64,000 nucleotides of DNA, from the NCBI GenBank assembly GCA_019429385.1, contig JAHYIS010000001.1, forward strand, positions 62,001-126,000, written 5' to 3'. Position 1 is the first letter of the stretch; every line of letters begins with the position of its first letter. Shown piece by piece: positions 1 to 64,000 of this stretch. The notes beneath the pieces were generated by a model. It made no database searches, was not told the DNA's origin, and saw only the letters and a list, made by a program, of their open reading frames with translations. This DNA comes from ANME-2 cluster archaeon. Lineage in GTDB: Archaea; Halobacteriota; Methanosarcinia; Methanosarcinales; Methanocomedenaceae. The position numbers were made by a program, and so were the translations under genes.

Positions 1-225
1 TCGGGCAATACACCGACATCATTATGCCTTGAATGCCATGAGCAGACCGGGAATAATTTATTGAATAGTAATACTCGGCATGCCCAGTTAAAATGTGTCA
101 AGTGTCACCCTAACCACGCTCAGGTTCCGACCTGTATGGACTGTCATGGTACACCGCACACCAGTACCACAACTGATTGCAAACGATGCCACATTTCAGC
201 ACATGAATTATGGATTAAAGAATGA
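1..225 (+). CDS. Multihaem cytochrome c, C-terminal fragment (cut by window start)
   Basis: The open frame from base 1 gives 74 residues ending at a TGA, with no start inside the window. It contains four canonical c-type haem attachment motifs in a row (CLECH, CVKCH, CMDCH, CKRCH) and extra His residues that could act as distal ligands. Such spacing is typical of extracytoplasmic electron-transfer multihaem cytochromes. The protein ends shortly after the last haem motif without a membrane anchor. A small membrane protein follows 12 nt later and may be its anchor or partner (inference). A larger haem protein lies at 50521-56104. Confidence 0.9.
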   Translation, partial: SGNTPTSLCLECHEQTGNNLLNSNTRHAQLKCVKCHPNHAQVPTCMDCHGTPHTSTTTDCKRCHISAHELWIKE

Positions 226-237
226 GGAGAGATGTAA

Positions 238-477
238 ATGATACCTGCAATATTAAAATCTGACGTGATTTTGTATTATGTGGCTGTGTTCTTTGGTATA
301 ATTGCCGTGACAATGTTGCTGATATTTATTCCTTTCAAGTCAGTTGCCACTCTGATGATGATGGTATCTGGATTGGGCATATTGAGCTTAGGTTTATTGA
401 TATTGTGTGTGGCGATACTATGGGATTTAAAGAAGAAATACCTTGATAAAGAGCATACTTCCGTCCATAATCACTGA
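238..477 (+). CDS. Small integral membrane protein downstream of cytochrome
   Basis: 79 residues with two or three hydrophobic segments (about residues 8-30, 36-62) and a charged C-terminal tail ending in His-rich residues. A good ribosome binding site (GAGGAGAG, overlapping the cytochrome stop) lies just upstream, so it is probably cotranscribed with the cytochrome. No family is recognised. It could be a membrane anchor or quinone-side subunit for the cytochrome, but it has no haem motif and no conserved His pair in the membrane segments, so that role is inference only. Confidence 0.7.
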   Translation: MIPAILKSDVILYYVAVFFGIIAVTMLLIFIPFKSVATLMMMVSGLGILSLGLLILCVAILWDLKKKYLDKEHTSVHNH

Positions 478-495
478 TTTCATGAACGTAAGTTG

Positions 496-783
496 TTAGA
501 ACATGAGTTCCAGTGCTGCCTGCCCGGTCATTCCCTCTTGAATTCCCAGGTTTTGGGCAGCTGTTGTGGATTCTACCACAGTGGCCGCCAGCACATCATT
601 AAAACTGCCGACACCAGTTACTTTTACGGCCACATCACCCAGACGCTCGGCTGTGTCAATGTGCAGGTAGCCGCACATGACAAAACCTTTTGGTGCCTTA
701 ATGACAAGCAATGGAGCATGTTCCATATCGATTTTCAACCCCACAGCTGTACCATTTTCAAGTTCGATGGGTTCAATGAGCAT
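496..783 (-). CDS. DUF1805 family protein (YunC-like)
   Basis: 95 residues, full length for the DUF1805 family of archaea and Bacillus YunC. The characteristic core is visible: a basic-hydrophobic segment reading APLLVIKAPKGFVMCGYLHI near residues 23-42, and the C-terminal IQEGMTGQAALELM. The family is small, alpha/beta and of unknown function. The start lies 2 nt after the stop of the zinc-ribbon gene at 786-944, so the two form a minus-strand pair. An antisense frame on the plus strand (493-789) looks like a shadow. Confidence 0.85.
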   Translation of the reverse strand: MLIEPIELENGTAVGLKIDMEHAPLLVIKAPKGFVMCGYLHIDTAERLGDVAVKVTGVGSFNDVLAATVVESTTAAQNLGIQEGMTGQAALELMF

Positions 784-785
784 AG

Positions 786-944
786 TTAATCCATCTTCTT
801 GAGGTCAGTGGACTGGCAGGTCGGACAGGACAGTTTGGAGCCCATACCCTTGAATTTATTACCGCATGCATTACATTTATAACCTGACATTGCAGCACCA
901 CTCATGTCAACGCTATCCGCAGTACTCGAATCAACAAAACACAT
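786..944 (-). CDS. Small zinc-ribbon protein
   Basis: 52 residues read directly from the sequence. The C-terminal half carries a zinc ribbon with two CxxC knuckles (CNAC and CPTC, about 15 residues apart), a pattern seen in rubredoxin-like and FmdB-type regulatory ribbons. The N-terminal 20 residues are Ser/Asp-rich and unlike known domains. The initiator ATG ends in a divergent promoter region shared with the ribosomal operon. It is translationally close to the DUF1805 gene. Function is unknown; binding of nucleic acid or a protein partner is likely for such ribbons. Confidence 0.75.
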   Translation of the reverse strand: MCFVDSSTADSVDMSGAAMSGYKCNACGNKFKGMGSKLSCPTCQSTDLKKMD

Positions 945-1008
945 AGTAATTACCTCAATGAATAGAATTCTATTATAGGTTATAAAATTACTGCCTGTGT
1001 GCCAAACA

Positions 1009-1017
1009 CTTATATAC
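1009..1017 (+). promoter_or_regulatory. TATA box of the ribosomal protein operon
   Basis: The motif CTTATATAC lies 31-39 nt before the first ATG (1048), the usual distance for an archaeal TATA box with a short leader. It sits between the divergent zinc-ribbon gene and the methyltransferase gene and is the only strong candidate in the gap. GGAAAG near 1038 is a weak ribosome binding site. Confidence 0.55.
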
Positions 1018-1047
1018 CCCTAATGTTATCATAACCGGAAAGTATAG

Positions 1048-1941
1048 ATGATACCTTCACCAGCGGTTAAAGAAAGATCAGGCCTGACAATACTTATACC
1101 TTCATCCCTGACATCAGAGACAAGGGATGAGAGAATAAGGACCTACAAGGTCGGCCAGGTCGCGAGGGCAGCATCGGTGTTTCGGGTTGATAATATTATT
1201 ATCTACCGGGATCCGCAGTTCGATGACAGCAGGTTCATAGACCTGTTACTGAGATATGCAGAAACTCCCCAATACCTGCGCAAACACCTTTTCCCGCTTC
1301 AGAAGGAGCTGAAGTACGCCGGAATATTACCTCCGTTGCGTACACCACATCATCCAACAGCATCAAAATCATCTGACCTGAACGATGGAGAATTCCGCGT
1401 TGGGGTCGTGGTCCCAGGACCAAAGAAGAGCGAGATAAAAGTCGGATCTGACACAATCACATGGGTCGATATCGGTATAGATAGCCCGGTTCCCCTCAAA
1501 CCTTCCTCAAGGAAGGTGCGAATGGGTGAACGTGTCAATGTCAGGATCTTTTCGCGACGACCGATACAAGTTGAACTTGTAGAAACGGACAATATCCCTG
1601 TGTACTGGGGATACCGGACAGCAATTGTAGACAGCCTTGCAGGGGCACTGGATATCGTATCCGGACAGGATGCCCTGATATTGGCCACCTCACGGGAGGG
1701 CCGGGTACTTGATACCCGGTTCCTTGAGGAATTGGGCAGGCAAATAAGGTTAAAGTCTTATACTGTTGTTGTATTCGGTTCACCCAGGCAGGGCGTGGAG
1801 TCCATATTAGCAAGAGAGGGTACAGACCTCTCAAAATATCAGTGTGAATCACTGAATACCGTACCTGAACAAGGCACAGCCACTGTAAGGACAGAAGAAG
1901 CCGTGTGGGCCACACTGTCAATGCTGAACCTCGTCAGGTAA
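1048..1941 (+). CDS. SPOUT-class RNA methyltransferase (DUF171/COG2106 family)
   Basis: 297 residues. It matches the MTH1-like family of putative RNA uridine or pseudouridine N-methyltransferases, which carry a SPOUT trefoil-knot fold with an inserted OB-like domain. Visible marks are the N-terminal TILIPSSLTSETRD strand, the region with IIIYRDPQ, the OB-like part about residues 105-190, and the C-terminal knot region with FGSPRQGVESIL and NTVPEQGTATVRTEEA, where S-adenosylmethionine should bind. In many archaea this gene stands directly before rpl3, as here (55 nt apart). It therefore probably modifies rRNA during ribosome assembly (inference). It is the first gene of the operon. Confidence 0.85.
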   Translation: MIPSPAVKERSGLTILIPSSLTSETRDERIRTYKVGQVARAASVFRVDNIIIYRDPQFDDSRFIDLLLRYAETPQYLRKHLFPLQKELKYAGILPPLRTPHHPTASKSSDLNDGEFRVGVVVPGPKKSEIKVGSDTITWVDIGIDSPVPLKPSSRKVRMGERVNVRIFSRRPIQVELVETDNIPVYWGYRTAIVDSLAGALDIVSGQDALILATSREGRVLDTRFLEELGRQIRLKSYTVVVFGSPRQGVESILAREGTDLSKYQCESLNTVPEQGTATVRTEEAVWATLSMLNLVR

Positions 1942-1996
1942 GGTTGGAAATAAATCGCGATAAATAGCATATTCCAGGAGATTAAGGAGGAAAACA

Positions 1997-3013
1997 ATGG
2001 CAAACGTACACAGACCAAGGCGAGGTTCCCTGTCATTCAGTCCCAGAAAAAGGGCAAAGAGTCAGGTACCTACAATACGATCATGGTCCATAAGTGATGA
2101 CGAACCCAAAATGGGCGGTTTTGCAGGATACAAGGTCGGCATGAGCCATGTGATAATGATGGATGATAAGCCGAAAAGCCTTACAGAAGGTATGGAGATA
2201 TCAGTACCTGTAACGGTGCTTGAAGTACCTGCCATGAGGATTGCAGCCATCAGGGCCTATGGCAAGAAAGGACCATACGGTGTAAAGATACTCGGTGAAG
2301 CTCTATCCAATGACCTTGACCCAACATTGGACCGAAAAATGGTCCGGCCAAAGAAAGCCAAACCGGACAAAGCTCTTGCCAGTATGGAAAAACTGGTCGA
2401 GGAGGGAGCGGTGGAAAATATTCATGTAATCACGTATACATTACCATCTCAGATATCAGGAGTACCCAAGAAAAAACCTGATGTGATGGAGAACAGGATT
2501 GTTGGCGGAAACGTTGCTGCAAGGCTTGAATATGCCAAATCCATCCTTGGTAAATCGATTACTGTTTCTGATGTTTTTAATTCAGGCGATATTGTGGACA
2601 CATCTGCCATCACCACTGGCAAGGGTACTCAGGGACCTGTTAAAAGATGGCATATCAATTTGATGAAAAGCAAGCACAGCAGGCAGGGAAGTCTCAGGCA
2701 GGTAGGTACACTAGGACCCTGGAATCCATCCAGGGTGAGCTGGAGGGTACCTCAACTGGGCCAGACTGGCTATCACCAGAGGACAGAATATAATAAACGT
2801 ATCCTCAAGATCGGTGGGAACGGTGAAGAAGTAACTCCTGCGGGCGGGTTTTTAAATTATGGAGAAGTGAATGGCGAATACCTGCTCATTAAGGGCAGTG
2901 TACCTGGTCCTAAAAAGCGACTTATCAGGTTAAGACCGGCTATAAGGTCTGAGATCAAGAACGTTGGAGCGCCACAGATTTCACATATCAGTGTGGAATC
3001 CAAACAGGGGTGA
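1997..3013 (+). CDS. rpl3: Ribosomal protein uL3
   Basis: 338 residues, normal length for archaeal L3. The N-terminus ([16 protein letters not shown]) is the archaeal/eukaryotic type, and the central [13 protein letters not shown] plus the loop [22 protein letters not shown] are the conserved elements that reach the peptidyl-transferase centre. An AGGAGG site at 1985-1990 precedes the ATG. It is followed after 5 nt by rpl4, in the standard archaeal S10 order. Confidence 0.97.
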
Positions 3014-3018
3014 GATAG

Positions 3019-3777
3019 ATGAGCAAGGCAAAAATCATGGATTTAACAGGTGCACAAAAAGGTGAAATTGAGCTCCCTGAAGTATTTGATGAGATCTACA
3101 GGCCAGACCTGATCAAAAGGGCAGTACTGGCTGCTCAGGCAAACAGGTTACAGGCTTACGGTCCTACCCCTTATGCCGGTATGCAGACATCGGCAGATAA
3201 TGCGGGTCCAGGCAGAGGTTCTGCCCGGGTACCAAGAATACAGAACGGTAACAGGGTTGCCCGGATATCCCAGGCAAGAGGCGGCAGGAAAGCCCATCCA
3301 CCAAAGGTGGAGAAAGATTACTCTGAGAAGATCAATAAGAAAGAACGCTTAAAAGCCATCAATTCGGCAATAGCGGCCACTGGCAATGTTGAACTGACAA
3401 AGCAGCGCGGGCACAGGTTCGATGCAGAACTGCCTATCGTTGCTGTGGATGAGTTCCAGGATGTACAGACCACAAAAGACGTTGTAGGCTTCATGGAGAC
3501 CATCAACGTGTTCCAGGATGTCATGCGTGCCAAGAACGGCAAGCACATCAGGGCAGGCGGCGGTAAAAGACGCGGTCGGAAATACAAGAGACCCAAGAGT
3601 CTGCTTATCGTGGTAGGCCAGGATAACGGCATCGTACGGGCAGCACGAAATCTGCCTGGAGTGGATGTGGTAATGGTCAACAAGCTGAATGCAGAACTGC
3701 TGGCACCAGGAACCCACGCAGGCAGGTTGGCCATCTGGACAGAATCTGCCATACGGGCACTGGGGGGGGTGGCGTAG
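3019..3777 (+). CDS. rpl4: Ribosomal protein uL4 (archaeal L4/L1e type)
   Basis: 252 residues, as usual for archaea. Conserved blocks include the tunnel-lining loop with [13 protein letters not shown] and [12 protein letters not shown] (about residues 65-100), and the later [23 protein letters not shown]. It binds 23S rRNA domain I and lines the exit tunnel. Its stop codon directly abuts the ATG of rpl23, so translation is probably coupled. Confidence 0.97.
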
Positions 3778-4029
3778 ATGTCTGCCATAAAACATCCCTT
3801 TGTCACAGAAAAGGCAACCTATCATATCGAGGACAATAATAAGTTGCAGTTCATAGTGGACATTAAGACTACCAAGTACCAGATAAAGCGGGAGATAGAA
3901 GCACTCTATAACATCCCCATTATCAGCGTGAATACCATGATAACAATGAAAGGCAAGAAAAAGGCCATCGTATCCTTTGAAGGCAGTACCACTGCTGGAG
4001 AGCTGGCCTCAAAACTTGGTATATTCTAA
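3778..4029 (+). CDS. rpl23: Ribosomal protein uL23
   Basis: 83 residues, the short archaeal form. The N-terminal IKHPFVTEKATYHIEDNNKL and the middle VDIKTTKYQIKREIEALYNI match the family. uL23 forms part of the exit-tunnel rim where SRP and the SecY channel dock. It starts immediately at the base after the rpl4 stop, with no spacer. Confidence 0.97.
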   Translation: MSAIKHPFVTEKATYHIEDNNKLQFIVDIKTTKYQIKREIEALYNIPIISVNTMITMKGKKKAIVSFEGSTTAGELASKLGIF

Positions 4030-4044
4030 GGAGAGGTGAAAGGT

Positions 4045-4758
4045 ATGGGAAAGAGAATAATCTCACAGAACCGAGGAAGAGGGTCACCCACGTACCGGGC
4101 ACCCTCCCACAAGTTCAAAGCTGAACTTAAACATATTAAGGTAGACAAAGACCAGACAGTCACAGGGGATGTCATCGAGATTTTGCATGACACTGCCCGT
4201 TCAGCCCCTATTGCGAGGGTGAAACTTGATAACGGGGAAGAACGACTGATACTCGTCCCTGAGGGTATTTCTGTAGGACAGCAGATCTCATGCGGGATAT
4301 CTGCCGAGGTCAAGCCAGGTAATACATTACCCCTGGGCGAGATACCTGAAGGCGTGCTGGTATGTAACATCGAGAACAGGCCGGGAGACGGTGGACAGTT
4401 TGCCCGCTCAAGTGGTGTGTATGCTGTACTGGTTGCCCATGATGTGGGCAAGAGTGTAGTGCAGCTTCCAAGTGGTGTAATGAAGTGGCTGAGCCCATTG
4501 TGCAAAGCTACCATTGGTGTGGTGGCAGGCGGCGGCAGGACCGATAAGCCATTTGTCAAAGCAGGAAAGAAGTATCATAAGCTCAAAACAAGGGCTACAA
4601 AGTATCCCCGGGTACGTGGCGTGGCAATGAACGCCATAAACCACCCATTCGGTGGCGGTGGTTGGCAGCATCCAGGAAGACCCACAACGGTGAGTAGAAG
4701 GACACCACCGGGCCGGAAGGTCGGTTCGATAGCTGCAAGACGAACAGGAAAGAGGTGA
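4045..4758 (+). CDS. rpl2: Ribosomal protein uL2
   Basis: 237 residues from the ATG at 4045. An in-frame GTG at 4036 exists, but the AGGAGAGGTG site overlaps it and is properly spaced only for the ATG. Conserved features are [20 protein letters not shown] at the start and the C-terminal [20 protein letters not shown], which carries the His required for peptidyl transfer. It lies 15 nt after rpl23 and 6 nt before rps19. Confidence 0.96.
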
Positions 4759-4764
4759 GAAGGT

Positions 4765-5178
4765 ATGGCAAAGAAAACATCCACCAAACTCCCAAAGAGA
4801 AAAGGTGAATATACTTATCGCGGAAAGACCGTTGATGAGCTAAAGACATTAAGTACGGAAGAGTTTTCCCAACTTATACCTGCAAGACAGCGCAGGACAA
4901 TAAAACGCGGGCTTAGCGATGAACATAAAAAGATAATGCAAAAGATCAAGGAAGGCGAGACCGATATCAGGACGCATCGAAGGGATATGATCATTCTTCC
5001 TGAAATGGTAGGTCGTAATCTGGAAATATACAATGGTAAGAGCTTCGAGAAGATCGAGGTCATACCAGAGATGATGGGACACTATTTCGGTGAGTATTCC
5101 ATGACCCGAAAGCGCGTGAGCCACGGTTCAGCCGGTGTTGGTGCTACCAAGTCCAGCAAGTTCGTACCCTTGAAGTGA
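4765..5178 (+). CDS. rps19: Ribosomal protein uS19
   Basis: 137 residues, archaeal/eukaryotic S15-type S19. The conserved core [19 protein letters not shown] is followed by [20 protein letters not shown] and the basic end with [23 protein letters not shown]. It binds at the head of the small subunit with uS13. It has a longer N-terminal part than bacterial S19, normal for archaea. A GGAGG site follows it for rpl22. Confidence 0.97.
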
Positions 5179-5191
5179 TGGAGGAAAAAGG

Positions 5192-5647
5192 ATGTCAAGA
5201 ATTCAATATTCAGTTCAGGCAGACCCGGAAACTACATCCACTGCAATGGGTCATGAATTACATATATCACCCAGGCATTCCAGGGAGATATGCAGGGCTA
5301 TCAAGGGTATGAAGAGCGAACGTGCAAAACAGTACCTTAAAGAGGTTGCTGCCCTTAAAACGGCAGTTCCGTTCAAGCGACATAATGACAGTATGGGACA
5401 CCGCAGAGGTCCCATGGCCGCGGGAAGGTACCCCCAGAAAGCTGCAAAGGAATTTATCAAAATACTGGTGAATGCAGAGGCTAACGCCGAATATAAGGGG
5501 CTTGACCCCCAGCATATGAAGATCAGTCACATTTCAACCAAACAGGGACGTGTGATACATGGTTATATGGCCAGGGCACGGGGTAGCTCTTCACCCAAGA
5601 ACACTGAAACCGTGAACATAGAAGTAGTACTCCAGGAGGTGCAGTGA
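5192..5647 (+). CDS. rpl22: Ribosomal protein uL22
   Basis: 151 residues. The conserved elements are [17 protein letters not shown] near the start, [14 protein letters not shown] in the middle and the tunnel-directed hairpin [16 protein letters not shown] near the end. The archaeal/eukaryotic L17-type length is normal. Its TGA lies just before the rps3 start, and the rps3 ribosome binding site is inside its last codons, so translational coupling is likely. Confidence 0.97.
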
Positions 5648-5649
5648 AC

Positions 5650-6657
5650 ATGGGAGTTGAGAGAAAGTTCGTACAGGACGGGCTTACCAAAGCAATGATC
5701 AACGAGTATTTCACCAAACAGCTCGAGCGTGCCGGATATGGTGGAATGATCATGAACCGCACACCCATGGGCACCCAGATAACTCTGTTAGCAGAGAAAC
5801 CGGGAATGGTCATAGGTAAAGGTGGAAAGACCATACAGCGTCTTACCCGGGATATGTCATATCTCTTCAACGTGGACAATCCACAGATAGAGGTACAGGA
5901 AGTTAAAGTACCTGAACTCAATGCTCAGATGATGGCAAACCGCCTGGCAAATGCCCTCGAAAGAGGATGGTATTTCCGGAAGGCCGGGCACAATATGCTT
6001 AGCCGTATCATGGAATCCGGAGCACTGGGCTGCCAGATCATAATTTCCGGAAAACTTACCGGTCCCCGTTCAAGGATTTCCAAGATGGTCGACGGTTACA
6101 TTAAACATGCAGGTAAGCCAGCTGAAGAGCTGGTAGATACTGGTTATGCCATGGCAGTGAAAAAACTGGGCGCAATCGGTTGCTGTGTACGCATCGTACC
6201 TCCTGGCACAGTACTTCCCGGCAAGTTCCATATGCTCAAAGAGACTGCTCCTGTGGCACCTGAAATTGCTGGACCTGAGGCAAAGAAAAGCATAAAAGAG
6301 GTAGTAGAAAAGGCTCCTGATAAAAAGAAGGCTGAAATGACTAACCTCAGACAGGTCGGCAGTATATGGGAGCACAGGCATGATGATATGGACTGGCATC
6401 CTATGTCCAGGCCACACGATGCACCCGCAACTGCCAAACCAGAAAAGGTTGGTGAGGCAAAGTCTTCAAAAGGGACCAGTGTGGGTGACGAGATACCAGC
6501 TAAACCATTGGCTGGAACTGTCGCACAGCCAGAGAGTGAAAAATTGGTTAGTGAGCAGACACGCATGAACAACGATGTTGAAGAGCACAAGCATGAAGGC
6601 TACGATTACTGGCATCCGTCCAAAAGGGTGCACAAGGCAGACGGGGATGATGAGTAA
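5650..6657 (+). CDS. rps3: Ribosomal protein uS3 with long C-terminal extension
   Basis: 335 residues from the ATG at 5650, chosen because AGGAGGT at 5634-5640 is 9 nt away; an in-frame GTG at 5644 is too close. The first 210 residues are a normal S3 with the KH domain signature [14 protein letters not shown], which contacts mRNA at the entry site. The last 120 residues are an acidic, Lys/Pro-rich extension. It contains two similar His-Trp-Pro patches (about 6366-6410 and 6577-6625), each with the pattern E-H-x-H-(x)4-5-W-H-P. Methanosarcinal S3 proteins are known to have variable tails. The role of the patches is unknown. Confidence 0.96.
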
Positions 6658-6857
6658 TGGCCATACTGCGAGTGGATGAGATACGGAACATGAGCCGCGA
6701 GGAGAGGCTGGATGAACTGGATACTCTCAACGCTGAACTCATAAGGGAACGTGCCATTGCTTCTGCTGGTGGTGCACCTGAAAATCCGGGCCGCATTGGA
6801 GAGATACGCAGGACCATTGCACGGGTCATGACCATTCAGAATGAAATTGGTGAATAA
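6657..6857 (+). CDS. rpl29: Ribosomal protein uL29
   Basis: 66 residues. The start ATG overlaps the TAA stop of rps3 (TAATG), indicating coupled translation. It shows the usual two-helix L29 pattern, with [20 protein letters not shown] and the C-terminal [18 protein letters not shown]. It sits near the exit tunnel beside uL23. The SUI1/eIF1-like gene found between rpl29 and rnp1 in many archaea is absent here. Confidence 0.96.
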
Positions 6858-6870
6858 TTAGAGGTTATAC

Positions 6871-7206
6871 ATGCAGATAACACCCCAAAACCTCATCCAC
6901 CATGAATTGATAGGGCTTGAGGCTGAGGTGGTGGGTTGCACCAATTCTGCTCAAATAGGAATAAGAGGAAAGGTGATTAACGAAACGAGAAACACGATAC
7001 GCATTGATGTGGGTAACAGGTGCGTTAAGACCGTACCCAAATCCCATACTCAATTCATGTTCACAATACCCGCAAGTGATGGTAGACGTTACCTGCCAGT
7101 CACGAGCGTGTGGGTTAAAGTGGATGGAACTTTATTGCTCTCACAACCCGAAAATCGCATTCAATCAAAGTTCAAGAAAACTATCAGGCGGAGAATAAAT
7201 CTCTGA
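6871..7206 (+). CDS. rnp1: RNase P protein component 1 (Rpp29/Pop4)
   Basis: 111 residues. Archaeal RNase P cleaves the 5' leader from precursor tRNAs, and Rpp29 pairs with Rpp21 on the specificity domain of the RNA. The Sm-like barrel is recognisable from [33 protein letters not shown] and [15 protein letters not shown]. It lies between rpl29 and rps17, which is its normal place in archaeal ribosomal operons. The length is typical of the short archaeal form. Confidence 0.93.
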
Positions 7207-7231
7207 AATACAAATATTGAGGTATATAATA

Positions 7232-7555
7232 ATGACACGAAATATAGGGCTGGACGTCGACGCTCCTTCAGAGGAGTGCATTGACATCAACTGTCCTTTC
7301 CATGGTACATTATCCGTAAGGGGCCAGGTTTTTACCGGGTCGGTAGTGGCCAGTAAAATGGATAAGACAGTTGTAGTGAAACGGGTTTTCGAGAAGCTCA
7401 TCCCAAAATATGAGAGACTCGAAAAGAGACAATCAAAGATTCATGCCCATAACCCCCCATGCATTGATGCAAAAGAGGGAGATGAGGTAAAGATTGCAGA
7501 ATGCAGGCCATTGAGCAAGACCAAGACCTTTGTTGTGATCGAGGTGACGAAATGA
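7232..7555 (+). CDS. rps17: Ribosomal protein uS17
   Basis: 107 residues from the ATG at 7232. An upstream in-frame TTG at 7217 overlaps the GAGGT ribosome binding site and is not used. The archaeal/eukaryotic S11-type form is shown by [27 protein letters not shown] and [16 protein letters not shown]. It binds 16S rRNA helices 7 and 11. The last bases overlap the start of rpl14 as ATGA. Confidence 0.97.
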
Positions 7556-7950
7556 GAGGTATGAAAGCAAATATACCACGTGCCTTGAATGCAGGTGCCA
7601 GGCTTGACTGTGTTGATAATACAGGTGCCAGGCAGGTAGAGATCATATCTGTGAAGAGATATCGTGGTGTGAAGAACAGGCATCCCAAGGGTGGCATAGG
7701 TGACATGCTGGTGGTCAGTGTTAAGAAAGGCACGCCAGAGATGCGCAAACAGATAATGAAAGCCGTCGTAGTGCGGCAGAAGAAAGAGTTCAGGCGACCG
7801 GACGGACTGAGAGTATCTTTTGAGGATAATGCTGTGGTTATCACGGATGATGAAGGCATACCTAAAGGTACAGAGATTAAGGGTCCTGTGGCCCGGGAAG
7901 CTGCAGAGCGGTTTACTAAGATCGCATCAGTTGCTTCAATTATAGTGTAA
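7552..7950 (+). CDS. rpl14: Ribosomal protein uL14
   Basis: 132 residues from the ATG at 7552, which overlaps the rps17 stop as ATGA and has GAGGTG 5 nt before it. A second ATG at 7561 is possible but its site would touch the codon. Conserved parts are [40 protein letters not shown] and the C-terminal [20 protein letters not shown]. uL14 lies at the subunit interface, where ribosome-silencing and eIF6-type factors bind. Confidence 0.97.
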
Positions 7951-7961
7951 GGTGTTGCCAT

Positions 7962-8333
7962 ATGAAGATAAAATCAACACAACCAAGAAAACAGAGAAAA
8001 GCTCGTTATAATGCAACGTTGCATCAGCGCCAGAAATTGCTGAGCGCTTCCCTGTCACATGAGTTGCGTGCAAAGTATAACAGACGCAACCTGCCTGTCA
8101 GGGAAGGAGATACTGTCATGGTCATGCGAGGGGATCACACTGGTACTGAAGGAAAGGTGGAACTGGTAAATTTAAAACACACTACTATTGTTGTGGAAGG
8201 TGTAAGTGTACCAAAAGCAGATGGCACTGAAGTACCCAGACCTGTACATCCATCCAATGTAATGATTACCAAGCTTAATCTCAGTGACGAAATGAGAGAA
8301 CTGACACTATCACGAGGAGGCGAAGAACAGTGA
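7962..8333 (+). CDS. rpl24: Ribosomal protein uL24
   Basis: 123 residues with the KOW motif [20 protein letters not shown] at about residues 47-66, preceded by the archaeal/eukaryotic N-terminal [12 protein letters not shown]. It is an assembly-initiating protein of the large subunit near the tunnel exit. Its stop overlaps the GTG start of rps4e by 4 nt (GTGA). Confidence 0.97.
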
Positions 8334-9046
8334 GCAGACATCTTAAAAGAATCGCTTCTCCAAAGAGTTGGCCTGTATCCAAGAAGACAAATATCTGGAT
8401 CACCAAATCCAATCCAGGACCCCATTCTGGTAAACAAGCACTACCCCTGGGAGTCCTTTTAAGGGATCTCCTGAAACTGGCAGATAATTCGAGGGAAGTC
8501 AAACGAATTTTACATGAAGGCAATGTGCTGGTTGATGGTATCGTAAGGAGAGATCATAAATTCCCTGTGGGTGTCTTTGATGTTATCCAGATTCCAAAGC
8601 TTGCGATAAGTTACAGGATACTCCTGGACCCTAAAGGCAGGTTAACGGTCAATAAGCTGGATTTGGAAAATCCAAAGAAACCCTGCAAGATACTGAACAA
8701 AACCACGGTAAAAGGCGCAAAGGTACAATTGAACCTTCATGATGGAACAAATATCATTGCCAGTAATGACTACAAGTCTAACGATACGGTCATCTTGAAT
8801 ATACCTGATAAAAGTATTCACAAGCATATCAAGTACGAAAATGGTAATAAGGCAGTCATCACAGGGGGTACCCATTCAGGGGAACTTGCCAGTATCACTG
8901 ATATTAAGAAAGTGCGCAGTAGCAGGCACAACATGGTCTTGCTTACGCGGGATGATGGTACTGATTTCGAGACTATCGAAGATTATGTGTTCGTTGTTGG
9001 AACTGATAAACCAGAATTCAATCTGGGAGGTGTTGTCCGTGAGTGA
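8330..9046 (+). CDS. rps4e: Ribosomal protein eS4
   Basis: 238 residues, starting with GTG in the overlap GTGA with rpl24. It has the archaeal/eukaryotic-only S4e architecture: an N-terminal [13 protein letters not shown], an S4-like RNA-binding domain (about residues 40-100, [20 protein letters not shown]), a central barrel and a KOW element near [16 protein letters not shown]. It replaces no bacterial equivalent and is standard between rpl24 and rpl5 in archaea. Confidence 0.97.
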
Positions 9047-9557
9047 AAGTAATGTAATGAGGACGCCAAGGGTCGATAAACTCACAGTCCATATTGGTGT
9101 GGGTGAGAGTGGTGATAACCTCAACAAAGCTGAGGATATCCTCAATACGATTGCCCACCAGCAAGGGGTAAGGACCATGGCCAAGCGAACATTTCTGGCG
9201 TTCCATATAAAGAAGCATGAACCTATTGGCTGCAAAGTTACCTTGAGGGGTGAATTGGCAGAGAGTTTCCTGAGGACCAGTCTTGGCATCATTGAGAACC
9301 AGTTAAAAGAATCACAATTCGATAAAACCGGCAATTTCAGTTTTGGGATTGAAGAACATACTGACTTCCCTGAAATGAAGTATGACCCCAATATCGGAAT
9401 TTATGGTATGGATGTAACCGTATCCCTGGTCCGACCCGGGTATCGGGTTAGCAGGCGCAGAATACAAAAACAAAAGGTTCCAAACCGCCATAAGTTAACC
9501 AAACAGGATGCCATTGCCTATGTTAAGGATGCATATGGCGTGGAGGTGCTGGCATGA
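9039..9557 (+). CDS. rpl5: Ribosomal protein uL5
   Basis: 172 residues from a GTG at 9039, overlapping rps4e by 8 nt. GGGAGG at 9025-9030 is correctly spaced for it. The frame is open much further upstream, inside rps4e, but no conserved sequence is found there. Conserved regions are [19 protein letters not shown], the archaeal [14 protein letters not shown] and the ending [17 protein letters not shown]. uL5 binds 5S rRNA and the central protuberance. Confidence 0.95.
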
Positions 9558-9721
9558 ATCAAGATACAGTAGCCCAAAATGAACATAAGTTCGGCCGGGG
9601 TGCTAATGAATGCAAGAGATGCGGCCGGAAACAGGGACTTGTAAGGAAATATGGAATATACCTGTGTCGTCAGTGTTTCAGAGAAGTTGCTCCCGACATG
9701 GGATTTACTAAGAATTCATGA
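9554..9721 (+). CDS. rps14: Ribosomal protein uS14 (zinc-binding)
   Basis: 55 residues, read directly because it is short. The start overlaps the rpl5 stop as ATGA. It carries the zinc-binding form CxxC...CxxC (CKRC and CRQC, 15 residues between the pairs), followed by the conserved [10 protein letters not shown] tail. The length matches archaeal S14/eukaryotic S29. It lies in the head of the small subunit. rps8 follows after 11 nt, with an AGGTG site between. Confidence 0.96.
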
Positions 9722-9732
9722 GGTGAAAAAAT

Positions 9733-10125
9733 ATGGTATTATTAGACCCACTGGCAGACGCCCTCTCCACAATGAAGAATGCTGAGAGCACAGGTAAGTC
9801 CCACTGCATCATTCATCCTGCCTCCAAATTGATCGGAAATGTACTGAAGGTCATGCAGGATATGGGATATGTGGGACAGTACGAGTTCATTGATGACGGC
9901 ATGGCCGGTATGATCAAAGTGGAACTTATTGGAAAGATAAACAAATGCGGAGTCATAAAACCCAGATCAGCAGTTGGGTACAGAGACTTTGAGAAATGGG
10001 AGAAACGCTACCTCCCGGCAAGTAATTTCGGTGCACTGATACTGACTACACCAAATGGTGTGCAGTCTCAACATGACGCCAGGGCCCAGACGGTTGGCGG
10101 CCAGTTGCTTGCATACGTGTATTGA
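9733..10125 (+). CDS. rps8: Ribosomal protein uS8
   Basis: 130 residues, archaeal S15a type. Conserved parts include [15 protein letters not shown] at the N-terminus, [19 protein letters not shown], and the C-terminal [26 protein letters not shown], close to the eukaryotic sequence. It binds 16S rRNA helix 21. rpl6 follows 11 nt after the stop, with GAGGTG overlapping the end. Confidence 0.97.
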
Positions 10126-10136
10126 GGTGTGACAGA

Positions 10137-10673
10137 ATGGCAAAGGAGATAAAAAGAGCCGTGGAAATCCCCGGTGAGGTGAAAGTGGTGATGGAGGGCA
10201 GTATGTGTACTGTAACAGGTCCAAAAGGCACCATTTCCCGCTCACTCTGGTATCCCGGTATCATTATAGAACTGGTTGATAACCAGATTACGGTGGATTC
10301 ACCCAATCCGAGGAAAAAACAGCAGGCCATGATCGGTACCATTTCGTCCCACATTAACAATATGGTACGAGGTGTCACTGTTGGATTTTCCTATACTATG
10401 AAAATGGTATATTCTCACTTCCCTATCCAGTTGAAAGTTGAGGGTGGTGCCCTGAATATCGGGAATTTCCTTGGCGAGAAAAAGCCGAGGAAGGCCAGGA
10501 TAATGGGAGAGACAAAGGTGGATGTTAAAGGAGATGAGGTAGTGGTAACCGGTATCAACATTGAAGATGTTGGTCAGACCGCTGCTAATATCCAGCAGGC
10601 GACCAAGATAAAGAGATTTGACCCAAGGGTATTCCAGGATGGAATATATGTGGTGGAGAAAGCGAGAGCGTAG
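10137..10673 (+). CDS. rpl6: Ribosomal protein uL6
   Basis: 178 residues from the ATG at 10137. A TTG at 10122 is in frame but overlaps the GAGGTG site. Two tandem L6 folds are visible, the first ending near residue 80 and the second containing [29 protein letters not shown]. The end has [21 protein letters not shown], the archaeal L9-type signature. uL6 lies by the GTPase-associated centre. Confidence 0.96.
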
Positions 10674-10682
10674 GTGATTGTA

Positions 10683-11351
10683 ATGAAAGATGCGATAATC
10701 GAAGAATTCACTTCACTCAAAGGGGTCGGCGAATCCAAGGCTAAGGCTCTGTATGAAGCAGGATATACTTCATTTGAGGACCTGAAAAAAGCCACAGTCG
10801 AGGAGTTATCTGAAATCAAAGGGATAACGAAGGCACTGGCTGGGCAGATATTGGATGAAGTGTCTCATTTCATAGATGAAGTCAATGCTGAAGAGGAATT
10901 GGAAGAAGAAGTTGAGAAAAATACGGAACTTATCCCAACTGCAGAACTTGAGATGGGACCTGAATCAAAGAGGCTTCTCAATGTCAGGAAGAGGCAGAAA
11001 CTCAAGAAACCACACTTTGTCCAGACTGACCAGCATAAGAAAAAGAAATTAAAGGATACCTGGAGAAAGCCAAGAGGACTGCATAATAAGAAACGGCAAT
11101 ATATCCTTGGCAAAGGTGAGATCGCACGAGTCGGATATGGAAGTCCTGTTGCAGTAAAAGGACTGCATCCGTCAGGCTTTGAGGAAGTACTCTTATCCAG
11201 GGCCCAGGACCTTGACAATGTTGATCCGGCCACGCAGGCCGTTCGTATTGCAAGGACCGTAGGACAGCGAAAACGCATAGATATTGTGAAGAAAGCACAG
11301 AGCTTGGGACTGAAGATACTCAATCTACCATATCAAGAGGAGGTGCAGTGA
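10683..11351 (+). CDS. rpl32e: Ribosomal protein eL32 with N-terminal helix-hairpin-helix extension
   Basis: 222 residues from the ATG at 10683 (GTG at 10674 is an alternative). The C-terminal 125 residues are eL32, with [22 protein letters not shown] and [12 protein letters not shown]. The first 70 residues carry two helix-hairpin-helix motifs ([18 protein letters not shown] and [13 protein letters not shown]), followed by an acidic Glu-rich linker. Similar extensions occur in some euryarchaeal L32e proteins. The HhH domain is of the DNA/RNA-binding type found in repair proteins; its role on the ribosome is unknown. Confidence 0.95.
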
Positions 11352-11352
11352 A

Positions 11353-11805
11353 ATGTCAGACCTCAAGAACCAGAAGAAAATTGCAGCAAGTGTGCTGAAA
11401 GTCGGGGTGAACCGGATCTGGCTCAACCCTGAAGCAGCAGGCGACATTGCTAATGCTATCACCCGTGAAGATATAAGAGGACTTATTTCCAGCGGTGCTG
11501 TAAAAGCCAGACCTGTGAAAGGCGTGTCCAGGGGACGTGCCCGGAAGGTAGATGTCAAAAGGGCATACGGACATCGCAAAGGTCACGGTTCAAGAAGTGG
11601 CGCCAAAGGCGCACGCAATCCCAGAAAACAGCAATGGATCACGAAGATACGTGCCCTGAGGAAAAAGTTACGTGAACTGAAAACTGACGGTACGCTGGAT
11701 AAATCGGCTTACTGTACCATGCGCCGCAAGGCAAAAGGTGGCGTGTACAGGAACGTGGCACACATGGAAGCTCATATTGAATCCATTGAACATACGGAGA
11801 CGTGA
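11353..11805 (+). CDS. rpl19e: Ribosomal protein eL19
   Basis: 150 residues. The archaeal/eukaryotic pattern is clear: [20 protein letters not shown] near the N-terminus, then [27 protein letters not shown] and the coiled C-terminal helix. It forms an intersubunit bridge and is absent from bacteria. It begins one base after the rpl32e stop, with AGGAGGTG in the last codons of that gene. Confidence 0.97.
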
Positions 11806-11811
11806 TGATAC

Positions 11812-12336
11812 ATGGCAACAGGACCTAGATACAAAGTAGCATTCAGACGTAGAAGAGAAGGGAGGACCGATTATCATCAGCGGCTCAAATTGTTGGTGTC
11901 TAAACAGGCCCGGGTAGTAGCACGCAGGAGCTTGAAACATATGAAGCTCCAGCTGGTAGTACCAAAGCCTGAAGGCGACCGGACTTTAGTTCATGCTGAT
12001 TCTACCGAACTCGGTAGTTATGGTTATACCGGTCCCACGGGAAATACTCCATCAGCATACCTTACAGGTCTGCTTTTCGGATATAAGGCTCAAAAGGCCG
12101 GATATGAGAACGCAGTGCTGGATATGGGACTTCAGGTTTCATCAAAAGGCAGCCGGATATATGCTGCCCTGAAAGGCATTGTGGATTCTGGTCTGGATGT
12201 ACCCCATAATCCCGAGATATTTCCTGGTGAGCCCAGAATAAGGGGCGAAGAGATAAAGGAATATACCGGGATTGATATCCCTGCCATGTTCGATGAGACC
12301 CTGGCAAAGATCAAAAATGAATTTGGGGAGGATTAA
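11812..12336 (+). CDS. rpl18: Ribosomal protein uL18
   Basis: 174 residues, the longer archaeal/eukaryotic L5 type. It has [22 protein letters not shown] at the start (5S rRNA binding), [20 protein letters not shown] in the middle and [18 protein letters not shown] near the end. It packs with 5S rRNA and uL5. rps5 follows 3 nt after the stop, with GGGGAGG inside the last codons. Confidence 0.96.
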
Positions 12337-12339
12337 ACA

Positions 12340-12960
12340 ATGGCATATGGTTATGAAACAGAATGGATTCCCAGGACAAGACTGGGAACGCTGGTTAAAG
12401 AAGGCCAGGTTACCTCAATGGAGGAGGCACTGCAATCAGGTCTTCCTATCAGGGAACCACAGATCGTGGATGCACTTCTTCCTGAACTGAAAGAAGAAGT
12501 CCTGGACATTAACATGGTCCAGAGAATGACCGACTCTGGTCGGCGAGTAAAGTTCAGAGCCGTAGTGGCTGTAGGTAATGAAGATGGTTTTATCGGTATG
12601 GGCCAGGCAAAGGACGCACAGGTCGGGCCTGCAATACGCAAAGCTATTGACATTGCCAAGCTTAATATTTCAGGAGTGAAGCGAGGTTGCGGTTCTTGGG
12701 AATGCGTTTGCGGGACTGAGCATACTGTTCCTTTCGAGGTTGAGGGTAAAGTGGGTAGTGTCAAGGTGATATTGAAACCTGCTCCACGTGGCTTAGGACT
12801 GGCTGCAGGAAAGACTGCAAAGACGGTTATGCAACTGGCAGGTATCAAGGATGTCTGGACCAGGACCGAGGGTCAGACCAGGACCACCCTGAACTTTGCC
12901 AAAGCTACTTACGAAGCGCTGAAAAGAACAGCAGTAATACGTACCAGGGGTGCAAAGTAA
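12340..12960 (+). CDS. rps5: Ribosomal protein uS5
   Basis: 206 residues. The double-stranded RNA-binding fold is marked by [21 protein letters not shown], and the archaeal [20 protein letters not shown] and [22 protein letters not shown] follow. The N-terminal extension [19 protein letters not shown] is archaeal/eukaryotic S2 type. It acts at the mRNA entry channel and in decoding fidelity. The stop shares an A with the rpl30 start (TAATG). Confidence 0.96.
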
Positions 12961-13421
12961 TGTACACGGTAGTGCGGCTTAGAAGTACGGTAAATACCAG
13001 GCCAGAGATAAGGGATACTCTTAAGATGCTCAGGTTGAACAAGGTCAATCATTGTGTTGTCCTGAATGAGAATCCCCAGAACAAAGGCATGATACTGAAG
13101 GTTAAGGATTACGTGGCATGGGGCAATATCACCCCGGAAGCTCTGGCCCAGTTAATGCATAAAAGGGGCGAATTGAAGGGCGGTGCACGGTTGACAAACG
13201 AGTATGTGAAGGAGAATACATCATTCACTGATATTGATGCCCTGGCACAGGCCATCCATGCAGGTAATGTTTCCGTAAAGGATGTACCGCAGCTTAAACC
13301 GCTGTTCAGGCTTCACCCTCCCAGAAAAGGACACAGGGGTATAAAGAAGAGTGTAGCTGAAGGTGGAGTTCTGGGCTATCATGGCGATGATATAAATACT
13401 TTACTTCACAAGATGAGGTGA
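12960..13421 (+). CDS. rpl30: Ribosomal protein uL30
   Basis: 153 residues, the long archaeal/eukaryotic L7-type form. It has [32 protein letters not shown] and the long C-terminal extension ending [16 protein letters not shown]. The start overlaps the rps5 stop by one base, and the end overlaps the GTG/AGGTG region before rpl15. Confidence 0.96.
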
Positions 13422-13426
13422 TTTAC

Positions 13427-13912
13427 ATGAAAAAGAATGTATCCAAATTCAGAGGTTCACGGACATGCGGAGGAGGTACTTCCAAGAACCGGCGTGGCGG
13501 TGGCAGCCGTGGAGGTCGTGGCAATGCAGGTGGATGTAAACACCATTTTGTGCGCAACTACCTCAATGGACTTGCTTATGGAAAACACGGGTTCAAACGC
13601 CCGCAAAAGATGTTAATCTATACGCCCATAGTGAATGTCGGTGAACTGGACGAACTGGCTGAACAGCTGGTATTAGATGGTCAGGCGCAAAAGGAAGGCG
13701 ACATGTACCATATTAATCTGGCAGAACTGGACATTGATAAGGTGCTTGGTGGCGGCATGGTAACTAAATCCATAGTGCTGACTGTTTCACAATGCAGCGA
13801 GAGGGCAAGGTCCAAATTGGAAGAGGCCGGGGGTAGCGTTGTGGAATATATATCGTCGAAAATGGAACAACTTCCAGAACCAAAAGAACCTTTGGAACTG
13901 GCTGATGAATAA
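13427..13912 (+). CDS. rpl15: Ribosomal protein uL15
   Basis: 161 residues from the ATG at 13427, 6 nt after GAGGTG. An in-frame GTG at 13418 overlaps the preceding stop and is less likely. The Gly/Arg-rich N-terminus ([20 protein letters not shown]) and [10 protein letters not shown] are archaeal L15 marks. It is the last ribosomal gene of the run; an 82-nt gap with a perfect AT-rich hairpin follows before secY. Confidence 0.96.
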
Positions 13913-13939
13913 AGCGACTGATATGTGAGATCGGAATAG

Positions 13940-13966
13940 AAAACAATAATGTTAAATTATTGTTTT
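13940..13966. repeat. Perfect 11-bp inverted repeat between rpl15 and secY
   Basis: AAAACAATAAT and ATTATTGTTTT form a perfect 11-bp stem with a 5-nt GTTAA loop. It is too AT-rich for a strong intrinsic terminator. It lies about 40 nt before the secY start and next to a TATA-like stretch (TCTAATATAAC), so it could be an operator, a weak attenuator or an RNA processing site separating the ribosomal and secretion parts of the operon. Confidence 0.6.
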
Positions 13967-14003
13967 ACTATTCAATTATTCTAATATAACACAGGTGCAT
14001 CAG

Positions 14004-15545
14004 ATGACCTTCAAGGATACTATCGAACCATTTTTAAAAAAATTGCCTGCAGTATCTAGACCTGAAGGGCATGTGCATTTTAAGAAGAAACTGGGCTGGA
14101 CTATAGGTATATTGTTACTCTATTTTGCCCTGTCCAATATTCCTCTTTTTGGCATGTCCTCAGAATCCATAGATTTGTTTGAACAATACAGGGCATTCTT
14201 TGCCGGGGCTTCGGGCTCGCTTATGCTCTTGGGTATAGGTCCGATCGTTACTGCTTCTATCGTGTTGCAGTTGCTGGTTGGTGCGGATGTTATCAAGATG
14301 GACCTGAGTGATCCGCAGGACCAGGCTATCTTCCAGGGCGCCCAGAAGTTGCTGGTGTTTGTTATGATAGTGCTGGAATCTTTGCCCCAGATACTTGGCG
14401 GGTATATCCGTCCGGATATCGGTCTGGCAACGATGTTTTCAGCGGATTTCAACCTTTCATCGGCAGGCGGGATGAACCTGGTGGTCTTCATAATCTTTAT
14501 CCAGATCTTCATTGGCGGTACCCTGGTGCTGTTTATGGATGAAGTAGTATCCAAATGGGGTATCGGTTCAGGCGTCGGCCTGTTCATTGTTGCAGGTGTG
14601 GCCCAGCAGATCGTCACGGGTCTTTTCAGTATTACCAGACCTGGTGGGTCTGGCAGCGCTCCTGTGGGGCTGCTGCCAAAATGGTTGTTTTTCACTACTG
14701 ATGTGGGATTGGGTAACTTACTGGCAGACAATGCGTTCCAGAACGTGTTCATTGAAGGCGGTATACTGGCATTGTTCAGTACAATATTGATATTCCTCAT
14801 GGTAGTGTACGTTGAATCAACCCGTATCGAGATTCCATTGGCGCATAGTGCAGTGAGAGGTGCAAGAGGCCGGTTTCCTGTCAAGCTCATATATGCCAGT
14901 GTACTTCCCATGATCCTGGTCAGAGCATTGCAGGCCAATATCCAGATGATAGGTCTGCTGCTGTTCAATAAGGGAATTACCATATTTGGCGAGTTCAGGG
15001 GTAGCACTGCAACCAGCGGACTCATGTATTACTTATCACCGCTAAACAGTCCAAGGGACTGGATACCCAGTCTGGTGAGCCAGAATTTTGCAGACCTCAA
15101 TACCCAGTATGCCAATACCACAGGATTCTCTCCTGTGGATGTGCCTGCTACCTGGCAGATAGGCGTGCATGTGCTGGCAGATGCTGCAATGTTGATCATT
15201 GGTGGAATCATATTTGCCCTGTTCTGGGTGGAGACCACTGGTATGAACGCTAAAAATACCGCAAGCAAGATACATAATTCAGGTATGCAGATACCAGGAT
15301 TCCGCCGCAACGTAGATAGTATCGAACGGGTTATGAACCGTTATATCCCAAGAGTTACCATTATCGGTGGTGCATTTATCGGTTTATTGACACTGGTGGC
15401 AAGCCTGTTGGGCACGCTGGGAGGCGCAGGTGGTACCGGGCTGTTGCTGGCTGTGAGTATCGTGTACAGGTTGTATGAAGACCTGGCATCGGAACAGATG
15501 ATGGAAATGCATCCGATGATGAGACAATTCCTGGGAGGTACCTGA
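14004..15545 (+). CDS. secY: Protein translocase subunit SecY
   Basis: 513 residues from the ATG at 14004 (AGGTG 6 nt upstream; a GTG at 13995 overlaps it). It is the central pore of the Sec translocon in the cytoplasmic membrane, with about ten hydrophobic segments. The N-terminal amphipathic LPAVSRPEGHVHFKKKL, the GIGSGVGLFIVAGVAQQI region and the C-terminal cytoplasmic loop with GFRRNVDSIERVMNRYIP are typical. It is longer than many archaeal SecY proteins because of an extended external loop around residues 335-385 containing DWIPSLVSQNFADLNTQYANT. Its place after rpl15 and before adk is standard. Confidence 0.96.
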   Translation: MTFKDTIEPFLKKLPAVSRPEGHVHFKKKLGWTIGILLLYFALSNIPLFGMSSESIDLFEQYRAFFAGASGSLMLLGIGPIVTASIVLQLLVGADVIKMDLSDPQDQAIFQGAQKLLVFVMIVLESLPQILGGYIRPDIGLATMFSADFNLSSAGGMNLVVFIIFIQIFIGGTLVLFMDEVVSKWGIGSGVGLFIVAGVAQQIVTGLFSITRPGGSGSAPVGLLPKWLFFTTDVGLGNLLADNAFQNVFIEGGILALFSTILIFLMVVYVESTRIEIPLAHSAVRGARGRFPVKLIYASVLPMILVRALQANIQMIGLLLFNKGITIFGEFRGSTATSGLMYYLSPLNSPRDWIPSLVSQNFADLNTQYANTTGFSPVDVPATWQIGVHVLADAAMLIIGGIIFALFWVETTGMNAKNTASKIHNSGMQIPGFRRNVDSIERVMNRYIPRVTIIGGAFIGLLTLVASLLGTLGGAGGTGLLLAVSIVYRLYEDLASEQMMEMHPMMRQFLGGT

Positions 15546-15549
15546 AACA

Positions 15550-16200
15550 ATGGTCAATCTTGTATTGCTGGGTGCGCCTGGGGCAGGAAAGGGCACCCAG
15601 GCAATGAAGATATCCCAGCTGTACAATATACCGCATATATCCACCGGAGATATTTTGCGGAACAATATTGAACGAGGTACCAAACTTGGCCTTCAGGCAA
15701 AGGAATTCATGGACCGCGGAGAACTGGTACCAGACAGTCTACTGATAGGGATCATCGAGGACAGGTTATCCGAACCTGATACAGATAATGGATTCCTGCT
15801 CGATGGTTACCCACGGACCATTCCACAGGCTCAGGCATTGGGAGATATCATGAACCATATGGAAAAGGAGCTGGATGCGGTGATCGATATTGAAGTACCT
15901 GATGGGGTCCTGGTAAAAAGACTGGCAGGCAGAAGGATGTGTCGATGTGGTGCCAGTTATCACGTTATTTTTAACCCACCTGAATTGGACGGGAAATGTG
16001 ACCTTTGTGGGGGGGAACTGTACCAGAGGGATGATGATGCCGAGGATGCGGTAAAGACCCGGTTGTTTTCTTATTATGGCCTGACCTACCCCTTAATTGA
16101 TTATTATAATGAGAAAGGATTATTAAAGTCCGTGAGTGGCAACGGAAATGTGGATGATATATTTAATGAGATTAATAGCGTAATAGAACTGATTTTGTAA
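15550..16200 (+). CDS. adk: Adenylate kinase (long, zinc-lid form)
   Basis: 216 residues. It interconverts ATP and AMP with two ADP. The P-loop GAPGAGKGTQA, the NMP-binding STGDILRNNI and DGYPRTIPQA are at the expected places. The LID carries a Cys pair set (CRC...CDLC, about residues 134-156), the zinc-binding form common in Gram-positive bacteria. Methanosarcinales are known to use this bacterial-like Adk rather than the short trimeric archaeal AdkA. It follows secY by 4 nt, as in bacterial spc operons. Confidence 0.95.
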   Translation: MVNLVLLGAPGAGKGTQAMKISQLYNIPHISTGDILRNNIERGTKLGLQAKEFMDRGELVPDSLLIGIIEDRLSEPDTDNGFLLDGYPRTIPQAQALGDIMNHMEKELDAVIDIEVPDGVLVKRLAGRRMCRCGASYHVIFNPPELDGKCDLCGGELYQRDDDAEDAVKTRLFSYYGLTYPLIDYYNEKGLLKSVSGNGNVDDIFNEINSVIELIL

Positions 16201-16212
16201 CAGGATTTAGAT

Positions 16213-16824
16213 ATGTCAAATATGAACTGGAAACAAATACTGGATAGAGCCGCACTGACGCTTGGTTTTGGAATGATGTTCGGAATCATCATATTAGGGG
16301 AAGGTTTCAGGATACAGGTAGGGCACGCGGTTGAAATTATGCTTGGACCCCTGCCAGAGATGCTGCCTTTCCACATTATGCTGTTCGTCATGGCTGCAAT
16401 TACCGGCCTGTATGCTTCACTTATACAGAAATATACTATGGACTGGGAACTGATGCGTCGGGTACAGGACCAGATGAAGCGTTTCCAGCAGGAATTCAGG
16501 GAGGCCCAGGTGGCAGATAATCAGGCTAAACTGAAGAAACTCGAAGCACAGCGGTCCGTCATGATGGAAGACCAGATGAAGATGAGCAAACAGCAGTTCA
16601 AGCCCATGGCATATATCAGTATTATCTCGCTGCCCCTGTTCATGTGGGCGTACCTGTTCATTAGCCAGCATCCGAATCCCACGTTGGTCTTCCCCTTTTG
16701 GGGTGAGAAGATACTGACCGGATTTGCACTTGGTCCTATCCAGTACTGGATATACTGGTACTTTATTTGCAGTATGCCTGTAAGCCAGATAATACGTAAG
16801 AGCCTGAATATAGGCGGCGTTTAA
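16213..16824 (+). CDS. DUF106 membrane insertase (archaeal YidC/Oxa1/EMC3-like)
   Basis: 203 residues with three hydrophobic segments (about residues 12-35, 55-75, 125-150 plus a C-terminal one) separated by a long charged coiled-coil ([21 protein letters not shown]). This is the architecture of the DUF106 family, shown in other archaea to be a YidC/Oxa1 relative that helps insert membrane proteins. Its position between secY-adk and cmk is conserved in archaea and fits a role alongside SecY. Confidence 0.88.
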
Positions 16825-16826
16825 AC

Positions 16827-17366
16827 ATGATAATTACGATCAGCGGCCCTCCGGGCAGTGGTAAGAGTACTCTGTCAAATACCATTGCTGAGCATTTTAA
16901 TCTCAATCTTGTGTCATCGGGCGATCTGTTTCGTGCTATGGCAAAAGAGCGTGGTGTAAGCCTTGAGGAGTTCGGGCATATTGCTGAAGTAGACCCTGCC
17001 ATTGATAATGAGATTGACAGGCGTCAGGTAGAAATGTCGAAAACAGGCGGAAATTATCTTTTCGAAGGCAGATTGTCGGGAATGTTAAATGATGCAGACC
17101 TGAAGATCATGCTTAAGACCGATGTTAATGTCAGAGCACGGCGGATTGCAGACCGTGAAGATATTTCTATAGTTCAGGCCCTGCATGAGACCGTTGAGCG
17201 GCAGGAAAGCGAGGCTAAGCGGTATAAGGAATATTATGATATTGATATAAGCGACCTGATACCTTATGACCTCGTGCTGGAATCAAGTGTCTGGGACAAA
17301 GAAGCAACAGCAATAGTGGCAATTACTGCGATAGAATCTATGAAAAAGAAGGAGTTGAGGGGGTAA
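16827..17366 (+). CDS. cmk: Cytidylate kinase (archaeal type)
   Basis: 179 residues. It phosphorylates CMP and dCMP using ATP. The P-loop is [12 protein letters not shown], followed by the short archaeal pattern with [19 protein letters not shown] and the LID part [14 protein letters not shown]. It begins 2 nt after the DUF106 gene, and its stop abuts the truB ATG, so all three are cotranslated. Confidence 0.94.
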
Positions 17367-18386
17367 ATGGAATATCGACTGCCTGCTGATATCGAGCGGG
17401 AATTGAAGGAGAAGGTGGAGGAAACCACTGACCCTGAACATGGATTCCTGCCAAATAAGCGCCCTATAAAGGAACATATCAATAACGGGGTCATTAACCT
17501 GGATAAACCATCAGGTCCCACCAGCCATGAAGTAGTATCGTGGGTGAAAAAGATACTGGACCTGCCCAGGGCAGGACATGGCGGAACACTGGACCCTAAA
17601 GTTACGGGACTGCTCCCTGTAATGCTTGGTGATGCCACAAAGTCGGTGGGTGCCTTGATGAGTGCAGGTAAAGAATATATATGTTTAATGAAATTACACT
17701 CCACCGTAAAAAAGACCGCCCTCATGAAGGTTGTCCAGGAATTTACCGGTCCTATCTACCAGAAACCTCCTATCAAATCAGCAGTAAAGCGCGAGGTCAG
17801 GATACGTACTATCTATTATCTTGAGATACTGGAGATCGAAGGTACCAATGTGCTGATGCGCGTTGGCTGCGAGTCCGGCACGTATATCAGGAAATTGTGT
17901 CATGATATGGGTGCGGCATTGGGTACCGGTGCTCACATGCAGGAGTTGCGGCGTACCCGCAGCGGACCGTTCAGGGAAGACGACAGCACGATAACGCTGT
18001 TCGACCTGAAGGATGCGATGGTGATATACCAGGAGTCCGGGGACGAGAGCGAATTGCGCCGGGTTATAATGCCGAAGGAAATGGGTCTTGTGCATCTTCC
18101 CCGTATGATAATACGGGATAGTGCTGTGGACGCCATCTGCCACGGGGCCAGTTTGGCCGCGCCTGGTGTGGTGAAGATCGATACCGGTATTGATCCCGGT
18201 GACAGGGTACTGGTCTTGAGCATAAAGGGTGAGGCAGTGGCGCTGGCAGATGCCCTGCTGGACACGGATGCTGTGTTGGAGGCCCAAACGGGTATGGTGG
18301 CTGACACCAAACGGGTACTGATGCTTGAAGGTACCTATCCAAAGGGCTGGACAGCGAAGACAGAAAACAGAGATAAGGCTGACTGA
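17367..18386 (+). CDS. truB: rRNA/tRNA pseudouridine synthase Cbf5 (TruB family)
   Basis: 339 residues. Archaeal Cbf5 is the catalytic subunit of the H/ACA guide-RNA particle and can also make pseudouridine 55 in tRNA. The catalytic motif GGTLDPKVTGLLPV carries the conserved Asp (about residue 74). A PUA domain occupies roughly residues 240-325 (RMIIRDSAVDAICHGASLA, IDPGDRVLVLSIKGEAVAL). It is the last gene of the long ribosomal run; a tRNA-Ser gene lies 37 nt downstream. Confidence 0.94.
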   Translation: MEYRLPADIERELKEKVEETTDPEHGFLPNKRPIKEHINNGVINLDKPSGPTSHEVVSWVKKILDLPRAGHGGTLDPKVTGLLPVMLGDATKSVGALMSAGKEYICLMKLHSTVKKTALMKVVQEFTGPIYQKPPIKSAVKREVRIRTIYYLEILEIEGTNVLMRVGCESGTYIRKLCHDMGAALGTGAHMQELRRTRSGPFREDDSTITLFDLKDAMVIYQESGDESELRRVIMPKEMGLVHLPRMIIRDSAVDAICHGASLAAPGVVKIDTGIDPGDRVLVLSIKGEAVALADALLDTDAVLEAQTGMVADTKRVLMLEGTYPKGWTAKTENRDKAD

Positions 18387-18423
18387 AGAACTGTCAGTCA
18401 AATGCAACATACGACACCAAAAT

Positions 18424-18506
18424 GCCGAGGTAGTCTAGCGGTAGGGCGCAAGCCTGGAAAGCTTGTGGGGCTTAGCCCCTCGGGAGTTCGAATCTCCCCC
18501 TCGGCG
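18424..18506 (+). tRNA. tRNA-Ser (GGA anticodon)
   Basis: An 83-nt class II tRNA. The acceptor stem GCCGAGG pairs with CCTCGGC, the anticodon loop CTGGAAA gives GGA, the variable arm is long (TGGGGCTTAGCCCC) and the T arm GGGAG-TTCGAAT-CTCCC pairs perfectly. No CCA is encoded. A degraded copy of the D-arm and T-arm region lies 1.1 kb downstream (19604-19663), which makes this gene a candidate integration site. Confidence 0.95.
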
Positions 18507-18525
18507 TCTAATTATTTATCTGTTA

Positions 18526-18568
18526 TCGTTATATTTTATATAACGAAACGTTTTTAAATATATAACGA
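18526..18568. promoter_or_regulatory. Operator-like repeats upstream of the HEPN/MNT pair
   Basis: Three copies of ATATAACGA occur in 43 nt before the first gene of the pair. One is inverted as TCGTTATAT (18526-18534), one lies at 18538-18546 and forms with it a perfect 9-bp palindrome around TTT, and one direct copy lies at 18560-18568. They cover the expected TATA/start region. Autorepression by the winged-helix antitoxin downstream is the natural reading (inference). Confidence 0.5.
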
Positions 18569-18582
18569 TATGTACAATTTAT

Positions 18583-19140
18583 ATGTACGATTTGAGCCAT
18601 GTATTCACGAAATCAAATCTTAAGATCCTCAGACTTTTAAAAAAGGAAGAGGGGTTATATATCAGGGAGATTGCAGAAATACTTGCAATATCGCCTTTTT
18701 CTGTCCATAATTCGTTCAAGTTATTTAAAAAATTGGGATTTTTCGAGGAAAAGAAAGTCAAAAACAGGAAAACAATCTATCTGGTCAGGGATAATCCTAT
18801 ACTTAAAAAAATATTTTCGTTGATAAATATTTCAGACTTGTCAGGGAATGAAAGCTTTAAAAAGCTGAAAAAATCAGGAAAAGTGGGGGTTTACGGTAGT
18901 TTTGCATCGGGAGAGGATACTAAAGAGAGCGACATTGATCTATGGTTCTATAAGCAGGAAAATGTTTCAAATATTGAACTAAGAGAAATCACCAGGGAGA
19001 TTGAGAAAGACTTTGGGATGGAAGTAAAACTCCTGGTTTTACATGATTCAAAGATAAAGGATATCATGGAAAATGACCCTGAATTTTTTTACCGGTTGAA
19101 ATTGAGTTCAATAGCGGTAAATGGTGATGTGTTTGGCTGA
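18583..19140 (+). CDS. Winged-helix plus MNT nucleotidyltransferase protein (probable antitoxin)
   Basis: 185 residues. Residues 1-70 form a winged helix (LKILRLLKKEEGLYIREIAEILAIS... recognition region SVHNSFKLFKKLGFF). Residues 100-185 form a minimal nucleotidyltransferase with the GSFASGEDTKESDIDL signature (GSx10DxD). In HEPN/MNT systems the MNT protein neutralises the HEPN RNase, in studied cases by adding AMP residues to it. Here an additional DNA-binding domain is fused, suited to autoregulation at the repeats at 18526-18568. The last 20 nt overlap the HEPN gene. The low GC content suggests acquired DNA. Confidence 0.82.
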   Translation: MYDLSHVFTKSNLKILRLLKKEEGLYIREIAEILAISPFSVHNSFKLFKKLGFFEEKKVKNRKTIYLVRDNPILKKIFSLINISDLSGNESFKKLKKSGKVGVYGSFASGEDTKESDIDLWFYKQENVSNIELREITREIEKDFGMEVKLLVLHDSKIKDIMENDPEFFYRLKLSSIAVNGDVFG

Positions 19141-19561
19141 AATTGAAAGATGTTTCAATAAGGGGTTATTGCAAAAGCGCGGTCAGAGTATCGATTTGGC
19201 CAGAAAGAGTATAAAGCAGGCTGATATATTTCTCAAGGATGCAGGGAAATTAATTGATTCGGACATGACCCGAATGGGTGTACTTGCTCTGTATAATGCG
19301 TATTTTCATGCAGCAAGGGCATTACTTTTTAAAGATGGAATAAAAGAGAGAAGTCATTTTTGTGTGGCAAGGTATGTGGAATCGGAGTATGTTTTGAAAA
19401 ATAGGCTTGATAAGAAGTTTGTTTTATTTCTCGATTTTTTGCGGGATATGAGACACACTACCCAGTATTCTTTGGATTTTGTAGAGGTTGATGAGGATTT
19501 GAATATTATCTATTCCACTTGCCTTGAGTTCATTGGAGAAATGGAAAAACTCATCGAATGA
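19121..19561 (+). CDS. HEPN domain protein (probable RNase toxin)
   Basis: 146 residues, largely helical, matching the PF05168-type HEPN domain: ARKSIKQADIFLKDAGKLI, LYNAYFHAARALLFKDGI and, near the end, FLRDMRHTTQYSL. The R-x3-H plus Tyr arrangement lies where HEPN RNases carry their R-x4-6-H motif, but the spacing is shorter than in the classical toxins, so catalytic activity is uncertain. Three in-frame starts (19121, 19124, 19127) all overlap the preceding MNT gene. Gene order and overlap indicate a toxin-antitoxin operon. Confidence 0.78.
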   Translation: MVMCLAEIERCFNKGLLQKRGQSIDLARKSIKQADIFLKDAGKLIDSDMTRMGVLALYNAYFHAARALLFKDGIKERSHFCVARYVESEYVLKNRLDKKFVLFLDFLRDMRHTTQYSLDFVEVDEDLNIIYSTCLEFIGEMEKLIE

Positions 19562-19603
19562 TTGTAATTGTAGTTATGGTGTTCTTATATGCATTGGAAA
19601 AAC

Positions 19604-19663
19604 GGTGAGGTAGTCAAGCGGTAGGGCTTGGTTCCACCGGGAGTTCGAATCCCCAGTGATGCC
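19604..19663 (+). pseudogene. Decayed tRNA-like remnant
   Basis: The sequence resembles a tRNA with its anticodon arm deleted. GAGGTAGTCAAGCGGTAGGG matches the 5' acceptor/D-arm region of the tRNA-Ser at 18424 with few changes, and GGGAGTTCGAATCCCC resembles its T arm but has two mismatched stem pairs. Only about 15 nt separate the two parts, so no anticodon arm exists and the gene cannot be functional. It may be an attachment-site scar, because the truncated multicopper oxidase frame starts right at its 3' end. Confidence 0.6.
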
Positions 19664-20280
19664 CACAGGATTCGTCCCGGCAGCCGGCACCTACCAGGGG
19701 ACGTGGGTATGGGGCTACAAGGATGTCAATGGGCAAACCGCTACCTCTTACATCGGACCGGTGATCCTTGCCACACGCGGCACTCCGACCACGGTGACGT
19801 ACATCAATAACCTGGGCTCTATGCCTACCAATGTTCAGGCCTGGGATACCTCCACAGACCGGACGCTGCACTGGGCCGACCCGCCTGGCCAGGGTCACCA
19901 GATGACAAATTATACCGGTCCTTCAAGGTCCTGTCAAGCCACCGGTAACGTACGAGCGGGGCTGGAAGGACACTGTGATCATGTACCCGGGTGAAGTGAC
20001 ACGAATCATGGTGAGGTGGGCGCCGACTGATATCCCAGTTGGTGGCGTAGCAGGCAATCCTGCAACACTGCATTTCCCCTTCGATCCCAATGGCGGCCAC
20101 GGTTACGTATGGCACTGTCACATTATCGACCACGAGGACAATGAGATGATGCGACTTGATAGTGTAGTTTTGAATCCTGCAGCTCCCGCGCCTGATTCAA
20201 GACCATTGCAAAAAGGGATTAACTACGAGGAAACCATAAAATATCGAGAGGGTGTTCCCCTCTCACTTATGTTATTCTGA
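19656..20280 (+). pseudogene. Multicopper oxidase pseudogene (5'-truncated, internally deleted, frameshifted)
   Basis: Two pieces of one multicopper oxidase. The first frame (19656 to about 19920) has a cupredoxin segment with GPVILATRGTPTTVTYINNL and LHWADP. The second, in the +1 frame (about 19930-20220), has VTYERGWKDTVIMYPGEVTRI and the type-1 copper motif HCHIIDHEDNEMM. The several hundred residues that normally separate these, including two copper-binding His clusters, are missing, as are the signal peptide and N-terminal start. The remnant begins at the tRNA-like scar. It indicates that a laccase/CotA-like oxidase once existed here. Confidence 0.82.
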
Positions 20281-20518
20281 ACATTATAAATATAATAATA
20301 TATTCAAAATACACCTGAAAAAAAATGGTACCTAAAAGTTATTATATAATTGTGACTTTGAAAATGACCTTTAACTTTGTGTCTATAGTAACAGTCATAC
20401 AGTATTTTATCAAGAATTTTTCCAGCACTAAAACCGGTGATTACCATGATCTTTTGATTTAGTGTGAATAGAAAGTATTATTATAATGAATAAGAATACA
20501 ATTTATTGGAGTAAAACT

Positions 20519-20767
20519 ATGACTGAAGTAACTGTTAGTGAAATTAGAAGAACTGTTGCTACATCTTTGGGGACCGCTTTTGGAATTGTAATCGGTATGA
20601 TCTGGACCCAGGTCGTACTTTCAGCTTTTGCCACCGGTGGAATACCTTTAACTGCAGTTGGGGGAACATGGACTCAATGGAGCTATTTTGTGATTACTGC
20701 TGTCGTTGTAACATTATTATGTGTTATTGCGATCATAATGCTGGGGAGATGGGGAGGAAAACAATAA
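20519..20767 (+). CDS. Small two-helix membrane protein (DUF5654-like)
   Basis: 82 residues from the ATG at 20519, 8 nt after TTGGAG; an upstream ATG at 20486 would add 11 residues without a ribosome binding site. A charged N-terminal helix (TEVTVSEIRRTVATSLGTAFG) leads into two hydrophobic segments (about residues 15-40 and 55-78). The layout resembles small archaeal DUF5654 proteins of unknown function, but this was judged by eye. No partner gene is adjacent. Confidence 0.55.
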   Translation: MTEVTVSEIRRTVATSLGTAFGIVIGMIWTQVVLSAFATGGIPLTAVGGTWTQWSYFVITAVVVTLLCVIAIIMLGRWGGKQ

Positions 20768-21076
20768 TAGTCTTTTAAAATTAGTATGGGTAACATCATT
20801 ATTCAAGAGATATTGTCTCACCTGGGATTAGATTGCATGATTTAATGGAAAGGATTTACAGGATTGAAAAGCGGGTCCCCCCATCCTGTAATTACTACCA
20901 TTACCCGACCGTTTAGAAATGCTTTTATTTTGTTATAATTAGTGTGAATGCCTGGGACCTGAGTTTATAAGAAACTCAATATTTTTATAACATATTTTTT
21001 ATATTATTTAAATAATCAGACTCTTGTTACTGTTTTTTATATTAGCACATAATTTTTGCCATTCAAATTTCATGAG
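20768..21076. other. Intergenic gap without recognisable gene
   Basis: About 310 nt of mostly AT-rich sequence between the small membrane protein and the insertion sequence. No open frame with a ribosome binding site, tRNA or strong hairpin was seen. The stretch ends at the left terminal repeat of the IS. Confidence 0.5.
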
Positions 21077-21096
21077 ACCTAACAAATTTTAATTAA
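21077..21096 (+). repeat. Left terminal inverted repeat of the IS
   Basis: ACCTAACAAATTTTAATTAA. It matches the reverse complement of the right end at 22804-22823 at 18 of 20 positions, differing only at positions 11 and 12. Confidence 0.85.
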
Positions 21097-21161
21097 AAAA
21101 CAATAATTATAGATTGAATAATTGGCAAATTATATATGGTATAAAGACCTAACTAATATTT

Positions 21162-22802
21162 ATGGTACACTTACATAAAAAGAAAATCAAGGGGCATGAA
21201 TATTACTACCTTAGAGAGACCCGATGGATAGATGGTAAATCCAAAGTGGTATGGCAAAAATATCTTGGCAACTTAGAAAAAATCAAAGAAGTATTTGAAC
21301 GGGACCAAGAGCTTCCCCCTATGAAAGTCAGCTCTTTTGAATATGGTAAAACGGCTGCATTTTTAAAAATTAGTGATGAATTGGGATTCGTCGATAGCGT
21401 AAATCGAAACGTGACTAAAAAGAAAATAAATGGATTGAGTGTAGGAGAGTATATGCTTTTGATTATTCTTGGCAGAAGCAATGGTCCTTTGAGTAAAGAG
21501 TCTACTGCAAGATGGTTTGATGAATCTTTTTTAAATTATCGGTGGGAATTTCCACATAAATTGAACAGCCAGAACTTCCTCAATAACATGGATTTCATCA
21601 CCGAAGAATCAATGCGACAAATCGAAGAAGACCTGACAATAAAAATGATTCAAAACGGAATCAAGCCAACAACCCTTTTTTGGGATACTACGAATGTATT
21701 CACATACATAGAGAATGGCGAAACACTCCCTCAAAAAGGACAAAGTAAAGAAAAACGATTTGATAAAAACTTAGTTAACTTTGGAATCGCAGTAAGTGAG
21801 GAGAATATCCCTCTGATGCATGAAACAAATGCAGGCAATACTCAGGACGCGAAACTATTTCCCCAGATCATTGATAAACTTATTACAAGATTGAAGAAAT
21901 TGGATATAGATACGCATGACATAACGCTTGTCTTTGATAAGGGGAATAATTCAGAAGGCAATATAAACAAAATTCTTGAGGACATGCACGTTATAGGATC
22001 TGCAAAACGTAATCAAGTCAAGACATTGTTGGAAATACCAATATCAGAATACATTCCCCTTTATACGAATTCAAATACGAATGAGATAATTGGTTACAGG
22101 TCAAAGCATGAGCTATTCGGACAAGAATATACTGTCGTAATCACATATAATTCAAAAAATCAGAAGAGAAAGGATATAAAATACAGGGAAAAGAAACAGA
22201 AGGTTATTGAACAACTTGAATCTTTGAAGGAAAAATCTGAAAGGAAGCATGGGAAGGGCCGAAAGATTACTAAGAAAGGTTTGTGCGCTAATGCTAACAA
22301 GATTATTCCAGGCGATCTGACAACCATTTTCAAGTATGAAATTCATGATGATGAATGCCTATCTTTTGAATACTGGGTGGATGAGGTGGCAGAAACGGAA
22401 TTAATAAACAGTTTCGGCAAAATTGCAATATTCACAGATATTCACGAATTGAATTCTGCGGATATTGCAAAAACGTATTTTGGTAAGAATATTGTTGAAG
22501 ATGATTTTAAATTTTTAAAAGATAAACTGCTTGTCCCCGTCCCTCCAATTTATATCAGAAAGGACAATAGAATTAGAGTTCATGTGTTTCTTTGCGTTAT
22601 GGGGATGCTATTCTACAGGTACATCGCAATGAAGGTAAAAAATTTTGGACTTAGTATAAAAGAACTGGACCATGAGCTTGAAAGAATAAGGGTGGCTTTT
22701 GTAAAAGCTGGTTCAACTAAAATTAATCTCATAGTTGAAGAAATGAACACAACCCAGGCAAAGCTGTTTTCTGTTTTAGAATTGAGCGATTTTTTGGCCT
22801 GA
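21162..22802 (+). CDS. IS1634-family (DDE, IS4-like) transposase
   Basis: 546 residues, full length. The start MVHLHKKKIKGHEYYYLRET and the following WQKYLG are the standard N-terminus of IS1634-type transposases common in methanogenic archaea. The DDE fold is suggested by LFWDTTNVFTYIE (first Asp), LVFDKGNNSEGNI (second Asp) and a C-terminal segment with YFGKNIVEDDFKFLKD, where the catalytic Glu lies. No stop or frameshift interrupts it. It is probably able to act, and the gene ends 2 nt before the right repeat. Confidence 0.92.
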   Translation: MVHLHKKKIKGHEYYYLRETRWIDGKSKVVWQKYLGNLEKIKEVFERDQELPPMKVSSFEYGKTAAFLKISDELGFVDSVNRNVTKKKINGLSVGEYMLLIILGRSNGPLSKESTARWFDESFLNYRWEFPHKLNSQNFLNNMDFITEESMRQIEEDLTIKMIQNGIKPTTLFWDTTNVFTYIENGETLPQKGQSKEKRFDKNLVNFGIAVSEENIPLMHETNAGNTQDAKLFPQIIDKLITRLKKLDIDTHDITLVFDKGNNSEGNINKILEDMHVIGSAKRNQVKTLLEIPISEYIPLYTNSNTNEIIGYRSKHELFGQEYTVVITYNSKNQKRKDIKYREKKQKVIEQLESLKEKSERKHGKGRKITKKGLCANANKIIPGDLTTIFKYEIHDDECLSFEYWVDEVAETELINSFGKIAIFTDIHELNSADIAKTYFGKNIVEDDFKFLKDKLLVPVPPIYIRKDNRIRVHVFLCVMGMLFYRYIAMKVKNFGLSIKELDHELERIRVAFVKAGSTKINLIVEEMNTTQAKLFSVLELSDFLA

Positions 22803-22803
22803 C

Positions 22804-22823
22804 TTAATTAATTTTTGTTAGGT
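22804..22823 (-). repeat. Right terminal inverted repeat of the IS
   Basis: Its reverse complement reads ACCTAACAAAAATTAATTAA, matching the left end at 18 of 20 positions. It begins directly after the transposase stop codon. Confidence 0.85.
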
Positions 22824-22887
22824 ACCATGGCAATGCAAGAGGCCACTCTTTATTTTTGAATTATCTTTTAAACTCAGGTGGGAGGCG

Positions 22888-23718
22888 ATGTATTTGCCAA
22901 TAACAAGAAATAATTTCAAAGTATTTGCACTATTAGGCATATTCATTATAGGCGCGATCTTAATAAGCGGCTGTACAGATGAAACAACGAGTATAGACGT
23001 TGATGATACACATCTGGAAGACTTACCTGATGAAGGCGAACCTACAGAAGATGTAACGGAACATCACTGGGGATATGAAGGTGAAGGGGGACCGGAACAT
23101 TGGGCTGAACTGGGAAACCCCGATTGTTCAGGCAATGAACAATCGCCTATTGATATACCTGCAGGAACGTTACTTCACAACACTGACATCTCATTTAACT
23201 ACCATCCATCTGCTCTTAATATCGTTAACAATGGACATTCCATCGAAGTGGAATATGATGAAGGCAGTTCTATAGAGGTTGAGAACAATACTTATCAATT
23301 GCTGCAGTTACATTTCCACTCACTCAGTGAGAATACGATCATGGGAGAGTACTCTGATATGGAGATGCATTTGGTGCACCAGAGCAATGTAGGTGAGTAT
23401 GCAGTGGTAGGTGTTATGATGGAAGCAGGCAGTAAAAACAATGCATATGCACCAATATGGGAAAACATGCCTGCCGAGGTGGGAGACATTGAAACCATAC
23501 GCGGTGTGAATGTTATTGCAGTTACTATGCTTCCTGAAAATCGAACATATTATAGATTTGACGGCTTATTCACAACACCGCCATGCACCGAAGGCGTTAA
23601 ATGGTTCCTGATGAGTAATCCTGTTGAGCTTTCACCTGAACAGATAGATGCTTTCAGAGAAATCTACTCTCATAATTACCGACCTGTTCAACCCTTTAAC
23701 GACCGTGAATTTTACTGA
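22888..23718 (+). CDS. Alpha-class carbonic anhydrase, lipoprotein
   Basis: 276 residues. A signal peptide with a lipobox ending in Cys29 (ISGC) places it on the outer face of the membrane, followed by an acidic linker. The rest is an alpha-class carbonic anhydrase, catalysing CO2/bicarbonate interconversion. HWAELG, NEQSPIDI, LHFHSLSEN (zinc ligands His142 and His144), MHLVHQ (His161) and TTPPCTEGVKW are all in place. Archaea usually have beta- or gamma-class enzymes (e.g. Cam of Methanosarcina), so this form is unusual. It stands just after an IS copy and ends at a terminator, and may have come from bacteria (inference). Confidence 0.92.
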   Translation: MYLPITRNNFKVFALLGIFIIGAILISGCTDETTSIDVDDTHLEDLPDEGEPTEDVTEHHWGYEGEGGPEHWAELGNPDCSGNEQSPIDIPAGTLLHNTDISFNYHPSALNIVNNGHSIEVEYDEGSSIEVENNTYQLLQLHFHSLSENTIMGEYSDMEMHLVHQSNVGEYAVVGVMMEAGSKNNAYAPIWENMPAEVGDIETIRGVNVIAVTMLPENRTYYRFDGLFTTPPCTEGVKWFLMSNPVELSPEQIDAFREIYSHNYRPVQPFNDREFY

Positions 23719-23753
23719 TATCATTAAATAACGATATCAACAGAACAGAAAAT

Positions 23754-23781
23754 GGGGGCTGATCGTCCCCTTCTTTTTTTT
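23754..23781 (+). terminator. Intrinsic terminator after carbonic anhydrase
   Basis: GGGG and CCCC form a short stem around CTGATCGT-type loop (23754-23770), followed by a run of nine T within 11 nt. It is placed 36 nt after the stop and facing the fae-hps terminator. Confidence 0.6.
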
Positions 23782-23783
23782 AA

Positions 23784-23822
23784 AAAAATAAATGTTAAAG
23801 GCAGCCGTTCATTCCGGCTGCC
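23784..23822 (-). terminator. Terminator of fae-hps (minus strand)
   Basis: A perfect 8-bp stem GGCAGCCG/CGGCTGCC (23800-23807 and 23815-23822) with a 7-nt loop follows the minus-strand stop by 11 nt. On that strand it is followed by a T-rich tract. Confidence 0.6.
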
Positions 23823-23833
23823 AAAATGTACAC

Positions 23834-25027
23834 TCAGAAATCTGTCATGACCCTGTACTGGTCGACCTCAGCCTTTTGCATGTCTTCCAGGAACATCTCT
23901 GCAGCCTGGCGCACGTCTTTGGCTTTGGTAATGGCCCTGCCCACTACTATGATATCAGCCCCGGCAGCCGTGGCATCGCTTACTTTTGCTGAGCCCTTTT
24001 CCAGCTTGCCTATGCCGCCTGCCACAGCAACCAGAAGCTTTGGATGGATCTTCTTCATATCAGGGATACTGCCCCATGCGTATGCACTGTCCTCAGCATC
24101 AATGGCCCTGTGCAGTTCAATGATATCCGGCTTCACGCTCAGGTCCTTCAACACCTTGACCGGGTCAGATACATTGAGCATGTCAATACATGCATAGATA
24201 CCGGTCTTCTTTGCTTCCTTGATGGCTTTCTCAATAGTAGAGAGCGGTGCCAGTCCTGAAATAACAATAGCATCGGCAGTAGCATCAGCTACCATCCTGG
24301 CCTCAAGGTTGCCAGTATCCAGTGTCTTCAGGTCAGCTACGATGAATGCATTGGGTCGCGCTTCGCGTATCTTTGACACCACATCAAGGCCGTAGCGCTT
24401 GATAAGGGGCGTACCCGCCTCTATTATAAGGTGGTCACTCTGTGGCAACTGTTTCAAGACCTTCTTGACAAAATCGAGATCCGGGATATCGATGGCGACC
24501 TGCAGGTATGGTGGGTCCCATAACCTGGTAACATTGAATCCCATGATCGGGTGCATGGTCCTGTCCTTTTCATGAAGAACGGTATCAACATCAGGGAAGC
24601 CTTCCATGGCTCTTTGCACTGCCAGTTTAGTGGCACCATAGTTGTACCGGTATATCTTACTATAATCCTCAGCCTGTGGGTGAATGAATACGCTGGCAAT
24701 AATAACCAGGTCCTCAGCCTGTTCCTTTGGTATGATACCTTCATCCATGGCATCAGCCACTGCCCGTGCAACAGCACTCTGGGCCGGCCCGAATATCTTG
24801 GCAGCACCTTCCATATTATGTACTGTCACCTTGGGTACAATGAGCGTTGCCGGCTTTGCCAGAAGGTTTGGCCGTATCACTGAAAGCAGGGGCGTGTGTC
24901 CTGCAGACAACTGGGTGAACCCGGTTGCAAAAGCCTGTCCTGCTGGCCCGTTTTTATCTCCTATGATAATATCAACATGTGCGAGTTCTGGTTCCTCGCC
25001 AATAAGCGCTTCTCCAATTAATAACAA
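23834..25027 (-). CDS. fae-hps: Bifunctional formaldehyde-activating enzyme / 3-hexulose-6-phosphate synthase
   Basis: 397 residues from a TTG at 25027, 7 nt after GAGGTG on the minus strand. The frame stays open far upstream into the MFS gene, but conservation starts at this TTG. The N-terminal Fae domain (residues 1-165) joins formaldehyde to tetrahydromethanopterin; the catalytic His lies in [14 protein letters not shown]. The C-terminal Hps domain (about 175-395) condenses formaldehyde and ribulose 5-phosphate, or runs in reverse to make pentose, with [20 protein letters not shown] and HRAIDAE motifs. Methanogens and relatives use this fusion to make ribose phosphate and detoxify formaldehyde. 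Confidence 0.95.
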
Positions 25028-25062
25028 TAAATTACACCTCGAATGGGTAGTAACGATAAAAC

Positions 25063-25073
25063 AGTATTTAAGG
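25063..25073 (-). promoter_or_regulatory. TATA box of fae-hps
   Basis: On the minus strand CCTTAAATACT lies about 36-46 nt before the TTG start, consistent with an archaeal TATA box and a short leader. It is in the 121-nt space shared with the divergent MFS gene. Confidence 0.45.
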
Positions 25074-25148
25074 ATACCGAGAAACTTGCCCGGTATTTTT
25101 ATTTTAGCCCTGGAAAACTTAATAGTCCACATCAACTCTCTATCCCCT

Positions 25149-26351
25149 ATGCTCAATACCGCAACAGACCGGTCCGCAATAAATCGCACCAGGATTATGT
25201 CAATCCTGACAGCCGGGCTTTGTATCGTTTTTATGGCCGTGCTGTCCCTTATTCCCATGCTGCCCGAAGTCTCTGGCGAACTGGGTGTGAGTAAACCTTT
25301 TATGGGGATTATCATGGGTTCGTTCATGATCTTCATGGCTATCCCCCAGGTCCCTATCGGTGTACTCTCGGACAAATACGGACGCCGTCTTTTTGTCACC
25401 GCTGGCATTCTGGTATTCAGTTGCGGTCTGCTTGTCTTCGGTACTGCCAATTCCGGGATACAATTACTGGTTGCTCGTTCCATATCCGGCCTTGGTGTTG
25501 CCATGTTCTTTCCCACCGCCTATACCATAGTGAACGACATTTATCCCATCAGGGAGAGAGGAAAAGGACTTGGCATCATTAGCATGGCGGTGGGCCTGGG
25601 TACCGTCGGAGGCTACATAGTAGGAGGAGTGGTTGGTGGGCTGTTCGGATGGCGGACCGTATTCTTGTCTATGGCAGGAACATCATTATTGCTGGCATTG
25701 GTTACCTTTATCTGGCTGACCGAGACCAGTCCCCGCATCATGCGCAGCGATTTCGGTGTAAGGAATATTCTGGTGGCCACATTGTTGATGTTCAAAGACA
25801 CAACCCTGTTGATGGCAGGGTTTGTCAGCATGATGTGCGGGATATCGGTTATCGGAGCATCCTATGTGCTCCCCTTCTTTGCTACCGGCACTGTTACACC
25901 TGTCCAGATGGGATTCATATTCATTCCTTATGCCATTACCAGCAGTTTTGGTGCGTTCCTTACTGGCTTTCTGAGTGACAGGATAGGACGAAAGCCCCCG
26001 CTGGTTATCATGATATTACTGGGGAGTATCGCGCTTTTACTTCTTTCGCATGTAAACCTCACTCCAATGGCCATTGCCATTAATTTCGGGTTAGTAGGAC
26101 TGTGCCTTGGACCTGTGGTCACCCTGTCCACTGCCATCCTGGCAGACCAGGTAATGAAAAAAGATGTACGCGCTCTCGGGACTGCAATCGGTGCCTTTAA
26201 CATGATACGCTGGCTGGGGGCTGCAACCGGACCTCTGGTTGCCGGTCTTATCCTTGAACTCGCTGATGCCAGGACCAGTTTTTTCGTACTGGGTATACTA
26301 ACCCTGTGCGCTACCTTCATTTCGCTTTTCCTGAAGGAGACTCTGGAATAG
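25149..26351 (+). CDS. MFS transporter
   Basis: 400 residues from the ATG at 25149. The open frame extends further upstream but only opposite fae-hps. About twelve hydrophobic segments are present, with the MFS loop-2/3 signature in [12 protein letters not shown] and its half-repeat [13 protein letters not shown]. It fits the drug-H+ antiporter type. The substrate cannot be told. It is divergent from fae-hps, which may mean a shared control region, but no functional link is evident. Confidence 0.9.
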
Positions 26352-26396
26352 ATTCTGTTTCAACCACTCCGTTTTAACGACCACCATCCACAAAGT

Positions 26397-26458
26397 ATTT
26401 ATACTAAATACACTAACTAAGGGTTAGTAACATGTGGGTACTAACCGTATGTTACTAA
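26397..26458 (+). promoter_or_regulatory. Promoter and palindromic operator of the heat-shock regulator gene
   Basis: A TATA-like TTTATACTA lies at 26397-26405. Immediately after it are a perfect 6-bp palindrome ACTAAC/GTTAGT (26412-26428) and a second pair TTAGTAAC/GTTACTAA (26424-26431 and 26451-26458). These cover the likely transcription start, where Phr-type repressors bind in Pyrococcus to exclude RNA polymerase. Autoregulation is inferred from this placement. Confidence 0.5.
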
Positions 26459-26475
26459 CATTATGTTAACATTGA

Positions 26476-27171
26476 ATGAACATCAGGATGGACAGGTCTA
26501 TGGAATCGACTCAACTGCTAGACATACTGGGAAACAAGAACCGCAGGAGAATACTCCAGTTACTTGCCTCCAGGCCCTGCTACGTCGGCGAAATTACCGA
26601 ACGTATCGGACTTGGGGCCAAAGCGGTCCTGGGACATCTGGATATGCTTGAGCAGACCGGCATGATCCGTGCAGACACGAACGAAAGGCGGCGGAAATAT
26701 TACCAGATAACAGAAAATCTGAAACTGGAAGTGTTTTTGTCTCCTTACTCCTATACAGTAGAAACAAGTACGGTCTACCAACATCCTTCGGGGAATGGAA
26801 CAGAGGAACCATTCCCTGGCAGGGCAGGTGATGCAAAGGCCGTTGATGCGCTTAAAAACCTGAACCGCAAACTCTTTGAACTGGAATCGAGAAGGCGGGG
26901 ATTGGCAGAGCAACAGCGTAACATCGAAGGCGAGATGACCGACGTCATGGCACAATGCATCGATTTGCTCCATAATGTGGCACAAAACTATCTGGAAGCC
27001 GATATATTGATGACAGTAATAAGGGAACCACAGAACAGGCGCTCCCTGTCCATGAACATGGGACTTCCTGAATACTTCATCGAATTACATATCCAGTCAT
27101 TGGTAGAGCGTGGTATTATGAATGAACGGCACATAAACAACAGACAATTGTTAACGTTGATAGATGGATGA
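26476..27171 (+). CDS. Phr-like heat-shock transcription regulator (ArsR-type winged helix)
   Basis: 231 residues. Residues 10-80 hold a winged helix (LLDILGNKNRRRILQLLASRPCYVGEI, then GAKAVLGHLDMLEQTGMI, then RRRKYYQI), closely like Phr, the Pyrococcus heat-shock regulator. Phr represses hsp20 and an AAA+ ATPase gene, and here a Cdc48-type AAA ATPase and hsp20 follow directly. A helical middle part (residues 115-165) probably makes the dimer; the C-terminal 60 residues resemble a second small helical domain. Starts at 26488 and 26500 are also possible; the latter fits Phr best. Confidence 0.85.
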   Translation: MNIRMDRSMESTQLLDILGNKNRRRILQLLASRPCYVGEITERIGLGAKAVLGHLDMLEQTGMIRADTNERRRKYYQITENLKLEVFLSPYSYTVETSTVYQHPSGNGTEEPFPGRAGDAKAVDALKNLNRKLFELESRRRGLAEQQRNIEGEMTDVMAQCIDLLHNVAQNYLEADILMTVIREPQNRRSLSMNMGLPEYFIELHIQSLVERGIMNERHINNRQLLTLIDG

Positions 27172-27247
27172 ACAGAACAGATAATATGGATAATGGAAAT
27201 ATCACTATAAACTACATTACAATCATTGAAAAAAGGAGATATTACAA

Positions 27248-29503
27248 ATGGCCAAAGAATTAACTCTGAGGGTCGCAGAATCCCATCACAGGGATGTTGG
27301 GCGTGATATCGCCCGTATCGAGCGTGAAAAGATGGAAGAGCTCGAACTGGTAAGCGGCGACTATATAGAGATCAATGGTAAGGACACCACCTATGCTATT
27401 GTATGGCCTGCTTACCCTGAGGACAGGGGTAAGGAGCTGTTAAGGATTGATGGCAATATCAGGAATAACGCCAGGGTAAGCCTGGACGATAAGGTAATGA
27501 TCAAAAAGGCAGAGGCTAAGGAAGCAAAGAGGATAACCCTTGCCCCGACACAGGCCGTCAGGATGGTGGGAGGAGCACAATACATCCACAGGCTGCTGGA
27601 AGGCCGGCCTATCAAGAAAGGACAGCAGATAAGGATAGAGACAGTCAGCAACCCGCTGAACTTCGTTGTAATGACCACACAGCCAACTGGTCCGGTGTTC
27701 GTGGGTAAGAGCACGACCATCCACCTCAAGGAAGAGGTTGTTAACCAGAGCGAACTTATTGGTGCACCCCATACCACCTATGAAGATATCGGAGGTTTGA
27801 AACGCGAAATAGAACTTGTCAGGGAGATGATAGAACTTCCGTTGCGACATCCGGAACTGTTCCAGAAACTGGGAATTGACCCGCCAAAGGGCGTATTGCT
27901 CCACGGGCCGCCAGGAACGGGCAAGACCCTTATAGCCAAGGCAGTAGCGAACGAGACCGACGCAAATTTCGTATCCATCAGTGGTCCTGAGATTGTGTCC
28001 AAGTATTACGGTGAAAGTGAAAAGCACCTCAGGGACATCTTTGACGAAGCTGAAAAGAACGCACCTACTATCATATTCATAGATGAGATCGATAGTATCG
28101 CACCCAAGCGGGGCGAGGTTACCGGTGAAGTAGAGCGCAGGGTGGTTGCCCAGCTGCTCAGCCTGATGGATGGACTGAAGACCAGGGGCGAGGTCATCGT
28201 GATCGCAGCTACGAACAGGCCAAATTCCATTGATGAGGCACTGCGCCGGGGCGGCAGGTTCGACCGTGAGATAGAGATAGGTATCCCGGATGTGAATGGC
28301 AGACTGGAGATCCTCCAGGTGCATACACGCGGTATGCCGCTCACAGCCCAACTCAGAGGTGAGGGGCAGGATGACGGGAAATTGAAGATGATAGCTGACC
28401 GGACCCACGGATTTGTGGGCGCAGACCTGTCTTCGCTGTGCAAGGAAGCAGCCATGCATGCATTGCGCAAGTTCCTCCCCGAGATAAATATTGATGAGGA
28501 AATACCCGATGAAGTGCTGGACAAACTGATCGTTACCACCACTGACTTTGAAGATGCATTGAAGAACATTGAACCTTCGGCATTGAGGGAGGTATTCTTT
28601 GAAGTGCCACAGGTGAAATGGGACGATATCGGGGGACAGGAAGATGTCAAGAAAGGATTGATCGAGGCAGTCGAATGGCCGCTGAAGTATCCGGAAGCCT
28701 TCGAAGCTATCAGGACCAAACCGCCAAAAGGTATTCTGCTCTTTGGCCCCCCAGGGACGGGTAAGACAATGCTGGCCAAGGCGATAGCAAACGAGAGTGA
28801 GGCAAACTTCATCAGTATCAAGGGCCCCGAGCTTTTGAGCAAGTATGTTGGTGAGAGCGAAAAGGCAGTGCGTGAAGTGTTCAGGAAGGCCAGGCAGGCC
28901 AGCCCGACCATCATCTTCTTTGATGAACTGGACAGCATTGCACCCACCAGACATACCGGGAATGATAGTCATGTGACCGAGCGGGTTATCAGCCAGATAC
29001 TCACAGAAATGGACGGTATGGAAGAGTTAAAGGACGTACTGGTGATTGCCGCGACAAACCGGCCTGATATGGTGGACGCTGCATTGCTGAGGCCCGGACG
29101 GCTGGACCGGCTCATCTATATCATGCCACCGGATAACGAAGCAAGAAAAGCCATATTCAAGTTACATATGAAGGATAAAGCCGTGAGGGACGTTGACCTG
29201 AACGAACTGGCAAGAATGACTGACGGATACGTGGGTGCTGATATAGAAGCAATATGCCGTGAGGCATCCATCGTAGCATTACGTGAGATGATCAAACCGG
29301 GTTTAACAAGGGAAGAGGTAAAAGAACGTTCTAAATCCATAACTATAGATATGGGACATTTTGACCAGGCATTGGCCAGGGTTAAACCTACAACATCAAG
29401 GAACAAACTTCAGGACTATTCGAAAATAGCCCAGGAATTTGCCAGGTATGCCGCTGTAGGTGCAAAAGGTGAAGCTGAAGAGAAACTTGGAATATATGCA
29501 TGA
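27248..29503 (+). CDS. Cdc48/VCP-family AAA ATPase
   Basis: 751 residues. An N-terminal double-psi barrel substrate domain (1-180) is followed by two AAA modules. D1 has [12 protein letters not shown] (about residue 220) and [16 protein letters not shown]2 has [12 protein letters not shown] (about residue 500) and [15 protein letters not shown]. Arginine fingers lie in [14 protein letters not shown]-like and [11 protein letters not shown] regions. Archaeal Cdc48 is a hexameric unfoldase that works with the proteasome. GGAG at 27236 precedes the ATG. It lies between the Phr-like regulator and hsp20, and is probably heat-induced. Confidence 0.96.
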
Positions 29504-29535
29504 GAATACAGATTAGATGAATGAGGTGAATAAAA

Positions 29536-30072
29536 ATGCGAAACAGACGAAGAAGGGACATGTATGAAGATATATTTGAAGACATGTTTGAAGAGATGAA
29601 TGAGGTAATTGTGAATATGCTGAATTCCAGGCTGGACGCGGGTGAAAGTGCAAATGGGGAACCTATGGTGTGGGGTTTTTCCATGACCCAAAGAGGTGAC
29701 GGTCCCCCTGAGATAAGGGAATTCGGGAATGTTGACCTGCGATCTGCATTCGGATTGCCGGAAGAGGCAGTGGTCCGTCCCCAGCAGATTGAGGAGGGGA
29801 TAAGAAAGCCTCTTATCGATATCATGGAAGCTGAAGAGTCACTTCACGTTGTGGTTGAGATGCCGGGTGTTTCCAAGGAGGATATTACCCTTGATTCCAA
29901 CGGGACAACCCTGGATATCAAGGCACTGACCGAGGACAGGAAATATTTTGAGCACGTGGAACTGCCAGCCAAGGTAGTACCGGATTCGGCAGAGGCCACT
30001 TATAAAAATGGCGTGCTTGAAGTGATTTTCCAGTACGACAGGTCTGATAAGAAATCTATCAAGGTAAATTAG
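29536..30072 (+). CDS. hsp20: Small heat shock protein, Hsp20/alpha-crystallin family
   Basis: 178 residues. The last 85 residues form the alpha-crystallin domain (SLHVVVEMPGVSKEDITL, FEHVELPAKVVPDSAEATYKNGVLEVIF). Hsp20 assembles into oligomers that hold unfolded proteins. The N-terminal part is long, charged and ends with a Met-rich segment containing EDMFEEMNEVIVNML, with a 90-residue linker. It is 32 nt after cdc48 with an AGGTG site. A strong hairpin terminator follows. Confidence 0.92.
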   Translation: MRNRRRRDMYEDIFEDMFEEMNEVIVNMLNSRLDAGESANGEPMVWGFSMTQRGDGPPEIREFGNVDLRSAFGLPEEAVVRPQQIEEGIRKPLIDIMEAEESLHVVVEMPGVSKEDITLDSNGTTLDIKALTEDRKYFEHVELPAKVVPDSAEATYKNGVLEVIFQYDRSDKKSIKVN

Positions 30073-30088
30073 ACTTTGATACAATTGA

Positions 30089-30130
30089 GCGCCGGTTATA
30101 TATGCATTTACCGGCGCAGGTTTTCTTTTT
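30089..30130 (+). terminator. Terminator of the cdc48-hsp20 unit
   Basis: A perfect 8-bp GC-rich stem GCGCCGGT/ACCGGCGC (30089-30096 and 30110-30117) is followed by TTTTCTTTTTCT. It is 17 nt after the hsp20 stop. Confidence 0.65.
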
Positions 30131-30188
30131 CTATTCTATTATCATCTCACGATACATCCTTATATCCACATACATCATACCATACAGC

Positions 30189-30953
30189 ATGACAAGTTAC
30201 AAGAGGATATCACAGGATGTAATACGAAAAGCCGATGTCCTCCTCGAGGTCGTTGATGCCCGGTTTCCCGACGAGACCCGAAACAGCGAAGTCGAGCGTG
30301 ATATTGCACGTGCGAAGAAGCCGTTTATAATAGTTATCAATAAATGCGACCTCGTGTCAAAGGAAAAACTTGAGAGAACCAAATCCCGCCTGTCAAAAAT
30401 CGCACCTACGGTATTTATTTCCAGTAAAGACAGGTACGGGACCACAATGTTGCGGCATAAGATACTTGAAATCGCCAACATAAAAGGACGCGAAATACTG
30501 GTCGGTTCCGTTGGCTATCCCAATACCGGAAAATCATCGGTTGTCAATGCCGTGACAGGGAAACACAGTGCTGGCACGTCACCCATCTCCGGCCATACAA
30601 AAGGAGTGCAGCATATTAAAGCGGGTTCACGAATCAAGTTCATTGATACACCGGGAGTGATTCCTTTTGACGAGAACGATGAATATATCCAGGGTATGCT
30701 TGCAGTAAAAGATTCAACCCACCTGAAGGACCCGATCGGTGTTGCTTTAAAGATAATAGAGAAACTGTGCGATGAAAATAAACCTTCCCTGGAATCTTTC
30801 TATCATATCACAATAGAGGAAGAGAATTCTTATGAGGTGCTTGAACTGATTGGCAGAGAGAGTAACTTTTTAAAGAAGAAGGGTGAGGTTGATGAGACAA
30901 GGGCTGCTGTCAAGATAATCATTGACTGGCAAAAAGGGCAGCTTATGGTATAA
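30189..30953 (+). CDS. Circularly permuted GTPase (YlqF/HSR1-like)
   Basis: 254 residues from the ATG at 30189, since the frame upstream covers a terminator. The motif order is permuted: G4 (NKCD, about residue 55) comes first, then G1 (GYPNTGKSS, about 118), G2 region and G3 (DTPG). This is the YlqF/YawG type, which assists large-subunit ribosome assembly in bacteria and eukaryotes. Archaeal members likely do the same (inference). A long C-terminal helix region follows. A convergent YwbE gene lies 21 nt downstream. Confidence 0.88.
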   Translation: MTSYKRISQDVIRKADVLLEVVDARFPDETRNSEVERDIARAKKPFIIVINKCDLVSKEKLERTKSRLSKIAPTVFISSKDRYGTTMLRHKILEIANIKGREILVGSVGYPNTGKSSVVNAVTGKHSAGTSPISGHTKGVQHIKAGSRIKFIDTPGVIPFDENDEYIQGMLAVKDSTHLKDPIGVALKIIEKLCDENKPSLESFYHITIEEENSYEVLELIGRESNFLKKKGEVDETRAAVKIIIDWQKGQLMV

Positions 30954-30974
30954 ACGGCTTTGGATATCGGCTTA

Positions 30975-31181
30975 TTATGCAACAGGTGCGTGGATTTCCT
31001 TTACTCTTCCGACCTGGCCGTCTTCTAACTGGACCTTTATTCCATGAGGATGAAAGGCAGAATTGGTCAGTATCCTCTTTACCATACCCTGGGTCATTTT
31101 TCCGCTCTTCTGGTCCTGTTTAAGAACAATTCCTACGCTTGATCCCGGTTTTATGTTTTTCCTGGTATTGCCTTCATTCAT
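30975..31181 (-). CDS. YwbE family protein (DUF2196)
   Basis: 68 residues, full length. The family pattern is seen: RKNIKPGSSVGIVLKQDQKSGKMTQGMVKRILTNS, followed by HPHGIKVQLEDGQVGRVKEI. This is a small SH3-like or KOW-like barrel of unknown function, widespread in bacteria and archaea. It is transcribed alone, convergent with the permuted GTPase. Confidence 0.88.
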   Translation of the reverse strand: MNEGNTRKNIKPGSSVGIVLKQDQKSGKMTQGMVKRILTNSAFHPHGIKVQLEDGQVGRVKEIHAPVA

Positions 31182-31364
31182 GGTGGAATGTGGGTCTATG
31201 GGTATTTAAGTATATACATCCATAATAAATTGAGATTTGAAGATATCATGGAGGCAAAAGCAAAATGGTATTTTGAAAGCATCTAACGATGCACATATTA
31301 AAGTATATGCCTTTGATTTGAAAAACAGTGCATATTTGCTCTGTGTCTTAATTTTTGACCGCCG

Positions 31365-31703
31365 TTATTGCCTCAAAGCAGCTTCATAACTTTTCCTGAT
31401 GAACGGCAATAGTTCATGAAGATCACCACTCTTTTCCATCGGCAACCGCACCCACGTCTGTATTATCTTGTTCCCTGCAACAAGCGGCGCACTTTGGTAT
31501 TTGCCGGATAGTTCATCCCTGTCGTGCGGGTCCAGCTTGGTAATGACAATACCTTTTGTCACCAGCAGGCAAAACATTTTGCCGCCTGCTAAAAAACAGG
31601 GTGACCCGAACATCTTTTTGGTGCTGACTGCCTCCCACTCCAGCAAGACCTCCTCAATAGCCAATCTGAGGCCCTTCATTACATCTTCTGAATAATGCTT
31701 CAT
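31365..31703 (-). CDS. TfoX N-terminal-like domain protein
   Basis: 112 residues. It has the pattern of the TfoX/Sxy N-terminal domain: AVSTKKMFGSPCFLAGGKMFCLLV, then KLDPHDRDEL, and near the end WVRLPMEKSGDL. This is a small alpha/beta domain found as single proteins in many organisms, of unclear function. A paralogue with the same FG-CP...A-G-K-F...LVT-G-hITK pattern lies at 47326-47667. It lies 71 nt before the Ahb genes on the same strand and could belong to that unit, but the link is uncertain. Confidence 0.75.
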   Translation of the reverse strand: MKHYSEDVMKGLRLAIEEVLLEWEAVSTKKMFGSPCFLAGGKMFCLLVTKGIVITKLDPHDRDELSGKYQSAPLVAGNKIIQTWVRLPMEKSGDLHELLPFIRKSYEAALRQ

Positions 31704-31774
31704 GGTATCACCGAACAGGTAATTCCCGGTCTCAAGTGAACAGTAAATTCAGACACTTCATCTGGTACGAATTT

Positions 31775-32230
31775 TCATTTGATATTGAATTTAACCCCTA
31801 TCTTGAACAACCTGAGTGTAGGCAGGTCGATCAATGGACATCCGGTGCGTGTCTCAATCTCCTCAAGTATCTGGCCGAGCCGTTCTTTCGTGGGAGCCGA
31901 GACCGTGAACCAAATATTATATTCAGCCGGCCGGAGATAATTATGCGACACTTCACCATAACTGCTGATAATGTTCGCCACTTCATCGATCCGCTCTTCA
32001 GGTGCCTTTACCGCAGCAAGGGTACTTTCCCCTCCGGTATTTTTCACATTCAGGATAGGTCCGATCCTGCGGATAGCACCTTCCTTGATAAGCCGTTTGA
32101 TCCTGTTGATAACTTCATCTTCATTAGAACCAAGATTTTCTGCCATTTCCCGAAACGGTTGTTCTGTAAGCGGGAAATCCACCTGGATATCGTTCAGGAT
32201 AGCCTTGTCCAGGTCGTCCAGTTCTATCAA
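31775..32230 (-). CDS. Siroheme decarboxylase subunit (AhbA/AhbB, Lrp/AsnC-like)
   Basis: 151 residues, an AsnC-type winged helix (residues 5-60, LDDLDKAILNDIQVDFPLTEQP) plus a ligand-binding domain with GAIRRIGPIL and VSHNYLRPAEYNIWFTVSAP. AhbA and AhbB form a heterodimer that removes two acetate carboxyls from siroheme, an early step in the alternative haem pathway of archaea and sulfate reducers. The two subunits cannot be told apart safely by eye. The 3' end of the upstream ahbD overlaps this gene by 4 nt, so they are one operon. The partner subunit and AhbC are not in the window. Confidence 0.85.
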   Translation of the reverse strand: MIELDDLDKAILNDIQVDFPLTEQPFREMAENLGSNEDEVINRIKRLIKEGAIRRIGPILNVKNTGGESTLAAVKAPEERIDEVANIISSYGEVSHNYLRPAEYNIWFTVSAPTKERLGQILEEIETRTGCPLIDLPTLRLFKIGVKFNIK

Positions 32231-33282
32231 ACCTTCTCGCCCCCGGCAGGTATATACACACAGTACGGCTCCTCATCCATATAATCCCCGGTAGCCGCAT
32301 AAGCACGGGCACGACATCCGGTACACACTCTCCTGTACTCGCATATCCCGCATTTGCCTTTGAGCTTGTTGACGTCCCTGATATCGTTAAAGACCTTTGA
32401 CTGCTCCCACACGTCCCTGAAACTCTGCTTGCGGATGTTCCCTGCCAGCGCAGGCAGGTATCCACAGGGATACACCTCGCCGATATGGGAAACAAAACAA
32501 AAACCACTACCTCCCAGGCATCCTTTGGTCATAGCCTCAAACCCATGCGTTTCCATGGTTATCTTAATGCCATCTTCCTTTGCACGCTGGCGCATTATCC
32601 TGAAATAATGAGGTGCACAGGTAGCCTTCAACTGCAAGGGTACTTTATCCCGCTGGTCATAGAACCAGTTCAGCACCCGCTCGTACTCCTCAGGTGGTAT
32701 CTCATCTGCCTCGATTTCCTTACCCCTCCCCGTTGGCACCAGCATGAAGATGTGCAGGGCCTCAGCCTCCAGCCGTACTGCCAGGTCAAGGATCCTGGTT
32801 ATCTGGTCGATGTTCCTCTTCGTAATAGTGGTATTTATCTGGAAGCCAATACCTGCATCCTTGATGTGCTGGATGCCCACCAGTGCGGCATCGAATGAAC
32901 CCTGCTCGCACCTGAAATCATCATGGGTCTTTGCATCCGAGCCATCAATACTGACACTGATACGCTGGATACCCACTTCCTTGAGGTGGCTGGCAATCCC
33001 GGGTGTTACAAACGTACCATTGGTGGCAAGGACCACCCTGAGCCCTTTATCTGTGCCGTATTGGGCAATTTCATAGAAGTCGTCCCTCAATAGTGGTTCT
33101 CCACCTGTCAGGATAAGGATGGGTTTTCCAAATTCAACAAGCTGGTCAATGAAATCCTTTGCCTCGTCAGTGGATAGTTCATTCGGGTCAAGTTTCGTTA
33201 CTGCATCGGCCCGGCAGTGCCTGCAAGCAAGGTTGCAGGCCCTGGTCAGCTCCCATGCCACGAGTCTGGGTGGTCTGGTCAA
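32227..33282 (-). CDS. ahbD: Haem synthase AhbD (radical SAM)
   Basis: 351 residues. The radical SAM cluster motif CNLACRHC (residues 16-23) follows PPRLVAWELTRA, the form of AhbD. A C-terminal SPASM-like region has CLGGSGFCF, YPCGYLPALAGN and CGICEYRRVCTGCRARAY, supplying auxiliary iron-sulfur ligands. AhbD converts iron-coproporphyrin III to haem b by two decarboxylations. The operon with an AhbA/B subunit supports this. Haem supply fits the multihaem cytochromes coded at both ends of the window. Confidence 0.9.
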   Translation of the reverse strand: MTRPPRLVAWELTRACNLACRHCRADAVTKLDPNELSTDEAKDFIDQLVEFGKPILILTGGEPLLRDDFYEIAQYGTDKGLRVVLATNGTFVTPGIASHLKEVGIQRISVSIDGSDAKTHDDFRCEQGSFDAALVGIQHIKDAGIGFQINTTITKRNIDQITRILDLAVRLEAEALHIFMLVPTGRGKEIEADEIPPEEYERVLNWFYDQRDKVPLQLKATCAPHYFRIMRQRAKEDGIKITMETHGFEAMTKGCLGGSGFCFVSHIGEVYPCGYLPALAGNIRKQSFRDVWEQSKVFNDIRDVNKLKGKCGICEYRRVCTGCRARAYAATGDYMDEEPYCVYIPAGGEKV

Positions 33283-33377
33283 TTTGGTATATCCTCCATA
33301 ATAAGATAATCTTCTCCTGGATATGGTACTAACATAATATAATTATATTTGAAAATAAACAACACATACAAAAAATG

Positions 33378-33451
<74 letters not shown>

Positions 33452-33546
33452 ACGGTAGGAATATTCTCTTCTCTTTAATGGTATATCAAATCTTCGCTTT
33501 CTCCAATCACAACCCACTTCTTGTTGCACAAAAAATGCACACAGTC

Positions 33547-33577
33547 CACGTATTCAGCCCGTAGGGCTGTATACGTG
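33547..33577. repeat. Stem-loop between the two tRNA genes
   Basis: CACGTATTCAGCCC and GGGCTGTATACGTG pair over 14 positions with a single T-T mismatch and a 3-nt loop. A further TGCACAC (33536-33542) could pair with GTGTGCA (33575-33581). No protein frame fits it. It may be a processing hairpin for the tRNA transcript or a small structured RNA. Confidence 0.55.
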
Positions 33578-33610
33578 TGCAACCCGCTACTGGTTAGAGT
33601 AGGTGGGGAG

Positions 33611-33684
33611 TGGGCCCGCGGAGATTCGAACTCCGGACCTCCGCCATGTCAAGGCGACGTCATAACCAGCTAGACCACGAGCCC
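33611..33684 (-). tRNA. tRNA-Val (GAC anticodon)
   Basis: 74 nt on the minus strand. Acceptor GGGCTCG pairs with CGGGCCC, the anticodon stem-loop has loop TTGACAT giving GAC, and the T arm CGGAG-TTCGAAT-CTCCG pairs fully. No encoded CCA. Confidence 0.92.
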
Positions 33685-33827
33685 ACATTGGATTTGGCAC
33701 CCCTTCCTAAGTAATGATTTTAGATAAACCTTTGGGTATGTTAGCGTTTTTCATCCATAACCCTGTATATGACTGATTTACTCGAATAGGGAACGTATAC
33801 ATCAAATATAAAAACCTATCCTGATTG

Positions 33828-34517
33828 TCAAATTATGTTAAAACCCTTATCAGTAAGAGTATAATTTGCAGATACGTTCTCGCAACCGACCATTGCTTCA
33901 ACATCGATCTTTTCCCCGTCCAGGTGTACGATATTGTCCACGATCGTTTTTAACAGGGTTTCAATCTGGGAGTCCACGACCCCTTCCGTGTAGGTAATTA
34001 TCCCCGTACCCCCTGACACCTTCATCCTCATGGTGTACGACTTGAGGACCCGTATCATAAGTATAGGTGAATTGAACGAAAACAGGGCTGTAGTAGAATC
34101 AAGGACCGACCTGAAATGATGGGTCTTCTGGTAAATATACTGCAGGTCATCAATTACTGCACTGATTATTTCAGTTGGATTTTGTGGGGAGGCTATCTTG
34201 AACGTATGCGTTTCCTTTTGTGTTGCGCCAATTGACCCGGCTGCGATATCCACTACATAGAGCATTTCTTTTTGGAAATATTCGTGAATCAGCCAGTTAA
34301 AGGACATCATTTTTTCTTCAAGCTGGGGCAGATTATAATCTGTCATTAAGTAGAGGAAGAACTCGTCATCTTTCACTGCCTGTTGCAGGAGATGGTAGCA
34401 GAATATCGACTTCCCGGTCTTTGGGGGCCCGTAGACAAGCGTTATGGTATTTTCAGGCAATCCCCCACCAATCAATTCATCGAAACCGGTAATTCCGGTC
34501 TTAACTTTTGGTATCAT
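33828..34517 (-). CDS. KaiC-like RecA-superfamily ATPase
   Basis: 229 residues, a single RecA/KaiC domain. The start KVKTGITGFDELIGGGLPENTITLVYG leads to an intact Walker A, GPPKTGKS (about residue 30), and a Walker B of the form FRSVLDSTTAL (about residue 140). Such single-domain KaiC-like proteins occur widely in archaea and often serve in signal-dependent protein interaction; FlaH/ArlH is a known relative. It starts exactly at the base after the preceding stop, so it is translationally coupled to the KaiC-GTPase fusion. It is the last gene of the PAS-STAS/Roadblock operon. Confidence 0.88.
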   Translation of the reverse strand: MIPKVKTGITGFDELIGGGLPENTITLVYGPPKTGKSIFCYHLLQQAVKDDEFFLYLMTDYNLPQLEEKMMSFNWLIHEYFQKEMLYVVDIAAGSIGATQKETHTFKIASPQNPTEIISAVIDDLQYIYQKTHHFRSVLDSTTALFSFNSPILMIRVLKSYTMRMKVSGGTGIITYTEGVVDSQIETLLKTIVDNIVHLDGEKIDVEAMVGCENVSANYTLTDKGFNII

Positions 34518-35702
34518 TTAAACTCTGTATATTAATTCAAAAAGGGCATCTAGTGCCTGATGCACCCCTTTGTTGTTCAGGGCCGATACCGGCACTATCT
34601 GCACATCTTCCCATAAAGCCATTCTTTTTTTGATCTCATCGGGTGTCAGGGCATTGGGCAGGTCACTCTTATTGGCAACGATCACTTTTGGTATGGCCTC
34701 TGCACGGCACATATTTATCATTTCTTTTGCCCGGGTAAAGGTTTCGGGTCTCGTCGAGTCGATAATAATGAACGTGCCGATAGATTCCCTTGCCAGCGGC
34801 TCCAACAACAGGTCAAACCGTTCCTGTCCGGGAGTTCCGAATACATCAGCAGAAAAACCTTTGTAATCTACATGCCCGATATCAAGCCCCACAGTTGTTG
34901 GAAACAGTTCAAAAGCCTGCCTTTCCACTGAAACAGCTTCTTTTGCTATTGCATGGACAAACGTGGTCTTCCCTGCATTATAAGGCCCGGTTACCAGTAG
35001 TTTTGGAATAAATACCTTAATTCCCCCGGGTTCAGTAAGCTCGAAAAATGTTTTGCATTTGGATGCAATGGTCCAGTTGGATTTTACCACCATGAATACC
35101 TGCCTGTACATAACCTTCTCTTCAATACCAAAAAGCTCAATTTCACAATCAACCAGGGTCTTTAATTTTTCAATTGTCTGGTCTTCATAATCCCATCTGG
35201 TAAAAATATACACCATATTCACATTGTTTTTCCTGGCAGCCCCATTCCATATCTCCATCAATTCCAGTGTTTTATCCGCTCCAATCGAATCAATTAACGT
35301 GGCCACGTTTTCAAACACCGCCGTTCCGCCGGAGATATCTTCGATGGCACGTAGCAAAATATCTTCACTTTTGGCAAGGTCATTGATGATAAACTTCCCA
35401 ATTGACGGGACCCCCATCATTTCTGAGATAGAGTCAACAAAAAATAATGTCCCGGTTTGCAGAGGTGTTCTCAGGTCCCAACCATATCTGTCAAAGACAC
35501 GCTCTATCTCGGCGGGTGTCCGGGTATTGGTATAAATGAAACCGACATCCTTGTCAAGGTATGCTCGCTGTGAAATGATCTGGTACCCGAAAACATCAGA
35601 TATGATACCCGGCATTGCCTGGAACAATATCGATGTTCCCTTTGGCACGCCCCCGCCAAGAATTTCATCCAGGCGAGGAATGTAGGTTTTCTTCAGATCC
35701 AT
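34518..35702 (-). CDS. Fusion of a degenerate KaiC-like domain and a Ras-like GTPase (COG2229/MglA-like)
   Basis: 394 residues from the ATG at 35702; a TTG at 35720 overlaps the ribosome binding site. Residues 1-225 have the KaiC/RecA pattern (RLDEILGGGVPKGTSILFQ), but the P-loop reads QAMPGIISD, lacking the Lys-Ser/Thr pair, so ATP binding is doubtful. Residues 232-394 are a small GTPase with G1 GPYNAGKTT (about 239), G2 TTVGLD, G3 FGTPGQERF (Asp replaced as in MglA and streptomycete CvnD GTPases), G4 NKSD and a G5 VPVSAL. The gene starts 4 nt after the Roadblock gene, the usual partner of such GTPases. A signalling switch is inferred. Confidence 0.85.
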   Translation of the reverse strand: MDLKKTYIPRLDEILGGGVPKGTSILFQAMPGIISDVFGYQIISQRAYLDKDVGFIYTNTRTPAEIERVFDRYGWDLRTPLQTGTLFFVDSISEMMGVPSIGKFIINDLAKSEDILLRAIEDISGGTAVFENVATLIDSIGADKTLELMEIWNGAARKNNVNMVYIFTRWDYEDQTIEKLKTLVDCEIELFGIEEKVMYRQVFMVVKSNWTIASKCKTFFELTEPGGIKVFIPKLLVTGPYNAGKTTFVHAIAKEAVSVERQAFELFPTTVGLDIGHVDYKGFSADVFGTPGQERFDLLLEPLARESIGTFIIIDSTRPETFTRAKEMINMCRAEAIPKVIVANKSDLPNALTPDEIKKRMALWEDVQIVPVSALNNKGVHQALDALFELIYRV

Positions 35703-35706
35703 TTCC

Positions 35707-36084
35707 CTATACCTCTTCAAGTATATCCTGTACCTGTTTACCCCGGATCTCGATCTCCAGTGTTATCAACCCGAACTGGGCCTCCACTTCAGCAAGGGCA
35801 AAAAGCAACGCTTTTTTTCCTGCGGGTTTGAGCAGCAATATCCCGTGTTCGGTTTTTACGCTGACCTCAGAGACCGCTCCCGTCCCCATCTGGGAACTTG
35901 CCGTTTCGGCACTTGCAATGATCGTTGAACATAAAGCGCCCACGATGCGTTCATTCATATCAGGCGGCATAATAGATGTTATCAACAGACCTTCCACACT
36001 CACAATACCAACTGCCTTTACCTGTCCGACCCGCATGAATTTGGTCAATACCTGATCCAGCTTTTCCTTCTTGGTTTGGACCAT
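35707..36084 (-). CDS. Roadblock/LC7 domain protein (MglB/CvnB-like)
   Basis: 125 residues, one Roadblock/LC7 fold: KLDQVLTKFMRVGQVKAVGIVSVEGLLITS at the N-terminus, MNERIVGALCSTIIASAETASSQMGTG in the middle and ILLLKPAGKKALLFALAE near the end. Roadblock proteins such as MglB act as dimeric regulators (GTPase-activating or exchange) of MglA-type GTPases. It lies directly before the GTPase-bearing fusion and after two PAS-STAS genes, giving the complete switch. AGGTGA precedes the start. Confidence 0.88.
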   Translation of the reverse strand: MVQTKKEKLDQVLTKFMRVGQVKAVGIVSVEGLLITSIMPPDMNERIVGALCSTIIASAETASSQMGTGAVSEVSVKTEHGILLLKPAGKKALLFALAEVEAQFGLITLEIEIRGKQVQDILEEV

Positions 36085-36093
36085 ATGTTCACC

Positions 36094-36903
36094 TTATGAT
36101 TTTTCTATTATTGCAATGGTATATCGCAGCCCGTTCTTTAGCGATTGTTCGGTAGAGAGGGGAGATAATGTGACGCCAAGGTCAGTTAGTTTATCCACAA
36201 CATCTGATTTAACTCCTGTCACGATGCATGTAGCACCGAGCTGCCTGGCAGATTGCGCGATGGTGACCAGATGGTCAGACACTTCAACATCTTCCTGCAA
36301 ACCGGTAATATCAAGGATCACAACACTGCATTCTTTGTGTGTGATCTCCTTGAGCATGGTCACTATCATATTGTTTATGCGACCCGTGTATGCCTCAAGC
36401 CTGTTGACTGTTTCCTGGAGTTCCCTCTTTGCTTTGTTGCAATCCGATTCGGCATTCGATAATTCGGATTGGATATGACGATATTTATGGTGTATTCGTG
36501 TTATAGTTTCCCGTAACCTTTGATGGTCCGTCTTGAGAACAGTGACATCCCGGCCAACCGCAAAAGCACCTGTTGCCTGTCCTGTCCGGTCTTTGAAGAC
36601 TGAAGCATTACAGGCAATTATAGTCCTGGTCCCGTCCGGACACGTGAGGGCCAGGTCGTAATCATGCAACTCTCCGGTCTCGAAGACCAGTTTCACACCA
36701 TTATTTGCCTTTCCAGGGTCAGTAAAGTGATCTGCAAACGGAGTTCCTATCAGTTCAATCCTTTTTTTGCCGGTAAGTCTTACTGTTGCCTCGTTCACAT
36801 CAGCAATGGTTCCTTCACGGTCAAATAGTATCCAGGGGTCGGGACTGCTTATTCCCAACTCCTTTTCAATATATTGAAGCACATCTTCTGGTGCAACATT
36901 CAT
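36094..36903 (-). CDS. PAS-STAS protein (RsbR-like sensor)
   Basis: 269 residues. A PAS domain (about 18-130) with ILFDREGTIADVNEATVRLTGK and ELIGTPFADHF is followed by a helical linker and a STAS domain (about 172-265) with VVILDITGLQEDVEVSDHL and QLGATCIVTGVKSDVVDKLTDLG. This resembles RsbR-type stressosome co-antagonists. The residue that is a phospho-accepting Thr in RsbR (VVDT pattern) is Val here (EDVE). No RsbT-type kinase gene is near. It is a paralogue of the four-PAS protein just upstream and is 9 nt before the Roadblock gene. Confidence 0.87.
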   Translation of the reverse strand: MNVAPEDVLQYIEKELGISSPDPWILFDREGTIADVNEATVRLTGKKRIELIGTPFADHFTDPGKANNGVKLVFETGELHDYDLALTCPDGTRTIIACNASVFKDRTGQATGAFAVGRDVTVLKTDHQRLRETITRIHHKYRHIQSELSNAESDCNKAKRELQETVNRLEAYTGRINNMIVTMLKEITHKECSVVILDITGLQEDVEVSDHLVTIAQSARQLGATCIVTGVKSDVVDKLTDLGVTLSPLSTEQSLKNGLRYTIAIIEKS

Positions 36904-36954
36904 GCTTTCACTCCCCTGAAACTGCCTTCTGTCATAGTGTCCGGACTCCCTTTG

Positions 36955-38802
36955 TTATTCATCCTCGTTATTCTCTTCTTCTATCATTGCTATGGTGTAT
37001 CGCAGGCCGTCAAGTAATGACCGTTCCGTAGTAATAGGGGCCAGGTTGGCGCCAATATCAGTTAATCTTTGTACTGCCTCGTGTTTAATGCCGGTAACGA
37101 TACACGTAGCTCCGAGCTGTCTTGCCAGCTTGGCAATGTTGATCAAGGGTTCGGCAACTTCAACATCAGGAGCTAATCCTGAAATATCAAGGACTACTCC
37201 TTTTGTTTTTTCTACGGTGATCTGGTCTAATATGGTTACCATCAGACTATTGATCCGCGTGGTATAAGCCTCAAGCCTGTTAACGGTTTCCTTGAGTTCA
37301 TGTTCTGCCTTCTTCAGGCGCGTGATATCACGTGCCGCTGCAAAAGCACCCACAACCTGTCCTGTCTGGTCTTTATACACTGAAGCATTATAGGCCACTT
37401 TTGTCTGAGTCTGGTCCTTTGCTTTCATGACCAGTTCATAATCCCTGACCTCCCCGGTCTCAAAGACCATCATAGCACCTTTATATGCTTTTTCAGGGTC
37501 TGAAAAGTAATCTGCAAATGGTGTACCAATCAATTCTTCCCGGCTTCTGCCTGTAACCTGAATAGTCGCCTCGTTCACATCGAGGATAATTCCTTTCTGG
37601 TCAAAGGTTACTAAAGGATCAAGGCTGACCTCTATCAATCCCCGGTTATATCGTTGAAGATTCTGTATTACCTGCCCTGCTCTCTTTCTCTCAGTTATGT
37701 CCCTTGCAGCGCCAAATGCCCCCACCACAGTTCCATTCTGGTCTGTATAGACCTTCGCATTATACGATACAATGGTCTCGGTTCCGTCCTTCGCCTTCAT
37801 CACCAGTTCATAATCCCTGACTTCCCCGGTCTCGAATACTTTCATTGCAACATTGTGTGCTTTTACAGGATCTGTGAAATGGTCAGAAAAGGGTGTTCCT
37901 ATCAACTCTTCACGACTTCTGCCAGTAATCCTGACCTTTGCCTCATTCACATCAAGGATGACCCCGGTCCGATCAAAAGTCACCAGGGCATCAAGATTCG
38001 CCTCTATTAATCCCCGGTTATAACTTTGAAGGTTCTGTATCTCCTGTTCTGCATGCTTTCGTAAGGTGATATCACGAGCTGCAGCAAAAGCTCCTACTAC
38101 CTTTCCTGACTGGTCCTCATACACCGTAGCATTATAAGCCACAATCGTCTCGGTCCCATTTTTTGCCTTCATAACAAGTTCGTAATCCCTGACCTCACAG
38201 GTTTCGAATACCAGCATGGCCCCTTTATAAGCTTTTTCAGGTTCGGTAAAATAATCCGCAAAAGGAGTGCCGATTAATTCTTCCCTGCTCCTGCCGGTTG
38301 CCTTGATGGTGGCTTCGTTCACATCCAGGATTATCCCTTGCTGATCAAATGTCACGAGCGGATCCATGCTTGTCTCGATCAATCCCCTGTTGTAACGCTG
38401 TAAAAAATGCAGTTTCAATTCTTCTCGTTTACTCCGGGTGATATCATGACCAGCTGCAAATACCCCTGTTACTGTTCCTGTCCTGTCTTTGCAGATGGAA
38501 ATATTGAAGTTGAGAATAGTATTGTCGTTATCTTTTGGTTCCATGACCAGTTCATAGTCCCTGACCTCTCCATTGTTCAGTACCTGGACCAATGCATTGC
38601 CAGCCTTCACCGGATCATTGAAAATATCACAGAAACGAGTTCCTATCAACTCTTCACGGTTCTTGCCAAATGTCTGAAGTGCTGAGTTGTTGACATCAAG
38701 GATAATTCCTTTCGTATCAAGGAAAAGAAGAACATCCAGGCTGATTAACCCATATTCTCTTTCCATAACAAGAAGGGGTGAATCCTGTATATGTTTATTC
38801 AT
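36955..38802 (-). CDS. Four-PAS STAS protein (RsbR-like sensor)
   Basis: 615 residues. Four tandem PAS domains (about 18-130, 142-252, 264-374, 386-496) precede a STAS domain (510-605). PAS 2, 3 and 4 are near-copies: each holds LVTFDQ/R-x-GIILDVNEA, GRSREELIGTPF-x-D and FET-x-EVRDYELVMKAK. Each is followed by an AARDIT linker, as in redox or ligand sensors. The STAS has VVLDISGLAPDVEVAEPL, QLGATCIVTGIKHEAV and TTERSLLDGLRYTIAMI. No transmembrane segment is present, so it senses in the cytoplasm. It leads the operon of STAS, Roadblock, GTPase and KaiC genes. Confidence 0.88.
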   Translation of the reverse strand: MNKHIQDSPLLVMEREYGLISLDVLLFLDTKGIILDVNNSALQTFGKNREELIGTRFCDIFNDPVKAGNALVQVLNNGEVRDYELVMEPKDNDNTILNFNISICKDRTGTVTGVFAAGHDITRSKREELKLHFLQRYNRGLIETSMDPLVTFDQQGIILDVNEATIKATGRSREELIGTPFADYFTEPEKAYKGAMLVFETCEVRDYELVMKAKNGTETIVAYNATVYEDQSGKVVGAFAAARDITLRKHAEQEIQNLQSYNRGLIEANLDALVTFDRTGVILDVNEAKVRITGRSREELIGTPFSDHFTDPVKAHNVAMKVFETGEVRDYELVMKAKDGTETIVSYNAKVYTDQNGTVVGAFGAARDITERKRAGQVIQNLQRYNRGLIEVSLDPLVTFDQKGIILDVNEATIQVTGRSREELIGTPFADYFSDPEKAYKGAMMVFETGEVRDYELVMKAKDQTQTKVAYNASVYKDQTGQVVGAFAAARDITRLKKAEHELKETVNRLEAYTTRINSLMVTILDQITVEKTKGVVLDISGLAPDVEVAEPLINIAKLARQLGATCIVTGIKHEAVQRLTDIGANLAPITTERSLLDGLRYTIAMIEEENNEDE

Positions 38803-38943
38803 CTAAACCCCCCGGTAAGTTACTATTATTGTTCCCATTCATTATATTATATATTATTTTATATGAGTTTATTGATAGGAACGAGTATTATATTTTCAAT
38901 TATGTTCACGTGTATTGCCCGGGAACAGGGAAAAAAAACAACA

Positions 38944-39939
38944 TCAAATATCAGATCTGGACGTGTCAGTCCAGACCGTTCTGGTCTTCCTTGCACGGTT
39001 GAATATTGCCCGTACACCGCAAAAACTGATAAGCCACACATGGAAGCACAATCCCAGGGTCTTGAACAGCACCCGGTCATCACCTTTGATCCATAACCGG
39101 ACTCCATAGACAGGGACTGCAGGGCTTAATACAAATGCAGCGAATGGCAATGTCATGGACCCGAACCAGGCAATCTTCTGGTTTACCGGGATGTGGGCAT
39201 ACAAGAACCGCGTTATGTTCTCTTCAACTCCTTCCAGTGCACCTGAAAGCCAGCGAACGCGCTGGTTATAGAGTTCCTTAAGACTGGTTGGCCCCTGTTC
39301 TCCTACCTTAGTCCGGGCAAGGACCGGCTTCTTGCCTGCAACATACATCCGCTGAGTGAACTCGAGGTCCTCGCAATAAACAGCTTCGTTGAGCCTGGTG
39401 CCGTCAAGGGTCCTGGCATCGATAACACCGATAAGCCCATTAAATTGTTTGAACCCGTCGAACCGTTCGTATAGTTTGTAAACATCCTCGAAAAAGGAAT
39501 ATTCTGCTGCGATTATCCTGGCTATCCATCCTGAATCCTGGTTGGTGATGTACCTGGCGCCGCTTGCCATTATGGCATCTTCTTCACGTTCAATGGCATC
39601 TATGCACCTGAGGACAAAATCCGGGTCGGGGCGGCTGTCCACATCAAAAAGTGCAATAAGGTCCGTATCGAGTATCCCGTCTGGCCCCCTTAATGTATCC
39701 AGTCCATCATTAATGGCACCTCCCCTGCGACCGCGGGTATTATTGCGTACAAGATGCCTGATACCTTTATCCTCAAGGTAGCGGGTACGTTCATCAGGTC
39801 CCTCAGGGCAGTCAATTATGTACAATATATCCGGGTCAATATCTGTCGATTCAAGTTTTGATAAGGATGCAACAGATTTCTTAATGATCGACAACGGCTC
39901 AAAAGGTGCCACTGGAATGAGAATACTGACCGTTTTCAT
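38944..39939 (-). CDS. Family 2 glycosyltransferase, membrane-anchored
   Basis: 331 residues from the ATG at 39939 (TTG at 39951 is in frame but overlaps GAGG). It has a GT-A fold with VSILIPVAPFEPLSII, RNNTRGRRGGAINDGL and DVDSRPDPDF (the DXD motif), then a QRVRWLSGALEG motif typical of processive enzymes of the cellulose/hyaluronan-synthase type. Two hydrophobic segments occur near the C-terminus. It probably builds or transfers a surface sugar polymer. A G-rich stretch lies upstream on the same strand (40015-40050). Confidence 0.85.
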   Translation of the reverse strand: MKTVSILIPVAPFEPLSIIKKSVASLSKLESTDIDPDILYIIDCPEGPDERTRYLEDKGIRHLVRNNTRGRRGGAINDGLDTLRGPDGILDTDLIALFDVDSRPDPDFVLRCIDAIEREEDAIMASGARYITNQDSGWIARIIAAEYSFFEDVYKLYERFDGFKQFNGLIGVIDARTLDGTRLNEAVYCEDLEFTQRMYVAGKKPVLARTKVGEQGPTSLKELYNQRVRWLSGALEGVEENITRFLYAHIPVNQKIAWFGSMTLPFAAFVLSPAVPVYGVRLWIKGDDRVLFKTLGLCFHVWLISFCGVRAIFNRARKTRTVWTDTSRSDI

Positions 39940-40014
39940 ACGGGTCCTCAATTGGAATTAATGGTTTATACAATTATCCAAATAGAGAATAAATAGAGTA
40001 GAGTGAAGATGACA

Positions 40015-40050
40015 CCCCCACCCCTACCCGATATATTACACTCCCACCCC
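40015..40050 (-). other. G-run cluster, potential G-quadruplex in the leader of the glycosyltransferase gene
   Basis: On the minus strand five runs of three to five G occur in about 36 nt: GGGGTGGG, then GGGTAGGGGTGGGGG after a 13-nt gap. They lie 75-110 nt before the glycosyltransferase start, in what may be its 5' leader. The surrounding 220-nt gap holds no gene. Confidence 0.45.
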
Positions 40051-40160
40051 GTGTAATTATAATGGATACTACTATCTAAGCAGTAGCACTAATATATAGT
40101 GTGGTGTGAATCAAGTAACACTGTATAGAAAGTTACGCCGACACTATACTAACTATTGTT

Positions 40161-41174
40161 TCAATCCCGTAACAAATCTCCATTCTTCAGAATCTTTACA
40201 CTCACCAGGCCACCAAGGACAATATTGAGATAATATGTTATCAACCGCCATATTGTCACAACGATACCAAGTATGGAAACCGGAACCAATATGCCGAACA
40301 ATGCAGCACCGCCCAGTTCCGCAATTCCGCTGGCACCGGGAGTGATGGGGACCACCATGACCAATGTCAGGAACACCTGGACCGCAAAGGCGGTCAGGAG
40401 ATGAGGTGGCTGGTTCAGTCCCAGCAGAATAAGGGGTACTATCAGGAATTCCACGAACCAGAACACCACGGTAAGCAGGCCCCCAAGCACCAGTCCTCTC
40501 TGTCCGGTCCTGACAAATTTCCAAAGGCCGTTATGGAAATTCCACAATTCTCGGTCTATGAACTCAATAATGTGTTCTGTCCTGTCAAACCTGATAATCC
40601 TGTGAAGGCCGCGCGTGACAAGAGCCAATATCCAGGCAATGAATTTCGGATTCAACAGACCCGCAATGGTAAGGACGACCATGAACAGTACGAAAATCTC
40701 TGCAACCGCAATTGCAGCATCAAGTTCCCAGCTGACCAGCGATGCCCTGAGCACCCAGAGTGCACATGGAGTTGCGACCAACAACAGCAGGGCATCCAGC
40801 ACACGCTCTGCAATAACAACAGCAGAAGCATCACCGACGGGAATATTTCCACTACGGTTTAGCAGGTGTATCCGTACAGGCTCACCGCCTGCCATGGATG
40901 GAGTAATCGATGCCGCGAACAGGTTGGATACCACTGCTTCTGTAGCATCCCTTATACTGATATGATGACCCAGCCCCCAGGCCATCACTTTCAACCGCAT
41001 GCCCCAGATAACATAACTGCCTATGTGCAAAGCCATAGCAGTGAAAAGATACAATGGTTTCATTTCACGCAGGGCAGGAAGTGTCTCAGGTCCTACCGTG
41101 AATGCTGTGAGCAGCACCAGGAACATGATACTTAACATTAATGAGATGACAAGAAATTTCTTCAATCGTTGCAT
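40161..41174 (-). CDS. UPF0104 flippase-like membrane protein (AglD/LPG-synthase TM family)
   Basis: 337 residues from the ATG at 41174; a longer frame adds an unlikely hydrophobic stretch. About eight transmembrane segments are visible. The family signature SITPSMAGGEPVRIHLL and the late VPITPGASGIAELGGAALFG mark the UPF0104/COG0392 group, which includes the lysyl-phosphatidylglycerol synthase membrane part. In archaea it is often next to glycosyltransferases of the glycosylation system. It probably moves or modifies a lipid-linked sugar. The divergent DPM-like gene at 41276 supports this. Confidence 0.85.
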   Translation of the reverse strand: MQRLKKFLVISLMLSIMFLVLLTAFTVGPETLPALREMKPLYLFTAMALHIGSYVIWGMRLKVMAWGLGHHISIRDATEAVVSNLFAASITPSMAGGEPVRIHLLNRSGNIPVGDASAVVIAERVLDALLLLVATPCALWVLRASLVSWELDAAIAVAEIFVLFMVVLTIAGLLNPKFIAWILALVTRGLHRIIRFDRTEHIIEFIDRELWNFHNGLWKFVRTGQRGLVLGGLLTVVFWFVEFLIVPLILLGLNQPPHLLTAFAVQVFLTLVMVVPITPGASGIAELGGAALFGILVPVSILGIVVTIWRLITYYLNIVLGGLVSVKILKNGDLLRD

Positions 41175-41275
41175 GGTGCTATGAATGATAATAATAATAT
41201 CATATATAAACCTTGATGACCTGCTAATTATGAATACGTGATAATAGACAACGAAATTGTTTGTGAAGTGATACA

Positions 41276-41926
41276 TTGGTCACCGTGATCTTGCCTACAA
41301 AGAACGAAGAATCCTGTATAGGTGCCACCATTGAGAGGATACTGGAACTGTGCGGCCATCCCAGGATTATCGTGGTGGACGGGCACTCCACAGACCGCAC
41401 CGTTGAGATTGCCAATGAGCACGGAGTGGAAGTGATATACGATGGTGGCCTGGGCAAGGGAGAAGCCCTGCGCTGTGCCTTTGACCACGTTAAGGACGAT
41501 GTGGTGTTCCTGGATGTGGACGGCACGTATCCTCTGGGTGCAATACCCCTGATGATGGAAGCCCTCGTGGAATACGACCTTGTTATCGGTGAGAGGATGA
41601 AGTTTGACGGGGATTCCCTGCCGCGAATCTTCCTGGTAGGCGATGCCATATCCAGGGTTTTGTTCCAGGTGCTCTATTCATCGCGGCTGGATAACCTTTC
41701 AGGGCTCCGCGGCTTGAGGTGGCAGGCCATTGAGAAGATGGAACTGGAATCAGATGATTTTGGGATAGAGACGGAAATAACAGCCAAGGCGGTGCGGCTG
41801 GGACTTAAGGTGAAAAAGATACCCATAACCTATATGGCCCGGACCGGTTCGTCCAAGTTCAGGCCGGTACGTGACGGTATAATTGTACTAAGGGCCATGT
41901 TCAGGTACAGGTTCAAGTTATTTTAA
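41276..41926 (+). CDS. Dolichol-phosphate-mannose-synthase-like glycosyltransferase (GT2)
   Basis: 216 residues with TTG as the likely start. VTVILPTKNEESCIGATIERIL, then IIVVDGHSTDRTVEIA, GLGKGEALRCAF and the DVDGTYP (DXD-like) motif place it among Dpm1/GT2 enzymes that load a sugar onto polyprenyl phosphate. No C-terminal transmembrane segment is seen. The gene is divergent from the flippase-like protein by about 100 nt, which supports a shared role in making lipid-linked sugars. Confidence 0.86.
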   Translation: MVTVILPTKNEESCIGATIERILELCGHPRIIVVDGHSTDRTVEIANEHGVEVIYDGGLGKGEALRCAFDHVKDDVVFLDVDGTYPLGAIPLMMEALVEYDLVIGERMKFDGDSLPRIFLVGDAISRVLFQVLYSSRLDNLSGLRGLRWQAIEKMELESDDFGIETEITAKAVRLGLKVKKIPITYMARTGSSKFRPVRDGIIVLRAMFRYRFKLF

Positions 41927-41996
41927 TGATTGAAGTGCTTGACATAACTTGAGTCATTAACATAGTTCAAATGCCTTTCCATGGAACAGATGCTTT

Positions 41997-43178
41997 TCAT
42001 GAATTGTGTGTACTGTGATTCGTATAACTCTGATTTTCCAGGGTTTCTTTCACGGATTTCCCTTCTTCAATAACAAGTTCAGGCCACAGGCTCACATTGG
42101 AATGTATAGTAACATTATCCCGGATAACCACTCTGGGTCCGATAACAGTACCTGTTTCCAGTGTACAGTTACCACCTATTTTGGTGGCATTGTCAACTAT
42201 GGCTCCTGAAACGCTGGTGTTCTTTCCAATCTCCACATCATTGAAGATAATAGCAGACAGTATCCTGGCCCCGCTCTTAATGTTGCAATGAGCACCTATC
42301 GAGGTATAGGGGCCTATGAGCACTTCATCCCCAATAGTGGTGTTCTCCCCTATCACAATAGGTCCCACCAGTGCAGAGTTGGTGCCTATCGTTACCGCAT
42401 TGCCGATATTTACCGGCCCGAGAACTCTTGCATCCCGTATATTGAGGTCCCCATTAATAATTGTGCCAGGCAGTTTTTCGAGTTTCCATTTACATGCCTG
42501 CCTGTACGCGCCAGCATTACCGATATCGGTCCAGTGCCCCCTCACCATATAGCCATTCAGCTTATCACCCATTTCCATCATTTTCGGGAACAGGTCCTTG
42601 GCAAAATCAAAATTTGCTGTCGGGGGTATCAATTCAAGTATGGCAGGGTCACATACGTATATCCCTGTACTGGCAAGATTGCTGAATATATTTCCGGCAT
42701 TTGGTTTTTCATAGAACCGGTGTATCTGGTTGAACACGTCCATATCAGCAATACCGTATTCCCGCGGGTCTTCGATAGGCAAAAGCCCGATGGTTATCTT
42801 TGCATCATTGTGTTCGTGGAAGCGGTATAATTCGCGAAGGTTCAGGTCCATCACATGGTCTCCACCAATAACAATAAAAGGCTCGTCCTTTAACAGTGGC
42901 TCTGCATTCTTTATACTGCCGGCTGTACCCAGTTTGATCTTATCCCGCACATATTCGATATGGACCCCGAACAGGCTGCCGTCACCCAGTGCCTCCTGTA
43001 TATCGTTACCCAGGTAACCTATGGTAATTACGATCTCACTGAAACCTTCGGTTGCCAGGTGTTCCACCAGGTGTACCACCGAAGGTTTGTTCAATAAAGG
43101 AATATTGGGTTTGGGGCGGTCGAATGTCAGCGGTCGTAGACGCGTACCTTCGCCTCCGCACATGATGCAGGCTTTCAT
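41997..43178 (-). CDS. Sugar-1-phosphate nucleotidyltransferase with left-handed beta-helix
   Basis: 393 residues from the ATG at 43178. The N-terminal nucleotidyltransferase has CGGEGTRLRPLTFDRPKP, GGDHVMDL and ARVLGPVNIG-type hexapeptide repeats in the C-terminal half (residues 255-375). Such proteins are GDP-mannose, dTDP- or UDP-glucose type pyrophosphorylases, often with an acyltransferase-like helix. Sugar specificity cannot be set by eye; the archaeal examples closest in pattern are mannose-1-phosphate guanylyltransferase-like. It likely supplies nucleotide sugar for the glycosyltransferases nearby. Confidence 0.86.
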   Translation of the reverse strand: MKACIMCGGEGTRLRPLTFDRPKPNIPLLNKPSVVHLVEHLATEGFSEIVITIGYLGNDIQEALGDGSLFGVHIEYVRDKIKLGTAGSIKNAEPLLKDEPFIVIGGDHVMDLNLRELYRFHEHNDAKITIGLLPIEDPREYGIADMDVFNQIHRFYEKPNAGNIFSNLASTGIYVCDPAILELIPPTANFDFAKDLFPKMMEMGDKLNGYMVRGHWTDIGNAGAYRQACKWKLEKLPGTIINGDLNIRDARVLGPVNIGNAVTIGTNSALVGPIVIGENTTIGDEVLIGPYTSIGAHCNIKSGARILSAIIFNDVEIGKNTSVSGAIVDNATKIGGNCTLETGTVIGPRVVIRDNVTIHSNVSLWPELVIEEGKSVKETLENQSYTNHSTHNS

Positions 43179-43251
43179 TTTTTCACCGGATTCCAATGGT
43201 TTTGGGAGTATATATCAATAACGATATGTCCGGTGGCAATTCCAGCATGCA

Positions 43252-43680
43252 TCAATACTTTCCAATGAGTTTTGCTATGTTCCGGTGGATGCCGTGGATA
43301 CTGATACTGCCGCCCAGGTACATCATGGGACATTTTCCCGTGACACAATGCATCCCGTCCTGGCCGCAATTCTCCCTCACTTCAGGCGTGTCGATAGAGA
43401 AGTGTACCCAGATGTTGCTGATGCCTTTAGCTGCAAGTGCATCCATGATAACTGCGGGTTGTTTACCCGTAATTCCTATGACGGCACCCTGGACGCCGTC
43501 AGGCAGTCCGGATACGTCCCTGAATGTTCCCGCGTCCGGTTTATCTGATATGTCTACCGTAGATACATTTTTACCCCGCCTGGTGAGTTCATGTATCGTC
43601 CACTTCATTGCCGGTTTTGTTCTGTCCGTTACCACAGCGAAACTATCTGCATCCCAGAAGGATTCATAATCTGATGTCAT
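43252..43680 (-). CDS. CoA-binding domain protein (YccU-like)
   Basis: 142 residues with a Rossmann-like CoA_binding_2 pattern: SFAVVTDRTKPAMKWTIHELTRRGKNVSTVD, then GLPDGVQGAVIGITGKQPAVIMDALAAKGISNIWVH, and a C-terminal Cys pair region GMHCVTGKCPMMYL. The family binds CoA or nucleotides; its biochemical role is poorly known. The Cys-rich end with GKCPMMYLGG is shared by several archaeal and bacterial members. Confidence 0.8.
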   Translation of the reverse strand: MTSDYESFWDADSFAVVTDRTKPAMKWTIHELTRRGKNVSTVDISDKPDAGTFRDVSGLPDGVQGAVIGITGKQPAVIMDALAAKGISNIWVHFSIDTPEVRENCGQDGMHCVTGKCPMMYLGGSISIHGIHRNIAKLIGKY

Positions 43681-43852
43681 ACTATTTCCACTCCATCAAA
43701 GATTTCCGTTTAATGAGAGTTGGCACTTCCACCATATAAATTATTTCAATACCCCGGACAATCCTGATATGGTCTGTTACGATGAGAAGAACAAAAAAGG
43801 AAATAGAGTCTCCGGGAATAACGAGTTCAGGAATAGAGAATATCTGGCCCCG

Positions 43853-45952
43853 TCATTTGAACTTGTCCAGCAATCGCTGGTAGAAATCCTTTTTGTCATC
43901 GTCTGCCCTGCGCACCAGTCTCTCCACTATGAGCTCGGGTGTGCTTTTGGCAGCATAATTGTACCTGGGATTGCGGTCTACTATCAGGTTCAGGTCATCA
44001 TCCAGTCCCCGTGCCTCAATCCCGTCAACCCGTACCGGTGCCGAAGTATGTTCCATTATGCTCTCTGCCAGGTGGCTCACAAAGATACCCATTGCATTGG
44101 GATTCTCGGCAAGTGACTCCAGGATGCCACCGATTATCCGTGCCGATGCTCCCGGTTCGGTAATGGATTCCAGTTCATCCACAAGGACCGCCATTTTCCC
44201 TGTCCCCCATACCACAGAGAATTCCCGCAGCGTTGATTCAAAGGCACCCGCATCCATGGTGCCCCTGGATTTACCAAAATAATACAGCTCATCTATCAAC
44301 CCCACGGTCACGTCCCTGCCGGGGACGGGAAATCCCATGTGGGACAGGATAAACACCTGGGCGACCAGGTCCAGCGTGGTGGTCTTGCCACCTGAATTAA
44401 CGCCACTCAGGACAGCCACCCGCTCAGGTGTGTACTCCCTGGCCCTCCTTCCCGGGTGAACCGTACCCAGTGCATAATCAACGGGCTCGAAATCACCACG
44501 GAAAAAAAGGTTTGTACCTGCGCTGATATGGATACCGGGCTCATCCACCAGGGTGGGTACGGTAAGGTTGCGCTCCCTGGCGAAGAGGCCGATCGCGAAC
44601 CACATATCCAGTTCCATTGCATCCGATACCAGTGCCCTGGCCGTATCTTTCAGGTCAGATAGTTTGCGTGCGGCCCCCCTCAATATATCCATGCGGCGTT
44701 TTGCCAGCCTGGCACGTAATAACGACCTGAGCTGTTCCACAACGTTCCTGTCAGCTTCAATAGAGGTCATGATATCCTTGCTGAACAGATCATCAAGCAC
44801 GAGCGATTCTTTTGGATCAAGGTCAAGACCACCAGTTATTCCCTGCACTGCTTCTTTTACTATCCTTGTATACTGCCCCGATATCTCCCTGTCCAGCAGC
44901 CCTTTCACATCACCGCCCATTGCATTCATGAGATCCTTGCCGCTGAGGGTGACAGTACTGTTCTCAAGAAATTCCCGGAGCCGCCCGTCCGCACTCTTCT
45001 CTTCTGTCTTTACCCGGTCATCCAGTCTCTCCAGGGCAGACTGTATCCTGTCCATCTCACTATCTGTCCCGGTCTTGATATCGTTATTTTCACCAACAAC
45101 TTCGAGTGCCGAACCCAGGCGGCCTACATGGCCCGGTTTGATATCCACAAAGACATGCGACCCGGCATTTCCTGTCAGCCTGTATGCCTCTATTGCAGAT
45201 GTTATGCTTTTCAGGTTCAGTGAGAACAAAGCGACCTCAACTTCCGGTACAACTTCCCACATCTCAAGGCCGGCCAGTTCAGCATACTCTACCTGGGCAT
45301 CATAGGGTATGTTCACGCCTTCCATGGCTATGGATGCCGTGACGAGATGGTAAGCGGTAGCAGCATCTGCGAGTTCACGGGGGGATTCTGCCAGCAATAC
45401 GTCGATGGTACTCCCGAACCTGGCCTGGACCTGCTGGTATTCCTCATGGCCGGCTGCTACTATGACCCTGTCCCGTATCTTTTTAGTGCTTGCTGTTCTC
45501 AGTGGCCTGATGCCTGCCAGTACCTCTTTAAGCTTCACGGAACTGCCTGTCGTGGAGGATATGATCTCCACCATCCGGCAGGCGGCAGCCACATCCTTCA
45601 TCCTTGAATTGATACTATCTTTTCTTGATGAGGACATGGGGAAGTAAATATTGAGCTTGTCCCTTGCATATGCTGTACCGGTATATGATTTGATTATATC
45701 CAGTAAACTCCGGTACACCCTTTGCGCTTCGCGGGTCCTGAGGAAGTCGTCCGGTGAGATGTTCTCGTCCTTGAAAATAAATGCCTGCACCAGGGCAATG
45801 GCGTTCTTTTCGCCGATCCCCGGAACTGCCGCAATGGCAGCCACATTATGGTGCATGAATGCTTTCATTACCTCCTCATGGCTTTCAAAATGCTCGAGGA
45901 GGCGCCGGGCTGTCTTATCTCCGATTCCCGGGATATCTCTTATATCGCTCAT
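43853..45952 (-). CDS. MutS2-like ATPase with N-terminal helix-hairpin-helix
   Basis: 699 residues from the ATG at 45952 (a GTG at 45964 is also possible, and no clear ribosome binding site exists). The N-terminal 60 residues carry two HhH motifs (IRDIPGIGDKTARRLLEHF and IAAVPGIGEKNAIALVQAF). The middle is a long coiled and lever region. The C-terminal ATPase has P-loop SGVNSGGKTTTLDL, Walker B MAVLVDELESIT and a signature loop. MutS2 proteins lack mismatch recognition domains. No Smr nuclease domain is present here, so it may remodel recombination or replication intermediates rather than cut them (inference). Confidence 0.88.
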   Translation of the reverse strand: MSDIRDIPGIGDKTARRLLEHFESHEEVMKAFMHHNVAAIAAVPGIGEKNAIALVQAFIFKDENISPDDFLRTREAQRVYRSLLDIIKSYTGTAYARDKLNIYFPMSSSRKDSINSRMKDVAAACRMVEIISSTTGSSVKLKEVLAGIRPLRTASTKKIRDRVIVAAGHEEYQQVQARFGSTIDVLLAESPRELADAATAYHLVTASIAMEGVNIPYDAQVEYAELAGLEMWEVVPEVEVALFSLNLKSITSAIEAYRLTGNAGSHVFVDIKPGHVGRLGSALEVVGENNDIKTGTDSEMDRIQSALERLDDRVKTEEKSADGRLREFLENSTVTLSGKDLMNAMGGDVKGLLDREISGQYTRIVKEAVQGITGGLDLDPKESLVLDDLFSKDIMTSIEADRNVVEQLRSLLRARLAKRRMDILRGAARKLSDLKDTARALVSDAMELDMWFAIGLFARERNLTVPTLVDEPGIHISAGTNLFFRGDFEPVDYALGTVHPGRRAREYTPERVAVLSGVNSGGKTTTLDLVAQVFILSHMGFPVPGRDVTVGLIDELYYFGKSRGTMDAGAFESTLREFSVVWGTGKMAVLVDELESITEPGASARIIGGILESLAENPNAMGIFVSHLAESIMEHTSAPVRVDGIEARGLDDDLNLIVDRNPRYNYAAKSTPELIVERLVRRADDDKKDFYQRLLDKFK

Positions 45953-46111
45953 CCAGGATATCACAGAGGAGTTAAACGATATATGGTTTTTCCTTATTGC
46001 GGGATGTTAACCTTTTGAATTTGACTCAGGTTTGGAATATCGGTGTTCCTTCCGATACGGGGGGATATTCTTCCAGATACGCAAAAAAAGAGGGTGGATA
46101 GGAATATTCAA

Positions 46112-46888
46112 TTAAATATATCTATCCAGAATGACCTGTTCTGCTCCATTCCCGAATATCGCGGTTACTACAATATGGTCATTTCCATCCGGTGTTCCAG
46201 CATCATGGACCGTGAAAGTCTGGCCTACTGTTGGTTTTCCCGGACTGGTACCAGATATACCGTTGACCTCGTATACTAATGATTCCAGCATACCATGATC
46301 CGAACCGCCGTAATAGGTGATCTCGAATGTGCTTGAATCTAATTGCCTTGCTACTGCAATGACATTATATTGAATTTCGGTAGCAGTTTCAGTTGGGGTT
46401 GCTGTAGCGGTCGCAGTTTCCGTTTCTGTTGCAGTTGCTGTAATAGTAGCAGTTGCAGTCGCGGTGCGAGTTTCGGTTTCCGTTGCTGTTGCTGTTAACG
46501 TAGCAGTTGGAGTTTCGGTTGAAGTTACTTCCGGATTTGGGGTGGCAGTCTCCTGAACAAGCACCAATTGTGAACATACGATCACTCGATTGATGGGATC
46601 GATCCAGTTTACCACTTCCACTTCACGGTCGCTGACTATTGCTTTATACAGGGGCCGGGGTGTAATGTTTTTCCCACATTGTAGTCCAATTTCACCAGAA
46701 ATTGTTTCTACTTCTTCTGTTGTCCAGTACGTGACCGTAATTTTCGCATCCGGGTGTGCTTTCATTATTTGCTGGATCTCTGGCATAGACCTTACTACCG
46801 AATCAAAGTCTGCTCCGTTCGTCGTACAGCCTGTTAAAAGAATGGCTAACAGTATTATCGTTACTATTTTTGCATGATTTAGAATCAT
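46112..46888 (-). CDS. Thr/Ala/Glu-repeat lipoprotein
   Basis: 258 residues from the ATG at 46888. A signal peptide with lipobox LLTGC ends at Cys20. Residues 30-110 are a small domain with repeated acidic and Tyr positions. Residues 120-165 form a low-complexity linker of Thr, Ala and Glu (TATATETET-type), encoded by a degenerate GTTGCAG-type DNA repeat around 46390-46530. The last 75 residues form a beta-rich domain with QYNVIAVARQLDSSTFEITYYGG. It is presumably surface-exposed and heavily O-glycosylated on the linker. Function is not recognised. Confidence 0.75.
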   Translation of the reverse strand: MILNHAKIVTIILLAILLTGCTTNGADFDSVVRSMPEIQQIMKAHPDAKITVTYWTTEEVETISGEIGLQCGKNITPRPLYKAIVSDREVEVVNWIDPINRVIVCSQLVLVQETATPNPEVTSTETPTATLTATATETETRTATATATITATATETETATATATPTETATEIQYNVIAVARQLDSSTFEITYYGGSDHGMLESLVYEVNGISGTSPGKPTVGQTFTVHDAGTPDGNDHIVVTAIFGNGAEQVILDRYI

Positions 46889-47071
46889 TACTATCACTTC
46901 AATTGTTTTTTAATCAAAAATAATAAGGTTATGTATTAATTCCATCATTGATTTTATTTATATTTTTGTATGCAGGTATGGTAAGTCTATTGTAGTATTC
47001 ATTTTTCCACTCTGTAATAAACAACATTTAATACTTTTCAGTACATAGTATTAATGAGGAGGTTAGTTTGT

Positions 47072-47251
47072 ATGGGAGATTTCATTAAAGACATTCAGGT
47101 ATTGAAGGACCGTCTGGAAAAAGTGGAAGAGAATGACATTGATGGGGCTGCTACTTTGCAGCTGCTTAACGAGATGTTACAGGTGGTAAGCGAGATAGCC
47201 GGAAGGCTGGAGACGCTCGAGTCCCAGATCGAGGTCCTGTCTGAGAAATAA
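47072..47251 (+). CDS. Small coiled-coil protein
   Basis: 59 residues from the ATG at 47072, 9 nt after GAGGAGGTT. Heptad-like leucines and charges (IKDIQVLKDRLEKVEEN, then LQLLNEMLQVVSEIAGRLETLESQIEVL) predict two helices. It has no Cys or His and no transmembrane segment. A 7-bp perfect hairpin (47252-47272, TTCCTGC/GCAGGAA) directly follows the stop. No family is recognised. A role as a dimerising adaptor is a guess. Confidence 0.65.
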   Translation: MGDFIKDIQVLKDRLEKVEENDIDGAATLQLLNEMLQVVSEIAGRLETLESQIEVLSEK

Positions 47252-47325
47252 TTCCTGCTGAAATTGCAGGAAATATTGACTGCAAGCCATTAATCGGTAA
47301 GTTGGCAGCTTACAGGATAGTAACA

Positions 47326-47667
47326 ATGAAATATTATTCAGAAAAGGAAATGAAAGAAATAAGGTCAGTCTTCGAGAAGAAAGTGCTTAGCTGGCCCCAT
47401 GTAACTCAAAATACGACATTCGGATGCCCCTCCTACCAGGCTGAGGGAAAGACATTTGCCATTCTCGTGACAAACGGTGTACTTATCACGAAGATAGACC
47501 AGGCTATTGAAGATACTCAATCCGCCCCTCGTCTGAACGAGACAAAGCAAACAAAACAGAGAAATATCGAACACTGGGTCAGGGTCCCGATAACAGATGA
47601 AAATGAAATGGAACAGATATTTTCTATTGTAAAGAAAAGCAGTGAAATAGTACTGCAGGAAGATTAA
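47326..47667 (+). CDS. TfoX N-terminal-like domain protein, second copy
   Basis: 113 residues from the ATG at 47326 (AGGATAG upstream; a TTG at 47302 is also in frame). The pattern NTTFGCPSYQAEGKTFAILVTNGVLITKID and HWVRVPITDENEMEQI mirrors the paralogue at 31365-31703, which has FGSPCFLAGGKMFCLLVTKGIVITKLD and WVRLPMEKS. It is slightly more diverged. The function is unknown; nearby genes are a coiled-coil protein and surface proteins. Confidence 0.72.
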   Translation: MKYYSEKEMKEIRSVFEKKVLSWPHVTQNTTFGCPSYQAEGKTFAILVTNGVLITKIDQAIEDTQSAPRLNETKQTKQRNIEHWVRVPITDENEMEQIFSIVKKSSEIVLQED

Positions 47668-47701
47668 GACCACTTCGATACTACTTGAATACAAATCAAA
47701 T

Positions 47702-47740
47702 TATAAAAAAATATAAAAAGGAGAGATCTCATCTCTCCTT
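47702..47740 (-). terminator. Terminator of the surface-protein gene
   Basis: AAGGAGAGAT/ATCTCTCCTT form a perfect 10-bp stem with a CTC loop (47718-47740), overlapping the minus-strand stop codon. On that strand it is followed by a long T-rich tract. Confidence 0.65.
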
Positions 47741-49427
47741 AATTATATCGCCTTCTTCTTCCTACTGTTCCTATCACTAACATGCCGATTGTCATGATGC
47801 CAAGCAGTGATTCCAGGTTTGCGTCCATTACCATAATGTTGGATATGGACAGCACCGGAGTGGACTGCATGGTCAGTGAATAGGTTGGATCAATACCCAC
47901 TATGAACAGGTCCATCATCCGGTAAATGCCGGTACCATTGACCGTGTAGTTGACGTAGGTCTGGTTGCCAGGAGTACCGTCCGCCTGCAGGGTACTGACA
48001 TTCCACCAGTATGCCTGTCCGATGATAGGTGAAGTTATTGATGTGCTTCCGTTTGCTGCCCTGCTCATATAGACCATTGAGAAGTTCTGGGGCACTATAT
48101 CATATACTACGACTGTTGGTGGGGTTGCAAGATTACCTTTATTATGCACCCACAGTGATATGTCGTAGTAATCGGTTGTGTCATTCGGAGTAATGGTCTT
48201 TCGAACTTCGATGAGGTATCCGCTAATGACATATATCTGCTCGATCAGGATGTATGAGCCATTGCTTGTATAATATGATTCTGTCAGCTGGCCTCCCATA
48301 TTCGAGAGATTCACAGATAAGTCCACATCTATCCAACCCACGGGCACAGGGTCCGGGAAGTCGAATATCTGCCATTCTGATTGGGTCCATGTACCTGAAT
48401 TCGACAGGGTAAATGCCGGATAAGTGGTAGTATTAACAACAGCTTCAAGATTCGTGGTATTAGTAACATATACTGTCACGGCTGAAATTGAAAAATTGAT
48501 TGTTTCAGTATCACCGTTGGTAATTGTTGGCGTGAATCCCCAATCATTACCACCGCTACCGCCTTCGCTGGTGCCAAGCTGGTTTTTCTGGAGTTCTATC
48601 TGGAAATTCAGTGTTGTAGCTGTAGGATTCCCATTTACTGTCACTCCACTTCCTGATATTGTACTGTTGCTTGCGGTAAAGGAAAGGGTTGCATTACCCA
48701 CATTGAATAATGTGGCTGATTGAGGCGTTGAACTATTATGGGCATCAGAGTCACTCTCTGTGATCGTGAAATTCAGAGTTGCAGTGGTGCTGGTAGCATT
48801 CAATTCCGGTATATTCCATGTAATCGTATCGTTCGTAGTTATGAGGGAAGTTCCGAGCGTTACGGCATCATTTGAAAAAATGAAATCAGAAATGCTGTTT
48901 GAGTTCACATCCGATGCAGCTTTAATTAGTTGAATATTTGTTACACTCACAGAACTGTTATACGTCAAAGTTAATGAGGCATTCGTTGAATCATTTACCA
49001 AAATTTTATTGGCCGCATATGTTTCTGAGAATATGATCGGCATCGGTGCGGAGGTCATATTGTAACTGATAAGTACTGACGCAAGTCCACTCAGGTTATT
49101 GATGTGCACAATAACATTGCTGCCTGTTGGTGTCAGGGTAACTCCTGGTGAAATTGTATTCCAGGTTGCACTGTCTGTGGTTCCCGAACTTAAATTCAAA
49201 TTTATGTCATATAGTGTTGTTGAAGATAGTGTATTGGTAATGTTGATAAGACCTGTACCGTTTATTCCTCCACTGAATAAAGGTTGGGTCCCATTGAATG
49301 TATCTAATCTGCTTGCATATTCTGTCACTGTTATATCAAGAACATTATCCGCAGATGCCGGTAAAATTATGATGGAAACTATTACTAACACTCCGATAAT
49401 ATTCTGTTTAAACGTATTTTTTTTCAT
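47739..49427 (-). CDS. Secreted surface protein with C-terminal membrane anchor
   Basis: 562 residues. It has an N-terminal signal (NIIGVLVIVSIIILPASA), a body full of NxS/T glycosylation sites and beta-sandwich repeats, and a C-terminal hydrophobic segment followed by RRRRYN. The first 120 residues (TEYASRLDTFNGT, GTGLINITNTLSSTTLYDINL, IVHINNLSGLASVLISYNM) resemble the start of the PGF-pre-PGF protein at 56104-57868. It looks like an S-layer or adhesin-type glycoprotein. It is divergent from the gene set at 49771-57868. Confidence 0.8.
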   Translation of the reverse strand: MKKNTFKQNIIGVLVIVSIIILPASADNVLDITVTEYASRLDTFNGTQPLFSGGINGTGLINITNTLSSTTLYDINLNLSSGTTDSATWNTISPGVTLTPTGSNVIVHINNLSGLASVLISYNMTSAPMPIIFSETYAANKILVNDSTNASLTLTYNSSVSVTNIQLIKAASDVNSNSISDFIFSNDAVTLGTSLITTNDTITWNIPELNATSTTATLNFTITESDSDAHNSSTPQSATLFNVGNATLSFTASNSTISGSGVTVNGNPTATTLNFQIELQKNQLGTSEGGSGGNDWGFTPTITNGDTETINFSISAVTVYVTNTTNLEAVVNTTTYPAFTLSNSGTWTQSEWQIFDFPDPVPVGWIDVDLSVNLSNMGGQLTESYYTSNGSYILIEQIYVISGYLIEVRKTITPNDTTDYYDISLWVHNKGNLATPPTVVVYDIVPQNFSMVYMSRAANGSTSITSPIIGQAYWWNVSTLQADGTPGNQTYVNYTVNGTGIYRMMDLFIVGIDPTYSLTMQSTPVLSISNIMVMDANLESLLGIMTIGMLVIGTVGRRRRYN

Positions 49428-49770
49428 TTGATCACCCCAAAGTTAATCTTATTTCACATAATGACCATCATTATGATTGCCACCAACTTATATGATGGAA
49501 TTTATATATAAATGTTCTGTGGAATATAGTACACAGGAATTACAGCAATAGACGGTAAACACAAATGTTGTGGTATCATGTACAGTTGTGTACACTGAGG
49601 TAAACCCTGAATACGGGATCAATCAATTATTCTATGATGGCAATAATTATTAGTAGATTAACTACAATAAGATGTGACAGAAAAGAAAGAATATACGTGG
49701 TAATAATCGCCACTTAACATTTCAATAAAATATATATATCTACATATTTATAAGAGTAAATCGGAATAAA
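49428..49770. promoter_or_regulatory. Divergent promoter region between surface-protein genes
   Basis: 343 nt between the divergent surface proteins. It is AT-rich, with TATA-like AAAATATATATATCTACATATTTATAAG just before the plus gene (49726-49752) and no open frame of note. No strong repeat was seen. Confidence 0.5.
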
Positions 49771-50511
49771 ATGAGTTCTCACAAAAAATGTTTTTGGATT
49801 CTCCTATGCATGGTGCTCCTTATCGGAAGTTGCTCAGGAGAAACAATCGTAGAGGTATTTGATGAATACCACGTGAACATAACTGTTGCCAGTGACAGTG
49901 TTCATGTCAAAGAGACCCTATCCATCAAAAATGTTATCGATAAACCCATTGTTCCTGGTTATGCATACACGACCTTGAAACGTTCATCCCAAAATGAGAT
50001 CCTTGGCTTCCCCCTTCCGGGAAAACAGACAGACCCCATTGATATTAAGAATGTTGTGGTCCTGGTCCAGGGTAAGCAGTTGAATGACGTACTTGTGACC
50101 AAAGGGGATGAAAGTACGACGATTCGCTATGGTCTGTGGTTCCCGATCTCTCCGGGTGAAAGCATGACAGTACAACTTGAATATGATTCGCTTGATTTCA
50201 CTGATAAGGGCATTTTGTTCACTCAGGGGTATTATCCGATTGATGCAAATATTCCCATCAATAAAGCTGTGATAAATCTTGTTCTGGAAGATGGGAGACA
50301 TGTCACCTATTCAAATAGCAAACCTGAAACATCGAATAAAGTGACTACATGGACCATGAAGTTCCTGGGTACCGATGAGTGGAACCTGAAATATGAGTAC
50401 AGCAAACTCCCGCTTCCGACATCACCGGTAAAGTGGTCATTATTGTTCTGGTTGTTCATGCTGGTTATTGTTAGTGTTTGGTCTTATCACAACTGGAAAC
50501 CCAGGAGATGA
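49771..50511 (+). CDS. Membrane-anchored extracellular protein
   Basis: 246 residues. A signal peptide-like N-terminus (CFWILLCMVLLIGSCSG, ending near a possible lipobox Cys) and one C-terminal transmembrane segment (LLFWLFMLVIVSVW) followed by a short charged tail place it on the outer face. The body is beta-rich with evenly spaced Tyr and acidic residues; no domain is recognised. It ends 9 nt before the giant S-layer cytochrome gene, so the two are probably one operon and may be assembled together. Confidence 0.72.
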   Translation: MSSHKKCFWILLCMVLLIGSCSGETIVEVFDEYHVNITVASDSVHVKETLSIKNVIDKPIVPGYAYTTLKRSSQNEILGFPLPGKQTDPIDIKNVVVLVQGKQLNDVLVTKGDESTTIRYGLWFPISPGESMTVQLEYDSLDFTDKGILFTQGYYPIDANIPINKAVINLVLEDGRHVTYSNSKPETSNKVTTWTMKFLGTDEWNLKYEYSKLPLPTSPVKWSLLFWLFMLVIVSVWSYHNWKPRR

Positions 50512-50520
50512 AATCTCTGG

Positions 50521-53178
50521 ATGGTTATACAAATGAGACCGGAATTAAAACAGTTAGTGATAACAATACTACTATTTCTCCTGGTCTTTACCCTGGGCGC
50601 ATCGGCACTGGTGGACCAGGTACCAGTAATAGCCACAGACAGGCCATATTATAATCCATGGGATACCGTCAACATCATTGTCAATGATACTTCTGAATTA
50701 ACTGCGTGGATCATTGACCCCCAGGGGAATGAAATTCCATTGGTGCTGGTTCCATCAGATTCAGGATACAGAGCAGAATATTCTCCTCAACAGGGCATTA
50801 TCCTTGGAACATATACCGTGGTTGCAAGCGGTCCGCAGGTAAATGACACAACTCAATTTGAAATAATTGTAACAACTACCGGCAACCTGACCATCAACAC
50901 CACAAGGGAAGTGTACGAGGCGGGTCAAAAAGTGGAACTCAGTGTCATTTCTCCGCAGGGCATACCTGTTGTTTGGGTCACCGACCCGATGGGAATTTCT
51001 GTGGCTGTAAAAGTAACTCAGGAAAATGGCGTTTATACCGGAACATTCCGGCCAGACAGACAGATAGTTTTAGGTCAATACCAGGCTGAAGCCGAAAGTT
51101 ATGCCAATGGTTCAAAGGAACATGCAACAGTAGTATTTACACTCTCTGCTCCCACAAACCCCCGGGCAATATCGTTTTCATCGGGTGTGGAGTTCTTAAG
51201 AGACCTGTCAGGACCCAGGACCGGACAGCATAAGGTGCCGCCTGAAACCAACATCCATGTCACAGTCACCGTGAACATTGAAGGTTCCCTTTACAATACC
51301 AACCTGGTTGATTACTTCCCGAAAGACTGGATAGTAACGAATCCAAACAACGGCATTGTATCAGCATACGATGCACAATATAATATGATTACATGGCCTG
51401 TTTCTATCAATGGGTCAATGACAAAATGGTATACTATCGAAAGTCCGCAGAGGACAACTCCGCCAACATCCTACAATTTCTTTACCGGGCTGGGTGGCAA
51501 TACCTCCGGACTATGGAAGGTTATGGTTGCAGACCCAACCAATACCTATTATTTCCATCCTGAAACCGTAAATGTGGGAGTAGACGGCATCCGGAAGGTC
51601 GCCAATTCCACAGACAACACAGGCGATACCACAGACGATACGACCGCAGGACCCTTATACACTTCGGGTAACCCGGCCACATTCACCGAACCCCCGGGTT
51701 TCAGGTTCTATACCGATCCGGTTTTTTCCTCACCTTTCACGTTCACATCTGACACTACCATTACCATGTGGTTTGACAATAACTACAACGATTCCAACAA
51801 TGGAACTATCCATTACAAAGCCATAATCTATGACTACAACCCAGCCACTGGCAGCAATATTTCCCTGGGGAGTGATGAGCAGGATTTCATTCAGGGGCTC
51901 ACCCAACTGACATTCATTATTCCTACAAATAATACGTCGGTCGCCGGTGGTCACAGGGTAACAGTGGTATTCCAGGTAAACGGTACGGACAGGACCGATG
52001 ACTATAGACCCGCTATTGTCTATGACAGTACCACCAATAACTCACGTATGACCTTTTCGTATGTTGTGGATACACCACCTCCTGGAACGCCGACAGAACT
52101 GATCATATTCACAGATAAGAAAGTCTATACAGACTGGGTAATAAAAAGCAATCCAGCAAAGGGTGGTCCAGCATCAGTAATCGCATATCAGGGAACCCGT
52201 GCAGTTGACTTAAAAATGTATGTGTACGCAGTGGTCCTTGATGAAAGTGGCAAAATAATGACCGGCAGGACTATCACTGGTACCCTGGATGATATCGAGA
52301 GGTTAGACCACCAGCATAAAGCTGATATTTCCGTACATCATAATGTCATGAACAATCCTAGTTTTTATGATAATATAAGTTTCAACCTTAACGATGACGG
52401 AACCTTATCAGGCATCGATGTTGCAAATGATGGCATATATGTAGCTGAAATTGACCTGTTAGATATTGATACTACAAATGCAACAAACCTGCTTGAAGAC
52501 CATCTAAAACTTAATATTACCGTCACAGATACCGGAGTGGGTACCAGATATACCTATGTTCTGCTCAGTGCTCTGAGGTGCCATCAAGACACTGACCCTA
52601 CCAGTCACCCTGTTCAGCATACAGGGTCAAATGATGAGGGAACTGCTCTTTGTGTTGTCTGCCACACCGGAAGTGAACATTTTTTTGAAACTATATCCGG
52701 GACGATACCTGAACCTATGCTGGATGTGCATGTCGGAAGGATGAATCCGCCCGGAATTTATACTGACTCAAGTAACGATTTTTCAGATTTCATCTGGAAC
52801 AGTTCTAAAATTCCTAAAACCGGAGTTGGCAATATTGAATGGAATAGTATTGTCCCGGGCACAAGGTATTGTGCTGCCTGTCACTTTACCACGGGTAAAT
52901 TCTATGATTACGGAAATGGTGACCGGACTACTCTCACTGACAGACCATCATGCAACGTGGCATCAGTTTCCCAAAATACGGCAAGTGGTCAGGTCTTACA
53001 AACTATTACCTGTCATGACACAACAGAAATGATGGGAACAACCACCCCTGCATGGAATACAGCATCTGCCGTTTCCACACATGCGTTGAATTATGATATC
53101 TATAAAGCAAAATCTCACAATCATTCTGGTTTCGTTATCCAATGTATCCTGTGCTGTTTGCCATGGTACAACACATAG
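50521..53178 (+). CDS. S-layer-type multihaem cytochrome, N-terminal part (frame broken)
   Basis: 885 residues from the ATG at 50521 (or 50533). A signal segment (LVITILLFLLVFTLGASA) is followed by two similar Ig/MG2-like domains (residues 30-120 and 120-220), then a large beta-rich region with many NxT sites. From about residue 680 haem motifs start: CVVCH and CAACH are intact, while ALRCH, TITCH and SCNVAS look like decayed sites. The frame ends at 53178, but the +1 frame from about 53150 continues the same kind of sequence (CAVCHGTTHS). So this is the 5' part of one protein of roughly 1850 residues. Confidence 0.85.
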   Translation: MVIQMRPELKQLVITILLFLLVFTLGASALVDQVPVIATDRPYYNPWDTVNIIVNDTSELTAWIIDPQGNEIPLVLVPSDSGYRAEYSPQQGIILGTYTVVASGPQVNDTTQFEIIVTTTGNLTINTTREVYEAGQKVELSVISPQGIPVVWVTDPMGISVAVKVTQENGVYTGTFRPDRQIVLGQYQAEAESYANGSKEHATVVFTLSAPTNPRAISFSSGVEFLRDLSGPRTGQHKVPPETNIHVTVTVNIEGSLYNTNLVDYFPKDWIVTNPNNGIVSAYDAQYNMITWPVSINGSMTKWYTIESPQRTTPPTSYNFFTGLGGNTSGLWKVMVADPTNTYYFHPETVNVGVDGIRKVANSTDNTGDTTDDTTAGPLYTSGNPATFTEPPGFRFYTDPVFSSPFTFTSDTTITMWFDNNYNDSNNGTIHYKAIIYDYNPATGSNISLGSDEQDFIQGLTQLTFIIPTNNTSVAGGHRVTVVFQVNGTDRTDDYRPAIVYDSTTNNSRMTFSYVVDTPPPGTPTELIIFTDKKVYTDWVIKSNPAKGGPASVIAYQGTRAVDLKMYVYAVVLDESGKIMTGRTITGTLDDIERLDHQHKADISVHHNVMNNPSFYDNISFNLNDDGTLSGIDVANDGIYVAEIDLLDIDTTNATNLLEDHLKLNITVTDTGVGTRYTYVLLSALRCHQDTDPTSHPVQHTGSNDEGTALCVVCHTGSEHFFETISGTIPEPMLDVHVGRMNPPGIYTDSSNDFSDFIWNSSKIPKTGVGNIEWNSIVPGTRYCAACHFTTGKFYDYGNGDRTTLTDRPSCNVASVSQNTASGQVLQTITCHDTTEMMGTTTPAWNTASAVSTHALNYDIYKAKSHNHSGFVIQCILCCLPWYNT

Positions 53179-56104
53179 TCTCACCATGCCCAACATGTCA
53201 GCTGACATAACCAGCAGTGGAAATATCAACAACCAGTGTTTTCCCTGTCACTCAAATACAGGGCCTACGAATTCTTTGAAATATCCTCATGATTCAGGTA
53301 CTACTGACTGCAAAGCATGCCACATGGATTCCAGCAAGAGTCTAAACGTTCATCTGGTCCCCGAGGCAGGCATACCCAACCCCAACTGCAGCCAATGCCA
53401 CGACCTGGGTGGCATGGCATTGTATCTCATTGACTATAACACGCTTAATAAGAGCGATTATGTCCATAACCAGTTAAACATATCAGAGGGTAGATACCCG
53501 CTGAACTACAATGCGTCGAATGGCTCAGCATCACGACCTGCAGATGACAGGCTTTGCTGGGCCTGCCATGGTGAAGACGATAACGGTGATGGCATTGCAA
53601 ATTATTCAGAACAACCTGCCAGCGGCCATCCCGTCAATTACATGACCCCGCATGCATGCGAGGACTGCCACCAGAACGCATCCGCACCGTGGAATGCTCC
53701 ACAAAATGTTGCACACAGCAATGCGTCATCTGATACACAGACACCCGGTGCACTTCACTGTTATGACTGTGACGGTAATGATGTAATGTATAACAGGTCC
53801 CACCAGGATGATGATTTCCACTTTAACCTGAAGAATTCACTTGCTGCTCATTACGACATTGGCTTTCCTGAACTTAAAGCACTGCGGGGCACGACCACAT
53901 ACTGTATCCTGTACTGCCACCAGAACACTTCGTCTCCGTTCAGGGATGTGTTCGACGACTTTGAAAATACGGAATTACCCAACCATTCGTCCATGAATTC
54001 AAGACCCCAAAACCAGAGCTGTGTTGCACCACAGTGTCATGCAGCAACTGCATTGCATGATGCTTTAATGAAGAAACCCACGCTTGAGAGCGGCCAGTTC
54101 GGGAATGAAAATTGCACTGCCATTGAGTGCCATGATCCGGCAATGTTCAGGAACCATAACAACATAGTGAATTGTACATCATGCCATATGGACAATTCCG
54201 GACCGAATATCCACCCGATAAAATACCTGCAGAACAATGGCTGGGACTTTGTACAGTTGAACTATACGGCTGCTGATTGCAATCTCTGCCACAAAAATAA
54301 TCTTGCAGATGCAAATATGTACAAATGGGGATTGAACCCTGTAAAAATAGGGATCCAGCATCATTCAGATAACCCCGGGAATGGCAGTATCTGGAACAGG
54401 ACCAGCGAACCGTTCTGGACATATGTACCAAATACCATAACATTTGTTACTGGCTGGCAAAACAACTCAGTACGGGGCTTTTTGACAGGCTTTGCTGCCA
54501 TGCAGGATACCAACGTGTCGTCAACCATAATAAGCGAGAACACTACAGATGAATCTTTTGTAGGGTATTATCCGGACAATACTGATTTCGCTGTGAATGC
54601 AACAGGATGGGTCTCATCCGACACGTTAAGCGGGACAAGTGCATACTCAGGTACAATCGGTAATACACCCGGTGCGATAACCGTTTCTTCAATAAAAAGG
54701 AACGATGTGGTAGATTCCTATTGGAATGCCAATTTCACTTATCCAAGAAGCAATAAAGTCACAGAGGTAATAGTTAAACTCGACAGTATGCTTGTCATTG
54801 CTTCTGACATGGACACAACTGCCACCAGGGCAATAAATGTAAGTATCGATGACAATAGCGGAAATGTAACCGAGGTCTATAGCAGGATCCTGCCTTCGAA
54901 TCCTGAATCCCGGTGGGTGGAAAGTGGAGACATATCGGTTCCAAATCCGGACACCGTGTTCTGGAAAAATGGTGATTACACTATCAGAATCAGGACAAGG
55001 TTCTCAGCCCTGAATACAAAAACGGTCAATATAAAAACCGCATATGATAATGTCCATGTGGACCTTTATGAAACGGATTATAAGAAGTACAATTTTACAT
55101 TATATATTAATAATACTCCACCAAGTGACAGATATAGTCTGTTCATAGGGTATCATTCGCACATGGAATCTGCAGAGTTATATGTAATGAACAATTCTCT
55201 TTTTGAATTGAAAGCAAACCTTAATGTCGGTGCATTCACCAGCGCAATAATACCACTGAGCCAACAGGAATTCAATAATGGAAACATTACTCTTCTCATC
55301 AAAGACAGTAACGGTCCTGGAACGACTCCTGCTGATATTGATGTACATGCATCCTGGCTGGACATAGAATACCTGTTTGTGCGTTCATACGGGTGGGTGA
55401 ACAACAGGTCGGTCCGTTATGCTTGCGAGTACTGCCACGCTCCTGACGACCACCATGAATATGCACTGGGATTACCGTATTTTTTCAAGGGTACTAATTA
55501 CGTGGGTCAACAGGTAAACAACTCGACGACATGGTGTGCATCGTGCCACTACCAGGGTTATGTAAGCGGTGGCAACAGTTACTCTGATATGGTTAATTCC
55601 TTCCTGAACCACAGTCTCCCCGTGCCACCTGAGATAACCGGACATCCTGAATACGGTGTCAATGCATCCATAGACCCTGATTATTTCAACCATACCGGTT
55701 TTAGCACGTATAATGACTCGGAATGCTGGACCTGCCATAAAGGTAATCTTCCAGAAGGTACGAACAGTACCGTCTTTATACATTATGTATCGACCGATGT
55801 TCTGGAATACGTGAATTTTAGTGTGAACAAGACCATTGTACCCGGACCGGGTCTTGAAAACTATACCATTACACTTAACCTGACCAATCCTGACATTTCA
55901 AACCAGACGAACCTCAGTGTCTATGACCTGGTACCTGTCAATTTCACCATCACCAACCCGGTGCCAAATTATAATGGGTCAAATGCAACCAGATACTACT
56001 GGACCATGGATCTCATGGCAGGGGAAAGTAAGGTCGTGACCTATACCATGGTGGCAACCGGAAGGTACAATATTTCTGATGTTCTCACGGTGGGTGTGTT
56101 CTAA
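53093..56104 (+). CDS. S-layer-type multihaem cytochrome, C-terminal part (frame broken)
   Basis: The open frame runs from 53093; real coding probably enters it near 53150 by a +1 shift from the preceding frame. Eleven canonical haem motifs are visible (CAVCH, CFPCH, CKACH, CSQCH, CWACH, CEDCH, CTSCH, CNLCH, CEYCH, CASCH, CWTCH). There are also CILYCH (CX3CH), CVAPQCH and CTAIECH (CX4CH) and a ruined CYDCD. Between the CNLCH and CEYCH motifs lies a beta-rich, S-layer-like stretch of about 370 residues. The C-terminal 100 residues form a DUF11-like domain without an anchor. The layout recalls large S-layer cytochromes thought to conduct electrons through the envelope of methane-oxidising archaea. 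Confidence 0.85.
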   Translation: MISIKQNLTIILVSLSNVSCAVCHGTTHSLTMPNMSADITSSGNINNQCFPCHSNTGPTNSLKYPHDSGTTDCKACHMDSSKSLNVHLVPEAGIPNPNCSQCHDLGGMALYLIDYNTLNKSDYVHNQLNISEGRYPLNYNASNGSASRPADDRLCWACHGEDDNGDGIANYSEQPASGHPVNYMTPHACEDCHQNASAPWNAPQNVAHSNASSDTQTPGALHCYDCDGNDVMYNRSHQDDDFHFNLKNSLAAHYDIGFPELKALRGTTTYCILYCHQNTSSPFRDVFDDFENTELPNHSSMNSRPQNQSCVAPQCHAATALHDALMKKPTLESGQFGNENCTAIECHDPAMFRNHNNIVNCTSCHMDNSGPNIHPIKYLQNNGWDFVQLNYTAADCNLCHKNNLADANMYKWGLNPVKIGIQHHSDNPGNGSIWNRTSEPFWTYVPNTITFVTGWQNNSVRGFLTGFAAMQDTNVSSTIISENTTDESFVGYYPDNTDFAVNATGWVSSDTLSGTSAYSGTIGNTPGAITVSSIKRNDVVDSYWNANFTYPRSNKVTEVIVKLDSMLVIASDMDTTATRAINVSIDDNSGNVTEVYSRILPSNPESRWVESGDISVPNPDTVFWKNGDYTIRIRTRFSALNTKTVNIKTAYDNVHVDLYETDYKKYNFTLYINNTPPSDRYSLFIGYHSHMESAELYVMNNSLFELKANLNVGAFTSAIIPLSQQEFNNGNITLLIKDSNGPGTTPADIDVHASWLDIEYLFVRSYGWVNNRSVRYACEYCHAPDDHHEYALGLPYFFKGTNYVGQQVNNSTTWCASCHYQGYVSGGNSYSDMVNSFLNHSLPVPPEITGHPEYGVNASIDPDYFNHTGFSTYNDSECWTCHKGNLPEGTNSTVFIHYVSTDVLEYVNFSVNKTIVPGPGLENYTITLNLTNPDISNQTNLSVYDLVPVNFTITNPVPNYNGSNATRYYWTMDLMAGESKVVTYTMVATGRYNISDVLTVGVF

Positions 56105-56388
56105 TGAGATACTGCCGCCAGGTTCCCTCAATTGTGCTGTTACTGTCTCTGTCCTTGCTGTTCAGTTCGCCAGTATCGGCAATTCCCCTGAACCTGCATC
56201 TCGATACTACCGAATACATCAATAGCCTGGTTTTTTATTCAGACGGGAACTACAGTCTCAGTGATGCCACGGGTTCACTCTATATTACGAATCCATCCCT
56301 GAACAATACCATAGCAGATATCAACATTGATTTTACCAGTGGCATTACACCTTCCAATATCCATATCAACAAAACTTGGCTGCAATAA
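56104..56388 (+). CDS. PGF-pre-PGF surface protein, N-terminal part (frame broken)
   Basis: 94 residues. It starts at the last base of the preceding gene's stop (TAATG). It carries a signal peptide (SIVLLLSLSLLFSSPVSA) and the first part of a beta domain, PLNLHLDTTEYINSLVFY and GSLYITNPSLNNTIADINIDF. The stop at 56386 is an artefact of a frameshift. The next frame (from about 56372) continues LGCNNTTVVSYQIASS, and alignment with the paralogue at 47739-49427 shows no gap is needed except the shift. Confidence 0.8.
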   Translation: MRYCRQVPSIVLLLSLSLLFSSPVSAIPLNLHLDTTEYINSLVFYSDGNYSLSDATGSLYITNPSLNNTIADINIDFTSGITPSNIHINKTWLQ

Positions 56389-57868
56389 TACGACCGTTGT
56401 ATCGTACCAGATTGCCAGTTCCGCCATCAGCCTTCCAATATCAGTGGTCGAGACCTTAACGCCTGCAACACTTGTACCGGGTATTAACCAGACCATTGTT
56501 TTCAATGTAACAATCAACAATTCAGGAATTGAAGATATCAATATTGTCCAGTTTGACAAGGTATTCCCGTCCGAACTGAACTATCATAACATCACAGCCA
56601 CAAATGGCAGCGTGAATTTTTCGAACACTACGAATACGGTTGTCTGGACTAATGTTACCATCCATCCCGCATCCACCGAGAGCATGCAAATACTGTTTTC
56701 TACCACATCCACCACCAGCATTACCGTTCAAGATTCCAACGTATCATTTACTCTTCCCACCTATTCGGCATCCACATCTCTTTCATTATCTGGTGTCACT
56801 ATCTCCACGAACTTCACGCTTGAAAAAGAGAAAATTTCCAAGGATAGGTGGAGGGTCGGTTTACGGGTGTGGGATGAAAGCGAGTTCAATTATTCACAGT
56901 ATAAGTCTGAGATATATCTCTCAGACACAATGCTGAACAATACTGCGCTCATCAAGACATTCTACCCGAACGTCATCCTCCAGCCCGGACAATCATGGCA
57001 CGGTGAACTATTCTATGATTACCCGGATGTCCCTGTTTTCTTTGGACAGGTATACTATACCGTATCGTTCAACCTTTCAGGCAGTTCAGTGCCGGTAACA
57101 CCGGTAAAAAGTGGAGGTTACATCATCAATTCCATTGTTTCCCCTGACAAAGGACCGGGTAGCGGTGGAGGTGGCGGTGGAGGAGGTGGCGGCTCCTCGG
57201 GAGAAGACTTCTACAATATCGTATGTTCGGAAACAGACCGGCAAAGTGTACAAAAAAATGCATCTGTCAGTTACAGCTTTAATCTCGATTGCACTATTGT
57301 AAAACATATCAATTTCACGTCTCTTGTCAGTGCGGGAGAGATCGCTTCAAAGGTGGAAGTATTGAACAGTACGTCCTCGCTGGTCAATGCAACTCCGCCC
57401 GGGTTAGTATTTAAGAATGTTAATATCTGGCTTGGGAATTATGGATGGGCCGTACCAAAGAATATTGATAATGTAACAGTCGTTTTTGTTGTTGACAGGA
57501 CATGGATATCTGACAAGTATATTGATGTATCCACTATTGCCCTGTATCGTTATGTCGACGGGGTCTGGTCTAAACTAGATACAACATATGTAAAAGAAGA
57601 TGCCACTTATTATTATTTTGAAGCAAAAACACCGGATTTTTCGCCGTTTGCGATTTCAAGTGAGGCATCATGGTTAGAAATGATGCCATTACCCACATTT
57701 ACCGCCATTCCCACACCAGTTGAGCAAAAAGAAACGCCTCCATCAAATGAAACGAGCGTACCGGTAGAAAAGAAAAAGCCATGCTGGTTATTGCTCCTGA
57801 TACAGGTAATCAGTTACCTTGCACTATTTGTTTATCTGTGGAGAAAGGAATTGCGTGAATGGATTTAG
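56327..57868 (+). CDS. PGF-pre-PGF surface protein, C-terminal part (frame broken)
   Basis: Coding probably enters this frame near 56372. It has repeated beta domains with many NxT sites, then a Gly-rich run (SGGGGGGGGGG, 57165-57195) and a PGF-pre-PGF domain (residues about 290-450 of the frame; marks: FYNIVCSETDRQSVQKNASVSYSF, NIWLGNYGWAVPKNI, KTPDFSPFAIS). It ends with a Pro/Thr-rich stalk and a C-terminal transmembrane helix with a basic tail. This domain occurs in archaeal surface proteins attached to the envelope. It closes the surface cluster and may anchor or hold the cytochrome. Confidence 0.83.
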   Translation: MILPVALHLPISISTKLGCNNTTVVSYQIASSAISLPISVVETLTPATLVPGINQTIVFNVTINNSGIEDINIVQFDKVFPSELNYHNITATNGSVNFSNTTNTVVWTNVTIHPASTESMQILFSTTSTTSITVQDSNVSFTLPTYSASTSLSLSGVTISTNFTLEKEKISKDRWRVGLRVWDESEFNYSQYKSEIYLSDTMLNNTALIKTFYPNVILQPGQSWHGELFYDYPDVPVFFGQVYYTVSFNLSGSSVPVTPVKSGGYIINSIVSPDKGPGSGGGGGGGGGGSSGEDFYNIVCSETDRQSVQKNASVSYSFNLDCTIVKHINFTSLVSAGEIASKVEVLNSTSSLVNATPPGLVFKNVNIWLGNYGWAVPKNIDNVTVVFVVDRTWISDKYIDVSTIALYRYVDGVWSKLDTTYVKEDATYYYFEAKTPDFSPFAISSEASWLEMMPLPTFTAIPTPVEQKETPPSNETSVPVEKKKPCWLLLLIQVISYLALFVYLWRKELREWI

Positions 57869-57934
57869 AGAGACCCTGTACAATTTTATGGTTATCTTTA
57901 CCATCGTGCGGGAAAAACCGATTTACCTTGAACA

Positions 57935-58366
57935 TTATTTCACATCTTCAATTCCGATAAGCACCACACCGGCCCCGTCAAGCACGTTGATGGCATTATG
58001 TATGTCATCCACCCTGATTATCAACAGCGCCTTCTCAGTTGCCGTGGCAAAGGCATAGGCATAGTCCACGTTGATATTATTAGAACCAAGCACTGATGCA
58101 ATATCATGCAGGCCGCCGGGTGAATCGCTCATCTCCACGCCAAGCACTTCAGTTTCGGAGACCGTGAATCCGGCATCGTGTAATACATCATGGGCCCTGT
58201 CAGGTTTATCAACAACCATGCGCAGTACGCCAAAATCCCCAGCCTCTGCAATAGTAAATGCCCTTATATTGATGCCTGCGGATTTCAGCTGCCCGGTGAT
58301 CTCCTCAAGCCTGCCCGGTTTATTCTCGGCAAATATGGATATCTGTTTGATCATTTTACTTTCCAT
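57935..58366 (-). CDS. Two-ACT-domain protein
   Basis: 143 residues from the ATG at 58366 (GTG at 58375 is in frame; GGAG lies just before). Two ACT domains of about 65 residues stand in tandem: QISIFAENKPGRLEEITGQL with GINIRAFTIAE, and GVEMSDSPGGLHDIASVL with NINVDYAYAFA. Such proteins bind amino acids and often pair with phenylacetate-CoA ligase-like genes in archaea; the stop of the PaaK-like gene is 15 nt away. It may sense an aromatic or branched amino acid (inference). Confidence 0.88.
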   Translation of the reverse strand: MESKMIKQISIFAENKPGRLEEITGQLKSAGINIRAFTIAEAGDFGVLRMVVDKPDRAHDVLHDAGFTVSETEVLGVEMSDSPGGLHDIASVLGSNNINVDYAYAFATATEKALLIIRVDDIHNAINVLDGAGVVLIGIEDVK

Positions 58367-58381
58367 GTTCTCCACTCCATA

Positions 58382-59686
58382 TCATATTTTCCTTTTATCA
58401 ATAACCCTCTGTGCCTTACCCATGGACCGCGGGATGGTCCCCGGTTCCACAAGTTCGACCTTTCCTGTGATGTTCAGTACCGTATGAAGTGCCTTGCCTA
58501 CCTTTTTCTCAAGCTTCATCAGGTCAGATATCTTATCACTGAACACGTCCGCGGTCACCTCGACCTTGACCGTAAGCTTATCAAGTTCCCCCTCACGTTC
58601 AACAATGAGCTGGTAATGTTCGGCCACTTCGGGTATCTCCATCAATACCGCTTCCACCTGTCCCGGGAACACGTTGATGCCCCTTACGATTATCATATCA
58701 TCGGTCCTGCCCAGGATACGCATGATGCGCGGATGCGTCCTGCCGCATTTGCAGGATTCGCTTCTTATCACGGTCAGATCACCGAGGCGGTATCGTATCA
58801 GCGGCAGCGCTTCCTTGACCAGCGTGGTCACGACCAGCTCCCCCCTCTCGCCGTCAGGTAATTGCTCCCCGGTCTTCGGGTCAATGACCTCTATCAGGAA
58901 CTGGTCTGCCCAGATATGGATGCCGTCCTGGTACGTACATTCGGTGAACAGGGGACCGCTTATTTCTGAAGTCCCGAAAATATCGTACGCCTTGATGCCG
59001 GTCTGCTCTTCGATCCTTCTGCGCATCTCCTCAGACCACGGTTCGGCCCCGAATATCCCGCATTTCAATTGAGTGTCGTTAGCTATACTGATACCCATTT
59101 TCTTTGCGACCTCGTGTATGTGAAGGAAATATGACGGTGTGCAGGCGATAGCAGTGGAGCCCAGGTCCTGCATCAGTTCTATCTGCCTCTCAGTATTCCC
59201 GGAACTGGTTGGAATGGCACTTGCCCCGACCATTTCCGTACCATAATGCAATCCCAGTCCGCCCGTGAACAGGCCATACCCGTAACCAACCTGCACCACA
59301 TCTCCCCGGCCTATGCCAATAGAGGTCAGGCCACGGGCAAGTGAGGTGCTCCATTCTTTGACATCATTCTGGGTATATCCCACAACAGTCGGTTTGCCGG
59401 TGGTACCGCTGGATGCATGGTAGCGGACAACCTGGCTTTGCGGGACACAGAACATGCCTGTGGGATATGTATCCCTGAGGTCCTGTTTGACAGTGAAAGG
59501 AAGTTTCTTCACATCCTCAAGGGATTGTATATCAGAAGGCGAAACCCCTACTTCGTCAAATCGTTTCCTGTAGAACGGAGAATGGTCATACACATATCGG
59601 ACCAGTGATTTCAGTTTATCTTCCTGGACCTTTTTCAGTTCATCTACAGGCATTCTCTCAACAAGCGGGTCCCAGTATTCAGGCAT
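58382..59686 (-). CDS. Phenylacetate-CoA ligase-like enzyme (PaaK family)
   Basis: 434 residues from the ATG at 59686 within the open frame. The AMP-binding loop reads YHASSGTTGKPTVVGYTQNDVKEW (P-loop-like SSGTTGKP), followed by GYGLFTGGLGLHYG, FGTSEISGPLF and the C-terminal IVRGINVFPGQVEAVL. PaaK enzymes form CoA thioesters of arylacetates; in methanogens this form is thought to activate aryl acids for aromatic amino acid synthesis. Cys residues at CKCG suggest a bound metal. It is linked with the two-ACT protein. Confidence 0.88.
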   Translation of the reverse strand: MPEYWDPLVERMPVDELKKVQEDKLKSLVRYVYDHSPFYRKRFDEVGVSPSDIQSLEDVKKLPFTVKQDLRDTYPTGMFCVPQSQVVRYHASSGTTGKPTVVGYTQNDVKEWSTSLARGLTSIGIGRGDVVQVGYGYGLFTGGLGLHYGTEMVGASAIPTSSGNTERQIELMQDLGSTAIACTPSYFLHIHEVAKKMGISIANDTQLKCGIFGAEPWSEEMRRRIEEQTGIKAYDIFGTSEISGPLFTECTYQDGIHIWADQFLIEVIDPKTGEQLPDGERGELVVTTLVKEALPLIRYRLGDLTVIRSESCKCGRTHPRIMRILGRTDDMIIVRGINVFPGQVEAVLMEIPEVAEHYQLIVEREGELDKLTVKVEVTADVFSDKISDLMKLEKKVGKALHTVLNITGKVELVEPGTIPRSMGKAQRVIDKRKI

Positions 59687-59732
59687 GGTAATCCCTGAAT
59701 ACTCTTCTCTAAAAAGATATAAAATGTTTGGT

Positions 59733-60518
59733 TTAACGTGAACGAAGATACTCAATGCTCTCCTGTGCTGCATCGAAAGTCCTGGATTCCAGTACGTACC
59801 TGATATCACGTTTGGGAAGTTTCCCGGTCACAGCGGCCCAGTCAACCGAACCTTTGCCCAGAGGCAGGTGTTCATCCCTGCGTCCCTTGTTATCGTGAAG
59901 ATGCACGTGCACAATGTTAGCCTGACATTTTTCAAGGAATGAGGTTACAGCCTTATTGGTGTTGGCATGCCCCACATCAAAGGTCAATCCCAGGTTATCC
60001 CGGTCAACCGATTCTATCATACCCAGCATTTCCTCGGCATGCTTGCCGAAAATGAATTCCATGTTGACCATATTCTCAACCCCGACGGTCATGTCGAACA
60101 GGGCCGCATGGTCACACAATTGCCTGAGTCCCTGGATGTTGCGCTGCCATGCAAGGTCAGGTAGCTGCATACCCAGCGGGGAAAGATGGCCCGGATGTAC
60201 CACGGCCAGTTTAGAACAGGGAGCCATAAGCTGTATCCATTGCATCATCTGGCGGAGGGTTTCATTCCAGATAGGTTCATTGAGACTGGCAAGGTTCAGG
60301 TCAGAGAAAGGGAGATGAACGCTCAGGTCCAGACCAGTGGTCTCAAGGACCGATGCTATTTCGTTGATGTTCAATTCACCGGGCCTCTGTCGCCCGTCAC
60401 ACACCAGCTCCCAGCCAGTAAATCCCATGTCAATGAGCGTGCTGGCAAATTCAGACAGGTCACCCGCCGGTGGAGGGTACGAAAAACTAAGATGCCCGGG
60501 GTCAAGTCCAAAACTCAT
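59733..60518 (-). CDS. Sugar isomerase/endonuclease-like TIM-barrel protein
   Basis: 261 residues matching the AP-endonuclease-2/xylose-isomerase-like superfamily: FASTLIDMGFTGWELVCDG, then LDLSVHLPFSDLNLASLN, KLAVVHPGHLSP and VHVHLHDNKGRRDEHLPLGKGSVDW, with His, Glu and Asp residues that would bind metals. The exact substrate cannot be known. It is in a row of minus-strand genes between PaaK and pyrH, with 33 nt spacing, and no clear functional tie. Confidence 0.82.
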   Translation of the reverse strand: MSFGLDPGHLSFSYPPPAGDLSEFASTLIDMGFTGWELVCDGRQRPGELNINEIASVLETTGLDLSVHLPFSDLNLASLNEPIWNETLRQMMQWIQLMAPCSKLAVVHPGHLSPLGMQLPDLAWQRNIQGLRQLCDHAALFDMTVGVENMVNMEFIFGKHAEEMLGMIESVDRDNLGLTFDVGHANTNKAVTSFLEKCQANIVHVHLHDNKGRRDEHLPLGKGSVDWAAVTGKLPKRDIRYVLESRTFDAAQESIEYLRSR

Positions 60519-60551
60519 ATTATCACGTGAGGGTAAAATGGATATCTCGAA

Positions 60552-61226
60552 TCAACGGGATACCAGCGTCCCGCTGTGCCGCCCTGCAGCAGCTTCAATA
60601 ATATTATGGGGCTCCCTTCCGTCAATAACAATGGTCCTGATACCACAGCGCTGGATTATCTTGGCGGCCAGGGGGTCAAGAGGCGAATTGGAACCTGCGA
60701 CCATATCAATCTTCATCACCACATCCACAAGCTGGGCAGGTGTCATGGTATCGAATTTTCGTGCATCTTTATCGGTATTCGGGTCTGCTGAATATACCCC
60801 GTCCACTGATGTGGCATTGATGAGCAGGTCAGCACCCACGTACTCAGCCAGAACGGCTGAGACCGCATCAGTGGTCTGGCCAGGTATCAACCCTCCCATC
60901 ACCACGATATGTCCGGCAAGGGCTGCCTTTGCAGCTTCAGGGTAACTGGTAGCAGGTTCGAGGTACGCGCGCTTGCCAAGGGCGGATATCAGGAGCCTGG
61001 CATTGACGCGGGTAATATCTATCCCGATAATGTCGCATTCCACGTGGTTGGCACCCAGCACCCTGGCAGTTTTTATATATTCCCTGGCAACCCTGCCGCC
61101 CCCGACGACCACATACACAGTATGGACCTTTGCAAGCTGTTCGATGCTCTTTGCATACTTCTGTATCCTCTCAGGGTCAAGGTCACTTGTCAACACAGAC
61201 CCCCCTATCGAAACTACGATTATCAT
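60552..61226 (-). CDS. pyrH: UMP kinase (archaeal type)
   Basis: 224 residues. It phosphorylates UMP to UDP with ATP. The amino acid kinase fold is evident: VVSIGGSVL at the start, VYVVVGGGRVAREYIK, GGLIPGQTTDAVSAVLAE, LLINATSVDGVYSADPNTDKDA and the late SNSPLDPLAAKIIQRCGI. The archaeal proteins are shorter than bacterial PyrH and lack GTP regulation. A tandem repeat lies in its upstream region (61254-61280). Confidence 0.94.
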   Translation of the reverse strand: MIIVVSIGGSVLTSDLDPERIQKYAKSIEQLAKVHTVYVVVGGGRVAREYIKTARVLGANHVECDIIGIDITRVNARLLISALGKRAYLEPATSYPEAAKAALAGHIVVMGGLIPGQTTDAVSAVLAEYVGADLLINATSVDGVYSADPNTDKDARKFDTMTPAQLVDVVMKIDMVAGSNSPLDPLAAKIIQRCGIRTIVIDGREPHNIIEAAAGRHSGTLVSR

Positions 61227-61253
61227 TGATATTACCTGTCCCTTTTTTCGCTG

Positions 61254-61280
61254 TACCTTACGTTACCTTACGTTACCTTA
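61254..61280. repeat. Three-fold 10-bp tandem repeat upstream of pyrH
   Basis: TACCTTACGT is repeated in tandem (TACCTTA CGT TACCTTA CGT TACCTTA), ending 28 nt before the start of pyrH on the minus strand and just after the NAD kinase stop. It could be an operator array or a simple slippage repeat. Confidence 0.6.
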
Positions 61281-61295
61281 AACCTGAATACTTTT

Positions 61296-62120
61296 TCAAT
61301 ATAATTTACTTTTTACCTTCTCGTAAAAACCGTCATTATTGATACGTACGAAACGCGCCGGGTTGGCTGCTTTTTCAATCGTTATGACATCGTTTGAGGA
61401 AATGCCCTGTGAATACTGTCCATCCACTACCACCACTGCTTCTTTATGCGGCAAAAGCAGTTCCACTTTAATCCTGCTCCGGCCCGGTATGGCCCAAGGA
61501 CGTGAAGACAGTTTGAATGGAGCAAGAGGTACCACCACGGTGGCATCCACCCTTGGGTCTACAATAGGACCCCCGGCGCTCATGGCGTAGGCAGTCGAAC
61601 CGGTGGGCGTGGCAATGACCAACCCGTCAGCCCTCAGTTCTTCCAGTTTACGCTCATCTACCCAGACCTTATAGGCAAGTATCTTTGCAGGATGGGCGGT
61701 AATGATGACAACTTCATTGGTGGCAGGCGGAAGTTTGACATCATTTATCCACACTTCCAGGCGGAACCTTTCATCAACCTGGAATCCGGGAAGGATGGAA
61801 TCAATGGTCTGCAATGCTTCTTCTGCGTCCACATCCACAAGAAAACCCACCGTGCCCATATTTACACCAATAACCGGTAGCGGGTCATCCATGTGCTGTA
61901 TGGCCCTGAGTACCGTACCGTCCCCACCCACTGCAATAATTAACTCCACGCCCTCCTGGCGCATCTGGCCTACCGGCATACCTTCGAGACCCAGTTCAAC
62001 GGCAGTACCAGGGTCCACAAAAACGTCAACCTTCTTGCGAAGATGTTCAATGATCTCGCCTGCAATACCCACAGCACTAGGCCTGTCACAACGGGAGACC
62101 ACTCCAACCTTTTGTATCAT
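61296..62120 (-). CDS. nadK: NAD kinase
   Basis: 274 residues from the ATG at 62120; a TTG at 62135 is in frame. It makes NADP from NAD with ATP or polyphosphate. The GGDGT motif (ELIIAVGGDGTVLRAIQHM) and DGLVIATPTGSTAYAMSAGGP and the catalytic NEVVI region are present. In Methanocaldococcus the enzyme is fused to an inositol-phosphatase-like NADP phosphatase (MJ0917). Here the two are separate but adjacent, with 61 nt between them. Confidence 0.93.
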   Translation of the reverse strand: MIQKVGVVSRCDRPSAVGIAGEIIEHLRKKVDVFVDPGTAVELGLEGMPVGQMRQEGVELIIAVGGDGTVLRAIQHMDDPLPVIGVNMGTVGFLVDVDAEEALQTIDSILPGFQVDERFRLEVWINDVKLPPATNEVVIITAHPAKILAYKVWVDERKLEELRADGLVIATPTGSTAYAMSAGGPIVDPRVDATVVVPLAPFKLSSRPWAIPGRSRIKVELLLPHKEAVVVVDGQYSQGISSNDVITIEKAANPARFVRINNDGFYEKVKSKLY

Positions 62121-62181
62121 TGAATTCCCCTTCAATTCCTTCCTTTTTAAGATAATAAAAGTAATATAATCTGGTACAGTA

Positions 62182-62973
62182 TTATAACCCTATTGTTTTT
62201 TCAAGAGCGGTATGGACAATGCCATTTGATGCCACAATGTTTACCCTGTCGGTGACATTGAGTTCACCGATTGGCAGATTTCCCTGCCCGTCGGTCACCC
62301 TGCCACCCGCCTCTTTAACTATCAGCAAACCGGCCGCAACGTCCATGATGCGCAGCCTGTCACGGGTATCGACAAAAGCATCAAAACCGCCTGACGCCAC
62401 GTAACACAGTTCCAGTGCCGCACTGCCCAGGGTACGGATACGCCGCACCTGCCGGCCCAGGCGTTTCAACACATCCCAGCCGTCATTGTAAGCATAGGCA
62501 GCCACTGTGAGGTCCTCTAGTCTATTGACCGATGATGTATGTATCTCCTGGCCATTGCACAACGCACCTTCTCCCAGGGATGCAGTAAAATCCGTGTCAT
62601 TGGCAAGGTTATATACTTTGGCGTATCTGATGTCTGAAAGGTCATTATTTCCAATGGCTATGGAAACTGAGTAAAAGGGAATATTGTGGGTTGCATTGAA
62701 AGTGCCGTCAAGCGGGTCCAACACCACAGTAAATTCCGGCCGGTCTCCATAGGTGAAAATACCTTTCTCTTCTGATACCACCTTCATATCAATACCAGAT
62801 GATGCCAGTATCTCAAGTGCGGCATCCTCGGCGACGATGTCTATAAACCTGGAAGGAGTGCCGTCTGCACCCATGCCCACAACGCGGTCTCCTTTTTGAG
62901 TACCCACCAGTTCCTTTGTTGCCCGGGCCACAGCATCTGCCACATCATCACACAAAACGGCAATCTCGGTCAA
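62182..62973 (-). CDS. Inositol monophosphatase/fructose-1,6-bisphosphatase family enzyme
   Basis: 263 residues, full length for the archaeal group. The metal-binding motifs are VLDPLDGTFN (about residue 84-93), the upstream VSEEKG (Glu pair near residue 66) and RIMDVAAGLLIVKEAGG near the C-terminus. Archaeal members act on inositol-1-phosphate, fructose-1,6-bisphosphate or NADP. The gene is 2 nt upstream of the EF-Tu-like gene stop and 61 nt from NAD kinase, suggesting NADP balance, in keeping with the MJ0917 fusion. Confidence 0.9.
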   Translation of the reverse strand: MTEIAVLCDDVADAVARATKELVGTQKGDRVVGMGADGTPSRFIDIVAEDAALEILASSGIDMKVVSEEKGIFTYGDRPEFTVVLDPLDGTFNATHNIPFYSVSIAIGNNDLSDIRYAKVYNLANDTDFTASLGEGALCNGQEIHTSSVNRLEDLTVAAYAYNDGWDVLKRLGRQVRRIRTLGSAALELCYVASGGFDAFVDTRDRLRIMDVAAGLLIVKEAGGRVTDGQGNLPIGELNVTDRVNIVASNGIVHTALEKTIGL

Positions 62974-62975
62974 GC

Positions 62976-64000
62976 TCAGGCCCCCGGTTCCCGGGGGAGC
63001 GTCCCCACAGCAATGAATCGCTGTCGGGGTTTGTTCAGGTCCGCTATAATGAATGTATCTCCCGCGCTATAGGCCAGTTCTTCATCAATGCTCAGGTGAA
63101 CCCTGCACTGGCTACCTGCCTTGACTTCAGGTACACGTTGTCCGCCCACGGTGATACCTGATATTTTGACCGGGCTGGACTGGAGAGAAACGTACACGTG
63201 CAACGTAGTTCCCACGGACATTCCGGGACTGAATCGCGACACATTGCACTCAAGTTCAATATCATCAGAGCAGATCTCTTTAATTGAGATGATATGGCCC
63301 CTGTTCACTTCCTTTGCCTGGACGCCTTTGAGGGCCAGGCCGACACGCGAACCGGGTGGGGCAGATGTTGAATCGATATCATGCATCTGGATATTGCGGA
63401 TCTCTACCTCGCGCTTTATAGGATGGATGGTGAGTTTATCTTGCTTGTGAATGGTGCCCCTGGTCACCCGTCCCAGTACTACCGAACCAATGCCTTTTAC
63501 GTTAAAGGAATGGTCCACTATCACCCTGGGGGGCTGGTCTGCGGTCTTGAGATGCTGTACTGCAACGTGTGCATCGAGTTTGTTAATGGCTTCCTTTAAC
63601 TCTTCCATTCCCTCAAAAGTGCTGGTGGAAACCGCCATGATATCCCAGTCCCGGGCAGTTGTATCTTTTAGCATTGCCCTGAACTTTTTTGCGTTCTCCT
63701 GCAGTTCATAGGAGTTTGACCTGTCAGCCATGGTCTGTACAACGATGCCCTGCCTGATACCAAGCAGGTCAATGGCTATCACGCACTCCCCGGTCGCTGC
63801 ATCCATTCCCTTGGGCGGGATACACAGCAATACCATGTCAACCATGCCCAGTGCTGTCATCAAGGGTTTCGGGGATGCCGGATATCCAGATGGGTCTATG
63901 ATAGTCAGTATCTGCTCGCCTTTGGCAAAGTCATACAGGGTAATGTCACTCTCATTTCCCTTTTTGCCAAGCTTGGCAGCCAACGAGCTCCTGCCCGAAC
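62976..64000 (-). CDS. EF-Tu/SelB-like protein with degenerate G domain (5' end cut by window edge)
   Basis: The visible frame of 341 residues extends past the window edge; the first residues are missing. Domains II and III of the EF-Tu superfamily are clear: FNVKGIGSVVLGRVTRGTIHKQDKL, GSRVGLALKGVQAKEVNRGHII and VNRGHI. The G domain is odd: a loop SGRSSLAAKL stands where GKT/GKS normally follows, DPSG stands for the DxxG motif and TMADRS for the NKxD motif. GTP binding is thus doubtful. Archaeal SelB-like proteins with such ruined G motifs are known. Gene is adjacent to the IMPase-like gene. Confidence 0.83.
   Translation of the reverse strand, partial: SGRSSLAAKLGKKGNESDITLYDFAKGEQILTIIDPSGYPASPKPLMTALGMVDMVLLCIPPKGMDAATGECVIAIDLLGIRQGIVVQTMADRSNSYELQENAKKFRAMLKDTTARDWDIMAVSTSTFEGMEELKEAINKLDAHVAVQHLKTADQPPRVIVDHSFNVKGIGSVVLGRVTRGTIHKQDKLTIHPIKREVEIRNIQMHDIDSTSAPPGSRVGLALKGVQAKEVNRGHIISIKEICSDDIELECNVSRFSPGMSVGTTLHVYVSLQSSPVKISGITVGGQRVPEVKAGSQCRVHLSIDEELAYSAGDTFIIADLNKPRQRFIAVGTLPREPGA

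Follow-up and report, generated by a model that had tools for sequence, protein, structure and literature searches.

The conserved unit at this locus is a group of three genes, encoding a KaiC protein, a KaiC-GTPase fusion and a Roadblock protein; the full set of five genes in which they lie is not one conserved system. The three proteins probably form a conserved archaeal G-protein switch, with a lineage-specific pair of sensors placed in front of it.

The cluster lies at positions 33828-38802 of the window, by which we mean the whole stretch of 64,000 nt that was analysed. The host is a methane-metabolising archaeon (ANME-2 cluster). As the sequence-only reading had described, five linked genes lie on the minus strand; all are present in the ORF list of the window, and Pfam domains were found for KaiC, Arf/Ras, Robl_LC7 and PAS. 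The frame of the KaiC-GTPase fusion is open up to TTG 35720 (400 aa, 34518-35720), but its start is most likely ATG 35702 (394 aa), like that of the fusions of the closest relatives, and not the upstream TTG. The gap between the Roadblock gene and the fusion is therefore 4 nt, and the four gaps of the cluster after start correction are 0, 4, 9 and 51 nt. The features are as follows:

33828..34517, minus strand: stand-alone KaiC-like protein, type A, 229 aa (Pfam KaiC PF06745, E 1.3e-28)
34518..35702, minus strand: KaiC-GTPase fusion, 394 aa from ATG 35702 (Pfam KaiC 4.3e-15, Arf 3.2e-13, Ras 6.1e-12)
35016..35702, minus strand: inactivated KaiC domain of the fusion, with FQAMPGIISDVFG in place of Walker A
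34518..35015, minus strand: MglA-type small GTPase domain of the fusion (G1 GPYNAGKTT, G2 PTT, G3 GTPGQ, G4 NKSD)
35707..36084, minus strand: Roadblock/LC7 (MglB/CvnB-like) protein, 125 aa (Pfam Robl_LC7 4.8e-16)
36094..36903, minus strand: PAS-STAS protein, 269 aa, with one PAS domain, a long helix and a truncated STAS domain (Pfam PAS 1.1e-11)
36094..36429, minus strand: truncated STAS domain of the 269-aa protein
36955..38802, minus strand: protein with four PAS domains and STAS, 615 aa (Pfam, four PAS copies, 2.9e-55)
37279..38790, minus strand: four tandem PAS domains of the 615-aa protein
36955..37305, minus strand: truncated STAS domain of the 615-aa protein

Fusion loci were regarded as usable if they had at least 700 nt of flank on each side, and a partner was counted within 1.5 kb, for Roadblock on the same strand. 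A Roadblock gene lies near the fusion in 58/58 usable loci and a KaiC gene in 56/58, while in a second archaeal phylum both stand beside the fusion in all 19 further loci. Because the core genes adjoin at these frequencies, their linkage is far beyond chance. The sequence-only reading would have fallen if these genes were never linked in relatives; when this was checked, they were linked there and the core survived. The view that the genes belong together is supported, but conservation as a unit is confined to the core triad: the PAS-STAS genes occupy the input slot of the core only in the window's own family (f1).

Every triad locus encodes the GTPase domain in fusion with a KaiC domain. There are two paralogues with identical partners and opposite gene orders, Roadblock-fusion-KaiC in A and KaiC-fusion-Roadblock in B. 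At one locus of one genome (L132) KaiC, GTPase and Roadblock are encoded as a single ORF of 546 aa; this may be a degenerate copy, because His stands in place of the glutamine of G3 (GTPGH). Three families (f16, f19 and f26) have a diverged pair of KaiC and fusion without recognisable Roadblock.

Motifs G1, G2 Thr, G3 GTPGQ and G4 NKxD are all intact in 27/27 fusion sequences and, judged from sequence, are the sole sites intact in all 27, unlike the KaiC sites. The GTPGQ signature of G3 has been assigned to MglA groups 2-5 (PMC4316618). Group 4 is almost confined to methanogenic Euryarchaeota (Wuichet and Sogaard-Andersen 2014, PMC4316618), and the same 2014 survey saw no conserved neighbours of the archaeal Group 4 GTPases. 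Among solved structures the Roadblock profile matches CvnB5 (3leq) at 1e-14 and MglB at 5e-5. The window's genome has nine Roadblock genes and two Arf/Ras-like GTPases above threshold, both of which are KaiC-GTPase fusions. The GTPase and Roadblock trees agree with a Spearman coefficient of 0.74 over 33 loci, which includes the effect of shared species history; within paralogue A the value is 0.79 and within B 0.45, kinship again being uncorrected. The pairing of Roadblock with GTPase, proposed from the window, is near-inseparable across the loci, and its partners share one ORF in L132. This adjacency and the one single-ORF fusion suggest that the Roadblock protein binds the fused GTPase, and on the same grounds the stand-alone KaiC may bind the fused KaiC domain. 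In the predicted structure of the fusion, made from a thin alignment, the GTPase half is of low quality, with pLDDT below 60 over much of its length.

The KaiC half of that model keeps its fold, with pLDDT 80-95 over much of the domain, and its best structural match is PH0284 (2dr3, 7.5e-12). Its P-loop (Walker A) is gone in 27/27 sequences. The stand-alone KaiC of the window has Walker A (GPPKTGKS) and the Walker B Asp, both kept in 15/15 type A sequences examined; at the position of the catalytic Glu it has Asp (TDY), and the KxR finger is absent. The full ATPase set (Walker A, Walker B, catalytic Glu and KxR finger) is therefore absent from both KaiC domains of the window. In paralogue B both KaiC sites are lost: in the partner KaiC the Ser/Thr of the P-loop is gone and the Walker B Asp is mostly gone too, with the core still conserved. 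A hetero-ring of KaiC proteins whose active sites complement each other, with the P-loop from one protein and the KxR finger from the other, is speculative, because in the fused domain the Lys of KxR survives in most sequences and the Arg does not.

The two PAS-STAS proteins stand at the input side, and the proposal that PAS serves as input is plausible. The last three PAS domains of the 615-aa protein are mutually 70-78% identical, which marks them as products of a recent duplication. The Pfam match to STAS stays below threshold, with E 4.9e-4 and 20.3 bits where the cut-off is 22.6, and extends over the C-terminal part alone. The family profile matches solved chains of RsbR, RsbS and YtvA (best E 2.5e-13), and because of these matches the C-terminal domain is classified as a truncated STAS despite the low Pfam score. 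It begins about one helix into the domain, so that the first strands are missing, and 10/10 sequences read D-[VI]-E where Asp-[Ser/Thr] is otherwise conserved. The top structural match of the PAS-STAS protein is YtvA (2mwg). Other families have different genes at this point. The input slot of f3 has two unknown Cys-rich ORFs, which have no Pfam match and for which profile comparisons with each other and with V4R gave nothing; in f9 a V4R gene follows Roadblock. This distribution suggests that the PAS-STAS pair are lineage-specific input genes and that sensors have been exchanged between lineages.

How closely, then, do the PAS-STAS proteins belong to the core? Their tie to it is weakened because they also occur elsewhere, and the functional unit might be the three core genes alone, with the PAS-STAS genes merely lying upstream. 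Their absence from the slot beyond one family fits this reading, but we think it improbable: in f1 they immediately precede Roadblock on its 5' side, with a spacing of -14 to 24 nt, in four genera, and in genome G022 an extra PAS-STAS gene at another place (L165) once more has a Roadblock fragment behind it. The sequence-only reading had called these proteins RsbR-like and had seen in them an assembled STAS scaffold. A stressosome-like complex of this kind, in which the scaffold captures or releases Roadblock or KaiC upon STAS phosphorylation, could draw on the profile matches and on the YtvA-like layout. However, it is very unlikely, as the domain lacks its first strands and the Ser/Thr of the phosphosite. 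Whole-genome search of the window's genome, rated 100% complete, found no other STAS gene, no RsbS and no stand-alone RsbT (only frames of 463-612 aa below cut-off). Such a set would have been detected, because real RsbR-RsbS-RsbT sets were recovered from other families belonging to this order. A stressosome was rejected on these grounds. That histidine kinase, RsbT and sigma factor are all missing from the cluster itself was noted from the window and is correct.

The output of the system is a separate question. It had been placed in KaiC ATPase action, and in a version of this idea the GTPase governs ATP hydrolysis or autophosphorylation by the stand-alone KaiC, in a clock-like or ArlH-like manner. 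The Walker motifs kept in type A speak for it, but the replaced catalytic Glu, the missing finger in trans, the degenerate type B partner beside a conserved core and the fused domain dead in all sequences make this output doubtful, and as the main one we hold it to be unlikely. Identity of the stand-alone KaiC with ArlH of the archaellum was rejected (49 bits against an equivalog cut-off of 215 bits), and no ArlH gene over cut-off is found anywhere in the window's genome, which counts against the ArlH-like version and also against control of pili. In the latter reading type IV pili are positioned or switched by an archaeal MglA/MglB homologue, and KaiC is the adaptor that links it to the pilus ATPase. 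An MglA-type GTPase with Roadblock is indeed present, arCOG02603 Roadblock genes frequently lie within type IV pilus loci of archaea (PMC4858521), the window's genome has three T2SSE-type ATPases, and in Myxococcus the pili are under MglA control. However, no pilus gene was recognised at triad loci with identified neighbours, most neighbours being without annotation, and we give this reading little probability.

In the switch that we favour, a Roadblock dimer would bind the GTPase domain and shift its GTP/GDP state, as MglB does on MglA. The GTP state would alter the packing of the dead KaiC domain with the stand-alone KaiC, and the KaiC assembly would act as a platform or effector, not as an ATP-burning motor. 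The PAS domains of the two PAS-STAS proteins would sense a cytoplasmic cue and pass it through the long helix to the truncated STAS domain, which may contact the core; the simplest partner would be Roadblock, encoded right beside it. Different proteins stand at this point in other lineages, and the downstream target would be encoded outside the neighbourhood. It is possible, though we advance it only tentatively, that dead KaiC of the fusion and ATP-binding KaiC form a mixed ring or stack bearing MglA-type GTPases. Roadblock, together with interchangeable sensors (PAS-STAS and perhaps V4R), would then set the GTP state of these GTPases, and that state would open or close the assembly.

These data suggest a little-studied archaeal signalling system. 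The fixed triad, present in ANME-2 relatives and others in two archaeal phyla, links the question of what drives KaiC with that of the neighbours of Group 4 MglA, and it is a small protein set open to testing. It would add a Ras-type switch regulated by Roadblock to those of Asgard archaea and bacteria, and one whose sensors are swapped by lineage. If a G-protein-controlled KaiC assembly does exist, then a KaiC hub driven by a Ras-like switch and not by phosphotransfer would be an architecture of archaeal signalling.

In the literature searched, where Makarova 2017 is represented by its citation in PMC5847659, no description of the KaiC-GTPase-Roadblock triad was found. The combination of KaiC with signalling, presented earlier as new, had been proposed, inactivated KaiC included (Makarova, Galperin and Koonin 2017, PMC5717392, as cited in PMC5847659). 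In the accessible part of PMC5847659 KaiC-family proteins, active or inactivated (iKaiC), are linked to signalling domains and regarded as central archaeal signalling hubs; the window's cluster is similar, but PAS-STAS input is absent from that part of the account. Single-domain ATPases such as PH0284, ArlH and KaiC share the KaiC fold (2dr3) with both KaiC proteins of the window, of which one has no P-loop and the other neither catalytic Glu nor KxR finger. Like the stressosome and YtvA, the cluster has PAS followed by STAS, but here STAS is truncated and without phosphosite, and RsbS and RsbT are missing. The Streptomyces conservons (CvnA-D) likewise unite in one operon a sensor, a CvnB-type Roadblock and a CvnD-type MglA-like GTPase; in contrast, the window's cluster lacks the histidine-kinase-like CvnA and the DUF742 protein CvnC (no above-cut-off match to either type of family in any of the five proteins) and has KaiC proteins instead. 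With MglA/MglB of Myxococcus and Thermus, and with archaeal MglA (PMC4316618), it shares a GTPase of non-canonical G3 (GTPGQ, groups 2-5) adjoining a Roadblock gene, but in the window this GTPase is no single-domain protein: it is fused to a dead KaiC, with a KaiC gene alongside.

Five ORFs make up the cluster in the window:

33828-38802, minus strand: five ORFs, read from the sequence

The domain content that the sequence-only reading had assigned to them was confirmed with Pfam and NCBIfam (KaiC; KaiC plus small GTPase; Robl_LC7; PAS plus STAS, the latter a weak match; four PAS copies). The last three of the four PAS copies in the 615-aa protein share 70-78% identity. The fusion gene probably starts at ATG 35702, which leaves intergenic gaps of 0, 4, 9 and 51 nt. 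G-rich stretches lie just upstream of the start codons of the four genes that come first in the direction of transcription, and a TATA-like A+T-rich stretch upstream of the first gene (window 38840-38862) is a putative promoter. The assembly containing the window has 2.4 Mb and a completeness rating of 100%; its closest named relatives are MAGs (ANME-2 cluster archaeon, Methanosarcinales archaeon). At window 31775-33282 the gene of an AsnC/NirDL-like siroheme decarboxylase subunit overlaps a radical SAM/SPASM gene, a pair perhaps serving alternative haem synthesis and having no relation to the cluster.

Among 186 genomes of the order, 71 gave a match to the KaiC-GTPase fusion (E <= 1e-20), and an alignment-based search (E <= 1e-25) gave matches in 77 of 394 genomes of the phylum, some of which cover the GTPase or KaiC part only. 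The fusions form two groups, A (66-90% identical to that of the window; order Robl-fusion-KaiC) and B (about 40%; KaiC-fusion-Robl), and many genomes of families f1 (the window's) and f3 have both. In the window's genome, type B is flanked by truD on one side and a CRS1_YhbY gene on the other, both housekeeping genes. Scanning the fetched loci in six frames with HMMs yielded 64 strong fusion loci, of which 58 have flanks of 700 nt or more on each side; here Roadblock accompanies the fusion in 58/58 and KaiC in 56/58 (same strand, within 1.5 kb), so the proposed linkage is kept for the core.

This core extends to the phylum of two Methanobacteriaceae loci (L017/L018), where the fusion occurs in 18 of 152 genomes and all 19 loci read Robl-fusion-KaiC, mostly with a second KaiC. 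The GTPase-domain and Roadblock trees each group A of both phyla together. Single-domain GTPases were covered by the archaeal MglA survey (PMC4316618); in our trees such archaeal GTPases fall outside. One f14 genome has a natural fusion (L132:4752-6392), where KaiC-GTPase-Roadblock is a single 546-aa ORF immediately after a KaiC gene, with GTPGH as its G3 motif. Loci L133-L137 carry a diverged KaiC and KaiC-GTPase pair without Roadblock, followed in L133 by two genes, one for a TP_methylase and one for a DUF357 protein; genes of similar size are found in L134-L137.

The KaiC half has lost Walker A in 27/27 fusions (LFQAMPGIISD and variants in A, YFNHPGVEGD and variants in B), while GTPase motifs G1, G2, G3 (GTPGQ) and G4 (NKxD) are intact in all 27. 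The type A stand-alone KaiC retains GPPKTGKS and the Walker B Asp; it has Asp at the position of the catalytic Glu of RecA and KaiC and, in our own reading of the alignment, AMVG at the KxR finger position of KaiC. Its type B counterpart has GKE, GKD or GKH, and the Walker B Asp is mostly Asn. Compared with the GTPase, these motif states of both KaiC proteins suggest that the GTPase, not KaiC, is the catalytically intact part of the core.

The neighbours of the core are exchangeable. The four f1 genera seen have PAS-STAS immediately 5′ of Roadblock, as two genes in the window's genus and one long gene in the others; the PAS copies range in number from 1 to 9. In f3 its slot is occupied by two unrelated ORFs, both rich in Cys and about 165 and 150 aa long, for which Pfam gave no match:

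L054:4726-5675 and equivalents in f3: Cys-rich ORF pair in the PAS-STAS slot

In f9 a V4R protein follows Roadblock. Of the five-gene order first proposed, relatives outside f1 preserve the core and not the PAS-STAS genes. Tandem arrays of PAS-STAS genes unlinked to the core occur in f3 (L162, L163), and at L165:5047-8300 (genome G022) a second PAS-STAS gene precedes a truncated 83-aa Roadblock.

Nine Roadblock genes are present in the window's genome, in which two Arf/Ras-like GTPases pass the threshold; both are KaiC-GTPase fusions. Should Roadblock proteins act on small GTPases in this genome, these fusions would be their obvious targets; alternatively, KaiC too is a direct target of Roadblock. 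In the same genome a further Roadblock gene is followed after 8 nt by the gene of a two-domain KaiC protein of 482 aa (L173:4768-6590, G000:C15), hinting at a broader Roadblock-KaiC link. In the mechanism we propose, Roadblock would regulate the GTPase, the KaiC domains would form a platform, and PAS-STAS would signal via Roadblock. Type IV pili are a possible output, since the genome encodes three T2SSE ATPases and Roadblock genes are known from archaeal pilus loci (PMC4858521); the archaellum is unlikely, because no ArlH above the cut-off was found in the genome.

The STAS domain matches RsbR, RsbS and YtvA chains. The match starts inside the domain, a predicted helix of 68 residues precedes it, and the usual D-[S/T] site reads D-[VI]-E. 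Genome-wide searches found no STAS domains beyond the cluster's two and no RsbT-sized HATPase_c_2 gene in the window's genome; the same searches work, as they recovered RsbR-RsbS-RsbT(-like) sets in the same order in f2 and f4 (L170-L172). The system differs from a stressosome in the absence of RsbS and RsbT from this genome. We came across no account of the fused three-gene unit in the searchable literature (Makarova 2017 lies outside that scope). Both of its halves are already known, one as MglA/MglB and the other as archaeal KaiC hubs, inactivated KaiC included, which are described in a passage of PMC5847659 citing Makarova 2017.
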